DNA of 44,314 nucleotides from Aquificaceae bacterium (GTDB taxonomy: Bacteria > Aquificota > Aquificia > Aquificales > Aquificaceae), in assembly GCA_025062075.1 (NCBI GenBank), contig JANXBA010000005.1:1-44314 (forward strand), written 5' to 3'. How positions within the stretch are numbered: the stretch's first letter is position 1; every line of letters begins with the position of its first letter. This document shows, piece by piece, positions 1 through 44,314 of this stretch. The notes beneath the pieces were generated by a model, which was not told the DNA's origin, ran no database searches, and worked only from the letters and a program-made list of their open reading frames with translations. Position numbers and translations under genes: made by a program.

Positions 1-466
1 GAAGGGTCCCGCCGTGAGCTACTACGAGCAAGTTACGGTACCTGCTTTGCAGTATATGGTCCAAAAATTCCTCCACTCGCCGGCGGAATTGGTCCATGCT
101 CTCCTGGGTGGGCAGGGGGTTCTCAGCGGGGTTAGAAAGCCAAGCCCTCAGGAGGTGTCCTTCCTCCTGCAAGAGGTGCAAGAAGCTCTTCCCTTCGTAG
201 TCTCCAAAGGACATCTCCCTTATGCGTTCGTCTATGACCACCTCCAGTCCCAACACGTCCGCCACCGTTAGGGCAGTCTTGCGAGCTCTCCGCTGGGGAG
301 AGGAGTAGATAATCTCTATGTCCTTGTCCATAAGCTCTTGTGCGGAGAGCCTTGCCTGCACAAAGCCCAGGGGAGTGAGGTCGCTGTCCAGCCTTCCTTG
401 GAATATGCCCTTCTCGTTGTACTCGCTCTGGGCATGCCTGAGCAGGTATAGGTTTTTTTTTGACAT
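1..466 (-). CDS. pspA: Histidine phosphatase, phosphoserine phosphatase PspA-like (partial, 3' end cut by window edge)
   Basis: The reading frame starts at the ATG at 464-466 and runs off the left edge after 155 codons. The N-terminus carries the catalytic RHAQSEYN motif of the histidine phosphatase (phosphoglycerate-mutase-like) superfamily, with R10 and H11. The second catalytic histidine lies near the window edge in AHGG (about residue 151). Family knowledge: in Hydrogenobacter thermophilus, metal-independent phosphoserine phosphatases of serine biosynthesis belong to this superfamily, so phosphoserine phosphatase is the preferred role. A generic phosphoglycerate mutase or alpha-ribazole phosphatase cannot be excluded. 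A GGA-type ribosome binding site lies just upstream, and a -10 TATAAT is at 489-494. Codons 2-5 contain nine A residues in a row (453-461 on the plus strand), a possible slippage site. The gene is divergent from the small gene at 587. Confidence 0.8.
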   Translation of the reverse strand, partial: MSKKNLYLLRHAQSEYNEKGIFQGRLDSDLTPLGFVQARLSAQELMDKDIEIIYSSPQRRARKTALTVADVLGLEVVIDERIREMSFGDYEGKSFLHLLQEEGHLLRAWLSNPAENPLPTQESMDQFRRRVEEFLDHILQSRYRNLLVVAHGGTL

Positions 467-488
467 TTGTCTTCCAGTGTATGGTAGT

Positions 489-494
489 ATTATA
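489..494 (-). promoter_or_regulatory. -10 element (TATAAT) for the pspA-like gene
   Basis: Reading the minus strand, TATAAT is a perfect -10 hexamer 22 nt before the pspA-like ATG at 466, leaving room for a short leader with a GGA-type ribosome binding site. No convincing -35 is visible; the expected position reads GTGCAA. Confidence 0.45.
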
Positions 495-541
495 ACAATA
501 GGAGATAGTTATTGCACCTTTGGCGTGCTCATACCAACAGG

Positions 542-574
542 GCGGAGCTGGGGCATTCCCAGCCCTAACTCCGC
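542..574. other. Nested inverted repeat between divergent genes
   Basis: GCGGAG (542-547) pairs with CTCCGC (569-574), and CTGGG (548-552) pairs with CCCAG (558-562) around a GCATT loop; CCCTAA is bulged. An alternative pairing AGGGC/GCCCT exists. It lies 12 nt before the ATG at 587, so it could be an operator dyad, an RNA hairpin at the start of the lpd transcript, or a fold in the pspA-like upstream region. No known riboswitch class is recognised. Confidence 0.4.
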
Positions 575-586
575 TAAAATACTCCT

Positions 587-787
587 ATGAAAGAGACGCG
601 TATTACCAAGTACATAAAGAGCATCGTTCGGAACTACCCCTACACCACCACGGAGGACATACTGCTCCTGCTGGAGAAGTACTACAAACTTCCCATAAAA
701 GTGCCCTCTGTTTACTACAAGTACCGCACCATCATACGCCGGTGCAGGCAGGCGGTCTATAGGGAAAGGAGGGAAAAAGATGTATGA
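587..787 (+). CDS. Small basic protein of unknown function, upstream of lpd
   Basis: A 66-residue, Arg/Lys/Tyr-rich soluble protein that I do not recognise. It overlaps the lpd start by 8 nt (780-787), and the lpd ribosome binding site lies inside its last codons, so the two are probably translated together. There is no Shine-Dalgarno sequence before the ATG. Instead TAAAAT (575-580) ends 6 nt before it, which would fit a leaderless transcript. The high content of basic residues would suit nucleic-acid binding, but that is only an impression. Support for it being a real gene is the coupling to lpd and the absence of any other coding frame in the gap. Confidence 0.55.
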   Translation: MKETRITKYIKSIVRNYPYTTTEDILLLLEKYYKLPIKVPSVYYKYRTIIRRCRQAVYRERREKDV

Positions 788-2171
788 CTTGGTCATCGTA
801 GGTGCGGGTAGTGGAGGTTACGAGGGTGCCCTCTACGCCCACAGGAGGGGCATGCAGGTGGCTCTGGTGGAGCTCGGCCCCGAGAGCGTGGGCGGTAACT
901 GCCTCAACAGAGGTTGCATCCCCTCCAAGTACATGAGGCACGGAGCTTACCTGATAGAGAAGTTTCAGAGGCTAGAGGACTACGGCGTAAAGCTGGGGAG
1001 CTACGAGCTCTCCATGTCCAAACTCAGGCAGGGTAGGGACAAGGTAGTGGTGAGCATAAGAGAGAACTTCAAAAGGTTTGCGGAGCATCTGAAGATACCC
1101 ATATTCTACGGCCGAGGTGTTTTAAAAGACCCTAACAGGGTGGTGGTAGAACCCTCCGGGTTGGAGTTGAGGACTAAGTACGTGCTCTTGGCCACTGGCT
1201 CTTCTACTACTTCTCTTGGCGGTCTTGTGCCCGACGGCAGGCACATCTACGACACGGACCAGATATGGAGCCTCGAGGACTTTCCCTCCAAGGTGCTCAT
1301 AGTGGGCGGTGGGGCGGTGGGCGTGGAGTTTGCCTACATGTTTAGGATGTACGGGTCTCAGGTGGTTCTGGTAGAGCTCAAGGACCGGCTCCTGCCTTCT
1401 GAGGACATTCCAGAGGACTCTTCTCGCTACTTGGCAAGAAAGCTCAAAAGGCTTGGGGTGGACATAAGGCTCAGGACAACCATAAAAGAGTGGAAACCCT
1501 ACAATGGTGGCCTCTTGGTCACTCTTTCAGACGGGGCTCAGGTGGAGGCGGACATAATACTCTTAGGCGTCGGCAGAAGGCCCAACACCCAGAACCTGGG
1601 GCTGGAGGAGTTGGGCGTAGAAAAAGACGAGAGGGGCTTTGTGAAGGTGAACGCCTTTTCCCAGACGAGCGTCCCAAACGTGTATGCCTGCGGGGACATC
1701 ACCTCACCTCTCATGCTGGCTCACAAGGCCATGTACGAGGCCAAAGTGGCCATAAGCCACATGCTGGGTGAAGAGGACATGAGAAGAGACGACCGCCTCG
1801 TTCCTAAAATCATATACTCCGCCTACGAGATTGCCAGCGTAGGCTTGACGGAGGAGCAGGCGGAGGAGGAAGGCTACGAGACAAGGGTGGGCGTGGTGTC
1901 CTTTGTCTCCAACCCGAAGGCCATGGACGACGGGGAAAGCGAGGGCTTTGTGAGAATAGTGGTGGACAGAGAGGGTAGCCTTCTGGGCTGTCACATACTG
2001 GGTCCCCATGCGGGAGAGCTCCTCCATCAGGTGGTGCACCTCATGAGGGCAAACCTAAAGGTGGACTTCCTGTCCAAGTCCATGTACGCGCACCCCTCCC
2101 TCTCCGAAGCCATAGGTCAGGCAGGCATGGAGCTCCACTTTGGCTCCATCACCTGGACAAAACGCCGTTAG
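780..2171 (+). CDS. lpd: Dihydrolipoamide dehydrogenase (E3)
   Basis: A 463-residue FAD flavoprotein that reoxidises dihydrolipoyl groups with NAD+. The FAD-binding GAGSGG motif is at residues 8-13. The redox disulfide is in GGNCLNRGCIPSK (C41 and C46). The NAD-binding GGGAVG motif is near residue 177, and the C-terminal active-site HPSLSE has H438 and E443. Length is normal for the family. A strong AAAGGAGG ribosome binding site precedes the ATG. E2 and E1 partners are not in the window. In Aquificales E3 may serve the glycine cleavage system or lipoylated sulfur-oxidation proteins, which cannot be decided here. It converges on rimM with a 4-nt overlap of the two 3' ends. Confidence 0.93.
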   Translation: MYDLVIVGAGSGGYEGALYAHRRGMQVALVELGPESVGGNCLNRGCIPSKYMRHGAYLIEKFQRLEDYGVKLGSYELSMSKLRQGRDKVVVSIRENFKRFAEHLKIPIFYGRGVLKDPNRVVVEPSGLELRTKYVLLATGSSTTSLGGLVPDGRHIYDTDQIWSLEDFPSKVLIVGGGAVGVEFAYMFRMYGSQVVLVELKDRLLPSEDIPEDSSRYLARKLKRLGVDIRLRTTIKEWKPYNGGLLVTLSDGAQVEADIILLGVGRRPNTQNLGLEELGVEKDERGFVKVNAFSQTSVPNVYACGDITSPLMLAHKAMYEAKVAISHMLGEEDMRRDDRLVPKIIYSAYEIASVGLTEEQAEEEGYETRVGVVSFVSNPKAMDDGESEGFVRIVVDREGSLLGCHILGPHAGELLHQVVHLMRANLKVDFLSKSMYAHPSLSEAIGQAGMELHFGSITWTKRR

Positions 2172-2695
2172 AGCTCTTCCAGGAGCCGGTCCACTATGAG
2201 CTTGCCCTCTCTTAGCTTTACCCGCTTTACCAGCCTCCTTACGAAGGGTATGTAGAGCTTACCCCCTTCCACCTCCAGAAGGTCGTAGGGCTTTTGCTCC
2301 ACCACTCCGGTCACCCTGCCCATGAACTTGCCCTTTTCTGTGAAGACCTCAAGCCCTTCAAGCTCGTAGTAGTAGTACTCCCCCCTTGCCTTCCTCGGGA
2401 GCTCCTCCTTTGGCAGGAAGAGCTTTGCCCCCTTAAACCTCTCCGCGTGAGCTATGCTTTCGCAACCTTCAAACCGTAGAATTATCTCCCCTCCGCCGTG
2501 GCGTCTGAGGGACCTCACCTCGAAGGGCACGTAGTCCCCGCCCTTGCGCTTGAGGAAGACCTTTTTCAAGGAAGGCCAGTGAGAAGCCTCTAAGTAGGGC
2601 TGGACTTTCAGCTCCCCGCCAAGGCCGTAAGTGTCTATCACCTTTCCCACCACCACATACTGATTTTGCTCATTGCTTTTTGCACTCTCCCGCAT
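2168..2695 (-). CDS. rimM: Ribosome maturation factor RimM
   Basis: A 175-residue RimM: an N-terminal RimM beta-barrel (VVVGKVIDTYGLGGELKV at about residues 14-31) and a C-terminal PRC-barrel domain (YYYYELEGLEVF through LLEVEGGKLYIPFV). It binds ribosomal protein S19 and assists 30S head assembly. The family length is normal. The ATG at 2693-2695 is the only methionine available. The N-terminus has about 12 extra polar residues before the conserved domain, so initiation at a non-ATG codon further in is possible. It is divergent from the Nfu gene with a 35-nt gap, and its stop overlaps the lpd stop. Confidence 0.92.
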   Translation of the reverse strand: MRESAKSNEQNQYVVVGKVIDTYGLGGELKVQPYLEASHWPSLKKVFLKRKGGDYVPFEVRSLRRHGGGEIILRFEGCESIAHAERFKGAKLFLPKEELPRKARGEYYYYELEGLEVFTEKGKFMGRVTGVVEQKPYDLLEVEGGKLYIPFVRRLVKRVKLREGKLIVDRLLEEL

Positions 2696-2730
2696 AAACT
2701 TTTAGTTTAAACCCTTAAGGAGGAAAAGCT

Positions 2731-2988
2731 ATGCCCACTCGTGAAGAGGTGGAAGCTGTCTTAGACGAGGTGAGACCCGCCCTGAGATTTGACGGCGGTG
2801 ACGTGGAGCTGGTGGACATAAAAGAGGACGGCACAGTTTTGGTTAGAATGATAGGTGCCTGTTCGGGCTGTGGCATGTCAGTTTTGACGCTCAAGGCGGG
2901 CATAGAAAGAGCTCTCAAGAATCGCTTCCCAGACATAAAAGAGGTCAAGGATGTCAACATGGACATCCCCATGACCTTTGGTTTCTGA
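2731..2988 (+). CDS. Nfu-type iron-sulfur cluster scaffold/carrier
   Basis: An 85-residue protein consisting only of the NifU C-terminal (Nfu) domain. The cluster-binding CxxC is C44 and C47 in GACSGCGMSVLTL, and RFDGGDVELVDI is the family N-terminal signature. It probably carries 4Fe-4S clusters to apo-proteins; the window encodes several candidates (the radical SAM protein, the GltD-like protein). An AAGGAGG ribosome binding site is correctly spaced before the ATG. It stands alone on its strand. Confidence 0.9.
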   Translation: MPTREEVEAVLDEVRPALRFDGGDVELVDIKEDGTVLVRMIGACSGCGMSVLTLKAGIERALKNRFPDIKEVKDVNMDIPMTFGF

Positions 2989-2989
2989 C

Positions 2990-3272
2990 CTACCGCACTT
3001 TTATGTAGGCGACTTTCCCAGAGGTGTCCCAGAGCTCCTGCACCTGAGGGCACAGGGCGGACAAATTCGTGCAACTTAGTTAGTTCTGTCCCTATTCCAC
3101 ACCACAGGCGGAAAGGGACTTTCTTGCCAACAACAGGCACGGAAGCCAACACAGGCAAGAATCCAAAAACCTGCAATAAATTGCGCTTTCTAGTATGATA
3201 AGCCAGTTTTACAAACTTCTCCAAAGGTAATACTTTGGCCTCTTGCCCCGCTAGTGTGTTAAGATTTTCTTT
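2990..3272 (-). pseudogene. Decayed coding sequence, family not recognised
   Basis: A 284-nt gap holding no intact gene. On the minus strand two coding-like stretches in different frames can be read. One, about 3060-3272, contains LPLEKFVKLAYHTRKRNLL and VVGKKVPFRLW. The other ends in QELWDTSGKVAYIKVR followed by a TAG stop at 2990-2992, directly against the Nfu stop. They could be one gene broken by a frameshift near 3055-3085. The stretch looks more AT-rich than its neighbours, which fits a remnant or acquired piece. A transposase origin is possible but I cannot assign it. Confidence 0.3.
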
Positions 3273-3584
3273 ATGGAAGACATAGACTTCCACCTTTCCC
3301 AGATAGCCAAAATCCTCGGACTGGCCCAACCGGTGGGCTTTATGCTCTCTTACGAGTTTGACGACATCTGGATAGACGTGTATCTGGAAAAGGGCGAAGA
3401 GGGTTGGAGCGGAAGAACTTACACTGTAAGCGTCCCCCGGGAGAGGGCGGAGAAGCTCAAAAAGCTGGCGGAAAGCATCGGAGCGGTAGCGGATGAAGTG
3501 GTCTCTGACAAAGAGAGAGCTTACCTTAGCCTGTCCTACGAAGACTGGGAGTCCGCAAGTCCCATTATAATGAGCCTGCTATGA
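3273..3584 (+). CDS. Conserved-looking protein of unknown function
   Basis: A 103-residue acidic soluble protein without signal peptide or membrane segment. No motif is recognised. Its stop overlaps the ATG of the following dehydrogenase by 4 nt (ATGA at 3581-3584), so the pair is probably co-translated. No clear ribosome binding site precedes the ATG at 3273. The next internal ATG is after residue 20. Confidence 0.7.
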   Translation: MEDIDFHLSQIAKILGLAQPVGFMLSYEFDDIWIDVYLEKGEEGWSGRTYTVSVPRERAEKLKKLAESIGAVADEVVSDKERAYLSLSYEDWESASPIIMSLL

Positions 3585-4459
3585 AAATAGGCTTTATCGG
3601 TTTGGGTAGTTTGGGTAGAGCGATAGCCAAAAGGTTGACAGAGCAAGGGGTGGAGCTCTTGGTCTGGAACAGAAGTCTGGATAGAGCTCTGGCTCTGGGC
3701 TTGGAGGCGGTCAGTAGCCCCGCAGACCTGATTAAGCAGGTGGATAGAGTTTTTGTGGTAGTCTTTGACTCAAAGGCTTCAGAGGAGGTAATCTTTGGCG
3801 GTAAAGGCCTGGTGGAGGGCGGAGTGGAAGGTAAGGTGGTTATAGACATGACCACCAACCACCCTGCCTACTCCCGGTTGGCCTACGAGGAGCTCAAGAA
3901 GCTGGGTGCGAACTACTTGGATGCCCCTGTGTTAGGTAGCGTAATCCCCGCCCAGAGGGGAGAACTCACCATGTTAGTGGGTGGAGACAGGGAGCACTTT
4001 GAAGAAAACAGGCCCCTCTTTGAAAAGTTCTGCAGGAAGGTCTTCTACGTGGGTGAGGCGGGAAGCGCTACAAGATTAAAGCTTCTCAACAACATGGTGC
4101 TGGGAGGTTTTATGCAGGTGCTCTCAGAGGCCTTGGCTGTAGGAGAGCTGGCGGGCTTTAGTAGAGAGTTCCTTCTGGAGGTCTTGGAGAACGGCGCCGG
4201 CAGGTCTTACCTGCTGGAAGTGAAAAAACAAAAGCTCCTGAGCAGAGACTACTCGGTGCACTTCTCCGTAGACCTTATCCACAAGGACCTTCACTACGCG
4301 GAGGACATGGTGAAGGAGCTGGGAGCCTTCACCCTTGGGCTACAGAATGTGAAAAACGCCTACGCTTTAGCCAAGTTTTTGGGAAGGGGGGCGGAGGACT
4401 TCTCCGTCCTGGTGGAGCTCTACCGTCAGCTTACTGCTCGAAGTCCTTCAGATACTTAG
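3581..4459 (+). CDS. Beta-hydroxyacid dehydrogenase, 3-hydroxyisobutyrate dehydrogenase / glyoxylate reductase family
   Basis: A 292-residue NAD(P)-dependent dehydrogenase. The Rossmann GFIGLGSLG is at residues 4-12. NRS at 30-32 after the second strand suggests NADP preference. The substrate-binding [22 protein letters not shown]-type loop starts at about 114, and the catalytic lysine is K167 in KLLNNM. Members reduce 2-hydroxy- or 3-hydroxy-acid partners such as glyoxylate, succinic semialdehyde or tartronate semialdehyde; the substrate cannot be fixed from sequence. The 3' end overlaps the rpoD stop by 29 nt in convergent orientation. Confidence 0.85.
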
Positions 4460-6143
4460 ACCGTGCTGGGTGCCGTAACTTCCTTATGGCTTTGGTTTCC
4501 AGCTGACGTATGCGCTCCCGCGTCACGTTGAACATCTTCCCTATCTGCTCCAGGGTGTATTCAATGCCGTCCACAAGCCCGTAGCGATACATGATTACCT
4601 CTCTCTCCTTCTCTCCCAGCGTGCTCAGAACCTTTATGAGCTGTTCTTTCAGAAGCCTTCTTGAAACTTGCTCTTCGGGTGAGGGGACGCTCTTGTCTTC
4701 TATGAAGTCTCTTAGATGAGTCTCCTCGTCGTCACCTATCGGAGTCTCAAGAGATATGGGCTCTTGGGATGCGCGTATTACCTTCCTTGCCTTCTCAGGG
4801 GATATGCCCAGGTACTTGGCGATTTCTTCGGCGGTGGGCTCCCGTCCGAGCTCCTGAAAGAGCTTTTTGTGGGCCTTCGTGATTTCGTTGATGGTCTCTA
4901 TCATGTGGACGGGTATGCGTATGGTTCTCGCCTGGTCCGCTATGGCCCTGGTGATGGCCTGTCTTATCCACCAAGTGGCGTAGGTGGAGAACTTGTAGCC
5001 CTTGCGGTAGTCGTACTTGTCCACCGCCTTCATAAGTCCTATGTTGCCCTCCTGAATCAGGTCAAGGAAGTGAAGACCTCGGTTTACGTACCTTTTGGCA
5101 ATTGAGACCACCAGCCTGAGGTTGCACTTAACCATAACCTGCTTTGCTTGCGTAACCTTCGTCCTACCCTCTCTTATGATGTGCATGACCCTCTGGAGTT
5201 CCTCGGGCAAGATGCCCATCTCCCGCCTTAGCTCTTCTATCTCTCTCTTCAGGGTTAGGTATTCGTCCCTTAAGGTCTGGAAACGGGCAAAGCCGTAGCC
5301 CGCTCGCTCCGCCTTTTTCTGCAGGTGGGCATCTTGGTAGTACTTGTGCACCAGCTCTTCCACGTCTGGATGGATGCTCTCTAACTTCTTTTTCCTTACC
5401 TCAAAGTCCTTGAGCTTTCTCGTGTACTTGTTGTATAGATTAAGTAGCTCGTCCGCAATGCGCTCAAACTTAGAGTGTTTGAGTCGCATGTCCTTGAGTA
5501 TGCGGTTCATCCGGGCGTGCCTGCGTAGGTACTCTTTTTTGTACTCGGGCTGTCCGTACTTCAGATAGTCTTCCCTCCACAGGAGGGCTTCTCTGTAAGC
5601 TTTTGCCAGCTCAAGCCCCTTATCCATAAAGTACCTTTCCAGCTGTTCGTGACTCTCCTCGTACTCCTCCAGTGTTTTGCTCTCATCCACCGTGTCCATG
5701 AGGTCAACTGCCTTTAGCTTGCCGTTGCACACCTCTCCCCAATCCTTGAGCACCCTGTCTATCAAGAAAGAGGTCCTGAGAAGCCCTCTTCTCATCACCT
5801 TCCTGCCCATCTCTATCTGCTTGGCGTACTTTATCTCCTCTTCTCTCTTCAGGAGGGGTATCTTGCCCATGTCCTTCAGGTAGAGCCTTACCGGGTCTCC
5901 TTCCTTTCCGCTCAAAAAGAGACTTTCGGTGGATACGGTGATGGTCTCTTCCTTCTCCGCTTCATCTGTGGTCTCCTCTGCCTCTACGATGCGAACGCCT
6001 CTCTCCTGTAGAAAGTCCATCACCTCCTCGTAGAAATCTGGGTCCATCAAATTCGCACCTAAAAGGTCGTTGATCTCGTCGTAGGTCACATATCCCTTCT
6101 CGCTCACTTCGATGAGCTTCTCAAGAAGCTGTTTGTATATCAT
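4431..6143 (-). CDS. rpoD: RNA polymerase primary sigma factor (sigma-70, RpoD)
   Basis: A 570-residue primary sigma factor. It has a short region 1.1 (about residues 1-60) and region 1.2 beginning at [16 protein letters not shown] (about 83). A charged non-conserved region follows. Regions 2.1-2.4 include the promoter-melting and -10-reading segment [18 protein letters not shown]. Region 3 is next, and region 4 has the -35-reading helix-turn-helix [18 protein letters not shown] near the C-terminus. The presence of regions 1.1 and 1.2 marks it as the housekeeping factor. An AAGGAGGTTG ribosome binding site precedes the ATG. Its own candidate promoter lies at the end of the upstream phosphoribosyltransferase gene. 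Confidence 0.96.
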
Positions 6144-6218
6144 GCAGGCAACCTCCTTCAGTTTCAGAAAACTTCATGGACCCTTTCTCCCTTGCAGGCG
6201 TACCCATAAACCTTTAAT

Positions 6219-6248
6219 AATATACTCCCAATTTTGCAAGCTTGTCAC
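6219..6248 (-). promoter_or_regulatory. Candidate rpoD promoter
   Basis: On the minus strand GTGACA (6243-6248) and TATATT (6219-6224) are separated by 18 nt, giving a leader of about 70 nt before the rpoD ATG. The -35 overlaps the stop codon of the upstream phosphoribosyltransferase gene. Confidence 0.4.
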
Positions 6249-6874
6249 TCAAAGTTGCGTAAGAGTTCCTGCAGTTGTGCATCTTCTACTTGGCGAAAGT
6301 CCCTGTAGAACATACCGACCGCAAAGGGCAAGTCATGAGAAAGATGGTAGCAGTAGACTCCGTCTACATGAGTGCGGAGTCTCTCCGCAGAATCCTTGTG
6401 GCACACGGGGGCGGCGACCATTATCTTGCGGGCACCCCTTCTTTTGAGATACTCCACCCCCGCCAGCATGGTCTGGCCGGTGGCTATGCCGTCGTCTACC
6501 ACTAGGATGGCTCTGTTTTCCACTTGCGCAGTCAGACCCCCAAACTTCTTCTCTCTGTCTCTTATGTGGCCGAGTTCCTTCTCGGCTATTTTCTGGATGT
6601 CCCTGGAGGACAGTCTGAAGTATCTAACTACGGCGTGGTCCAAATACAGATGCCCATCTGGGTCTATCGCACCGAAGGCAAGCTCAGAGTTGAAGGGCAC
6701 TCCCAGCTTCCTCACCAGAAGAAGACCCATGCTAACCCCCAAAGCTTTTGCCACTTCCTTGGCCACTACCACACCGCCACGGGGTATGCCCAACACTATA
6801 TCTACCCCCTCTACCCTCTGTCTGACGTACTCTCCGAGCAACCTTCCTGCCTCTTCCCTGTCTGAGAAAAGCAT
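6245..6874 (-). CDS. Phosphoribosyltransferase-domain protein
   Basis: A 209-residue protein of the PRTase type I superfamily, the COG1926-like group of predicted phosphoribosyltransferases. GIPRGGVVVAKEVAKAL is typical of the group, and the PRPP-binding loop VVDDGIATGQTM is at about 125-136. The substrate is unknown. I chose the ATG at 6874 (MLFSDREEAGRLL), where homology-like sequence starts. An upstream in-frame start would add 44 residues that run into the divergent radical SAM gene. No ribosome binding site is visible; TATTATAAAC lies about 15 nt upstream, so the leader is very short. Confidence 0.8.
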   Translation of the reverse strand: MLFSDREEAGRLLGEYVRQRVEGVDIVLGIPRGGVVVAKEVAKALGVSMGLLLVRKLGVPFNSELAFGAIDPDGHLYLDHAVVRYFRLSSRDIQKIAEKELGHIRDREKKFGGLTAQVENRAILVVDDGIATGQTMLAGVEYLKRRGARKIMVAAPVCHKDSAERLRTHVDGVYCYHLSHDLPFAVGMFYRDFRQVEDAQLQELLRNFE

Positions 6875-6888
6875 TTGTGCTATCTGTT

Positions 6889-6894
6889 TATAAT
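6889..6894 (+). promoter_or_regulatory. -10 element (TATAAT) of the radical SAM-FUN14 operon
   Basis: TATAAT lies 20 nt upstream of the ATG at 6915, with a GGAGGTG ribosome binding site at 6903-6909. The same AT-rich tract read on the other strand (TATTAT) would serve the divergent phosphoribosyltransferase gene. No good -35 is seen. Confidence 0.45.
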
Positions 6895-6914
6895 AACTCT
6901 CCGGAGGTGGAATT

Positions 6915-8030
6915 ATGGACAGATTTGTTTTAGAAAAGTTAACTGAGCAGAGGGAAAGCCCTGAATATCTCCAAATAAGCATGGCTGCGGCCATGACCCT
7001 GGGCATAGTGCCGGGGCAGTTCTACAGAAACACCAGACTTGGCTGTATAAACACCCTGCTGACTTACCCCTCTGGATGCCACGCCACCTGCGCCTACTGC
7101 GGTCTTCAGAAGGCAAGGGAGATGGAGTACTCCAAGAAGAACTTCATAAGAGTTGAGTGGCCCACAGTAAAGCTGGAGGAGATAATAGAGAGAGCCAAAA
7201 AGGTAGGGCACGTGGAGAGGCTCTGCATAGCCCAGATAACCCACCCGCGTGCCATAAGGGACACCAAGTACGTGCTCAAAAGGGTGATTTCAGAGCTGGG
7301 AGACCAGCTCTTCGTTTCCCTTCTCATAAACGCCACGGGCACCACCTACGAGGACATGGAGGACTACAAAAAGCTGGGTGCGGACACGGTCACGGTGGCT
7401 ATAGACTGCGGAACGCCTGAAGTCTTTGACAAGCTTCGCGGAAAGCCCATGAACAGCCCTCACAGGTGGGAGACCTTCTGGAAGGTTTTAGAGTGGGCCT
7501 GCGAGGTGATGGGGGACGGCTACGCAGGTTGCCATCTCGTAGTAGGCTTGGGAGAGACGGAGCAGGAGATGATACAGACCATCCAGAAAGTAAGAGACTT
7601 GGGCGCAAGGACGCACCTTTTCTCCTTCTGGCCCGAGGAGGGCTCTATGATGGAGAAGGAAAGGCCCTGCCCCGCACCTCAATTCAGAAGGGTCCAGTTT
7701 GCCAGATACATCATAGACAACCAGATAGCCCGCTACGAGGACATGAAGTTCAACGAGAAGGGTCAGGTGGTGGACTTTGGCGTAGACCAGGAGACCTTTG
7801 AGGAGCTCTTTTGGAGCGGTAGGCCTTTCATGACCTCCGGGTGCAGGGGGAAGACCTCCGAGGTTGCTTGCAACAGACCCTTCGGCGATAGCTCGGTCAG
7901 CGACATAAAGAGCTACCCCTTCAAACCAGCAAGGTCAGACCTGCAGAGGATAAGGAACCAGCTCTTTGACTACGAGATGAACACCAACTACCCGGACGTG
8001 CTCAACCCCAGCCTCTTCAGGTACCAATGA
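6915..8030 (+). CDS. Radical SAM protein, biotin synthase-like; candidate lipoyl synthase subunit LipS2
   Basis: A 371-residue radical SAM enzyme. The 4Fe-4S cluster ligands are C55, C59 and C62 in SGCHATCAYCGL (CxxxCxxC). A typical TIM-barrel core follows, including HLVVGLGETEQEM near residue 205. A Cys-containing C-terminal region reads MTSGCRGKTSEVACNRPFGD (about 308-327) and could hold a second cluster. This layout resembles the COG2516 group, to which one half of the two-component lipoyl synthase LipS1/LipS2 belongs. That assignment is inference: no LipS1 partner is seen in the window, and another biotin-synthase-like function is possible. A GGAGGTG ribosome binding site precedes the ATG. 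The FUN14-like gene follows with a 4-nt overlap. Confidence 0.75.
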   Translation: MDRFVLEKLTEQRESPEYLQISMAAAMTLGIVPGQFYRNTRLGCINTLLTYPSGCHATCAYCGLQKAREMEYSKKNFIRVEWPTVKLEEIIERAKKVGHVERLCIAQITHPRAIRDTKYVLKRVISELGDQLFVSLLINATGTTYEDMEDYKKLGADTVTVAIDCGTPEVFDKLRGKPMNSPHRWETFWKVLEWACEVMGDGYAGCHLVVGLGETEQEMIQTIQKVRDLGARTHLFSFWPEEGSMMEKERPCPAPQFRRVQFARYIIDNQIARYEDMKFNEKGQVVDFGVDQETFEELFWSGRPFMTSGCRGKTSEVACNRPFGDSSVSDIKSYPFKPARSDLQRIRNQLFDYEMNTNYPDVLNPSLFRYQ

Positions 8031-8317
8031 GCTGGAGCGATATGCTACTGGACATGGGCTTTGCAGGCTTTGCGGGTTTTGTGGTGGGCTTTGCCACAAA
8101 GAGAGTGCTCAACCTTTTTCTGATGCTCATGGGGCTTTACGTTATCTCTCTTATGTGGCTTGCAAGCAAGGGAGTTGTGGAGGTGCACTGGACCGCACTC
8201 TTTTCCCTGTTCAAGGGCATGTTTGAGGGCTTCACCCAGTTCGTGCAGGGGCTCATAAGAAAGCTGGCCTTTGCAGGTAGCTTTGCGGCAGGCTTTGCCT
8301 TGGGCTTTAAAACTTAA
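8027..8317 (+). CDS. FUN14-like small membrane protein
   Basis: A 96-residue membrane protein with GFAGFAGFVVGFATKRVLN at about residues 11-29, a second hydrophobic segment at about 30-46 and a glycine/alanine-rich C-terminal segment. The glycine-rich GFxxGFxxK pattern followed by a membrane helix resembles the FUN14 family. The bacterial role is unknown. It overlaps the radical SAM stop by 4 nt (ATGA), implying co-translation. The 3' end overlaps dnaE by 11 nt. Confidence 0.75.
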   Translation: MSWSDMLLDMGFAGFAGFVVGFATKRVLNLFLMLMGLYVISLMWLASKGVVEVHWTALFSLFKGMFEGFTQFVQGLIRKLAFAGSFAAGFALGFKT

Positions 8318-11300
8318 ACTCTTGCTGACAGACCTCTATGCCCACGCCCATGTCGGCGAGCCTGTCCTTTAACTTCAGTATGTTGGTGCTCACTCTGAAG
8401 CTCGGGTTCGCCCGCAGTAGAGTTCTGTAGCGTTTGGTCTTGAGCTCTAGTATTAGTTCCCTGCCCGCTTGGTCTAAGCACTTCTGAAGCATTTCCATCA
8501 GGTTGAAGAGTTCCGCATCTTCCAGCTCTCTGTAAAACACGAGCTTTAACTTGTCACTGTTGAGAAACTCCTCTGGAAAGTAGGCTTCTTTCAGGAGAAG
8601 TTTTACCTCTTCTGTCTCCTCTTCCTTGTCCACTTCAAACTTGCCTACGATGAGGCTGTCTTCTTGCAACTTGTCTCTGTACTGACTGAGGGTCTCTGGG
8701 AAGACGAAGACCTCTGCCATGCCCGTCTTGTCCACCAAGTTAAAGTGAGCCACATAGCTACCCTTCTGGGTCTTTTTTATCTTTAGGTCTACCACCGCAC
8801 CCGCAAAGGTGTAAGTGCCTGTCTCTACCTCTTCCAGCACTTCGAGAGGTGATACTCCGCCTGAAAGGAGCTCCTCGTAAGGGTCCAAGGGGTGGGAAGA
8901 GACGAAGAAGCCCAACACTTCCCTCTCGTAGCGGGCATAGTTTTCTTGAGCTGGCTCCTCCTTTGCACTTGCAAAAAGGTTCTTCGTGAGGGTGGAGCTT
9001 TCCAACTTCTGAAGCAGAAGGGAGCGGCGCTCTCCCGTAAAGTCAAAGGCACCTGCCTTTATCAGAGCTTCCAGGGTCTTTTTGTTTACCTTCCTACTGT
9101 CTACACTTCTGACAAAATCTAACAAGGAGCTCCAGGGCTTTTTTCTGCTCTGGACTATGTGCCTTGCCGTGTCCTCTCCTACACCCTTTATGCGTGCAAG
9201 GCCAAAGCGAATGGTCCTGTGCCCCTCTATGGTAAAGTCCACGGAGCTCCTGTTGATATCTGGGGACTCCAGCTTAAAGCCTGCGTTCCTTGCGTCCTTT
9301 ATCAGGTTTATGAACTTCTTGTCGTTTTTCTCCGTGGAGAGCTTTACGCAGAAGAACTCCTCTGGGTAGTGGGCTTTTAGGTAGGCGGTCCAGTAGGAAA
9401 GGTATCCGTAGGCCACCGAGTGGGACTTGTTGAAAGAGTAGCTGGCAAACTTCTCTATGTCTTCCCAGAGCTGGACAATCTTGCCCTCCTCGTAGCCCCT
9501 CTCCACTGCTCCCTTTATGAACTCCTCCCTCATCTGGGCCATGAGGTCCGCCTTCTTCTTGCCTATGGCCTTTCGCAGAGTGTCCGCCTGGCCTGGCGTA
9601 AAGCCAGCCAGTATCTGGGAGGCCTTCATTATCTGCTCTTGATAGACCCACACGCCGTAGGTCTCCTTTAGCACCTCTTCCAGCTGGGGGAAGGGGTATT
9701 CCACGGGTTCTTTTCCGTGCTTTCGGTTGATGTAGCTGTCCACGAGCCCGCTCTTCAGAGGACCTGGCCTGTAGAGGGCCAGCACCGCCACTATGTCTTC
9801 AAAGCTGTCAGGTTCAAGCCTCATGAGTAGCTTTTTCATGCCCGGGCTTTCCAACTGAAAGACACCCGTGGTGTTGCCCTCTCTCAGGAGCTCAAAGACC
9901 GCTGGGTCGTCCAGGGAAAGGCCGAGATAGTTCAGCTCCACGCCGTGTCTTTCCTTTATGAGCTCCCGGGTCCTCTGGAGCTCCGTTAGGGTCTTAAGCC
10001 CCAAAAAGTCCATCTTTATAAGCCCTATCTCTTCTAACTTGACCATGTCAAACTGGGTGGCCACCGCCCCGTCCTTGTCGTAGTAGAGAGGGAGGAGTTC
10101 TCTCAAGGGCTCTGGGGCTATGACCACCCCCGCCGCGTGGAGGGAGGTGTGTCTGGTCAGACCCTCCAACCTCAGGGCTATCTCCACCAGTCTGCTGAGC
10201 TCTGGGCTTTCTTGACAGAGCTTTCTGAACTTGCTGGCATTTTCCTCTATGTCCGTGCGATGTTTCCCGTACTTTTTCAGGAGCTCCTCTATGGGTGTTA
10301 GGAACATCTCTTCCAGAGACAGCCAAGTGCCTTGCACGTCTCCTTGGGGTATGAGCTTGGCCAAGGCGTCCGCAGTCTGGTAGGATATGCCCAGGGCTCT
10401 CGCCACATCTCTGAGAGTTTGCTTTGCCTTCATCACGTTGTAGGTGATTATTTGGGCCACGTTCTCCGCACCGTACCTGTTCTTCACATACTGTATGACC
10501 CTGTCCCGGTTTTCCATGCAGAAGTCCACGTCAATGTCAGGCATGGAGACCCTCTCTGGGTTGAGAAACCTTTCAAAGAGAAGCCCGTGCCTGATGGGGT
10601 CCACGTCCGTTATGCCCAGGGCAAAGGCAAGCAGAGAACCGGCCGCAGAACCCCTCCCAGGTCCGACCGGAATGCCTTGGGACTTGGCCCAGTTTATAAA
10701 GTCCTGCACTATAAGAAAATACCCCTCAAAGCCCATGCGGGAGACCACTTCCAGCTCGTAGTAGAGCCGGTCCCAGTACTCTCTGCTGTCTCTGGCAAGG
10801 CCCTGTTCTATCCTCTGCCTCAAACCTTTTTGGGCAAGCTCTCTGAGAAAGTCTCCCAGAGGGATGCCTTCGGTGGGGAAGTGGGGCAGAAGAGGTTTAC
10901 CCGAATCCAAGAGCTGAAAGCTCTCTGCGGTTTTCTCTGCCACCTCAAGGGTATTTAAGAGAGCTCTCTCCCAGCCGTCAAACTTGCCCTTGAACTTTTC
11001 CCAGACTTCCTCCCCACTGGCAAAGTGGAGCCCTTCGTTGACGCACTTGATTCCACCACCTTGCTGGAGCTCTGCGAGAGTTTTCTTCATCTGTATGGCC
11101 ATCAGAACCTGATGGGCCAACCTGTCTTCGGGCATCAGGTAGTGAGAGTCGTTAGTGGCCACTAGCTTCACGCCCAGCTCCTTGGCAATCTCCACCAGCA
11201 CCCTGTTGGCAGCAGCCTGCTCGGGCAAGGAATTGGCCTGGAGCTCCAGATAGAAGTCCTCTCCAAAGAGGTCAATAAACTTCTTGACCCACTCCCTGGC

Positions 11301-11780
11301 CTTGTTTTTCTCCCCCAAGCTTGCGTAGTAGGTGGGCACGCCCTTAAGACATGCAGTGATGGCAATAAGACCCTTGTAGTGCTGGCTTAGGAGCTCGTAG
11401 TCAATCCGTGGCTTGTAGTAGAAACCCTCCTGGTAGGAAAGGGTAGAGAGCTTCATGAGGTTCTTAAGACCCTCCTCGTCCTTGGCGATGAGTATAAGGT
11501 GGTGGTTTTGGCGGTCGGTGATGTTGTCCTCAGAACCTTTCCCCTTCCTATCAAAGCGCGAGCCCGTGGTAAAGTAGGCCTCCATGCCGATGATTGGCTT
11601 TATTCCTACCGCCTTCATGCTCCTGTAAAAGTCCAGAATGCCGAAGAGGTTGCCGTGGTCCGTGATAGCTACCGCACTGAAGTTGAGCTCTTTTGCCCTT
11701 TTGGCTAAGTCTTTTACCTTTATGGCCCCGTCCAGAAGAGAGTACTGGGTGTGTAAGTGCAGGTGTACAAACTCCCTCAT
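8307..11780 (-). CDS. dnaE: DNA polymerase III alpha subunit
   Basis: A 1157-residue C-family replicative polymerase of the DnaE1 type. The PHP domain is N-terminal (HLHLHTQYSLLDG at residues 6-18). The palm has the catalytic PDIDVDF with D417 and D419. HTSLHAAGVVIAP and the thumb/fingers follow. A helix-hairpin-helix region and an OB-fold (TYTFAGAVVDLKI) are near 985-1000, and a short C-terminal domain ends the protein. Length is normal for the family. AGGA lies 7-8 nt before the ATG. It is downstream of dtd with a 109-nt gap. Confidence 0.96.
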   Translation of the reverse strand: MREFVHLHLHTQYSLLDGAIKVKDLAKRAKELNFSAVAITDHGNLFGILDFYRSMKAVGIKPIIGMEAYFTTGSRFDRKGKGSEDNITDRQNHHLILIAKDEEGLKNLMKLSTLSYQEGFYYKPRIDYELLSQHYKGLIAITACLKGVPTYYASLGEKNKAREWVKKFIDLFGEDFYLELQANSLPEQAAANRVLVEIAKELGVKLVATNDSHYLMPEDRLAHQVLMAIQMKKTLAELQQGGGIKCVNEGLHFASGEEVWEKFKGKFDGWERALLNTLEVAEKTAESFQLLDSGKPLLPHFPTEGIPLGDFLRELAQKGLRQRIEQGLARDSREYWDRLYYELEVVSRMGFEGYFLIVQDFINWAKSQGIPVGPGRGSAAGSLLAFALGITDVDPIRHGLLFERFLNPERVSMPDIDVDFCMENRDRVIQYVKNRYGAENVAQIITYNVMKAKQTLRDVARALGISYQTADALAKLIPQGDVQGTWLSLEEMFLTPIEELLKKYGKHRTDIEENASKFRKLCQESPELSRLVEIALRLEGLTRHTSLHAAGVVIAPEPLRELLPLYYDKDGAVATQFDMVKLEEIGLIKMDFLGLKTLTELQRTRELIKERHGVELNYLGLSLDDPAVFELLREGNTTGVFQLESPGMKKLLMRLEPDSFEDIVAVLALYRPGPLKSGLVDSYINRKHGKEPVEYPFPQLEEVLKETYGVWVYQEQIMKASQILAGFTPGQADTLRKAIGKKKADLMAQMREEFIKGAVERGYEEGKIVQLWEDIEKFASYSFNKSHSVAYGYLSYWTAYLKAHYPEEFFCVKLSTEKNDKKFINLIKDARNAGFKLESPDINRSSVDFTIEGHRTIRFGLARIKGVGEDTARHIVQSRKKPWSSLLDFVRSVDSRKVNKKTLEALIKAGAFDFTGERRSLLLQKLESSTLTKNLFASAKEEPAQENYARYEREVLGFFVSSHPLDPYEELLSGGVSPLEVLEEVETGTYTFAGAVVDLKIKKTQKGSYVAHFNLVDKTGMAEVFVFPETLSQYRDKLQEDSLIVGKFEVDKEEETEEVKLLLKEAYFPEEFLNSDKLKLVFYRELEDAELFNLMEMLQKCLDQAGRELILELKTKRYRTLLRANPSFRVSTNILKLKDRLADMGVGIEVCQQEFKF

Positions 11781-11889
11781 GTCCTAACTAACATAGGGGA
11801 AATTCCAAAAGAAGGCAAACGCACTGAAGCTAGGAAAACCCTTGCCCGCAAAGTAGGTCTCAATATTAGGGGTTTGTCCAGCTTTTTCA

Positions 11890-12333
11890 TCAGAGCTGTT
11901 TGGTGTCCAGCATCAGAGTGACAGGACCCCAGTTGACTATGTGCACCTCCATGCTGGCACCGAAAATACCGCACTGGACCGGCACGTGCTCGGACAGTCT
12001 TTTTACAAAAAGCTCGTAGAGCTCCCTTGCTCTCTCTGGCTTTTCCGCCTGTTCAAAGCTGGGTCTTCTACCCCTTTTTAGGTTTGCGTACAGAGTAAAC
12101 TGAGACACTACCAGTGCGGACCCTCCCACCTCAAGTATGGAAAGGTTGAGCTTGCCCGAGGAGTCTTCAAAGAGGCGAAGCTTTACCGTCTTCTCCACCA
12201 GCTTTTCCACGTCCTCTTCCGTATCCCCCACACCTACGCCCAGAAGGATGTTCAGCCCGTGCCCTATACAGGCTACCTGCAGACCATCTACGTAAACTTT
12301 TGAAGACTTTACCCTCTGAAGAACGGCCCTCAT
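11890..12333 (-). CDS. dtd: D-aminoacyl-tRNA deacylase
   Basis: A 147-residue DTD protein that hydrolyses D-amino acids from mischarged tRNA. It starts MRAVLQRVKSSKVYVDG as usual. The catalytic SQFTLYA is near residue 78, and the family Gly-cisPro motif is present as NWGPVTLML near the C-terminus; most homologues have NSGPVT, so the Trp is a small variant. The start at 12333 was chosen over an upstream in-frame ATG because it matches the family N-terminus. Only 17 nt separate it from the divergent ATG at 12351. Confidence 0.93.
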   Translation of the reverse strand: MRAVLQRVKSSKVYVDGLQVACIGHGLNILLGVGVGDTEEDVEKLVEKTVKLRLFEDSSGKLNLSILEVGGSALVVSQFTLYANLKRGRRPSFEQAEKPERARELYELFVKRLSEHVPVQCGIFGASMEVHIVNWGPVTLMLDTKQL

Positions 12334-12336
12334 GGC

Positions 12337-12350
12337 ATATATATATAAAA
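12337..12350. promoter_or_regulatory. Shared TATATATATA -10 region of two divergent, possibly leaderless genes
   Basis: The whole 17-nt gap between the dtd ATG (12333, minus) and the ATG at 12351 (plus) is an alternating TA tract. A TATATA hexamer can be placed 6-7 nt before each start codon on both strands, the usual distance from -10 to the first transcribed base. If used, both mRNAs start at the A of the ATG. No clear -35 is seen on either side. Confidence 0.45.
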
Positions 12351-12767
12351 ATGGAAAAACTCCAACTCTACAGAAAAAGGGCAAGACAACTGCATCTGGC
12401 CTTTGTCTTCTCCCTGAGTGCGGTGTTTCTTGCCTGCCTTCCCCTCTATCCCTACTTTAGAGTCCCAGTCCATCCCCATCTGGCATACTTTTTGCTCTTT
12501 TTTGTCCTTGCCACAGGTTTGATAAGTCTTCCGCCTGCCTATCTGACGAAAAAAAGGCTCTTCCCCGTCAAGGTCTCCTCAGACCCCTACTGGAGCTACA
12601 CTGCCACGCGGCGCTACTTTTGGACCTACGTGCTGTGCTTGGTGCCTTTTGCCTTCGCCCTTCTGGTCTTTGTCGCCATAGCCCGCCTTGAGTCCCTTCT
12701 ACTTGGTTACCTACTGAGCCTCTCTGGTTTAATATTAGTAAGGCCCAAGGAGGAGGACGTTCAATGA
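12351..12767 (+). CDS. Four-helix integral membrane protein of unknown function
   Basis: A 138-residue protein with four hydrophobic segments: about 14-32, 43-60, 86-104 and 106-127. A basic N-terminus (KLQLYRKRARQ) is probably cytoplasmic. No family is recognised. It is the first gene of a three-gene cluster joined by 4-nt overlaps with the DUF465 and YjbQ-like genes. There is no ribosome binding site; see the shared TA tract. An in-frame upstream ATG at 12300 would lie inside dtd and is rejected. Confidence 0.75.
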   Translation: MEKLQLYRKRARQLHLAFVFSLSAVFLACLPLYPYFRVPVHPHLAYFLLFFVLATGLISLPPAYLTKKRLFPVKVSSDPYWSYTATRRYFWTYVLCLVPFAFALLVFVAIARLESLLLGYLLSLSGLILVRPKEEDVQ

Positions 12768-12988
12768 GCAGGGAAGAGCTGATTCAAAAGCTCTTGCAGG
12801 AGGACAAAGAGTTCAGGTACCACTACGAGAAGCACCAGGAGCTTGACAAGGCCATTGACAAGATGGAAAGGCACCACCCTATGACCCACGAGCTGGAGAT
12901 GGAGCTGGAAAAGCTCAAAAAGGAGCGCCTCTACCACAAGGACATGATGGAACACATCATAAGCCAGCATACGAGGTCCCACGCATGA
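12764..12988 (+). CDS. DUF465 / YdcH-like small coiled-coil protein
   Basis: A 74-residue, highly charged helical protein. The sequence [13 protein letters not shown] followed by [16 protein letters not shown] matches the DUF465 (YdcH) pattern of two helices with a conserved LKK(E/Q)RL..KD ending. Function is unknown. It overlaps both neighbours by 4 nt. An AAGGAGGA ribosome binding site lies inside the end of the preceding gene. Confidence 0.8.
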
Positions 12989-13398
12989 AGAGCCACACCG
13001 CCTACTTGGAGTTCCACACGGACAGAAGAAGAGACCTTATCAAGATAACGGAGCAGGTGAAAAAGGTGGTAGAAGAGTCTGGCATAAAAGAAGGACTCTG
13101 CCTGGTCTCTTCTATGCACTTAACCGCTTCCGTGATAGTTCAAGACGATGAAGAGGGTCTGCACAGGGACATGTGGGAGTGGTTGGAGAGCCTAGCACCC
13201 TACAGGGAAGATTACAAACACCACGCTACCGGTGAGGACAACGGGGACGCTCACCTCAAAAACCTACTGACACACCTTCAGGTGGTCCTCCCAGTAACTC
13301 AAGGCAGGCTTGACCTGGGCCCTTGGCAGGAGATTTTCTACGCAGAGTTTGACGGACAGAGGAAAAAGAGGGTGGTGGTCAAAGTGGTGGGCGTATAG
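12985..13398 (+). CDS. UPF0047 (YjbQ-like) protein
   Basis: A 137-residue member of the UPF0047 family. It has [15 protein letters not shown] at about residues 34-48, the conserved [15 protein letters not shown] at about 74-88 and a C-terminal [21 protein letters not shown]. coli YjbQ has weak thiamine-phosphate synthase activity, but the physiological role is unclear. Conserved His and Glu/Asp residues probably bind a metal. The start overlaps the DUF465 stop by 4 nt. Confidence 0.88.
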
Positions 13399-13419
13399 GC
13401 AGGCCGCGCCTCGGACAAG

Positions 13420-13450
13420 TTGTCACCTTCGGGCCTTTGCGTAATATAAT
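13420..13450 (+). promoter_or_regulatory. Promoter of the cytochrome oxidase operon
   Basis: TTGTCA (13420-13425) and a perfect TATAAT (13445-13450) are spaced by 19 nt, slightly long. The predicted start site leaves a leader of about 20 nt carrying AGGAGGT before the coxC ATG at 13476. Confidence 0.55.
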
Positions 13451-13475
13451 TACAAAACTTCGCAGGAGGTACGGT

Positions 13476-14255
13476 ATGGCACAGCACGAGGTGCACCACC
13501 TGGGAGAGCACGAGTACAGCTACTGGCCACTGCCGGTAGGACTCTCAGTTCTTCTGCTTCCGATAAGTTTCATAGCCTTGATGGTGTGGCAAAAGCCCAT
13601 GCTCGCACTTGTCTTTGGCGGAGTAAGTTTGGTCCTGCTCCTGCTCGGCACAGTGGGGTGGATAAACGAGTTTTTCTCCAAGGGTCACGAAGAGGGGCTG
13701 GGCTTACCTGCTATGATGTTCTTCATAGTCTCTGAGGTGGTCATCTTTGGCACCATGTTTGTAGGTTTTTACATGGCCAGAGTATCTCAGGCAGAGGTCT
13801 GGAGCCAGTGGGTGCCAAAGGGCATGAACCTCACCATACCTCTCATACTTACCTTCATACTCTGGGCCTCAAGTGCCACCATAGCCTTTGCGGAGAAGTT
13901 CTTTGAAATGGGCAGAAACACCCTGTCCGCCCTTTTTGTTCTGCTCACCATAGTCTTAGGGACCGCGTTTATGGTTATCCACATAATGGAATGGCTACAC
14001 CTGTGGCATGCAGGGTTTACTCTCAGTTCCAACATGTACGGCACTAGCTTCTACATGCTCACCGGCATACACACCTCTCACATAGTGGTGGGTATACTTA
14101 CGATGATAGTAGCCCTCTACATTCTCCTTGCTGGGAAGGCAAACCAGCACAAGGGACACACTTACATAAAGGCAATAACCCTTTACTGGCACTTCGTGGA
14201 CATCATGTGGCTTCTGGTGGCAAGCAGTGCCTACCTCATAGGTAGTTTGGCATGA
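13476..14255 (+). CDS. coxC: Cytochrome c oxidase subunit III
   Basis: A 259-residue, seven-helix subunit III of a heme-copper oxidase. FFIVSEVVIFGTMFVGFYMAR, the membrane segment with the conserved Glu, is at about 78-98. The C-terminal HFVDIMWLLV is the family signature. The ATG at 13476 is preceded by AGGAGGT; a start 13 codons earlier lacks a ribosome binding site and was rejected. An N-terminal His/Glu-rich leader (HEVHHLGEHE) precedes the first helix. It is first in the operon coxC-sco-coxB-coxA and overlaps the sco start by 4 nt. Confidence 0.93.
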   Translation: MAQHEVHHLGEHEYSYWPLPVGLSVLLLPISFIALMVWQKPMLALVFGGVSLVLLLLGTVGWINEFFSKGHEEGLGLPAMMFFIVSEVVIFGTMFVGFYMARVSQAEVWSQWVPKGMNLTIPLILTFILWASSATIAFAEKFFEMGRNTLSALFVLLTIVLGTAFMVIHIMEWLHLWHAGFTLSSNMYGTSFYMLTGIHTSHIVVGILTMIVALYILLAGKANQHKGHTYIKAITLYWHFVDIMWLLVASSAYLIGSLA

Positions 14256-15046
14256 GAGCTCTTTTTCTGCTTCTGCTCTTTGGGTTGGTCCTTTCCCGAG
14301 AGCCCTACGAGTACGGCAGGTACACCAGCTACTACGGAGAGCAAGATGTGAGCGTCGTAAAGATTCAGGAAGACCTCTTTATTGGCAAGCAGGTGCCAGA
14401 GGCCAAGGTAAAGACCCTCCAGGGCGAGAAGAGCCTGAAAGAGTTCATCGCCAACAGGCCTACTGCCCTGCTCTTTGCTTACTTTACCTGCGACACTGTG
14501 TGTCCCATAACTGCAGAAAACCTCTTTAAAACCTCAAAGAAATTACCCAAGGAATACCGCTACGTGCTTCTCTCCTTTGACGAGAGAGATAGTCTGGAAA
14601 GTATGAAAAATTTCATGCTGAAAAACTTCCACACCACTGACCTGCCCCAGAACTGGCTGGTAGGTTTGCTCTCAAAAGAAGACGCAAGAAAGCTCACTCA
14701 GTCCGTGGGCTACAAGTTCTACTACATAGACAGAGACAAAATCTTCATCCACCCCAATGTAACCATATTTCTGTCCCCTGACGGTAAGGTGATGAGGTAC
14801 CTCTACGGGCCCTTCTTGAGGGAAAAGGATGTGAGCTTGGCCTTTATTGACGCACAGAGAGAAAGGCCCTCCATAAACAGGATAGTGGACCTGGCCATAC
14901 TGGCCTGCTACCGCTACGACCACGCCCGTAGCAGGTACGTGATAGAGCCCACACTCATATTTGCACTCATCGGTCTTTTAGGGCTTCTATCCACCTTGTC
15001 AGTAGCATACTTTTATAATAGGTACAGAAAGGAGGTGCACCTATGA
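14252..15046 (+). CDS. SCO1/SenC-type copper chaperone with C-terminal membrane anchor
   Basis: A 264-residue thioredoxin-fold protein that delivers copper to the CuA site of subunit II. An N-terminal signal peptide (residues 1-15) is followed by the SCO domain. The copper ligands are C80 and C84 in CDTVCP and H167 in HPNVTIFL. A C-terminal membrane helix at about 233-255 ends in basic residues. Most Sco proteins are anchored at the N-terminus, so the C-terminal anchor is a variant. The gene lies between coxC and coxB with 4-nt overlaps on both sides, a strong hint that it assembles this oxidase. Confidence 0.9.
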   Translation: MRALFLLLLFGLVLSREPYEYGRYTSYYGEQDVSVVKIQEDLFIGKQVPEAKVKTLQGEKSLKEFIANRPTALLFAYFTCDTVCPITAENLFKTSKKLPKEYRYVLLSFDERDSLESMKNFMLKNFHTTDLPQNWLVGLLSKEDARKLTQSVGYKFYYIDRDKIFIHPNVTIFLSPDGKVMRYLYGPFLREKDVSLAFIDAQRERPSINRIVDLAILACYRYDHARSRYVIEPTLIFALIGLLGLLSTLSVAYFYNRYRKEVHL

Positions 15047-15759
15047 AGGAGATACTGGCCTACCCTGCCAACTACTGGCAGACCATCTACGAGATATGGC
15101 TCTTCATATCCGTGGTTATTTACTTGGTGGTGTTCCTTCCGGCGGTCTACTTTCTGGTCAAGTACCGCTACAGGAAAGGGGTGAACGAGAGGGCTCAGCT
15201 CGTAAAAGAGAGCAAAGCCCTTGAGGTGCTGTGGACCATCATACCCACCATCGTAGTCATTTACTTGGCAACCCACAGCTTTGCCTTCTACAAGGTGCAG
15301 AGGACTGCCCCCGAAGGTGCCTTGGAGATTAAGGTAACCGCCTTCATGTGGGGCTGGGAGTTTGAATACCCCAACGGCAAAAAGGTCTATTCCTTTTTCA
15401 ACAGCGTGGTAGACCCGGAAAAGAACGTATACCTTCAACCGGAGCAGGTAAACGACATGTTCAAAGCCTACATTCCAGAGGACACGCCCGTGAAAGTGCT
15501 CTGCACCTCCAGAGACGTGATACACTCTTTCTATGTGCATCCTGCCAAGGTAATGGAGGACTGCGTGCCAGGCAGAATCACTCACATGTGGTTTCAGATA
15601 AACGAGCCGGGGGACTACTGGGCCTTTTGCAGGGAATACTGCGGCACCCAGCACTCTAAGATGGCTGCAGTGCTGAAGGTGGTCCCCAAGCAGGAGTTTG
15701 AGAACTGGCTACAGCAAGGTGTGCAAACAAGCCAGGAAGACAATAAACAAACCCTGTAA
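15043..15759 (+). CDS. coxB: Cytochrome c oxidase subunit II (CuA)
   Basis: A 238-residue subunit II. Two membrane helices (about 15-38 and 62-82) are followed by a periplasmic cupredoxin domain. The CuA ligands are present: H161 in DVIHSFYV, and C196, C200, H204 and M207 in CREYCGTQHSKM. The aromatic FMWGWEFEY patch (about 101-109) transfers electrons from cytochrome c. There is no heme-binding CxxCH. AGGAGGTG precedes the ATG. Confidence 0.95.
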   Translation: MKEILAYPANYWQTIYEIWLFISVVIYLVVFLPAVYFLVKYRYRKGVNERAQLVKESKALEVLWTIIPTIVVIYLATHSFAFYKVQRTAPEGALEIKVTAFMWGWEFEYPNGKKVYSFFNSVVDPEKNVYLQPEQVNDMFKAYIPEDTPVKVLCTSRDVIHSFYVHPAKVMEDCVPGRITHMWFQINEPGDYWAFCREYCGTQHSKMAAVLKVVPKQEFENWLQQGVQTSQEDNKQTL

Positions 15760-15774
15760 AGGAGGTGCACCAAC

Positions 15775-17394
15775 ATGGCGGCAGTAAGCTACAAACCTTA
15801 CTTTAGCGCAGGGCTGAAGGAGTGGATATTCACCACCGACCACAAGAAGATAGGCATCATGTACGGCGTGACCAGCTTGCTCTTCTTCCTGATAGCAGGC
15901 CTTTCCGCCCTCGCCATTAGAATGGAGCTCTACCAGCCGGGTCTTCAGTACATGTCCGAAGATGCCTACAATCAGGCTTTGACCGTTCACGGCGTGCTCA
16001 TGCAGTTCTGGTGGGCGGTGGGCATATGGAGCTCTTTCGGCAACTACCTGCTCCCGCTTATGATAGGGGCGAGAGACGTGGCCTTCCCCAGGCTCAACGC
16101 CCTGAGCTACTGGCTCTTCTTTGCCGCCAGCGTGCTTGCCCTACTGACCTTCCTGCCGGGCAGCCAGATAAGGATGATGTGGACGGGCTATCCTCCCTTC
16201 TCCCTGAATGACAACGCAGGACCGGTGGCCTTCTACGCCCTGATTATTCACCTTCTGGGTGCCTCCTCCTTGGCCGGTGCGGTAAATCTGGTGGTGACCA
16301 ACCTCACCATGAGAGCTCCCGGCGTAACCATGAAGAAAATGAATCTCTTCCTGCACTCTTTCTTGGCCATGAACGTCATACAGATACTGGGCGTGCCTGC
16401 CCTCGCAGGAGCGGTTACCATGCTCCTCATGGACAAGTACTTCCAGACCGCCTTCTTTGACCCGGCGAGGGGTGGAGACCCGCTCCTGTATCAGAACCTC
16501 TTCTGGTTTTATTCTCACCCCGTGGTTTATGTGATGATACTTCCCGCCTTCGGTGTCATATCGGAGATAATAGCTACCTTCTCCAGGAGAGAGCTCTTTG
16601 GTAGGACTTCTATGATTGTTGCCATATGGGGCATAGCCATACTGGGCTTTATGGTGTGGGTGCACCACATGTTCACCAGCGGTATGCCAGACTGGATAAG
16701 GATACTCTTTTCCTACACCACCGTCCTCATAGGAGTGCCTACGGGCATAAAGATATTCAACTGGATATTCACCCTGTACAAAGGGTCTATCAGGTTTACC
16801 ACTCCCATGCTCTACACCCTGAGCGCCATCTTCATGTTCCTAATAGGTGGTCTCACGGGCATACCTCTCGGACTGCCAGCTTTTGACATCGCAGTGCACG
16901 ACTCTCACTTCGTGGTGGCACACTTCCACTACGTGCTCGGTATGGCACTGACGCTGGCTGCCTTTGGCGGATTCCACTACTGGTATCCCAAGTTTACCGG
17001 AAGGATGTACAGCGAGCTCTGGGCAAAGATAGCCTTGGTGCTTATTATGATAGGTTCAAACCTCTTCTACTTCCTGCAGTTTATCGTCGGTCTTGAGGGC
17101 ATGCCGAGAAGGTATGCGGACTACCCTGCCATAGACAGCTGGGTAAGACTTCACGAGCTACAGACCATCGGTGCTATGATACTGGGCGCTGGGGTAGCAA
17201 TTGCGGTTATGAACCTGCTCTTGTCCACCAAGCTGGGTAAAAAGGCGGAGGAAAACCCCTGGCAGTCTCCCTCCCTGGAGTGGCTCGTCCCATCCCCACC
17301 ACCACCTCACAACTTTGACAAGACGCCCCACATGCCCGAAGACTGGGACCCCTACAACTACGAGTGGCTCGAAAAGCAGCACAAAAGGCAGTAA
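15775..17394 (+). CDS. coxA: Cytochrome c oxidase subunit I, A2-type heme-copper oxidase
   Basis: A 539-residue, twelve-helix catalytic subunit. Ligands seen: H72 and H385 for the low-spin heme; H383 for the high-spin heme; H248, H297 and H298 for CuB; Y252 for the His-Tyr cross-link. The D-channel entry Asp is kept (GARDVAFPRLN, D101), as is the K-channel Lys (PTGIK, K325). The usual Glu in GHPEVY is replaced: the motif reads YSHPVVY (246-252), the signature of A2-type enzymes, where the YS pair takes over proton transfer. AAAGGAGGTG precedes the ATG. A GC hairpin follows the stop. Confidence 0.96.
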   Translation: MAAVSYKPYFSAGLKEWIFTTDHKKIGIMYGVTSLLFFLIAGLSALAIRMELYQPGLQYMSEDAYNQALTVHGVLMQFWWAVGIWSSFGNYLLPLMIGARDVAFPRLNALSYWLFFAASVLALLTFLPGSQIRMMWTGYPPFSLNDNAGPVAFYALIIHLLGASSLAGAVNLVVTNLTMRAPGVTMKKMNLFLHSFLAMNVIQILGVPALAGAVTMLLMDKYFQTAFFDPARGGDPLLYQNLFWFYSHPVVYVMILPAFGVISEIIATFSRRELFGRTSMIVAIWGIAILGFMVWVHHMFTSGMPDWIRILFSYTTVLIGVPTGIKIFNWIFTLYKGSIRFTTPMLYTLSAIFMFLIGGLTGIPLGLPAFDIAVHDSHFVVAHFHYVLGMALTLAAFGGFHYWYPKFTGRMYSELWAKIALVLIMIGSNLFYFLQFIVGLEGMPRRYADYPAIDSWVRLHELQTIGAMILGAGVAIAVMNLLLSTKLGKKAEENPWQSPSLEWLVPSPPPPHNFDKTPHMPEDWDPYNYEWLEKQHKRQ

Positions 17395-17399
17395 AACGC

Positions 17400-17417
17400 G
17401 GGGGCTCAGCCCCCTTT
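17400..17417 (+). terminator. Rho-independent-like terminator after coxA
   Basis: GGGGGC (17400-17405) and GCCCCC (17409-17414) form a six-pair stem with a three-base loop, followed by TTT. The T-tract is short, so it may be only a partial terminator at the end of the cox operon. Confidence 0.55.
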
Positions 17418-17422
17418 CTGAA

Positions 17423-17569
17423 ATGAGAAAATACCTTGTTTTCCTTGGCCTTCTTGCGTTAGGAGGCGCGTCCTTTTTGCTGAGTTTGCTCTACTTTAGC
17501 AATCCTCAGTACAGAAAAGAGAAGATAGACTCCTACAAACAGAAGATGGAAAGACGCATGCAGAGGTAA
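17423..17569 (+). CDS. Small single-helix membrane protein
   Basis: A 48-residue protein with one N-terminal membrane helix (about residues 4-25) and a basic cytoplasmic-type tail (YRKEKIDSYKQKMERRMQR). Its position right after coxA, beyond the hairpin, suggests a possible small oxidase-associated subunit, but no family is recognised and no ribosome binding site is visible. Its stop codon overlaps a TAAAAT hexamer that lies 6 nt before cysS. Confidence 0.5.
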   Translation: MRKYLVFLGLLALGGASFLLSLLYFSNPQYRKEKIDSYKQKMERRMQR

Positions 17570-17578
17570 AATATCAGT

Positions 17579-19051
17579 ATGAGCCTGCGCTTGTACAACA
17601 CCCTTACGGGTAAGCTGGAGGAGTTCGTCCCGATTGACCCACCCAACGTGTCAATCTACACCTGCGGTGTGACCGTCTACGACGACTCTCACGTGGGCCA
17701 CGGCAGGAGTCTTATCGTCTTTGATGTACTCAGGCGCTACCTTGAGCACTTGGGCTACAGGGTTAGGTTTGTGCGGAACTTTACCGACGTGGACGATAAG
17801 ATAATCAACCGGGCGCGTCAGGAGCACACCCACTTTATGAACGTGGCCAACCGCTACATCGCCAGCTACTACCTTGACGTGGGAGCTCTACACATCAAGC
17901 CCGCAGAGGTGGAGCCGAGGGTCACCGAGCACATACCTGAGATAATAGAGGTGATAAAGGGTCTGATAGAGAAGGGCTACGCCTACGAGTCGGAGGGGGA
18001 CGTGTACTTTTCGGTCTCCGCCTTTCCTGAGTACGGGAAGCTCTCCAAGAGGAACACCGAGGAGTTAGAGGTGGGGGCTCGCATAGAGCCGTCGGAGAAG
18101 AAGAAAAATCCGCTAGACTTTGCCCTGTGGAAGTCCGCCAAGGCGGGTGAACCTGCCTGGGACTCCCCTTGGGGGCCGGGTAGGCCGGGCTGGCACACGG
18201 AGTGCGTGGCCATGATTTTCAAACACTTGGGTCAGACCATAGACATACACGGAGGTGGGCTTGACTTGGTGTTTCCTCACCACGAGAACGAGATAGCTCA
18301 GGCGGAGGCTCTCACCGGCAAGCCCTTCGCAAGATACTGGGTGCACAACGGACTGGTCACGGTAGGCGGGCAGAAGATGTCCAAGTCTTTGGGCAACTAC
18401 GTAACTCTGAAAGAGGTCTACTCCAGGTACCACCCGGATGTTTTACGTCTTCTCGTGCTCTTTACCCACTACAGGAGTCCCTTGGACTTCTCGTGGGAGA
18501 AGATGGAGGAGACAAAAAGAGCCTACGAGAGGCTGGTGGGAGCCTTAGAGGACTTAGAGCTCCTGAAGAGTCTTCCCACCTACGAGGAGAGGGGAACACA
18601 TCCGCTTTTTGAAAAGGTCAAAGAGGTAGAAGAAAGCTTCTTTCACGCCCTTGCGGAGGACTTCAACACCCCTCAGGCTTTGGCCTCTGTCTTCAATCTT
18701 GTGAGCGAGCTGGGCAAGGTAAAAAGCAAGGCGCTCTCCCAAGGAAAGGTCTCCCTGCAGGAGCTCCAGGCCTACGAGTTTGCGGTGAGTTCACTACGTA
18801 AGAACCTAAGGGGCGTCTTTGGGCTTTTGGAGGACTTTGGGACGGAAGGTCAGGTGCGCAAGGCGGTGGAGAGAGAGCTGGAGGCAGGTCAGGTGCTGGA
18901 CGAGAATCTCCTGGACCTGCTGGTGGAGGTGCGCTCTATGGTAAGGAAAGAGAGGGTATTCCACGTGGCGGACTTCATAAGGGACAGGCTCAAAGAACTA
19001 GGAATAGTGCTGGAAGATACGCCTGTAGGCACCAAATGGAGAAAGGCCTAA
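17579..19051 (+). CDS. cysS: Cysteinyl-tRNA synthetase
   Basis: A 490-residue class I synthetase. A zinc-binding Cys is C29 in [18 protein letters not shown]. The HIGH signature appears as SHVGHG (37-42), and KMSKSLGN closes the active site. GWHTECVAM and [15 protein letters not shown] supply the other zinc ligands and ATP-site residues. Length is close to the family norm. There is no clear Shine-Dalgarno sequence; TAAAAT (17567-17572) ends 6 nt before the ATG, compatible with a leaderless start. The 3' end overlaps folD by 16 nt. Confidence 0.96.
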
Positions 19052-19908
19052 GCACCATCTTAGACGGCAGGTCCCTTTCAGAGCTCATAAGGCAAGAGAT
19101 AAAGCAGGAGATAGACCACCATGTGGCCTCAGGTCGCAGGCCACCTGCGCTGGCGGTGGTGCTCGTAGGTGAGGACCCTGCCAGTCAGGTTTACGTGGCC
19201 AACAAGCAAAAGGCCTGCGAGAAGGTGGGCATAAGGTCCCTACCCTACTTTTTGCCGAGCAACACTACCACCCAAGAGCTCCTGGAGCTGATTGCCCAGC
19301 TCAACGCAGAGGAGCAGGTGGACGGAATTCTGGTACAGCTCCCTCTCCCTCCTCACATAAACTCCCAAGAGGTGATTACGGCCATAAACCCCAGCAAGGA
19401 CGTAGACGGCTTTCACCCCGAGAACATGGGAAAGCTCGTTGCCAGAATGGAAGGGGGCTTTGTTCCCTGCACGCCCTTGGGCATAGACCTACTGCTAAAG
19501 CACTACGGCGTGGAGCTCAAGGGCAAGGACGTGGTGGTGGTAGGGGAGGGCTTTATCGTAGGCAGGCCCTTGAGCCTTCTTCTTCTGTGGCGAGGGGCCA
19601 CCGTAAGCATCTGTCACATACACACCAAGGACATAAGCCAGTACACTAAGAGGGCGGAGGTGCTCATATCCGCCACGGGCGTGCCCGGGCTCATAAAGGC
19701 TCACATGGTTAGGGAGGGTGCGGTGGTGGTGGACATAGGCATCTCCCGAGTGGGAGACAGAATAATGGGAGACGTGGACTTTGAGGAAGTAAAGGAGAAG
19801 GCTTCCGCCATAACGCCCGTGCCGGGAGGCGTAGGTCCCATGACGGTAAGTGCCCTCCTTCTGAATACTCTCAAAGCCTACAGAAAAAGGTTAGGTCTCT
19901 TAGGTTAA
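19036..19908 (+). CDS. folD: Bifunctional methylenetetrahydrofolate dehydrogenase / methenyl-THF cyclohydrolase
   Basis: A 290-residue FolD that interconverts 5,10-methylene-THF and 10-formyl-THF. The catalytic lysine lies in [14 protein letters not shown] (about 49-62). [10 protein letters not shown] and the ending [13 protein letters not shown] are family signatures. The NADP site reads [13 protein letters not shown], with GEG where most have GRS. Translation is probably coupled to cysS because the genes overlap by 16 nt. It converges on argD with a 9-nt overlap. Confidence 0.94.
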
Positions 19909-21030
19909 GAGCTCTCTCAGTATCTCTACCGCTCTGTCTACGTGTTGCTCTTGCACTATAAGAGGTGGCAGAAGTCTGAGTACCTTGCCTGCGGTGCAGT
20001 TCAGGATAAGGCCCCGCTCAAGGGCCCTGAGGACCAGCTCCGAGCACTCCTTTTCCAGCTCAAGGCCCACCATGAGACCCTTGCCCCTTACCTCACCTAC
20101 GTTCAGCTCTCTGAGCCTGCTTATGAGGTAGCTCCCTACGCGCTCCACGTGCGGTAGGAGCTTTTTTACCTCTCTTACTACCACACTGGCGGCTGTGCAG
20201 GCTAACGGGTTTCCTCCGAAGGTGGAGCCGTGGGTGCCAGGTTTGAAGGCCTGGGCTACCTCCTCCCGTGCCAGAAGAGCTCCGATGGGCACTCCTCCGC
20301 CCAGACCTTTGGCGAGGGTGATGATGTCCGGCTCCAACCCGTAGTGCTCGTAGCCGTAAAACTTGCCCGTCCTTCCTACGCCCGTTTGCACCTCGTCCAC
20401 GACCAAAAGCAAGCCCTCCGCCCTGCAGAGCTCCTGGAGCTTTCTCAAAAACTCCGCCTGCCCCTCTCTTATACCACCCTCTCCCTGTATGACCTCCACC
20501 ATTACGCCTGCGGTCTCTTTTCTTAGAACCTTCAGCACCGAGTCAAAGTTGTTAAACTCTGCGTAGTCAAAGCCCTCAAGGAGAGGCCCAAAACCCTTCT
20601 GGACCTTCTCCTGAGCGGTGGCGGAGAGGGCACCGAAGGTCCTACCGTGAAAGGAGTTGTAGAAGGTGATTATCCTGTACCTTTGCTCTCCACGCTCGTA
20701 GAAGTATCTCCTTACCAGTTTGATGGCAGCTTCGTTGGCCTCTGCCCCGCTGTTGCAGAAAAAGACTTTACCTTCCGTCCAGAACACATCAAGGAGCTCC
20801 TGGGCGAGCTCTTCCTGCCAAGGGTTTTCAAAGAGGTTAGACACGTGCAGGAGCTCCTGCGCCTGCTGGCGCAGAACTCTGGTCAGCTCAGGGTGAGCGT
20901 AGCCCAAGGCATTTACCGCAATGCCAGCCACGAAGTCCAAGTATTCTCTTCCTGTTTGGTCGTAGAGGTAGACGCCCCTTCCTCGCAGGAAAGAGACAGG
21001 CAATCTCCTGTAGGTTTCCATCAGGTGCAT
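19900..21030 (-). CDS. argD: Acetylornithine aminotransferase
   Basis: A 376-residue class III PLP aminotransferase. The PLP lysine is K241 in ITLAKGLGGGVPIG; NSGAEANEAAIKL (93-105) holds phosphate contacts; VDEVQTGVGRTG (211-222) is the PLP-binding Asp motif. It makes N-acetylornithine in arginine synthesis, and such enzymes can also serve as succinyldiaminopimelate aminotransferases. The start at 21030 overlaps the nadE 3' end; a second ATG at 21021 would form TGATG with the nadE stop and is equally possible. No ribosome binding site is evident. Confidence 0.92.
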   Translation of the reverse strand: MHLMETYRRLPVSFLRGRGVYLYDQTGREYLDFVAGIAVNALGYAHPELTRVLRQQAQELLHVSNLFENPWQEELAQELLDVFWTEGKVFFCNSGAEANEAAIKLVRRYFYERGEQRYRIITFYNSFHGRTFGALSATAQEKVQKGFGPLLEGFDYAEFNNFDSVLKVLRKETAGVMVEVIQGEGGIREGQAEFLRKLQELCRAEGLLLVVDEVQTGVGRTGKFYGYEHYGLEPDIITLAKGLGGGVPIGALLAREEVAQAFKPGTHGSTFGGNPLACTAASVVVREVKKLLPHVERVGSYLISRLRELNVGEVRGKGLMVGLELEKECSELVLRALERGLILNCTAGKVLRLLPPLIVQEQHVDRAVEILRELLT

Positions 21031-22718
21031 GGGTCATAGAGGTTGCTTACGGGCATGCGCCAGTCTTTCCCAAAGGCCCGTTTGGTAAGCTTAGGACCTA
21101 TGGGTGCTTGCCTTCTCTTGTACTCCGCGGCTTTGACCATCCTGAGAACCTTCTCCAATGTCTCTTTCTCAAAGCCTAACTCCTTGAGCTCTTCGTAGCT
21201 CAGCCCTTCCTCTATGTAGAGCTCTAGCACTTGGTCAAGGAGCTCATAGGGTGGGAGTGTCTCCTGGTCCGTCTGGCCGGGTCTGAGCTCTGCGGTGGGC
21301 GGTCTGCTCAAGATGCGCTCCGGTATGTAGCCTCTTCGGGCGTTTATGTGCCGGGCAAGCCTGTAAACTTGGCCTTTGTAGAGGTCCTTTATGGGGGCAA
21401 AGCCCCCAGCCATGTCCCCATATATAGTAGAGTAGCCCACCGCAGACTCGCTCTTGTTGGAGGTAGAAAGCACCAGCCAGCGGTGCTTGTTAGAAAGGTA
21501 AAAGAGCATGTTTGCCCTTATGCGTGCTTGAAGGTTTTCCTCCGCCACCGTAAGCTCCTGAGAGGAGAGCATGTGCAGGTAAGCTTCATAGATATGCCTT
21601 ATGGGATACTCCAGGAGCTCTATTCCTAAGTTTTTTGCCAACTGACGGGCATCTTCAGCGCTCTCCTGAGAGGTGAACTCTGAGGGCATAAAGACGCCTA
21701 CTACTCTCTCCCTACCCAAGGCCTCCACCGCGATGCAGGCAACCAAGGAAGAGTCAATACCGCCAGAAAGACCCAGCACCACCTTATCGAAGCGGTTTTT
21801 GGCCACGTAGTCTCTCAAGGAAAGACACAAGGCCTTCCAGAGCTCCTCCTCCTCTTTTGGGCTGTCCTCTACCCTGGAGGCCAATCCTTGCTCTCTGGGT
21901 GTGCAGGGCACTTGCAAAGTTAACACTCCCTTGGCTTCTTTCTCTCTCAGCCTCAGGTCCAGAAGCCTTCTCCTGCGCACAGCCCTTACATCCAAACTGA
22001 GACTGAGCAGGTCCTCTTCAAAGGCCTTCGCTCTGGCCAATATCCTACCTTCTGGGTCTATGACCAGACTGCGCCCGTCAAAGACCAGCTCGTCCTGTCC
22101 GCCTACCAAGTTGGCATAAACTATGTAGGCTATATTGTCCTGGGCCCGGGCTTTTAGAAAGTTTTCCCTGTATTCCTGCTTGCCCACGTAGTAGGGAGAG
22201 GCGTTTACGCTTATGAGCACCTCGCACCCCGCAAGGGCGTAAACCCTTTCCCAGCCGTCTGGGTGCCATATGTCTTCGCACACGGACAGACCCACCTTGC
22301 AAAAGCCTAGGTCTAAAAGCAGGGGCTCTCCCCCCGCCTTGAAGTAGCGCTTCTCGTCAAAGACCGAGTAGTTGGGAAGAAAAGTCTTTCTGTAGACGCC
22401 CTGCAGACGACCCTTGCCTATAACCAGTAAGGCGTTGTAGAGCTCCCCATCGTAGTAGGGTGCACCCACCAAGGCCAAGGAGCTCCTTTGCTGAGAAAAC
22501 TCCACCAGCTCCTGCACCCCCCTGTGGCAAGCCTGTATGAAGTCCAACCTAAGCAGGAGGTCCTCGGGAGGATAACCGCTCAAGGCCAACTCAGGAAAGA
22601 CTACCAAGTGGGACAAGTGGTCGCAGGCCTGCCATGCCTCCTTTATCTTCTCCAGGTTCTCCTCAATCCAGCCTACCGTAGGGTTTATCTGACACAGAGA
22701 AAGGTTTAGAAAACCCAA
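21021..22718 (-). CDS. nadE: Glutamine-dependent NAD+ synthetase
   Basis: A 565-residue two-domain enzyme. The N-terminal nitrilase-type glutaminase domain has its E-K-C triad visible as E43 (FPELALSGYP), K111 (YRKTFLPNY) and C147 (LSVCEDIW). The C-terminal synthetase domain has the P-loop SGGIDSS (318-324) and STIYGDMAGGFAPIKDLYK. The start is a TTG at 22716-22718 with GGAG about 10 nt upstream. The TPR gene stop lies only 2 nt before it, so the two genes form an operon. Confidence 0.95.
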   Translation of the reverse strand: MGFLNLSLCQINPTVGWIEENLEKIKEAWQACDHLSHLVVFPELALSGYPPEDLLLRLDFIQACHRGVQELVEFSQQRSSLALVGAPYYDGELYNALLVIGKGRLQGVYRKTFLPNYSVFDEKRYFKAGGEPLLLDLGFCKVGLSVCEDIWHPDGWERVYALAGCEVLISVNASPYYVGKQEYRENFLKARAQDNIAYIVYANLVGGQDELVFDGRSLVIDPEGRILARAKAFEEDLLSLSLDVRAVRRRRLLDLRLREKEAKGVLTLQVPCTPREQGLASRVEDSPKEEEELWKALCLSLRDYVAKNRFDKVVLGLSGGIDSSLVACIAVEALGRERVVGVFMPSEFTSQESAEDARQLAKNLGIELLEYPIRHIYEAYLHMLSSQELTVAEENLQARIRANMLFYLSNKHRWLVLSTSNKSESAVGYSTIYGDMAGGFAPIKDLYKGQVYRLARHINARRGYIPERILSRPPTAELRPGQTDQETLPPYELLDQVLELYIEEGLSYEELKELGFEKETLEKVLRMVKAAEYKRRQAPIGPKLTKRAFGKDWRMPVSNLYDPCT

Positions 22719-22720
22719 AG

Positions 22721-23638
22721 TTATACTCCAGGTCTTAGCTTTCTGAGCATCTCTACAAGCTCTAACTTCTCTCCCACTCTGTTAGCTTCCGCTCTTTTTC
22801 TCTCCAGCAGGAAGAGTTCGCGTGCGGTCTGAAGGTTTTTTCTGGCCTCTTCTAAGTTCAGATTTTCCATGTCTAACTCTCCCATCTGCTCGTAGGCTAT
22901 GGCCTGCATGTAGCGGTTGCCGATGGAGATGGCTATGTTTGCTCCCGTCTTGAAGTCCAAATAGGCAGAGGAGGGGTCGCCCTTTAACCTGTACACGCCA
23001 CCTCTGTTGATGTAGCCCTTTGCCAGAGCTCCCATGTCTTTTAGGTCCTCCGCCAGCTGGGTGACTAAGGTAAGGGTGTTTATGGCCTCTTCGTACCTTC
23101 TACTCATGGTAAGCACGTCCGCAAGCTTCTCTAAGAGTTTAAGCTTCTCTCTGCCCTCTTCAAGCATGCTGGAGATACGGTAGTAGACCTCCACTGCCCT
23201 TTTGTAGTCTCCTGCCCTTGCGTGAACCTCCGCAAGCCTTTTCAGAATTCCAACTTCCATACTCGTAGAGCGGAGAGTTTTCGCCAACCTAATCGCATCT
23301 TCGTAGGCTTCTACCGCCTTACCGTAGCTCCCCATAAGGGTGTGTATTTCTCCTGCCTTTACCAAGGCCACGAGCCTCTCCGAATTAGCTTTGGCCCTTT
23401 CTTGCATCCTAAGAGCGTACCTGAGGGCGAGGCTGTAGTTCTTCACGCCTAAGTTGGCTTCAGTCAGACAGGCGTACGTGTAGTACTCTCTGTAGCCCGC
23501 TCTTAGAAGTCTATTTCCCTCCGCAAGAGCTCTATCGTACATGCCCATCTCTACCATCTTAAGGCACAAGGAGGCAGGCTGTGCTACAGAGGTATGCACG
23601 CTTACGGTCAGCAGGAGAACGAGCATGTACAAGAACAT
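22721..23638 (-). CDS. Secreted TPR-repeat protein
   Basis: A 305-residue protein with a signal peptide (residues 1-19, cleavage near SVAQ) and tandem tetratricopeptide-like helical pairs from about residue 20 to 295, such as MGSYGKAVEAYEDAIRLA, AGDYKRAVEVYYRIS and SRRYEEAINTLTLVTQLA. TPR arrays usually mediate protein contacts; the partner is unknown, and the location is probably periplasmic. It shares the AT-rich divergent promoter region with hfq. An AGAGGG ribosome binding site precedes the ATG. nadE follows after 2 nt. Confidence 0.85.
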   Translation of the reverse strand: MFLYMLVLLLTVSVHTSVAQPASLCLKMVEMGMYDRALAEGNRLLRAGYREYYTYACLTEANLGVKNYSLALRYALRMQERAKANSERLVALVKAGEIHTLMGSYGKAVEAYEDAIRLAKTLRSTSMEVGILKRLAEVHARAGDYKRAVEVYYRISSMLEEGREKLKLLEKLADVLTMSRRYEEAINTLTLVTQLAEDLKDMGALAKGYINRGGVYRLKGDPSSAYLDFKTGANIAISIGNRYMQAIAYEQMGELDMENLNLEEARKNLQTARELFLLERKRAEANRVGEKLELVEMLRKLRPGV

Positions 23639-23641
23639 AGC

Positions 23642-23669
23642 TTGCCCTCTCTTATGGTGGTATTATAAT
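23642..23669 (+). promoter_or_regulatory. Promoter of the hfq-hflX-purA operon
   Basis: TTGCCC (23642-23647) and a perfect TATAAT (23664-23669) are 16 nt apart, giving a leader of about 17 nt with GGAGG before the hfq ATG. On the opposite strand a TATAAT at 23662-23667 overlaps it and could drive the divergent TPR-nadE-argD genes. Confidence 0.6.
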
Positions 23670-23692
23670 ATAAGGCAGGTGGAGGACAGAAG

Positions 23693-23902
23693 ATGTTTAT
23701 GGACAAGGAACAGAGCGTGCAGGACGAGTACATAGAGGAGCTGAAGAGAAAGTCCGCTACCGTAACTGTCTTCCTGACGAGGGGCAACCGGATAGCAGGC
23801 AAACTGCTTGACCACGACAAGTACACCATACTCTTAGAAGTAGAAGGTGAACCCAACCTCATATACAAGCACGCCATAAGCACCATAGTGCAAGGAGGTT
23901 AA
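23693..23902 (+). CDS. hfq: RNA chaperone Hfq
   Basis: A 69-residue Sm-like protein. Sm1 covers about residues 20-50 (ATVTVFLTRGNRIAGKLLDH), and Sm2 has the hallmark YKHAIS (58-63). The hexameric ring pairs small RNAs with mRNAs. There is almost no C-terminal tail after the core, as in many thermophiles. The ATG follows GGAGG at good spacing. The hfq stop overlaps the hflX start as TAATG. Confidence 0.95.
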   Translation: MFMDKEQSVQDEYIEELKRKSATVTVFLTRGNRIAGKLLDHDKYTILLEVEGEPNLIYKHAISTIVQGG

Positions 23903-25008
23903 TGAGAACTCTTCTGGTCAGCCTCTTAGAGCCCGGGAATCAGGAACCCAAAGAGTCCCTACGGGAGCTCAAAGAGCTGGTGAGGGCGGTAGGCGGGCTT
24001 TGCCTCGGCTACGTAACCCAAAAGAAGAGCCACCCAGACCCGCGTTACTACGTGGGTGCGGGAAAGGTGGAGGAGATAAAGCAGGTGGCGGAGGGCGTAG
24101 GGGCGGACGTGGTAGTCTTTGACAGCTTCCTGAGCCCGTCGCAGGTGGCAAACTTGGAAAACGCCATAGGCAGAAGGGTCATGGACAGGGCGGACTTGGT
24201 GTTGGAGATCTTCTCCCGCAGGGTGCGCTCCAAGACCGCCAAGTTGCAAGTGGAGCTTGCCAGGCTCACCTACGAGCTTCCGAGGGTTTACGGCAGGGGT
24301 AAGGAGCTCTCCCGTTTAGGCGGTGGCGTGGGCACCCGCGGTCCCGGTGAGCAGGAGGCGGAGATAAGAAAAAGGTGGATAAGAAAGAGAATTCAGCAGA
24401 TAAAGCAGGAGCTGGAAGAAATAAAAAGGCAAAGAAGAGAACAGCGCAAGAGGAGGGAGAGCTCCGGGGAGCTGAAAGTTATAAAGGTGGCGCTGGTGGG
24501 CTACACCAACGTGGGCAAGTCCAGCCTTCTGAGAGCTCTCACTGGAAGGGAGACGCTCGTTGCGGACATGCCCTTTGCCACTCTTGACACTACCACCTCC
24601 GCCCGCATTCTCTTCCCGGAGGCCAAGGTGCTTATCACGGACACAGTGGGCTTCATCCGCAGGCTACCTCCCGAGCTTATAGAGTCTTTTAAGGCGACGC
24701 TGGAGGAGGTCCAAGAGGCGGACCTTATCCTGCACGTGGTGGACATCTCCGACAGAAACTGGCTTGAGAAGGTAAAGGTGGTAAAAGGTGTGCTCAAGGA
24801 CCTCTCCGCAGAGGAAAAGCCGGTCATCTACGTCTTTAACAAGGCGGACAAGGTGGTAAGCAGAGAAGAGGACACGAAGTACCTGACGGAGCCCGCCTTC
24901 ATGGAGGGTAGGTCTGTGGTGGTCTCCGTGTTAAAGGGGTGGGGGCTCAAGGAGCTCCTTCAGGCTATAAAGGAGTCAGCGCAGGCGCTTCACGGAGCAG
25001 TTCAATGA
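23902..25008 (+). CDS. hflX: Ribosome-associated GTPase HflX
   Basis: A 368-residue GTPase. The N-terminal HflX domain includes DPRYYVGAGKVEEI (46-59) and GGVGTRGPGEQEAE (141-154). A basic coiled coil covers about 155-188. The G domain has G1 GYTNVGKSS (200-208), the G3-containing TDTVGFIRRLP and G4 NKAD. HflX splits stalled or heat-damaged ribosomes. It starts at the last base of hfq (TAATG) and overlaps purA by 4 nt, forming a tight three-gene operon. Confidence 0.95.
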   Translation: MRTLLVSLLEPGNQEPKESLRELKELVRAVGGLCLGYVTQKKSHPDPRYYVGAGKVEEIKQVAEGVGADVVVFDSFLSPSQVANLENAIGRRVMDRADLVLEIFSRRVRSKTAKLQVELARLTYELPRVYGRGKELSRLGGGVGTRGPGEQEAEIRKRWIRKRIQQIKQELEEIKRQRREQRKRRESSGELKVIKVALVGYTNVGKSSLLRALTGRETLVADMPFATLDTTTSARILFPEAKVLITDTVGFIRRLPPELIESFKATLEEVQEADLILHVVDISDRNWLEKVKVVKGVLKDLSAEEKPVIYVFNKADKVVSREEDTKYLTEPAFMEGRSVVVSVLKGWGLKELLQAIKESAQALHGAVQ

Positions 25009-26345
25009 AGAGGGGTCTGGTCATCTTGGGTGCTCAGTGGGGCGACGAGGGAAAGGGAAAGGTGGTGGACCTTCTGTCTGCAGACTTCTCCGCCACGGTG
25101 CGCTACCAAGGGGGTAGCAACGCAGGACACACGGTGCTGATAAAAGGCGAGAAGTTCGTGCTTCACCTCCTGCCTACGGGTATGCTCCACGAGCACACGC
25201 TGGGAGTGGTTGCCCAGGGCATGGTGGTGGATTTGGAACTGCTGGTGAAGGAGATAGAGGAGTTGGAAAGCAGGGGGCTTTCCGTCCGGGACAGGCTCTT
25301 CATAAGCGACAGGGTTCACTTAGTCATGCCCTACCATAAGGTGTTGGACTCCCTGTTTGAAAGCAAGGGGAAAATCGGCACCACCTTAAGGGGTATAGGC
25401 CCCTCCTACATGCTCAAGTACGGAAGAAGGGGCATAAGGGTTTGCGACTTGGAAAACCCGGACAGAGCCTACAGGCTCATGAAGGAGAACATGGAGTTCG
25501 TCCACGACCTGTGCGAGAAGGTCTACTGCGAAAACCACACCCTGAGCTTGGAGGAGATTTTTGAAAAAACCTTGGAGCACTACCGCAGGATAAGGGACAG
25601 GGTGACAGACACTACCCGCTGGCTTCTCCAGTACGAGGGTGAAGTGCTCTTTGAGGGAGCCCAGGGCACCATGTTAGACGTAGACATGGGCACTTACCCT
25701 TACGTGACCTCCTCCAACTCCTCCGCCTTGGGGCTCTCCAACGGCACGGGGCTTCCTCCGAGATACTTTTCCAACGCAAGCTTCTGGGGCGTGTCCAAGG
25801 CTTACGCCACGCGCGTAGGGGAAGGGCCATTCCCCACCGAGCTGACGGGCGAAGAGGGCCAGGAGCTAAGAGAGAGGGGAAAAGAGTACGGTGCCACCAC
25901 CGGCAGGCCCAGGAGGTGTGGCTGGCTTGACCTGGTGGCGCTCAAGCACGCGGTGGAGGTAAACGGGCTGGACGGTCTCGTGCTCACGAAGCTGGACGTG
26001 TTAGACCACTTTGAGGAGATAAAGGTCTGCGTGGCATACCAGCGTGGTCAAGACCTTATCTACCACTTCCCCGCCAGCTTAGACACCCTCCTTGAGGTAA
26101 AGCCCGTTTACAAAACCTTTAAGGGCTGGCGCAAGGACACGCGCGGTGCAAGAAGTCTCTCAGAGCTCCCACAGGGAGCCCTTGACTACCTTGAGTTTAT
26201 ACAGGAATACTTAGGCGTTCCCATAGTGATGCTCTCTACGGGCCCAGAGAGGGAAGAGTACCTCTGGCTCCGCCCTTACGACCTTGCGAGCCTGAAGACA
26301 AATACCCCAAGCCCAGCCAAGGACTGGAAAAAGACTATGGCGTAA
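25005..26345 (+). CDS. purA: Adenylosuccinate synthetase
   Basis: A 446-residue enzyme converting IMP to adenylosuccinate. The GTP/active-site loop is QWGDEGKGK (residues 11-19), with the catalytic Asp in it. NAGHT (38-42) and TTGRPRRCGWLD are present. The start at 25005 forms ATGA with the hflX stop; an upstream in-frame ATG inside hflX is rejected. Most homologues end soon after STGPERE; here about 25 more residues follow, encoded opposite the end of the permease gene (70-nt convergent overlap). Confidence 0.95.
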   Translation: MKRGLVILGAQWGDEGKGKVVDLLSADFSATVRYQGGSNAGHTVLIKGEKFVLHLLPTGMLHEHTLGVVAQGMVVDLELLVKEIEELESRGLSVRDRLFISDRVHLVMPYHKVLDSLFESKGKIGTTLRGIGPSYMLKYGRRGIRVCDLENPDRAYRLMKENMEFVHDLCEKVYCENHTLSLEEIFEKTLEHYRRIRDRVTDTTRWLLQYEGEVLFEGAQGTMLDVDMGTYPYVTSSNSSALGLSNGTGLPPRYFSNASFWGVSKAYATRVGEGPFPTELTGEEGQELRERGKEYGATTGRPRRCGWLDLVALKHAVEVNGLDGLVLTKLDVLDHFEEIKVCVAYQRGQDLIYHFPASLDTLLEVKPVYKTFKGWRKDTRGARSLSELPQGALDYLEFIQEYLGVPIVMLSTGPEREEYLWLRPYDLASLKTNTPSPAKDWKKTMA

Positions 26346-27010
26346 CCCGTGGGAAAGTCCAGCCAGAAGGAGAAGACCACCGCCAGAAAGCTCCAGCATA
26401 CCCCCCACGCCCAGGCAAAGGCAAGGCCCCGGTTCAACAGCAAAGACACCAGCGCAGGACCCACCAGCAGGACAAAAACCACCAGCACGCCCGCCAGCTT
26501 CACCGAGCTGGCAAGGGTCAGAGAAAAGAGCGCAAAGAAGGAGAGCTCCGAAACAGGCTTTTTCAAGCCTTTACGCAGGTAGAGCAGAGCCCCCACAAAG
26601 GCGTAGAGCACGGCGGTCTTTAGCACCTCCTCAAGCTTGACGAAGAGCACGTCGCTGGCTGTGAGCTTTTTGAGCTCCTCCATGCCGTGGGGAGAGAAAG
26701 AAAGAAGGAGCACCGCCAGAGAAAAGCCAAAGGCATACATAAGCCCGACGAAGGCCTCCGAGTAGTCTCTTATCTTTTGGGAAAGAGCTATGAGAAGGCT
26801 TGCCAGAAGTCCAAACAGAAGGGAGAAGAGGTAAAGGTGCTCACCGTGGAAAAAGAGCAGGGAAAAGGCCATGCCGACCCCGGAGAACTGTGCCACCGCC
26901 AGGTCCGCAAAGACTATGCCCCTTTTTATTATCTCCCTACCCAAGTAGGCGTGAATGCCTGTAAGCACCACCGAGAGCAAAAAGCTTGAAAGGAAAAGGT
27001 CCCAAATCAC
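26276..27010 (-). CDS. ABC-3 family metal permease (ZnuB/MntB-like)
   Basis: A 244-residue integral membrane protein with about seven hydrophobic segments. Family features include AYLGREIIKRGIVFADLAVAQFSGVGMA (about 22-49), the typical cytoplasmic-loop and helix start of ABC-3 permeases, and SVKLAGVLVVFVLLVGPAL near 167-185. It would import zinc or manganese with the ZnuA-like protein encoded just upstream (4-nt overlap). No ATPase gene is present in the window. The 3' end overlaps purA by 70 nt. Confidence 0.88.
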   Translation of the reverse strand: MIWDLFLSSFLLSVVLTGIHAYLGREIIKRGIVFADLAVAQFSGVGMAFSLLFFHGEHLYLFSLLFGLLASLLIALSQKIRDYSEAFVGLMYAFGFSLAVLLLSFSPHGMEELKKLTASDVLFVKLEEVLKTAVLYAFVGALLYLRKGLKKPVSELSFFALFSLTLASSVKLAGVLVVFVLLVGPALVSLLLNRGLAFAWAWGVCWSFLAVVFSFWLDFPTGYAIVFFQSLAGLGVFVFRLARS

Positions 27011-27891
27011 TGGGAGAGCCTCTTCAGCATAAGGTCGTAGAGCTCAAAGAGGTTCTTTACGCCCTCAGAGCCCACATCGCTTGGTAGCGCCACCACCTTT
27101 GCTCCTACTCTTTCCGCCACGGTCTGGGCGGGTCTGGTCTGCCCGGCTCTGAAGCTCTCTAAAATCACGAACCTCACGCCCTTGCCCGAGGCCTCCTTGA
27201 CCAGAGTGTCTAAGTGCCTTGCGGTGGGCGGAATGCCAGGTAGGGGCTCCAGCGTGCCGAGGACCTCAACGCCGTATCGCAGAAAAAGGTAGTTGTAGGT
27301 CTTGTGCCACTGTATGACCTTAAGACCCTTCAGGCGGAGAAAGCCCTCGTCCCACTCCTTGAGCTTTGTCTCCCACCTTTTCAGAAAGTCCTCAAGGTTT
27401 GACCTGTAGAAGGGGCAATCGGAGGGTCTTAGCTGACACATCCTATCTCCCAGAGCTCTTGCGAGGACAGGAATGTTGTGGGGGTCGTAAACGAAGTGAG
27501 GGTTGCCCTCAGGGTGCACGTCACCCATCTCGCGGGAGACCCTCTCGGGCTTTTCAATTATGCTAACAAACTGAGAAAGGTCAAGAAAGCCGGGTTTGCC
27601 TGGCTGTATCTTGGGGTTGTTGGACTGCTGAATCAGCGGAGGCAAAAAGCCTATCTCAATGCTTGCACCGTTTATCACCAGCAGGTCTGCGCCTCTTAGC
27701 TTTGCTACATGCGTAGGCCTTGGCACGACGAAGTGAAAGTCCTCGGTGGGCTTTGCTATGACATGAACGGCTACCTTGTCCCTGCCGATTTCTCTGACCA
27801 TCTCACCTATCCAAGGGTACGTGGCAACGACCTTGAGCTGGGCAAGAGAAAAGCCAAGAGAGAGCAGTAAAATGGCAAAAGCTCTAAGCAT
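27007..27891 (-). CDS. Metal ABC transporter substrate-binding protein (ZnuA-like)
   Basis: A 294-residue cluster A-I binding protein with a signal peptide (1-17). Likely metal ligands by family position are H53 (DFHFVVPRPTHV), H132 (GNPHFVYDP), H196 (WHKTYNYLFLRYG) and D272 (PSDVG). The long His/Asp-rich loop of typical ZnuA is short here, reduced to MGDVHPEGNPH. Three-His-plus-Asp sets occur in zinc- and manganese-binding members; zinc is favoured by the His-rich neighbours. It overlaps the permease by 4 nt and the small Cys-rich gene by 8 nt. Confidence 0.88.
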   Translation of the reverse strand: MLRAFAILLLSLGFSLAQLKVVATYPWIGEMVREIGRDKVAVHVIAKPTEDFHFVVPRPTHVAKLRGADLLVINGASIEIGFLPPLIQQSNNPKIQPGKPGFLDLSQFVSIIEKPERVSREMGDVHPEGNPHFVYDPHNIPVLARALGDRMCQLRPSDCPFYRSNLEDFLKRWETKLKEWDEGFLRLKGLKVIQWHKTYNYLFLRYGVEVLGTLEPLPGIPPTARHLDTLVKEASGKGVRFVILESFRAGQTRPAQTVAERVGAKVVALPSDVGSEGVKNLFELYDLMLKRLSQ

Positions 27892-28084
27892 GCTCTTTAC
27901 CTCCTTCGGGTTTTTCTTCTTTGCCTTTGAGTAGTTTCTTCGTCCCTATGTACAGGGCAAGGCCTACCGCGCTGGCGGAGGTACCTAAGCACGCAGGACA
28001 ACTCCCACAACCGCAGGTGGAGAAAACCCCAAAAGTCCCTACATAGGGAAGAAGCGGTAGCACCTTTATCAGCTTCTTTTCCAT
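27884..28084 (-). CDS. Small Cys-rich membrane protein
   Basis: A 66-residue protein with four cysteines, C24, C26, C29 and C32, in CGCGSCPACLG. They lie between weakly hydrophobic segments (about 9-22 and 36-50), and the tail is Lys/Glu-rich. I do not recognise a family. The Cys cluster could bind a metal at the membrane. It overlaps the ZnuA-like gene by 8 nt. A UUCG hairpin separates it from the outer-membrane gene upstream in the operon. Confidence 0.65.
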   Translation of the reverse strand: MEKKLIKVLPLLPYVGTFGVFSTCGCGSCPACLGTSASAVGLALYIGTKKLLKGKEEKPEGGKEHA

Positions 28085-28128
28085 GGTGTTGCTACCTCAG
28101 ATAAGGGTAGTTTTTGACTATGTCTTTA

Positions 28129-28146
28129 GGGGTCCCGAAGGACCCC
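28129..28146 (-). terminator. UUCG-tetraloop hairpin inside the metal operon
   Basis: On the minus strand GGGGTCC-TTCG-GGACCCC forms a perfect seven-pair stem closed by a C(UUCG)G tetraloop, 8 nt after the stop of the outer-membrane protein gene. It is followed by TAAAGACATAG rather than a U-tract. It may be a partial terminator or an mRNA-end stabiliser that sets the ratio of envelope to transporter genes. Confidence 0.55.
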
Positions 28147-28154
28147 AGCAGAGT

Positions 28155-29483
28155 TTAGAAGGGGTGCGCACCATGAGCTCCTATGGCGAAGTTAAACTGG
28201 AGTATGACCTCCTTGACCGGCTTTCGCTCAAACCTTCCACCGCCGAGGGGCTCGTGAAAGGCTCTGTTCTCCCCTACCTGTAGCCTTATGCGCGAGAACT
28301 CCGTGGGAGAGTACTCCAACATGGCGTAGTAGGCGGGCAAATTGTCAGGCGTAGACACGCTCCTCCCATCTACTTTCACGTCGTTTTTGTTTATCAGGTT
28401 GTACTGGAGGCCCGCTCTCCACTGCTTGTGAAGTCTTCCCACCAGCTGTGCGTAGAAGCCAGACTGTCTTCTCTCCACAGCTCTGGTAGTCACCCGGCCT
28501 TGTTGGTCAAATCCGTATCTGGTTCCCTCTTGGTCTCTGAACATGTACTCTCCCTGAAAGGCTATGTATCTTACGCTGTCTATCTGATAGCGTGCGGTAA
28601 GGTCAAGGCCGTAGAGCCTGCTTTTTGCGTCCAGTCCATGGTCGCTGTGAGCGTGCCTGTGCCTGCCCTGGGCGTAGGAGAGCCCCGTAAGCAGGGAGAA
28701 GTTGCCAAGGTCAAAGGAGGTCTTCACAAAGCCCGTGTAGAGGCTTGGGGCGTTTCTGTCTTCTAAAGAGAAGGTGGTGCCCGTGGTGGACCTTATGGTA
28801 AAGCCCTTGTATCCGAAGCTCTGGTCGTTCTCACCTTGCAGGACTTCCAGACCGAAGAGTAGGTAAAAGGGTGCTGGTGCCAGAAGGTTCAGTTGAAGAC
28901 CCTTCTCTACAAGCCCGTCGTCTCCCAAGAACACCTTGTTAGGAAGGGGCTGAGTGGCAAAGTCCCAGGCGTGTGGATGCTGGGCGTTCAGCCTTCCAAA
29001 AGAGCTCCTAAACTTACCCAACTTCAGTTGAAGTCCGCCGGGCAGACCTCTGGTCACTGCGTAGGCCTCCTCTATCTGCCCACCGTGCTCGGAGAAGGGT
29101 ATGGTGGCGTGAAGGTCAAAGTAGGGGTCAACTGGTGCATACAAAAAGAGCTCGCCGTAGTTCAGGTTAAAGCCTCTCTTTTCGTTGAGCATGCCGTGAC
29201 CGTGTCCATCATGGTGTCTGTGCCAGAGTCTGGGTATAACCAAGTGTTCAAACTCCTCGTCTTTCTTGTTCCTACCTACCAGAGAAAAGTCCAGTATGAA
29301 GGAGATGTCTGGAAGCAGTGCGGTCTGCCCAAAGGGTCGATAGGCTCTCATCCTGTCGTCAAACTTCCTGCTCAGTTCCAAGCTTCTGTCCACAGGAGCA
29401 GGTCCTCTTTGCGTCTTTTCCATGGCTGTGAGCTGAGCAAAAGAAAGAGTAAAAAGTCCGAAAGCGAGCAAGATTTTTCTCAT
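28155..29483 (-). CDS. His-rich outer-membrane beta-barrel protein, zinc-regulated receptor-like
   Basis: A 442-residue protein with a signal peptide (MRKILLAFGLFTLSFAQ) and a mature part of alternating beta-strands ending in an aromatic strand (VILQFNFAIGAHGAHPF). Two His-rich segments could bind zinc: RLWHRHHDGHGHG at about 85-97 and GRHRHAHSDHG near 275-285. It resembles proteins annotated as zinc-regulated outer-membrane receptors with a porin-like fold. No TonB plug domain is obvious. The ATG at 29483 has AGGAGGTG at ideal spacing; a GTG three codons earlier is rejected. Confidence 0.82.
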   Translation of the reverse strand: MRKILLAFGLFTLSFAQLTAMEKTQRGPAPVDRSLELSRKFDDRMRAYRPFGQTALLPDISFILDFSLVGRNKKDEEFEHLVIPRLWHRHHDGHGHGMLNEKRGFNLNYGELFLYAPVDPYFDLHATIPFSEHGGQIEEAYAVTRGLPGGLQLKLGKFRSSFGRLNAQHPHAWDFATQPLPNKVFLGDDGLVEKGLQLNLLAPAPFYLLFGLEVLQGENDQSFGYKGFTIRSTTGTTFSLEDRNAPSLYTGFVKTSFDLGNFSLLTGLSYAQGRHRHAHSDHGLDAKSRLYGLDLTARYQIDSVRYIAFQGEYMFRDQEGTRYGFDQQGRVTTRAVERRQSGFYAQLVGRLHKQWRAGLQYNLINKNDVKVDGRSVSTPDNLPAYYAMLEYSPTEFSRIRLQVGENRAFHEPLGGGRFERKPVKEVILQFNFAIGAHGAHPF

Positions 29484-29496
29484 GGTTTTCACCTCC

Positions 29497-29835
29497 TTAC
29501 AAGGTTATGACTTGCTCCACGCCGAGCTGTTTGGCCTTCCCGTAAAGGTTAGGAAAGCAGCCTATGGTGGCTCCCTCTACAAGCATGTCCGCTATGTTCC
29601 TCTCGTAACAACACTGGTCACAGCCCATGAGAAAGCCTATCTTGCCCTGTTTGAGAAGCCTTGCCAGCCTCTCACCTATGGGATTGCCCTTAACCAAAAC
29701 GTAGTTGTTGTCCAAGAAAAAGAACATGCCCGCCACTTCCACCGGGTGGGCGTCGTTCTCTATCTGAGGAAGTATCATCTTCCCCAGTATGTAACTCGCC
29801 GAGTTAGGCGTGCTGAATATGTAAAGAACTTTCAT
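29497..29835 (-). CDS. DsrE-like protein with CxxCC motif
   Basis: A 112-residue soluble protein of the DsrE/DsrF-like fold group. It has an N-terminal beta-alpha segment (KVLYIFSTPNSASYILGKM), GMFFFLDNNYVL at about 36-47, and a Cys motif GCDQCCYERN with C72, C75 and C76. It ends VEQVITL. Family members handle sulfur or selenium transfer; the annotated SaoD proteins look similar, but that is from memory only. Its place in a metal-uptake operon suggests cytoplasmic metal or thiol handling. An AAAGGAGGTG ribosome binding site precedes the ATG. Confidence 0.72.
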   Translation of the reverse strand: MKVLYIFSTPNSASYILGKMILPQIENDAHPVEVAGMFFFLDNNYVLVKGNPIGERLARLLKQGKIGFLMGCDQCCYERNIADMLVEGATIGCFPNLYGKAKQLGVEQVITL

Positions 29836-29878
29836 GGTGGCACCTCCTTTTGGGTTTTTGGGGTGGCTTAAGAATAAG

Positions 29879-30145
29879 TCAGAGCGCAGGAGGTGCTCTT
29901 ATGGGGGTGTTGAGCGTGTAAGACTTTTCTTGGGGCTCGTGTTTTTCTAACCTCTGTGTAAGGTCGTAGAAAATAAGCCTCAATCTTACTGTCAGCTTCT
30001 CCCCGCTACCCTCTGCAGGACTTTGTTCAAGCAGACACAGTGAGCAGTCTACGTGAAGCTCGTGGTCCTCGTGGTGGTGAGTGGCTACGGCAAAGTCTGC
30101 AAAAAGGAGGAGCAGTGATGTGAGCAGAGAGAGAAGACCTCTCAT
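29879..30145 (-). CDS. Small secreted His/Cys-rich protein (DUF2946-like)
   Basis: An 88-residue protein: a signal peptide (1-21) followed at once by HHHEDHELHVDCSLCLL (H23-25, H28, H31, C34, C37), a likely metal site. The C-terminus ends IRAPP followed by two residues. The HH...CxxC pattern plus the RAPP ending resembles DUF2946 proteins found beside metal transport genes. It is first in the operon, with its start 9 nt after the -10. Confidence 0.68.
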   Translation of the reverse strand: MRGLLSLLTSLLLLFADFAVATHHHEDHELHVDCSLCLLEQSPAEGSGEKLTVRLRLIFYDLTQRLEKHEPQEKSYTLNTPIRAPPAL

Positions 30146-30146
30146 T

Positions 30147-30167
30147 TGAATGTGATTTTAACATTCA
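30147..30167. promoter_or_regulatory. 21-bp inverted repeat, candidate metalloregulator operator
   Basis: TGAATGT (30147-30153) and ACATTCA (30161-30167) form a perfect 7-7-7 inverted repeat whose spacer contains the -10 of the metal operon. A repressor bound here would block transcription. The half-sites share ATGT...ACAT with Zur boxes of Proteobacteria, although the spacing is 2 nt shorter. A Fur/Zur or ArsR-type repressor is plausible; none is encoded in the window. Confidence 0.55.
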
Positions 30168-30183
30168 TAATGTCAAGTGTCAA
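30155..30183 (-). promoter_or_regulatory. Promoter of the six-gene metal-acquisition operon
   Basis: On the minus strand a perfect TTGACA (30178-30183) and TAAAAT (30155-30160) are separated by the ideal 17 nt. A second TTGACA lies 7 nt further in. The ATG at 30145 is 9 nt downstream of the -10, so the leader is only about 2-3 nt. Confidence 0.7.
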
Positions 30184-30222
30184 CGGGAAGGGAGCGACGG
30201 CGACAATCAGGGGTATGGAAAC

Positions 30223-30228
30223 TATAAT
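30223..30228 (+). promoter_or_regulatory. -10 element (TATAAT) for the MFS transporter
   Basis: TATAAT ends 11 nt before the ATG at 30240, with an AGAGG ribosome binding site between. The leader is therefore only about 5 nt. CGACAA, 16 nt upstream, is a weak -35. Confidence 0.45.
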
Positions 30229-30239
30229 AAGAGGACAAA

Positions 30240-31379
30240 ATGTCTAAGAGATTGAGACTGCTCTCCTTTGCTCTCTACGACTCTGCGGAGACGGTGCTCG
30301 GAGCTCTTGTATTCTCTACTCTTTACCCTTTGTACATAACAGAGCACTTGGATACCAAGGTTTACTCCGCTCTCTACGGTTTTTCTTTTTTCCTGTCCTT
30401 TCTCCTCGCACTGCAACTGGGTAGGGTAGCGGACAGCAGGGGTTTAAGAAAGCGCTTTTTTATCTTTTTTAGCCTTGGTGTGCCTCTGATGGGCCTTGTC
30501 CTGCACTTGACCTTTGAGGTGCCTACGGTTAACTTCTTGTTCTACCTACTTCTTGCCCTCGTCCACCAGCAGGCCCTGGTTTTTTACAACTCTCTGCTCA
30601 AGTCCTTCGACGCAAGGGGAGTGGCCTCCGGTCTGGGCGTGGCGGTGGGCTACGTGGGCTCTGCGGTTGCCCTTCTCTTCCTTGCCCCCCGTGTGGAGCT
30701 CCCGCAGGCTTTCATTTGGGTTTCCCTGATATTTTTTCTGCTGTCTTTGCCCTCGCTTTTGACTCTGAAAGAACCGCAGGAAAGACAGCAGGTCAGGCTA
30801 AAAGAGCTCCTCAAGGACAGGAGGTTTCTCTTTTTGATGGGGTCTATTTTAATGCTGATGGAGCTTGCCCACACGCTCATAGCTATGATGGGCGTCTATC
30901 TGAGAGAGGTCTACGCTTTGGACAAGCAGGAAATATACAGAGTGATAGGGCTCTCCGCTCTGGGGGGCGTGCTGGGAGGTGCGTTCTTCGGTCTTCTCAC
31001 CGATAGGATGTCTGCGGAGCGTCTTTTTCCCTTTGGGTTTTTCCTGTGGGCAGGTTTTGTGGTGCTTCTGTACTTTACTCCTGAGAGCATGCTCCTACCG
31101 CTGGGGCTGCTGGCGGGCTTGTGCTTGTCGCACCTGTGGACTACCTCCCGCGTCCTTCTTTTGGAGAAGTTCACTGAGGGAGATGTATCAGTGAGGTTTT
31201 CTTTCTACTCTCTGAGCGAGCGCGTAGCCTCTACGGTAGGACTGATGGTCTGGTCCTTCTTTCTCTTAGTTACTGGGGGTCAATACAGACTTTCTGCGCT
31301 CCTTATGCTGGTCTTCCCTCTGTTAGGGCTTGTCCTCTACCTGCTCTCAGACAGGAGGTTTAAAGTAAAGGGGTTCTAA
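30240..31379 (+). CDS. MFS transporter, Atg22/UMF1-like
   Basis: A 379-residue integral membrane protein with about 11-12 hydrophobic helices. The N-terminal LSFALYDSAETVLGALVFSTLYPLY and the GVASGLGVAVGYVGSAVALLFL segment (about 126-147) fit the Atg22-like (UMF1) branch of the major facilitator superfamily. The substrate is unknown. It is divergent from the metal operon, but its own -10 lies about 55 nt from the operator, so shared control is uncertain. The 3' end overlaps tsaB by 33 nt. Confidence 0.8.
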   Translation: MSKRLRLLSFALYDSAETVLGALVFSTLYPLYITEHLDTKVYSALYGFSFFLSFLLALQLGRVADSRGLRKRFFIFFSLGVPLMGLVLHLTFEVPTVNFLFYLLLALVHQQALVFYNSLLKSFDARGVASGLGVAVGYVGSAVALLFLAPRVELPQAFIWVSLIFFLLSLPSLLTLKEPQERQQVRLKELLKDRRFLFLMGSILMLMELAHTLIAMMGVYLREVYALDKQEIYRVIGLSALGGVLGGAFFGLLTDRMSAERLFPFGFFLWAGFVVLLYFTPESMLLPLGLLAGLCLSHLWTTSRVLLLEKFTEGDVSVRFSFYSLSERVASTVGLMVWSFFLLVTGGQYRLSALLMLVFPLLGLVLYLLSDRRFKVKGF

Positions 31380-31916
31380 GTGCATAGGGTCGTCGCCTTG
31401 GTAGCCTTCCCGCAGCTTGCGGTAAGCCCAGAGCCCACCGTACGCGGAGAAGGGGAAAAACTCCAGCTCACCGAGCCCCTGTTCTTTTAGGCCCAAACGC
31501 CTGCCTTCGGGGAGCTCTCCGGACAGGAGCTCCACGGGACCCACCTTTCCACCCTCAAAGAGCCTGTAAAAGGTGTTGTTGCTCACTCTAAGCAGGCACA
31601 TTTTTGGCTCTTCTACAGGCGTGAACAGACCCATGACCTGCAGGTTTTCATAGCCCACCACGGGCTTGCGACTGAGATAGGCAAGCGTTTTTACGAAGGT
31701 TATGCCTATCCTTAAAGAGGTGAGGTAGCCCACCCCTACGGATACTGCGTAGGCGTCCACCTGCTGTGGGTCTATACCTAACCTTCTGAGGAGTGTAGGT
31801 ATCTCTTCCAAGGTCTTCTTGCCAGTATCCTGGTAGAGACAGGCCACCACTCTGCCCTCTTCTATAACTGCCACATTCACGGGGGAGAAGGAGGTGTCTA
31901 AGGACAACAACCTCAT
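31347..31916 (-). CDS. tsaB: tRNA threonylcarbamoyladenosine biosynthesis protein TsaB
   Basis: A 189-residue ASKHA-fold protein, partner of TsaD in making t6A37 of tRNA. It has the N-terminal phosphate-loop-like LLSLDTSFSPVNVAVIEEG and the family motif SVGVGYLTSLRIGITFVKTLAY (about 59-80), which corresponds to GPGSFTGLRIG in most members; here GPG is GVG. Slightly short (E. coli has 231 residues). It overlaps the SpoVG-like gene by 4 nt in the operon def-spoVG-like-tsaB. Confidence 0.88.
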   Translation of the reverse strand: MRLLSLDTSFSPVNVAVIEEGRVVACLYQDTGKKTLEEIPTLLRRLGIDPQQVDAYAVSVGVGYLTSLRIGITFVKTLAYLSRKPVVGYENLQVMGLFTPVEEPKMCLLRVSNNTFYRLFEGGKVGPVELLSGELPEGRRLGLKEQGLGELEFFPFSAYGGLWAYRKLREGYQGDDPMHLEPLYFKPPV

Positions 31917-32179
31917 AGTGAGGCTATGTTTTCCTTGTAGTAGTCCACCACTAAACGTCTTATTTTCTCCAATAGCTCCCTGTCCTCTATCTCCACTAAA
32001 GCTCTTTTCTTCTCGGGATTGTAATCGGGCATGCTTATGAAGTAACCCCCGTGCCTGCTTTCGTAAAGCTTTACGCCCCTTATGAGTATCTTCTCAACGC
32101 GCACATCTGCGTAGCCAAGCAGGCGGGGTCTTCTGGCGGACACTTCAAAGGGGTAAAACTCCACCAGCTCCACGTTCAT
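31913..32179 (-). CDS. SpoVG-like protein
   Basis: An 88-residue protein with the SpoVG layout: an N-terminal strand (VELVEFYPF), GYADVRVEKILIRGVKLYE (about 22-40), the hallmark GGYFISMPDY (about 44-53), and a C-terminal helix (RELLEKIRRLVVDYYKE). SpoVG proteins bind nucleic acids and influence gene expression or septation. The homology is distant, so the name is tentative. It overlaps def and tsaB by 4 nt each. Confidence 0.72.
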   Translation of the reverse strand: MNVELVEFYPFEVSARRPRLLGYADVRVEKILIRGVKLYESRHGGYFISMPDYNPEKKRALVEIEDRELLEKIRRLVVDYYKENIASL

Positions 32180-32685
32180 ACTCTTTGCTTCTGGAGTTTG
32201 GAATACCTCTCTAAGGCCATCCTCCTCTTTAGGCCCTTTACTCTGTCTACGAAGGTTATACCCATCAGGTGATCCATCTCGTGCTGAAAGACTACTGCGG
32301 GAAAACCTTCCAGCGTGTAATGAACCTCTTCTCCCCTTAGGTTTAGAGCTCTCACCTGTAGTTTGTTAAACCTTTCCACTTCCACCGTAAGACCCGGAAA
32401 GGAAAGACAGCCCTCTTTGTAGCTGATAGAGCCCTCCTGGGAGACCACTTCGGGGTTTATGAGCACTAACTTAACGGGTGGGGCTTCTTTCTTTGGCGTG
32501 GTGTCCATAACCATTACGCTCAAACTCACACCTATCTGGTTTGCTGCAAGCCCCACGCCGTCCGCCTGATACATGGTCTCAAACATGTCCCTAACCAGCT
32601 CCTCTATCTCTCTGTCTATGACCTGTACTTTCTTGGTCGGCGTTCTCAGTAGGGGGTGGGGATAGGTCAAGATGTCTCTTACCAT
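32176..32685 (-). CDS. def: Peptide deformylase
   Basis: A 169-residue metalloenzyme removing N-formyl groups from nascent proteins. All three family motifs are present: GVGLAANQIG (about 43-52), EGCLSFPG with the metal-ligand Cys (about 91-98), and QHEMDHLMG with the two His ligands and the catalytic Glu (about 134-142). It is first in the operon with the SpoVG-like gene and tsaB. There is no ribosome binding site; TATTTT lies 7 nt before the ATG, so the mRNA may be leaderless. Confidence 0.95.
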   Translation of the reverse strand: MVRDILTYPHPLLRTPTKKVQVIDREIEELVRDMFETMYQADGVGLAANQIGVSLSVMVMDTTPKKEAPPVKLVLINPEVVSQEGSISYKEGCLSFPGLTVEVERFNKLQVRALNLRGEEVHYTLEGFPAVVFQHEMDHLMGITFVDRVKGLKRRMALERYSKLQKQRV

Positions 32686-32729
32686 TTTTACTAAAATATC
32701 CGCTAAAGCCTTAGAAAGTCAAGGGTATA

Positions 32730-32759
32730 CTGACGGGCATCCCACTCACGGGTTATAAT
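32730..32759 (+). promoter_or_regulatory. Promoter of the SurA-like pair, predicted leaderless start
   Basis: TATAAT (32754-32759) ends 6 nt before the ATG at 32766, so transcription should begin at or next to the A of the start codon. CTGACG (32730-32735), 18 nt upstream, is a weak -35. No ribosome binding site exists. Confidence 0.55.
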
Positions 32760-32765
32760 TTACCC

Positions 32766-33590
32766 ATGAAGTTTGTCACCCTTCTGCTTCTCCTGTTTGG
32801 GTTTTCCTTTGACCGCACGGTGGCACGCATAGACAGAGAGAGCGTAAGCCAGGAAGAGCTGTGGCAGGCCTTCAGCGCCTACTGGCGAGAGATACTTCAC
32901 CTACCCATAGCCCGAGCCACTTCCCGCGATGTGCAAGAGTTTCTCGTGGAGTACGTAAGGAGCAAGATAATACAGATGGAGGCCAGGCGTATGGGCATAT
33001 CCCTGTCTGTGCAAGAGATAGAGGAATATCTGGAAAGAAACGTGGGCAACAAGAGGCTCAGTCCTGTAGCCAGAGAGCTCCTCATAACCGAGATACTTAC
33101 TCGGAGAATCACCGACAGAATAGCTCGGGACCTGGAGATAAGGGAAGGGCAGATAACCGCTTACTACTACCTAAACCTGAGGGACTTCAAGCTACCCGCC
33201 CAGGTGCTCTTGGAGAGGTACTCTGCGGACAGTTTAGACGAGGCCAACGAGCTCTACTACAACCTTTCCAGCGGTGCCCCTTCAAGAGAGAGCAGGGAAA
33301 GGAGGACAGGCCAGGCCATGTGGTATTCCATTCAAACCCTGCCCGAGGTGGTAAGAAGACAACTTTACCCCTACGAAGTTGGTAAGGTCACCAAGCCTAT
33401 ACAAGTAGGGGGGGTATACGTCATATTTAGGGTCGCGGACAGGAGAGGTAGCGGTATAATGCCCTTGGATGAGGCAAGACCCATAGTTCGCGAAAAACTT
33501 CTCAGGGAGAAAAGGCAGGAGGCTTTTCAGCGATGGTTTCAGGAAGTTTCAAAAAGATACTCGGTGGAATTCTACTTTGGACAGCTTTGA
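32766..33590 (+). CDS. SurA-like periplasmic chaperone / PpiC-type isomerase
   Basis: A 274-residue protein with a short signal peptide (1-14). A SurA N-terminal-like helical domain follows (VARIDRESVSQEELWQAF onward, to about 130). A degenerate parvulin-like domain then has AMWYSIQTLPEVVRRQLYPYEVGKVTKPIQVGGVYVIFRVADRR (about 193-236). It probably assists folding or delivery of outer-membrane proteins. The next gene, a second SurA-like protein, begins 58 nt before this one ends. Confidence 0.8.
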   Translation: MKFVTLLLLLFGFSFDRTVARIDRESVSQEELWQAFSAYWREILHLPIARATSRDVQEFLVEYVRSKIIQMEARRMGISLSVQEIEEYLERNVGNKRLSPVARELLITEILTRRITDRIARDLEIREGQITAYYYLNLRDFKLPAQVLLERYSADSLDEANELYYNLSSGAPSRESRERRTGQAMWYSIQTLPEVVRRQLYPYEVGKVTKPIQVGGVYVIFRVADRRGSGIMPLDEARPIVREKLLREKRQEAFQRWFQEVSKRYSVEFYFGQL

Positions 33591-34375
33591 GCTTTCCTGT
33601 TACCCTGGTGGACAGGGTGGTGGCCTCCGTCAACGCAGAGCCCATACTCGAGAGCGACATTAAGATGGGTATGCTCTTCTACGAAGGGGCGACCAGAGGA
33701 CAGGTGCTGGAAAAGTTGGTGGAAAACACACTGCTCTACCAGTTTCTCACGAGCAGAGGTCTGCAAGTGTCTAACGAGCTGGTGGAGGAGGCCCTTCAAA
33801 GCATAGCTAAAAACAATAGCACGACGGTGGAGGGTATAGGTCAGGAGCTGAGACGCCATGGTCTTACGCTTCAAGACTTGAGAAGGTTTTTAAGCAAGGA
33901 GATTTTGGTCACCCAAGGGCTCAGAGTTTTCTTGGAGAGGGATGTTGCCCTCTGGGAGAAGCAGGTAGAGCTCGAAAGACAAAAGTTAGGCCAAACAACT
34001 GTAGTGAGAGAGGTAGAGCTCATCGTAGTGGACAGAAAACAGGAGAGAAGGCTCAGAGAAGTTTTTGACCCAAGGAGAGAACTACAGGAGATGGCAAAAG
34101 CTCTCGGCACGAAGGTAGAGAGGCTAAAAGTGAGTAGGGGCGAACTGGTGGACGTCCTTGACCGAGAGGTCTGGAAGACAAAGGTGGGGGAGCTCGTGCT
34201 GGCAGAGGACGAGGAGCACATCTACGTAGCCAGAGTGTTGAGCCAGCAGGAAGTCCTCGGCGGAAAAACTGTGGAGGAACTCATGCAGGAGATACTTCTC
34301 AAGAGAATAGAGAAAAAAAGAAGGGAACTTCTCGAGAGGTTAAAAAAGAACAGCTTTGTGAAGGTGTTCCAGTAG
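33533..34375 (+). CDS. SurA N-terminal-domain protein, second copy
   Basis: A 280-residue protein with a signal peptide (KKILGGILLWTALSFP, about residues 7-22) and a SurA N-terminal domain: VDRVVASVNAEPILESDIKM (about 26-45), LVENTLLYQFLTSRGLQVSNE and LRRHGLTLQDLRRFL. A charged C-terminal region without a clear parvulin motif follows. The signal peptide is encoded inside the 3' end of the preceding gene in another frame, which supports this start despite the 58-nt overlap. The 3' end overlaps the HAD gene by 36 nt. Confidence 0.82.
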   Translation: MVSGSFKKILGGILLWTALSFPVTLVDRVVASVNAEPILESDIKMGMLFYEGATRGQVLEKLVENTLLYQFLTSRGLQVSNELVEEALQSIAKNNSTTVEGIGQELRRHGLTLQDLRRFLSKEILVTQGLRVFLERDVALWEKQVELERQKLGQTTVVREVELIVVDRKQERRLREVFDPRRELQEMAKALGTKVERLKVSRGELVDVLDREVWKTKVGELVLAEDEEHIYVARVLSQQEVLGGKTVEELMQEILLKRIEKKRRELLERLKKNSFVKVFQ

Positions 34376-35137
34376 TTGGCTCAGACTGTGAAAGGTCAAG
34401 TCAGGAACAAAACCTGCTCTTGAAGGCTCCTCTTCTCCGTACTTGCCGGTGGTCATAAAAACTGTCTTTAGCCCCATCTCCTTTGCACCCATTAGGTCCG
34501 TGTAGAGGTCGTCGCTCACCAGATACACCTCCTGGGCGGACAGACCCCTCAGGGCGAGCTCTATAAACTCCCTGGAAGGCTTGCCTAAATTGGGTAGCTT
34601 CTCTTCGTAGTTGCAGGCGTGGGCCAAAAGTAGAGCAACAGAACCAGCACCGGGAAAGTACAGGCCGTCGTCGTCCTTTACCAACCTACTTAAGTTTACT
34701 GGCACCAACAAAGCCCCACCAAGAAGGAGTGCGGAAGTGGCCAACTTTAACTTTTCAAAGTTCAGACCCCTATCCTGACCCACCACGACCGCCTCTACGC
34801 GGTAGTCTTTTGAAACTTCAAAACCCAGCTCTTGTAAGTACCTCTCCACTTCGGGCATGCCCAGGAAGAGAACTCTTCTTACACCTCTGTCCTTTAGGTA
34901 GTTGCCTATAAGAGAAAGGGGAGAGAGAAACTCATCCTCCTTCAGATGAATGCCCTTGAGGCAGAGTTCTTGCACTATCTTGTGGGGAGGTTTTGTGGAG
35001 TTGTTGGAAACGACCCTGAAGGGGAGGCAAAGGTCTCTCAGAGCCTGGATGAAGTGAACTGTATCCGGAAATGGGTTGAGGGCCTTGTCCTTGACCAAAA
35101 CGCCGTCCATGTCAAGAAGGAGAGCCACCCTATTCAT
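34340..35137 (-). CDS. HAD-superfamily phosphatase, NagD-like (HAD-IIA)
   Basis: A 265-residue HAD hydrolase. Motif I LLLDMDGVLV has D9 (nucleophile) and D11. Motif II is VVSNNST (about 42-48), the motif III lysine lies in LGKPS (about 185-189), and motif IV is LVSDDLYTDLMGAKEMG (about 204-220). The C2-type cap between motifs II and III marks subfamily IIA (NagD, phosphoglycolate or nucleotide phosphatases). The substrate is unknown. It follows minE with a 4-nt overlap, so it is transcribed with the min genes. Confidence 0.85.
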   Translation of the reverse strand: MNRVALLLDMDGVLVKDKALNPFPDTVHFIQALRDLCLPFRVVSNNSTKPPHKIVQELCLKGIHLKEDEFLSPLSLIGNYLKDRGVRRVLFLGMPEVERYLQELGFEVSKDYRVEAVVVGQDRGLNFEKLKLATSALLLGGALLVPVNLSRLVKDDDGLYFPGAGSVALLLAHACNYEEKLPNLGKPSREFIELALRGLSAQEVYLVSDDLYTDLMGAKEMGLKTVFMTTGKYGEEEPSRAGFVPDLTFHSLSQLLEHLHKAVLF

Positions 35138-35376
35138 TGTCTGAAGGGAATACTTATCCAGAGCTCCTCTATGCCCTCCTTTTCTCGCTTTATATCTACT
35201 TCAATCTTTTTTACCTCAAACTGCGGATACTTGGAAAAGACGGAGACCAGGTCCTCTTTTAGGTTTTCGGTGAAATTAGGTGGCAGCCCTCTTCTCTCGT
35301 AGGCGAGCACCATGGTGAGCCTGTGCTTGGCCTCCTCTCTACTCTTACCCCTGCTTAAGAAAAGTTCCCAAAACAT
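35134..35376 (-). CDS. minE: Cell division topological specificity factor MinE
   Basis: An 80-residue MinE. It has an N-terminal membrane-targeting segment (MFWELFLSRGKSREEAKHRL), the MinD-contact helix region RLTMVLAYERRGLPPNF, and a C-terminal topological domain (LKEDLVSVFSKYPQFEVKKIEVDIKRE). It stimulates MinD ATPase and drives pole-to-pole oscillation. It lies 2 nt after minD and overlaps the HAD gene by 4 nt. Confidence 0.92.
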   Translation of the reverse strand: MFWELFLSRGKSREEAKHRLTMVLAYERRGLPPNFTENLKEDLVSVFSKYPQFEVKKIEVDIKREKEGIEELWISIPFRQ

Positions 35377-35378
35377 AG

Positions 35379-36167
35379 CTACCTCCCAAGTAGCTTATCA
35401 AGAAGACCCTTCTTCTCACCGTAGCGTACGATGGGTATGTCCTCCCCCTCTAACCTTCGGGCTATGTCCATTATGGCCTTTGAAGTGTCGTACTCCTTTG
35501 CCAAAACTATGGGTTCTCCCTTGTTGGTAAAGTCTACCAGCTTGGGTTCCTCTGGCAGTATGCCGATGAGTCGGGCCTTGAGTATGTCTACCACGTCTTC
35601 CACAGAGAGCATCTCTCCCCTCTTGGCCATGTCCCACCTCATGCGATTTATAACCAAGTAGTAGTCTCTCTTGCCCATGTTCTCAAGAAGCCCTATAACC
35701 CTGTCTGCGTCCCTTATGGAAGACACCTCAGGGTTTACAACCACGAGTGCTGTGTCTGCAGGTAAGCAGGCAATCTGAAAGCCCTCTTCGATGCCCGCAG
35801 GGGAATCTATGATGATGTAATCGTACTCCCTGGACGCCTTTACCTTTTTCATCATCTCCATCCACTTCTGCCTGTCTATGGCGTCCTTGTTTTTGGTCTG
35901 ATTGGCAGGCAGTAGCCACAGGCTCAAACCTCTCTTGTCTCTCACTAGGGCCTTGTGAAACTCTGCCCTACCCTCCAACACATCCAACACGTCGTAGACG
36001 ATACGGTTCTCCAGACCAAGTATCATGTCCAAGTTTCTGAGACCTATGTCCACGTCTACCGCTAAAACCCTTCTCCCCATGGTAGCCAAGGCCACGCTGA
36101 GGTTTGCGCAGATGGTAGTCTTCCCTACCCCACCTTTTCCGGAGGTAACAACTATGGCTCTGCTCAT
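35379..36167 (-). CDS. minD: Septum site-determining ATPase MinD
   Basis: A 262-residue deviant Walker A ATPase: KGGVGKTT (residues 10-17) with the signature lysine, AVDVDIGLRNLDMILGLENRIVYD (about 36-59), and switch II DSPAGIEEGFQ. The C-terminal amphipathic helix (KKGLLDKLLG) binds membrane. It recruits MinC to block polar division. A GAGGT ribosome binding site precedes the ATG. Confidence 0.95.
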   Translation of the reverse strand: MSRAIVVTSGKGGVGKTTICANLSVALATMGRRVLAVDVDIGLRNLDMILGLENRIVYDVLDVLEGRAEFHKALVRDKRGLSLWLLPANQTKNKDAIDRQKWMEMMKKVKASREYDYIIIDSPAGIEEGFQIACLPADTALVVVNPEVSSIRDADRVIGLLENMGKRDYYLVINRMRWDMAKRGEMLSVEDVVDILKARLIGILPEEPKLVDFTNKGEPIVLAKEYDTSKAIMDIARRLEGEDIPIVRYGEKKGLLDKLLGR

Positions 36168-36188
36168 GGTTCTTACCTCACGAACATA

Positions 36189-36809
36189 CTACAGATTCTT
36201 ACTCATAAAAGGCCGTGTTGCAGAAAAGTCTTCGGTGAAGCTCTCGAGGACTATGTTACTGCCTTCAATCTTTGCCACCTCTGGGTATCCTGGAGACTTC
36301 CTGTCTGTGTCCTCCATTATGGCAACCCTTTTGCCTATCCTTATCTGTTGTGGTTCCATCTCGAGGGCAACTATCACCGCCCGTTCGTCTCCCAAAGCCC
36401 CTGCTATCGCAATCCCCTTCAGCTTGCCCATAACTATGATGTTGCCAGTGGCTATCACCTGAGCGTCCCTGTTCACATCGCCCAGGATTAAGATGTCTCC
36501 GTTGTGTTCTATACGCTGGCCCGAGCGGAGGTGCTTTTGCACCACAAGGAGCCTCTGCTTACCTGTCTTGCCAGTCGCTTCGGAGGTTAGCCTCTTTATG
36601 GTCTTCGTGTTGACCTCCGTGATTGCCTTCTCTAACTTCTCCAGCTCCTCCTTGCTCAGTAGCCCGCGGGAGTCTATGAGCACGTAGCTCTCCTCAAATA
36701 GCTTGGAAGAGAGCTTTACCTTTATCTCCTCCATGAGGTAGTCTACATCCCTCTTTTCTTTTATCTCAATCAACACCACAGGAATGGTTATCCCTTTTAC
36801 CTCTATCAT
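36189..36809 (-). CDS. minC: Septum site-determining protein MinC
   Basis: A 206-residue FtsZ inhibitor. The N-terminal domain is VKGITIPVVLIEIKE... to about 90. The C-terminal beta-helix domain has VQKHLRSGQRIEHNGDILILGDVNRDAQVIATGNIIVMGKLKG, the MinD-binding part, from about 108. The ATG at 36809 is only 8 nt from the tRNA-Asn CCA end, with AAGGG between. A longer in-frame reading would run backwards through the tRNA gene and is rejected. Confidence 0.93.
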   Translation of the reverse strand: MIEVKGITIPVVLIEIKEKRDVDYLMEEIKVKLSSKLFEESYVLIDSRGLLSKEELEKLEKAITEVNTKTIKRLTSEATGKTGKQRLLVVQKHLRSGQRIEHNGDILILGDVNRDAQVIATGNIIVMGKLKGIAIAGALGDERAVIVALEMEPQQIRIGKRVAIMEDTDRKSPGYPEVAKIEGSNIVLESFTEDFSATRPFMSKNL

Positions 36810-36817
36810 CGCCCTTA

Positions 36818-36893
36818 TGGCTCCGGGGGAGGGACTCGAACCCCCAACCTGACGGTTAACAGCCGCCTGCTCTGCCCGTTGAGCTACCCCGGA
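36818..36893 (-). tRNA. tRNA-Asn (anticodon GTT)
   Basis: A 76-nt cloverleaf on the minus strand. The acceptor stem is TCCGGGG/CCCCGGA with discriminator G and an encoded CCA. The D arm contains AGCTCAACGGGCAGAGC. The anticodon stem GGCGG/CCGTC encloses loop CTGTTAA with anticodon GTT (36858-36860). The T arm GGGGGTTCGAGTCCCTC has the TTCGA loop. It is immediately followed by minC, so the tRNA is probably the first element of the min transcript. Confidence 0.95.
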
Positions 36894-36902
36894 TCCCCCG
36901 GT

Positions 36903-36916
36903 TTTATACAATTATA
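36903..36916 (-). promoter_or_regulatory. AT-rich -10 candidates upstream of tRNA-Asn
   Basis: On the minus strand TATAAT (36911-36916) and TATAAA (36903-36908) lie just upstream of the tRNA 5' end at 36893. The second would place transcription start about 3 nt before the mature tRNA. No clear -35 is seen. Confidence 0.4.
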
Positions 36917-36954
36917 ACCCAAAATCTACCTTCTGCTATACTTTTCTACCGAGC

Positions 36955-38100
36955 GTGGTGAGGTGGTGGGACGGGTGGATACTCTTTAGCGTCATCTCTC
37001 TCTTTCTCCTCGGGGAGACTGTGGTCGTAAGCGTAAATGTGCTACCCTACCTGATGGACTCTTATCAAGAGCTCTCCCTCTACAAAAAACCTCTGCTTCA
37101 GCTGTTGGTCTTCGGAGTGGGGCTGTGGATGGCCACCCTTCTGGCCACAGTGGACTACAGACGCTTTGTCAGGAGCTCTGTCTGCTACCTCCTCCTGGCC
37201 ATCTCCGTAGCAAGTCTTATGGCGGTGCTGGTAAAAAAAGCCCTGTTGGGCAAGACGGTGGACCGCTGGCTTTTGGGCTACAGCCTTCAGCCCTTGGAGT
37301 TCGTCAAGATAAGCCTTATTCTGTTTCTTTCGCACTACATCGTGCGCAAGGGCGGTCTCAGGCGTTGGCCTAACCTCTTATGGGCCATCTTTCCTCCCGT
37401 TGTTATGGCTATCTTGCTACTTTTACAGCCTGATAGGGGAGGAGCGCTTTTTCTCATACTCATGACTGCCCTCTTGGTCTACGTGGGGGGTGTCCCCATA
37501 AAGGTGTACGTGGTCTTGGTGCCCCTCGTTGGTGTCTTTATCTACTATGCGCTTTCATCCAAAGGCTACGTAGCGGAGAGGCTATCCGCCTGGAAAGACC
37601 CCTTCTTGGACCCCGAAGATAGCGGATATCAGATTATTCAGTCCCTTTACGCTTTTGCTCGCGGTGGTCCTATGGGCGTAGGCATAGGGCAGGGGCTCCA
37701 GAAAATGGGGGCTTTGCCCGCATCGGACACTGACTATGCGGTGGCCGTAATTGGGGAAGAGATGGGCTTCATGGGCGTGCTGGCGATAGTTGCCCTCTAC
37801 GCTCTCTTGGTAGGTAGGCTCCTGTGGCACTCTTACCATACTACTGAACCTGTGGGCAAGCTCTTGCTCTTCGGCACTGCCATGAACTTTGCTCTTTCCT
37901 TCTTCTGGAACATGGCCATGGTTTCCAGTCTAATGCCTCCCAAGGGAATAGCCCTACCCTTTCTCAGCTATGGCTCTTCCAACCTTTTGGCCTCTTTGCT
38001 CTTTCTGGGCATAGCTCAATCGGTGATAAATCACAGAGAGAGCACCAGCTCAAGCTTTTCTAAAATCTCTTCCACGGTCACTTTGTCCAAACAGGCGTAG
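36955..38100 (+). CDS. ftsW: FtsW/RodA-family peptidoglycan polymerase, most like FtsW
   Basis: A 381-residue SEDS glycosyltransferase with about ten membrane segments. It has QPDRGGALFLI (about 159-169), the long SEDS periplasmic-loop motif with WKDPFLDPEDSGYQIIQSL (about 212-230), and the conserved SDTDYAVAVIGEEMGFMG. The C-terminus has GIALPFLSYGSSNLL. The DP..SGYQI..SL pattern favours FtsW over RodA. The start is GTG at 36955 (a second GTG follows at once), with TATACT at 36937-36942. The last about 24 residues are encoded opposite the heptosyltransferase gene. Confidence 0.88.
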   Translation: MVRWWDGWILFSVISLFLLGETVVVSVNVLPYLMDSYQELSLYKKPLLQLLVFGVGLWMATLLATVDYRRFVRSSVCYLLLAISVASLMAVLVKKALLGKTVDRWLLGYSLQPLEFVKISLILFLSHYIVRKGGLRRWPNLLWAIFPPVVMAILLLLQPDRGGALFLILMTALLVYVGGVPIKVYVVLVPLVGVFIYYALSSKGYVAERLSAWKDPFLDPEDSGYQIIQSLYAFARGGPMGVGIGQGLQKMGALPASDTDYAVAVIGEEMGFMGVLAIVALYALLVGRLLWHSYHTTEPVGKLLLFGTAMNFALSFFWNMAMVSSLMPPKGIALPFLSYGSSNLLASLLFLGIAQSVINHRESTSSSFSKISSTVTLSKQA

Positions 38101-38975
38101 GTGCCCGTCTTGCACCTTTTTGGATTTGGTGAGCAGGGAGAGCAGGGCAGGTCAGGCGTCAGTGCGTAACCTTTCAAAGGGTAAAAACCGTATCGGGGAG
38201 AGGTGGCGGTGTACACGCTTATGGCAGGCACGCCCAACGCGTTGGCTACGTGGACAGGTGAGGAGTCGCAGGATAGGACTGCCTTTGAAAGGCTAATCAG
38301 AGTTATGAGCTCTCTTAGGTTGGTCTTTCCTACCAGATTTATGGCCTTCTGAGTAAAGAGGAGGGCCCTCTCCCTGTCCCTTTCCAAGCCCACCACCACT
38401 GCGGGTAGAGGTAACCTTTCCACGAGCTCCAGCCAGCCTTTGATGTGCCACTCTTTTAGAGGAAAGTTAGAAAAGGGTGCAACCACCACAAAGTCCGCAG
38501 GCAGGTTAAACTTTGACCTCAGAGCTCTTTTTTCCTCCTCTCCCACCCACAGAAAAGGCTCTCTTTCCCATTCTTTGATGCGGAGCGGTCTCAAGAGCTC
38601 CAAGTTTCGGTCCACTTCGTGTCTGTCCCAGCGGTGGGTCACCACGTGCGTAAAGAGCCAAGGGAGCTCGGAGCGGTCAAAGCCTATCCTTACGGGTATG
38701 CCAGACAGGTAGAGAAGAAGGGCACTTCTGGCGGATATGTGTGGGCACAGCACCACATCGAAGCCCTTTATCTTTCTAATCAAGCTCAGGCTTTCTCTAA
38801 GGCCTTTGTTGTAGGGTATGAGCTCAAGGTCAAAGCCTTTGAAGAGGTCTACGATAAAGTCCCTGCCTACGAAGGCTATGCGGGCTTCTGGGAAGTTTTT
38901 TCTGAGTGTTCTCACCAGGGGGGTGGTAAGGACCACATCCCCCAAGTAGGCAGTCTGCCACAGGAGTAGGTTCAT
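38031..38975 (-). CDS. Lipopolysaccharide heptosyltransferase family protein
   Basis: A 314-residue GT9 glycosyltransferase. The N-terminus LLLWQTAYLGDVVLTTPLVRTL carries the GD motif. The C-terminal domain has FSNFPLKEWHIKGWLELVERLPLPAVVVG and the ADP-heptose-site segment LSCDSSPVHVANALGVPAISVYTATSP. It adds heptose to LPS core, WaaF- or WaaC-like. The family marks a Gram-negative envelope. It overlaps the next gene by 4 nt and ftsW by 70 nt at the 3' end. Confidence 0.87.
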   Translation of the reverse strand: MNLLLWQTAYLGDVVLTTPLVRTLRKNFPEARIAFVGRDFIVDLFKGFDLELIPYNKGLRESLSLIRKIKGFDVVLCPHISARSALLLYLSGIPVRIGFDRSELPWLFTHVVTHRWDRHEVDRNLELLRPLRIKEWEREPFLWVGEEEKRALRSKFNLPADFVVVAPFSNFPLKEWHIKGWLELVERLPLPAVVVGLERDRERALLFTQKAINLVGKTNLRELITLISLSKAVLSCDSSPVHVANALGVPAISVYTATSPRYGFYPLKGYALTPDLPCSPCSPNPKRCKTGTYACLDKVTVEEILEKLELVLSL

Positions 38976-39400
38976 CTACTGCCAGAGATGCTGGCTATCC
39001 TCCAATTCTTATCCTCTTTTATCACTATGAAGGTAAAAAACTTCTCCTTGCCCTGTTTGTCCATTACTTTGAGCAAGACCTCTACGTGCTTGTCGTCTAT
39101 CCTACTGGTGTCCACTACCTTTACCCTCTTTATGTTCTCGCCCATGGAAGAGAGAAGGCAGGCCAAAGTCTGGGAGGGTGTCATCTCTGTAAGCTGTAGG
39201 GGGAGCTTGAGGTCCTGAGAGAGGGCGTCCCTCAGGGGTGGGTAGAGTAGCTTTACCGCCTTCTTCCCCTCCCCTTCTCTGATGTTCTCCACAAAGTCCT
39301 GCACCACCGCTCTAGCAGACTCTTCAGGGCTTTTACCACAGGCTCTGAAGGTGAAAAAGCCCAAGAGCACCAAACCCAAGACAACCAAAGCCTTCCTCAT
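38972..39400 (-). CDS. Small exported protein, DUF4878/NTF2-like
   Basis: A 142-residue protein with an N-terminal hydrophobic signal (residues 3-18) followed by RAC at C21, a weak lipobox. The mature part has a predicted alpha-beta fold of the NTF2/DUF4878 kind: SPEESARAVVQDFVENIREGEGKKAVKLLY, then strands VEVLLKVMD and KFFTFIVIKEDKNWRIASI. Periplasmic or lipoprotein location is likely; function unknown. It overlaps both neighbours by 4 nt. Confidence 0.72.
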   Translation of the reverse strand: MRKALVVLGLVLLGFFTFRACGKSPEESARAVVQDFVENIREGEGKKAVKLLYPPLRDALSQDLKLPLQLTEMTPSQTLACLLSSMGENIKRVKVVDTSRIDDKHVEVLLKVMDKQGKEKFFTFIVIKEDKNWRIASISGSR

Positions 39401-40824
39401 ACCGCAACCTCCTCTGTGAGGAATTTGTGTATGGACTGGGCAGCCCTTTTACCTTCTGCTATGGCCCGCACCACCGTATTTCCCCCGTTTACCACGTCTC
39501 CGCCGGCAAAAAGCCCCCGCACAGAGGTGCGCATGTCCTCTCCCACTTTTACCGTCCCCCACTTGGTCAACTCTAGCCCTGGAAGGTCCTCGTAGGCTAC
39601 TGGGTTTGCCTTCTGGCCTATGGCAAAGATGACCGAGTCGCACTCGATGATGTGCTCTGAACCTTCTACCGGAACAGGTCTGGGTCTTCCGCTCTCGTCG
39701 GGCTCGCCCAAGGCCATCTTTACGCACTTCAGCCCCACCACCTTGCCCTCCTGGTCTCCCACCACCTCTAAGGGTTGGGTAAGCCAGTGTATGATGGCAC
39801 CCTCTTGTATGATGTGGTCCCACTCTTCTTGCCTTGCGGAGGAGGTCTCCCGGGTTCTTCTGTAGACTACGTGGGTCTCCACGCCCAGCCTGAGTGCGGT
39901 TATGGCACAGTCCACTGCGGTGAAGCCACCGCCCACGATGGCAGTCCTCCGTCCTAAGTGCACGGGCGTTCCGCTCTCTGGGAACAGGTCAGCCCTGTTT
40001 AAACCTACACGGGTGAGGACTTCTATGGCAGAGTAGACGCCCATATAGTGGTCTCCCTTGATGCCCAACCCACCACGCCCAGCCCCTACTCCCAAAAAGA
40101 CCGCATGGTATCTCTCCAGGAGCTCCGAGAGCTTTACCGTCCTGCCCACCACGTGGCCGAAGAAGAACTTCACGCCCAGGCTTTCCAGCTTTTTTATCTC
40201 CCAGTCTAAGACCTCCCTCGGAAGTCGGGCCTGAGGTATGCCGTAGGCCATCACTCCGCCGGCCCTCGGCAGGGCTTCAAAAAGGTGTACCTCATGTCCC
40301 CATTTTGCTAACTGATGGGCACAGGCAAGACCCGCAGGACCCGCCCCCACCACCGCCACCCTGTAGCCTGTAGGGTCTGTCTTCTCCTCTTCTAAGTTTA
40401 TGCCCGAAACTCTTACAAAATCTCCTACGAACTTCTCCAGAGCTCCTATGCTCACGGGAAGGCCCTTGTTTTTCCTCTCCCTTACCGTGTCGTAGTAGAG
40501 GATGCAAGAGCCCTCGCACTGCCTCTCCTGAGGGCACACCCTTCCGCACACGGAGGGGAAAGGGTCTGCCTCTACTATCTTCCTGTAGGCTCCGAGGAGG
40601 TCACCTTCAGTTATCTTCTTTATAAAGCCCGGCACGTCCACGCCCACGGGACAGGCCTTTACGCACCTGAGGTCCGCATCCTTACAAAACAGACAGCGAC
40701 GCGCCTCGTCTAAGGCGAGGCTGACCGAGTAGCCAAAGGCGTACTCTCTGAAAGTCTTTACCCTCTGCTCCGGTGGCATCAGAGGTTCTTGGTTTCTGTC
40801 TTCGTACCTTATGCGCTTTGCCAC
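39397..40824 (-). CDS. NAD(P)H-dependent glutamate synthase small-subunit-like oxidoreductase
   Basis: A 475-residue GltD-family protein. The N-terminal Fe-S domain has Cys sets CLFCKDADLRCVKACPVGVDVP (starting at about C45) and CGRVCPQERQCEGSC. The FAD motif is GAGPAGLACAHQLA (about 162-175), and the NAD(P) site is VGGGFTAVDCAITALRLG. GltD proteins supply electrons to glutamate synthase, and NfnB/SudA proteins use the same fold. No large subunit lies nearby, so the partner is open. The start is GTG at 40824, 6 nt after a TATAAT: a possible leaderless mRNA. Confidence 0.88.
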   Translation of the reverse strand: MAKRIRYEDRNQEPLMPPEQRVKTFREYAFGYSVSLALDEARRCLFCKDADLRCVKACPVGVDVPGFIKKITEGDLLGAYRKIVEADPFPSVCGRVCPQERQCEGSCILYYDTVRERKNKGLPVSIGALEKFVGDFVRVSGINLEEEKTDPTGYRVAVVGAGPAGLACAHQLAKWGHEVHLFEALPRAGGVMAYGIPQARLPREVLDWEIKKLESLGVKFFFGHVVGRTVKLSELLERYHAVFLGVGAGRGGLGIKGDHYMGVYSAIEVLTRVGLNRADLFPESGTPVHLGRRTAIVGGGFTAVDCAITALRLGVETHVVYRRTRETSSARQEEWDHIIQEGAIIHWLTQPLEVVGDQEGKVVGLKCVKMALGEPDESGRPRPVPVEGSEHIIECDSVIFAIGQKANPVAYEDLPGLELTKWGTVKVGEDMRTSVRGLFAGGDVVNGGNTVVRAIAEGKRAAQSIHKFLTEEVAV

Positions 40825-40830
40825 GGGAAT

Positions 40831-40836
40831 ATTATA
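40831..40836 (-). promoter_or_regulatory. -10 element (TATAAT) six bases before the gltD-like GTG
   Basis: On the minus strand TATAAT is followed by ATTCCC and then the GTG start codon at 40824, the spacing expected if transcription starts at the start codon. There is no ribosome binding site. This promoter would drive the gltD-like gene, the small exported protein and the heptosyltransferase. Confidence 0.5.
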
Positions 40837-40863
40837 TACAGGATTTAAAACCTTAGACAGTTC

Positions 40864-41274
40864 ATGCTTTGGAAGGTTCAGATAGTGCTTGTTTTGGAGT
40901 TCCTGAGTGGCAAAGAGCTAAAGCCCATAGTACATGGCACAATAGTGCCAGTAGCAAACACGAACAGAGCAAGAACACAGAAGATAATAAGATTTTCTGG
41001 CAGAGTTCTCTGGACAAAGAAGAGGAGAAACCTAAGAGTGGTGCATGACTTGTGGTTTACCTATAGTAGCATGCATGAGGCAAAAGCTTACAGGGTAAGG
41101 AAGACAAAGAGTGCTTGGTTTAGGGATTGTAGGATGTGCTGCATGGAGATAAGCTGTGTGAAGAGTTTCAATTTTGTGAGCAGGTGGAGAAGCGGTATAA
41201 CTTTGCTTGCTTATCTGTATGGCTGTGGTGTTGACTGTAGCCTTTTCAGAAGTTTGCTACAATGCCATGAGTAA
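40864..41274 (+). pseudogene. Transposase remnant, copy 1 (internally deleted)
   Basis: An open 136-residue frame that reads as pieces of a DDE-type transposase: GTIVPVANTNRARTQK (about 26-41), VVHDLWFTYSSMHEAKAYRVRK (about 60-81) and near the end SRWRSGITLLAYLYG (about 107-121). The stretch 40951-41085 is a diverged repeat of 41926-42072. Full DDE transposases are about twice this length, so an internal deletion is likely. The right end at 41283 carries a terminal repeat shared with copy 2. Lower GC than the neighbours. The family (IS982-like?) is not certain. Confidence 0.6.
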
Positions 41275-41283
41275 TTTCTCACC
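41273..41283 (+). repeat. Right terminal inverted repeat of IS remnant copy 1
   Basis: AATTTCTCACC here is the exact reverse complement of GGTGAGAAATT at 41847-41857, the left edge of copy 2. This defines the outer 11 bp of the insertion sequence. No matching left end is seen for copy 1. Confidence 0.6.
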
Positions 41284-41355
41284 TGGCGTGTATTCAACCA
41301 TCGATTAGCATTGATACATATAGAAGAGCAAAGAAGTGTTAAGATTTGTTTAAGT

Positions 41356-41733
41356 TCAAGCCCTTGAGTAATTTTGTCCACTGACTAGTCTCTTGAGCTT
41401 TATGAGGAGCTGGTAAAGGGTGAAGGAGGTATTCTGAAGCTCTCGTAAGAGTTCTTCATCGGGATTTTTTGTGTCTATCCTCTTGCCAATTTCGTGGAAT
41501 TTACAGTGGACATCTTCTATCTGAAGTATCAACTCCTTTATATTCTCTGGAAACTCATCCAGTCTGGGCATTATCTCCTTGTAAAAGGCTTGCCCGAAGG
41601 CACAGCAGTTTTCCTTTATGTCTTTACAACATTCCTTATGATCAAAGTCCTGTCTTTTTTCTACGGCTGATTTAAGCCTTTTTATGTAAACTTCGTGCTG
41701 AGCCAGGTAGAAATCTACATCTATAATAGCCAT
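41356..41733 (-). CDS. Stand-alone CZB (chemoreceptor zinc-binding) domain protein
   Basis: A 125-residue helical protein matching the CZB pattern. Predicted zinc ligands are H13 (AQHEVYIKRL), C44 (CCAFGQAFYKE), and H76 and H80 (HCKFH). The His spacing of four and the CxxG motif agree with DgcZ and chemoreceptor CZB domains. No GGDEF or chemoreceptor domain is attached. It may act as a free zinc sensor or store. The ATG at 41733 follows TATAAT (41741-41746) by 7 nt, with AAGG in between. The gene lies between two IS remnants. Confidence 0.7.
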   Translation of the reverse strand: MAIIDVDFYLAQHEVYIKRLKSAVEKRQDFDHKECCKDIKENCCAFGQAFYKEIMPRLDEFPENIKELILQIEDVHCKFHEIGKRIDTKNPDEELLRELQNTSFTLYQLLIKLKRLVSGQNYSRA

Positions 41734-41846
41734 ACCTTGTATTATATAGGACAATTATTAAGATTTAATGAACATTCGTCAAATTTGCATACGCAAACAG
41801 GCTATGGAAATGCTCTCAAATGTTATAAAATCAATCTACTTATATC

Positions 41847-41857
41847 GGTGAGAAATT
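41847..41857 (+). repeat. Left terminal inverted repeat of IS remnant copy 2
   Basis: GGTGAGAAATT, the inverted match of 41273-41283. It marks the left edge of the second remnant, which reads in the same direction as copy 1. Confidence 0.6.
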
Positions 41858-42075
41858 CAGAAGGCGAGAAAGCTCGTAGCAAAAAGCCACCACAGGCATA
41901 AACTCCTACCAAGTATTCAGAAAAGGTGGCAAACACAAACAAAGCGAGAACTCAGAAGCTAAGAAGATTTTCTGGCGAGGTTTTCTGGACAAAGAGAATG
42001 GTAGTGTTGTATGATGAAGATGGAGTGGTGTACGACTTGTGGTTTACCTATGGCAGCATGCATAAGGCAAAATAA
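41858..42075 (+). pseudogene. Transposase remnant, copy 2 (truncated)
   Basis: From 41902 one frame reads TPTKYSEKVANTNKARTQKL, then FSGEVFWTKR, then YDEDGVVYDLWFTYGSMHKAK and stops at TAA. This aligns with copy 1 and keeps four residues (YDED region) that copy 1 lacks. There is no start codon, and the C-terminal part and right terminal repeat are missing. The remnant ends right before the DUF503 gene. Confidence 0.6.
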
Positions 42076-42090
42076 AATTTGCAACCTGCC

Positions 42091-42378
42091 ATGGTGTTAG
42101 GCGTGCTGAGAGCGGAGCTCTTCTTCCACGAAAGCAGTTCTCTCAAGGAGAAGAGGCAATACCTGCGCTCTATAAAGGACAAGGTGAGGTCTTCTCTAAA
42201 CGTGTCCGTGGCGGAGGTGGACCATCAAGACTTGTGGCAGAGGTCCAGCTTGGCTTTTGTCTGCGTGGCAGGAGACAGACCCATTGCAGAAAACACCTTA
42301 GACAGGGTAAAAAAACTCCTGGAAAGACACTACCCTGAGCTCCTCTTAGAGGTAAAGACAGAGTTTATCAAGCTCTGA
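42091..42378 (+). CDS. DUF503 (YlxP-like) protein
   Basis: A 95-residue protein of the DUF503 family: VLGVLRAELFFHESSSLKEKRQYLRSIKDKVRSSLNVSVAEVDHQDLWQRS-type pattern, with the SLKEKR motif and the conserved AEVDHQDLWQ segment. YlxP homologues usually lie near rbfA and translation genes; the function is unclear. I chose the ATG at 42091; a TTG four codons earlier lies in the IS remnant. No ribosome binding site is visible. The 3' end overlaps the next gene by 11 nt. Confidence 0.85.
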   Translation: MVLGVLRAELFFHESSSLKEKRQYLRSIKDKVRSSLNVSVAEVDHQDLWQRSSLAFVCVAGDRPIAENTLDRVKKLLERHYPELLLEVKTEFIKL

Positions 42379-43486
42379 AACCCAAGGTTGCGTAAGAAAC
42401 TATTGAGTCCGTTGACTCCTCGTAGTACTGCTGGTAGTCAAAGAGCTGACCCTCCCTTGCGCCTGCGAGCTTGAGAAGGTGCGCAAAGACCAAGTTCACA
42501 TACTGTCCGTCGATTCGCGTGTAGTTTCCGTCCTTTTGCAGGAGATTAAAGGCCTCCTCGCCCTGAAGGGCCTCCATCAAGCCAAGATAGGTCCTGTCTC
42601 TGAAAGAGGGGTCAAAGCTCCTGGCGTCTCCAAACTTCTTACCCACGTGGCTGAGGTCCACACTTGATATAAAGAGCACGCTTTGAATGTCATCGTCCAA
42701 CACTCTGAGCAAGTTCTGAGCAAGCCCTCGCAAGAGCTCTTTGTCGCCGTAGGAGACTATCATGGCCAGAGCCTGCGCATGCGGAAAGAGCATTTTGGCA
42801 TAGAGGCTGGCGAACTCTATGGAGTGCTCCATGGAATAGGAAAGTAGGTCGTGGGTCAGGTCAAAGCGGTAAAAAGACTGGAGCTTCTCAATCAAGTCTC
42901 TTCTGGTGCTTAACCTGCCGAAGGGAGTCTGCATGTCCAAGGGGAGTACGGAGAAGGGCATCTCATGCCAGTAGTGAGATACGCCCAGTATTACTATCAG
43001 CCTTTTTTCTGTCCCTACTCTGCCGTAGCCCTCCCAGTAGGTCCGTCTGGCCACCCTCAGGTCCATGTGAGGCACCATAAGCCCTAAGAGGTTTAGCTTT
43101 TCCTTCTCTTCCCCCTGTAGGAACTCCCTGCACTGGTCTTCCTGCGGAGGGTAGACCTCGCCCACGTGAGACATGGCCCTTACGCCTTGCGCAAGCACCT
43201 TCTCTTTGGCCTCTCTGAACGCACGCCGGAAGTTGTCGCTCTCCAACAGCAAGGCTTGGTCAAGGTCTTGCACAAACTCCAGGAGCTCCTGCTCCGTGAT
43301 TAGGTTGCCCGTTCTTCTGAAAAACTCCGCTCTTATGTCCTTCAGGTCCATGGAGCCGTCCATCAGGGACATGAGCAAAAGCCCAAGGCGGGAAACCACG
43401 AGCCCCTCTGACAGGTTCAGGGGGTCTCTCACCCAGAAGCCCTCTCCGAGCGGCTGTAGGTCAAAAGCTCTAAGCTTTGGCCTCAT
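42368..43486 (-). CDS. AmmeMemoRadiSam system protein B (MEMO1-like)
   Basis: A 372-residue protein. The C-terminal MEMO domain (from about 115) contains LMVPHMDLRVARRTYWEGY, VILGVSHYWHEMPFSV, the MEHSIEFASLYAKMLFP motif and SSVDLSHVGKKFGD, with His residues in the positions of the MEMO active-site-like pocket. An N-terminal extension of about 110 residues resembles a PqqD-like or winged-helix domain. Role unknown: MEMO proteins accompany an AMMECR1 protein and a radical SAM protein, neither of which is next to it here. Confidence 0.85.
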   Translation of the reverse strand: MRPKLRAFDLQPLGEGFWVRDPLNLSEGLVVSRLGLLLMSLMDGSMDLKDIRAEFFRRTGNLITEQELLEFVQDLDQALLLESDNFRRAFREAKEKVLAQGVRAMSHVGEVYPPQEDQCREFLQGEEKEKLNLLGLMVPHMDLRVARRTYWEGYGRVGTEKRLIVILGVSHYWHEMPFSVLPLDMQTPFGRLSTRRDLIEKLQSFYRFDLTHDLLSYSMEHSIEFASLYAKMLFPHAQALAMIVSYGDKELLRGLAQNLLRVLDDDIQSVLFISSVDLSHVGKKFGDARSFDPSFRDRTYLGLMEALQGEEAFNLLQKDGNYTRIDGQYVNLVFAHLLKLAGAREGQLFDYQQYYEESTDSIVSYATLGFRA

Positions 43487-43899
43487 CCGAAGGTGATGAC
43501 CTCCTCCTCCACAAACCTCCTCTCCTGTAGCTCCCAGCTTCTGTAAGATGTGACCTTGCCCTTGCTCACCGACAGAATAATGTAAGAGAAGCCCTCAAAG
43601 GCCCTCTCCAGGTCAAATTGGGAAGGGATGTCTGGATGGTCGGGATGGGAGTGGTAGACGCCTACTATGTCAAGACCGAACTGTCTTGCCTTCTTCTCGG
43701 CCAAGAGGTAGTCTTGCGGAGCTATTTCGTACCTGTCGTGCTTTCTGTCAGGATTGGCGTTGGGCGTCTCGTAAACTCCAAAGACTGTCCTGAGGCTTCC
43801 CTCAGACTTGCCCAGCAGTAGACCGCAGGTTTCGTAGGGATAGTCCCTCTCCGCCTGAGCCACAATCTTCTGCAGGGCAGAGGACTTTATCCTTAACAT
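43483..43899 (-). CDS. JAMM/MPN-domain metalloprotease
   Basis: A 138-residue JAB1/MPN protein with the complete JAMM motif: E23 (YPYETCGLLLG) and H83-S-H85 with S93 and D96 (HSHPDHPDIPSQFD, HxHx7Sx2D). Bacterial members cleave C-terminal residues from ubiquitin-like sulfur carriers (ThiS/MoaD type) before sulfur loading. No such carrier gene is in the window. It overlaps the MEMO gene by 4 nt, and lies 1 nt after asd. Confidence 0.9.
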   Translation of the reverse strand: MLRIKSSALQKIVAQAERDYPYETCGLLLGKSEGSLRTVFGVYETPNANPDRKHDRYEIAPQDYLLAEKKARQFGLDIVGVYHSHPDHPDIPSQFDLERAFEGFSYIILSVSKGKVTSYRSWELQERRFVEEEVITFG

Positions 43900-43900
43900 G

Positions 43901-44314
43901 TCAAACCCTTGCGTGCTGTAGAAGGAGCTCTGCTATCTGCACCGCGTTAGTAGCGGCGCCTTTGCGGATGTTGTCCGCCACCACCCACAGGGAAAGGCCC
44001 GGCTCAAACACGATGTCTCTTCTTATCCTACCCACGAAGACCTCGTCTCTGCCTGCCACTTCCACCGCAAGAGGGTATGCCCCTTCCTGCGGGTCGTCCA
44101 CCACTACCACACCCTTTGCCTTTTTGAGTAGCTGGCGGGCCTCCTCCGGGGAGAGTTCTCCCTTCAGCTGAAGACTTATGGCCTCCGAGTGCCCGTAGAA
44201 GACGGGGACCCTTACGCAGGTGGCGGAGACCTTTATCTGCGGGTCGTGGAGTATCTTTCGGGTCTCGTTGAGCATCTTGAGCTCCTCTTTGGTGTATCCG
44301 CTCTCCGTGAAGGC
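43901..44314 (-). CDS. asd: Aspartate-semialdehyde dehydrogenase (partial, 5' end beyond window)
   Basis: The last 138 codons of Asd, which makes aspartate semialdehyde for Lys, Thr and Met synthesis. The visible part has GYTKEELKMLNETRKIL, the substrate-binding VRVPVFYGHSEAISLQL with the catalytic-site His, and the ending WVVADNIRKGAATNAVQIAELLL. The catalytic Cys lies upstream, outside the window. One nt separates it from the JAMM gene, so asd-JAMM-MEMO form an operon. Confidence 0.93.
   Translation of the reverse strand, partial: AFTESGYTKEELKMLNETRKILHDPQIKVSATCVRVPVFYGHSEAISLQLKGELSPEEARQLLKKAKGVVVVDDPQEGAYPLAVEVAGRDEVFVGRIRRDIVFEPGLSLWVVADNIRKGAATNAVQIAELLLQHARV

Follow-up and report, generated by a model that had tools for sequence, protein, structure and literature searches.

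Repeat and promoter of the metal-uptake operon

Does the inverted repeat at the promoter of a zinc-type uptake operon in a hot-spring Aquificaceae bacterium mark the operator of a repressor and, if so, which regulator would bind there? The window, the whole 44,314-nucleotide stretch of DNA that was analysed, harbours this repeat (dyad A) at positions 30147–30167: on the forward strand TGAATGT (30147–30153) and ACATTCA (30161–30167) flank the spacer GATTTTA (30154–30160), and the minus strand, on which the operon is encoded, carries TGAATGT-TAAAATC-ACATTCA. The original prediction of a perfect 7-7-7 inverted repeat is exact, as borne out by direct reading, and the repeat does cover the -10 of the metal operon, since the minus-strand TAAAAT at 30155–30160 sits within its spacer.

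The minus strand reads TTGACA-CTTGACATTATGAATGT-TAAAAT-CACATTCAA-ATG. In a promoter scan this arrangement, TTGACA-17-TAAAAT, attains a sigma-70 score of 11/12, with a -35 hexamer TTGACA at 30178–30183 and a -10 that is preceded by TG and recognized as extended by the scan and by comparison with relatives. The -10 is separated by 9 nt from the ATG of the first gene, p88, which encodes an 88-aa protein, and the end of the repeat lies 1 nt from the same ATG. Transcription is predicted to start ∼7 nt past the -10, at the edge of the repeat, which would leave a leader of 2–3 nt. The bulk of the repeat would lie upstream of this predicted start and hence be untranscribed, so that a DNA site is likelier than an RNA hairpin. 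An RNA element was rejected on the same ground, and also because the Rfam matches in the window amount to one tRNA only. Start codons are located no more than ∼10 nt from the -10 at the fur gene (L059 7774), the perR gene (L060 10510) and the znu operon (window 30145), and near-leaderless transcripts may therefore be common in the genus. A TTAAAAT-type -10 is also found in other genera and at the promoter of znuA2, a second ZnuA-like gene.

The symmetry itself carries little weight. Perfect 7-7-7 repeats occur five times in the window, where Markov shuffles predict 3.4; for a given -10, the chance that some perfect repeat with 7-bp arms spans it is ∼0.01, and the shuffle p for this repeat in the 63 bp of its own promoter is ∼0.017. 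As the window contains some tens of promoters, the repeat alone is unremarkable and constitutes weak evidence. It occurs once in the whole genome. The next-best match, with two mismatches, is at 29814–29834 and was rejected as a second operator, because the dsrE coding sequence begins there. Exact 7/7 symmetry appears confined to this one genome (G000), and the genomes compared suggest that it is either an accident of G000 or a recent refinement.

Operon genes and transporter loci

The promoter precedes a six-gene minus-strand operon, p88-dsrE-omp-p66-znuA-znuB, whose gene order is conserved across the order Aquificales; the carriers include Aquifex, represented by G016, which we take to be A. 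aeolicus. The first gene, p88 (29879–30145), encodes a small, secreted-looking protein rich in His and Cys. The p88 family, which leads the operon across Aquificales, is characterized by the motif HHHEDHxLHxDCxxC and a RAPP-type tail, and no match to it was found in Pfam or NCBIfam. Identity of p88 to its orthologues in the genomes that share the promoter block is only ∼45–48%. It is followed by a SaoD/DsrE-family protein of 112 aa (29497–29835; NCBIfam NF040913, 144.7 bits against a cut-off of 152). Among the genus members that have it, this protein shows 83–95% identity, compared with ∼40–79% for its operon neighbours; the gene is missing from some genomes. The third product is a 445-aa protein with His-rich stretches (28155–29492), outer-membrane-like to judge from its sequence, for which a family search found no family. 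A small membrane-like protein of 66 aa (27884–28084) comes next: its CGCGSCPAC motif, read as TCGCGSCPAC with the preceding residue, is reminiscent of part of mercury transporters, and no family was found for it.

The last two genes encode a ZnuA-like metal-binding protein (27007–27891; PF01297) and a ZnuB-like ABC-3 permease (26276–27010; PF00950). The candidate metal ligands of ZnuA, H53, H132, H196 and D272, are invariant in an alignment of 14 homologues; four such ligands point to zinc. The ATPase is not part of the operon in the window and is encoded at G000:C7 behind znuA2. That locus (L060 5972–7766) comprises a DUF2325 gene, the second ZnuA-like gene and a gene for a ZnuC/AztA-like ATPase, with no adjoining permease gene. 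The transporter thus seems split between two loci, with ZnuA and ZnuB in the window and the ATPase at C7.

On the other side of the promoter lies a divergent MFS transporter gene (30240–31379), which has its own promoter, GCGACA-17-TATAAT, at 30200–30228. This gene was not found beside the znu operon in the relatives that were fetched, which indicates that the block described below travels with the znu operon.

Conservation of the promoter block

The repeat forms part of a 37-bp block (30147–30183, minus strand) that spans the interval from the -35 to the end of the box and is regarded as a putative promoter/operator element of the zinc-type uptake operon. Six genomes were compared, namely that of the window (G000) and five relatives (G003, G004, G007, G010 and G013); the promoters of G005, G008, G009 and G011 were left out. 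Thirty of the 37 columns are invariant, and these include the -35 hexamer, 12 of the 17 spacer columns and 6 of the 9 columns after the -10. In the same six genomes the promoter of znuA2, which served as a control, retains only its -10 and none of its 17 spacer columns. Spacer columns are also kept at the promoters of feoAB (11/17), fur (14/17) and perR (12/17). The orthologous znu promoters have therefore been kept beyond the needs of a core promoter (12/17 against 0/17 in the control), and it is chiefly this comparison which suggests that the block binds something besides RNA polymerase. Because the spacer is kept in the relatives while znuA2 keeps only its -10, the block is probably functional and probably an operator: the predicted placement of a repressor operator gains support from a block that is preserved from the -35 to the start in five relatives. 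The probability that the conserved block is an operator for some regulator is put at roughly 65%.

Should the block instead be an unregulated strong promoter, its spacer and near-leaderless start would be kept for transcription strength, and the repeat would be a coincidence due to one T-to-A difference in this genome. In favour of this explanation, which is unlikely, the left arm includes the TG of the extended -10, TTAAAAT-type -10 hexamers are common at other promoters, perfect 7-7-7 repeats occur near the chance rate and the relatives pair only 5–6 of the 7 positions. It does not account for the lack of spacer conservation in the control, nor for the invariance, in all six genomes, of the TTCA that follows the -10 and precedes the start.

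An operator of this kind would be expected at orthologous operons, and here the outcome is mixed: the block is present in the five relatives, but the perfect symmetry is not kept there, and G002, G006 and G012, which belong to the same genus and have readable promoters, lack the block upstream of the operon. In a ZnuA tree the block is confined to one clade (support 91/88), which includes G012. In G012 the -10 is covered, in place of the block, by another perfect repeat, CTGATAT-N5-ATATCAG, whose shuffle p of 0.06 is weak. Among the block carriers, relatives combine ACTTTCA or ATTTTCA with TGAATGT, or TGAGTGT with ACTTTCA. A second, overlapping dyad is also present. Dyad B, TTGACATT-ATG-AATGTTAA (30158–30176, minus strand), has its centre 10 bp from that of dyad A; the window and three relatives preserve 7 of its 8 pairs when it is written as TTGACATT-N3-AATGTTAA. 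It is the top-scoring dyad in a scan of G003 and G007 and was recognized by reading in G013. Judged by pairing, dyad B appears to fit about as well as dyad A. Dyad A or dyad B may be the real operator, or the two may act together, with two dimers on one face; it may also be that neither of them serves as operator.

Scans with the palindrome, the clade 21-mer and relaxed dyad patterns returned one such site per genome, only at the znu operon. No other zinc genes of the genome share it. A genome-wide regulon was rejected, because the clade 21-mer and the relaxed dyad pattern recover, besides the znu site, scattered matches only. The other 21-mer matches with checked flanks show no conserved promoter context and mostly lack a plausible gene start, and the relaxed pattern gives only slightly more extra matches than its reversed control. 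The block is also absent from the znuA2 promoter, at the second zinc-type locus, where G000 also has znuC. A single occurrence in each genome would be expected of an operator with one target, but equally of a degenerate box that escapes simple patterns.

Candidate regulators

The library searched yielded no papers on zinc regulation, or on Zur, in Aquificales. A Pfam search of the window's genome, which is 99.7% complete, detected exactly two Fur-family genes. The protein encoded at G000:C4 is Fur-like, being closest to solved Fur proteins; its best model is the Helicobacter-type Fur, below the cut-off of that model, and it scores under every curated Zur/Fur cut-off. The promoter of its own gene carries TGMAAATGATATTCAKTTA, the genus Fur box. 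The second protein, encoded at G000:C7, is closest to PerR, and a TTGAAAATnATTAGCA-type box is found at the perR promoter across the genus; in G006 a near copy of this PerR-type box precedes the gene of an AhpC-type peroxiredoxin. Fur-type boxes of the 7-1-7 form occur in both the fur promoter (p 0.008) and the perR promoter (p 0.002). DtxR-family proteins (PF02742) are absent from all 14 genomes of the genus.

The fuller proposal, that the block is the operator of the Fur-like protein and mediates metal-dependent repression of the znu operon, is the favoured reading but a tentative one, at somewhat less than even odds. Under metal-replete conditions a dimer of the metal-loaded repressor would occupy the block, covering the -10 and possibly also the -35, and would thereby obstruct RNA polymerase; metal shortage would release the repressor. 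The weaker step is the identity of this repressor, which might be the universal Fur-like protein of G000:C4. It is suggested because the Fur-like and PerR-like proteins are the only metalloregulators among the Fur, DtxR and ArsR classes tested, and because the znu box resembles the box of the protein's own promoter, with dyad centres in register. The Fur 7-1-7 box is TGATAATNATTATCA. Like this box and the genus Fur box, the znu dyad lies within a conserved promoter block; unlike them, it is placed on the -10, not in the spacer, and the match is statistically weak. The clade znu box, reversed to TGAAAGTGATTTTAACATTCA, agrees with TGMAAATGATATTCAKTTA at 13 of 19 positions when the centres are aligned (12 of 19 for the window sequence), with P ∼0.006 if the -10 is held fixed but p ∼0.08 when the block is scanned freely. 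Genomes that lack this znu operon also carry the Fur-like gene. For this reason a role as dedicated partner of the operon was rejected, and the protein appears to be a general regulator.

None of the known Zur, Fur, PerR, NikR and SmtB motifs matched the block of the window significantly in a shuffle test, which covered the Bacillus Zur and CzrA motifs as well. The original prediction had seen Zur-like halves in the repeat and, in the repeat itself, the possible site of the lineage's Zur or another metalloregulator. The Zur reading would hold if the Fur-like protein were really a zinc-responsive Zur acting on an E. coli-type box with a centre 2 nt shorter, which is doubtful. The B. subtilis Zur box is of 7-1-7 or 9-1-9 type, TAAATCGTAAT-N-ATTACGATTTA. 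The block is like it in serving a zinc-uptake target and in having A and C at +4/+5 from the centre in both halves, yet it matches at only 11 of 22 positions (p 0.7). A zinc-type uptake operon is the target that a Zur would have, and the block overlaps the -10 of its promoter, as Zur boxes can (PMC6103462). The E. coli, or proteobacterial, consensus GAAATGTTATA-N-TATAACATTTC (PMC4219657) has the words AATGTTA and ACATT in common with the block, in which AATGT and ACATT form the dyad words, but the block has the shorter centre and no central TATA step, and the match is 12/22 (shuffle p 0.34). With the Paracoccus sites of PMC5387054 included, the E. coli, B. subtilis and P. denitrificans motifs fit no better than shuffles (p 0.3–0.97). 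Furthermore, there is a single site in the genome, the znuA2 locus is without the block, and neither Fur-family protein, of which one looks Fur-like and the other PerR-like, reached the cut-off of a curated Zur model. Operator placement is thus the part of the prediction that gains support, and the Zur assignment is unsupported by these comparisons.

ArsR had also been proposed as a candidate metalloregulator. The outer TGAA...TTCA words recall ArsR/SmtB operators of the TGAA-N6-TTCA type, but the spacing is N13 rather than N6, the match is 8/14 (p 0.55) and no ArsR-family protein (PF01022) was detected in G000. That the site serves a regulator from some family other than Fur, DtxR or ArsR (NikR-like, CsoR-like or TetR-like, for instance), possibly operon-specific, is improbable: such a regulator would accord with a block that fits no known motif, with one target per genome and with the lack of a regulator gene in the examined parts of the operon neighbourhood, but no candidate was found, neither the NikR nor the SmtB/CzrA motif matches the block, and a spacer of 17 nt speaks against activation of the MerR type.

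If the Fur-like protein is the repressor, a broader and rather unlikely scenario can be drawn: an Aquificaceae clade without a separate Zur in which this universal protein would regulate zinc import from an operator peculiar to the lineage, superimposed on the -10 of a near-leaderless promoter. In sister species, unrelated dyads such as the CTGATAT-N5-ATATCAG of G012 would have taken the place of that operator. Repressor sites at the promoters of metal-uptake genes are ordinary elements, and the block is a useful test case for zinc control in Aquificaceae. It provides a defined 37-bp probe with two candidate regulators and built-in controls in the fur, perR and znuA2 promoters, so that the existence of a separate Zur in this deep-branching hyperthermophile lineage is now directly testable.

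Two further promoters of the genus display conserved elements. A block resembling ATTTTGGGATTGTATATTAATTTC, slightly altered in some cases, is common to the feoAB promoters (L185–L194) of ten genomes and resembles no Fur, PerR or Zur box. In four genomes (L242, L250, L253 and L254) a Fur/PerR-like box, TGCAAATTATTATCATTTA, overlies the promoter of a gene that is 2-isopropylmalate-synthase-like.
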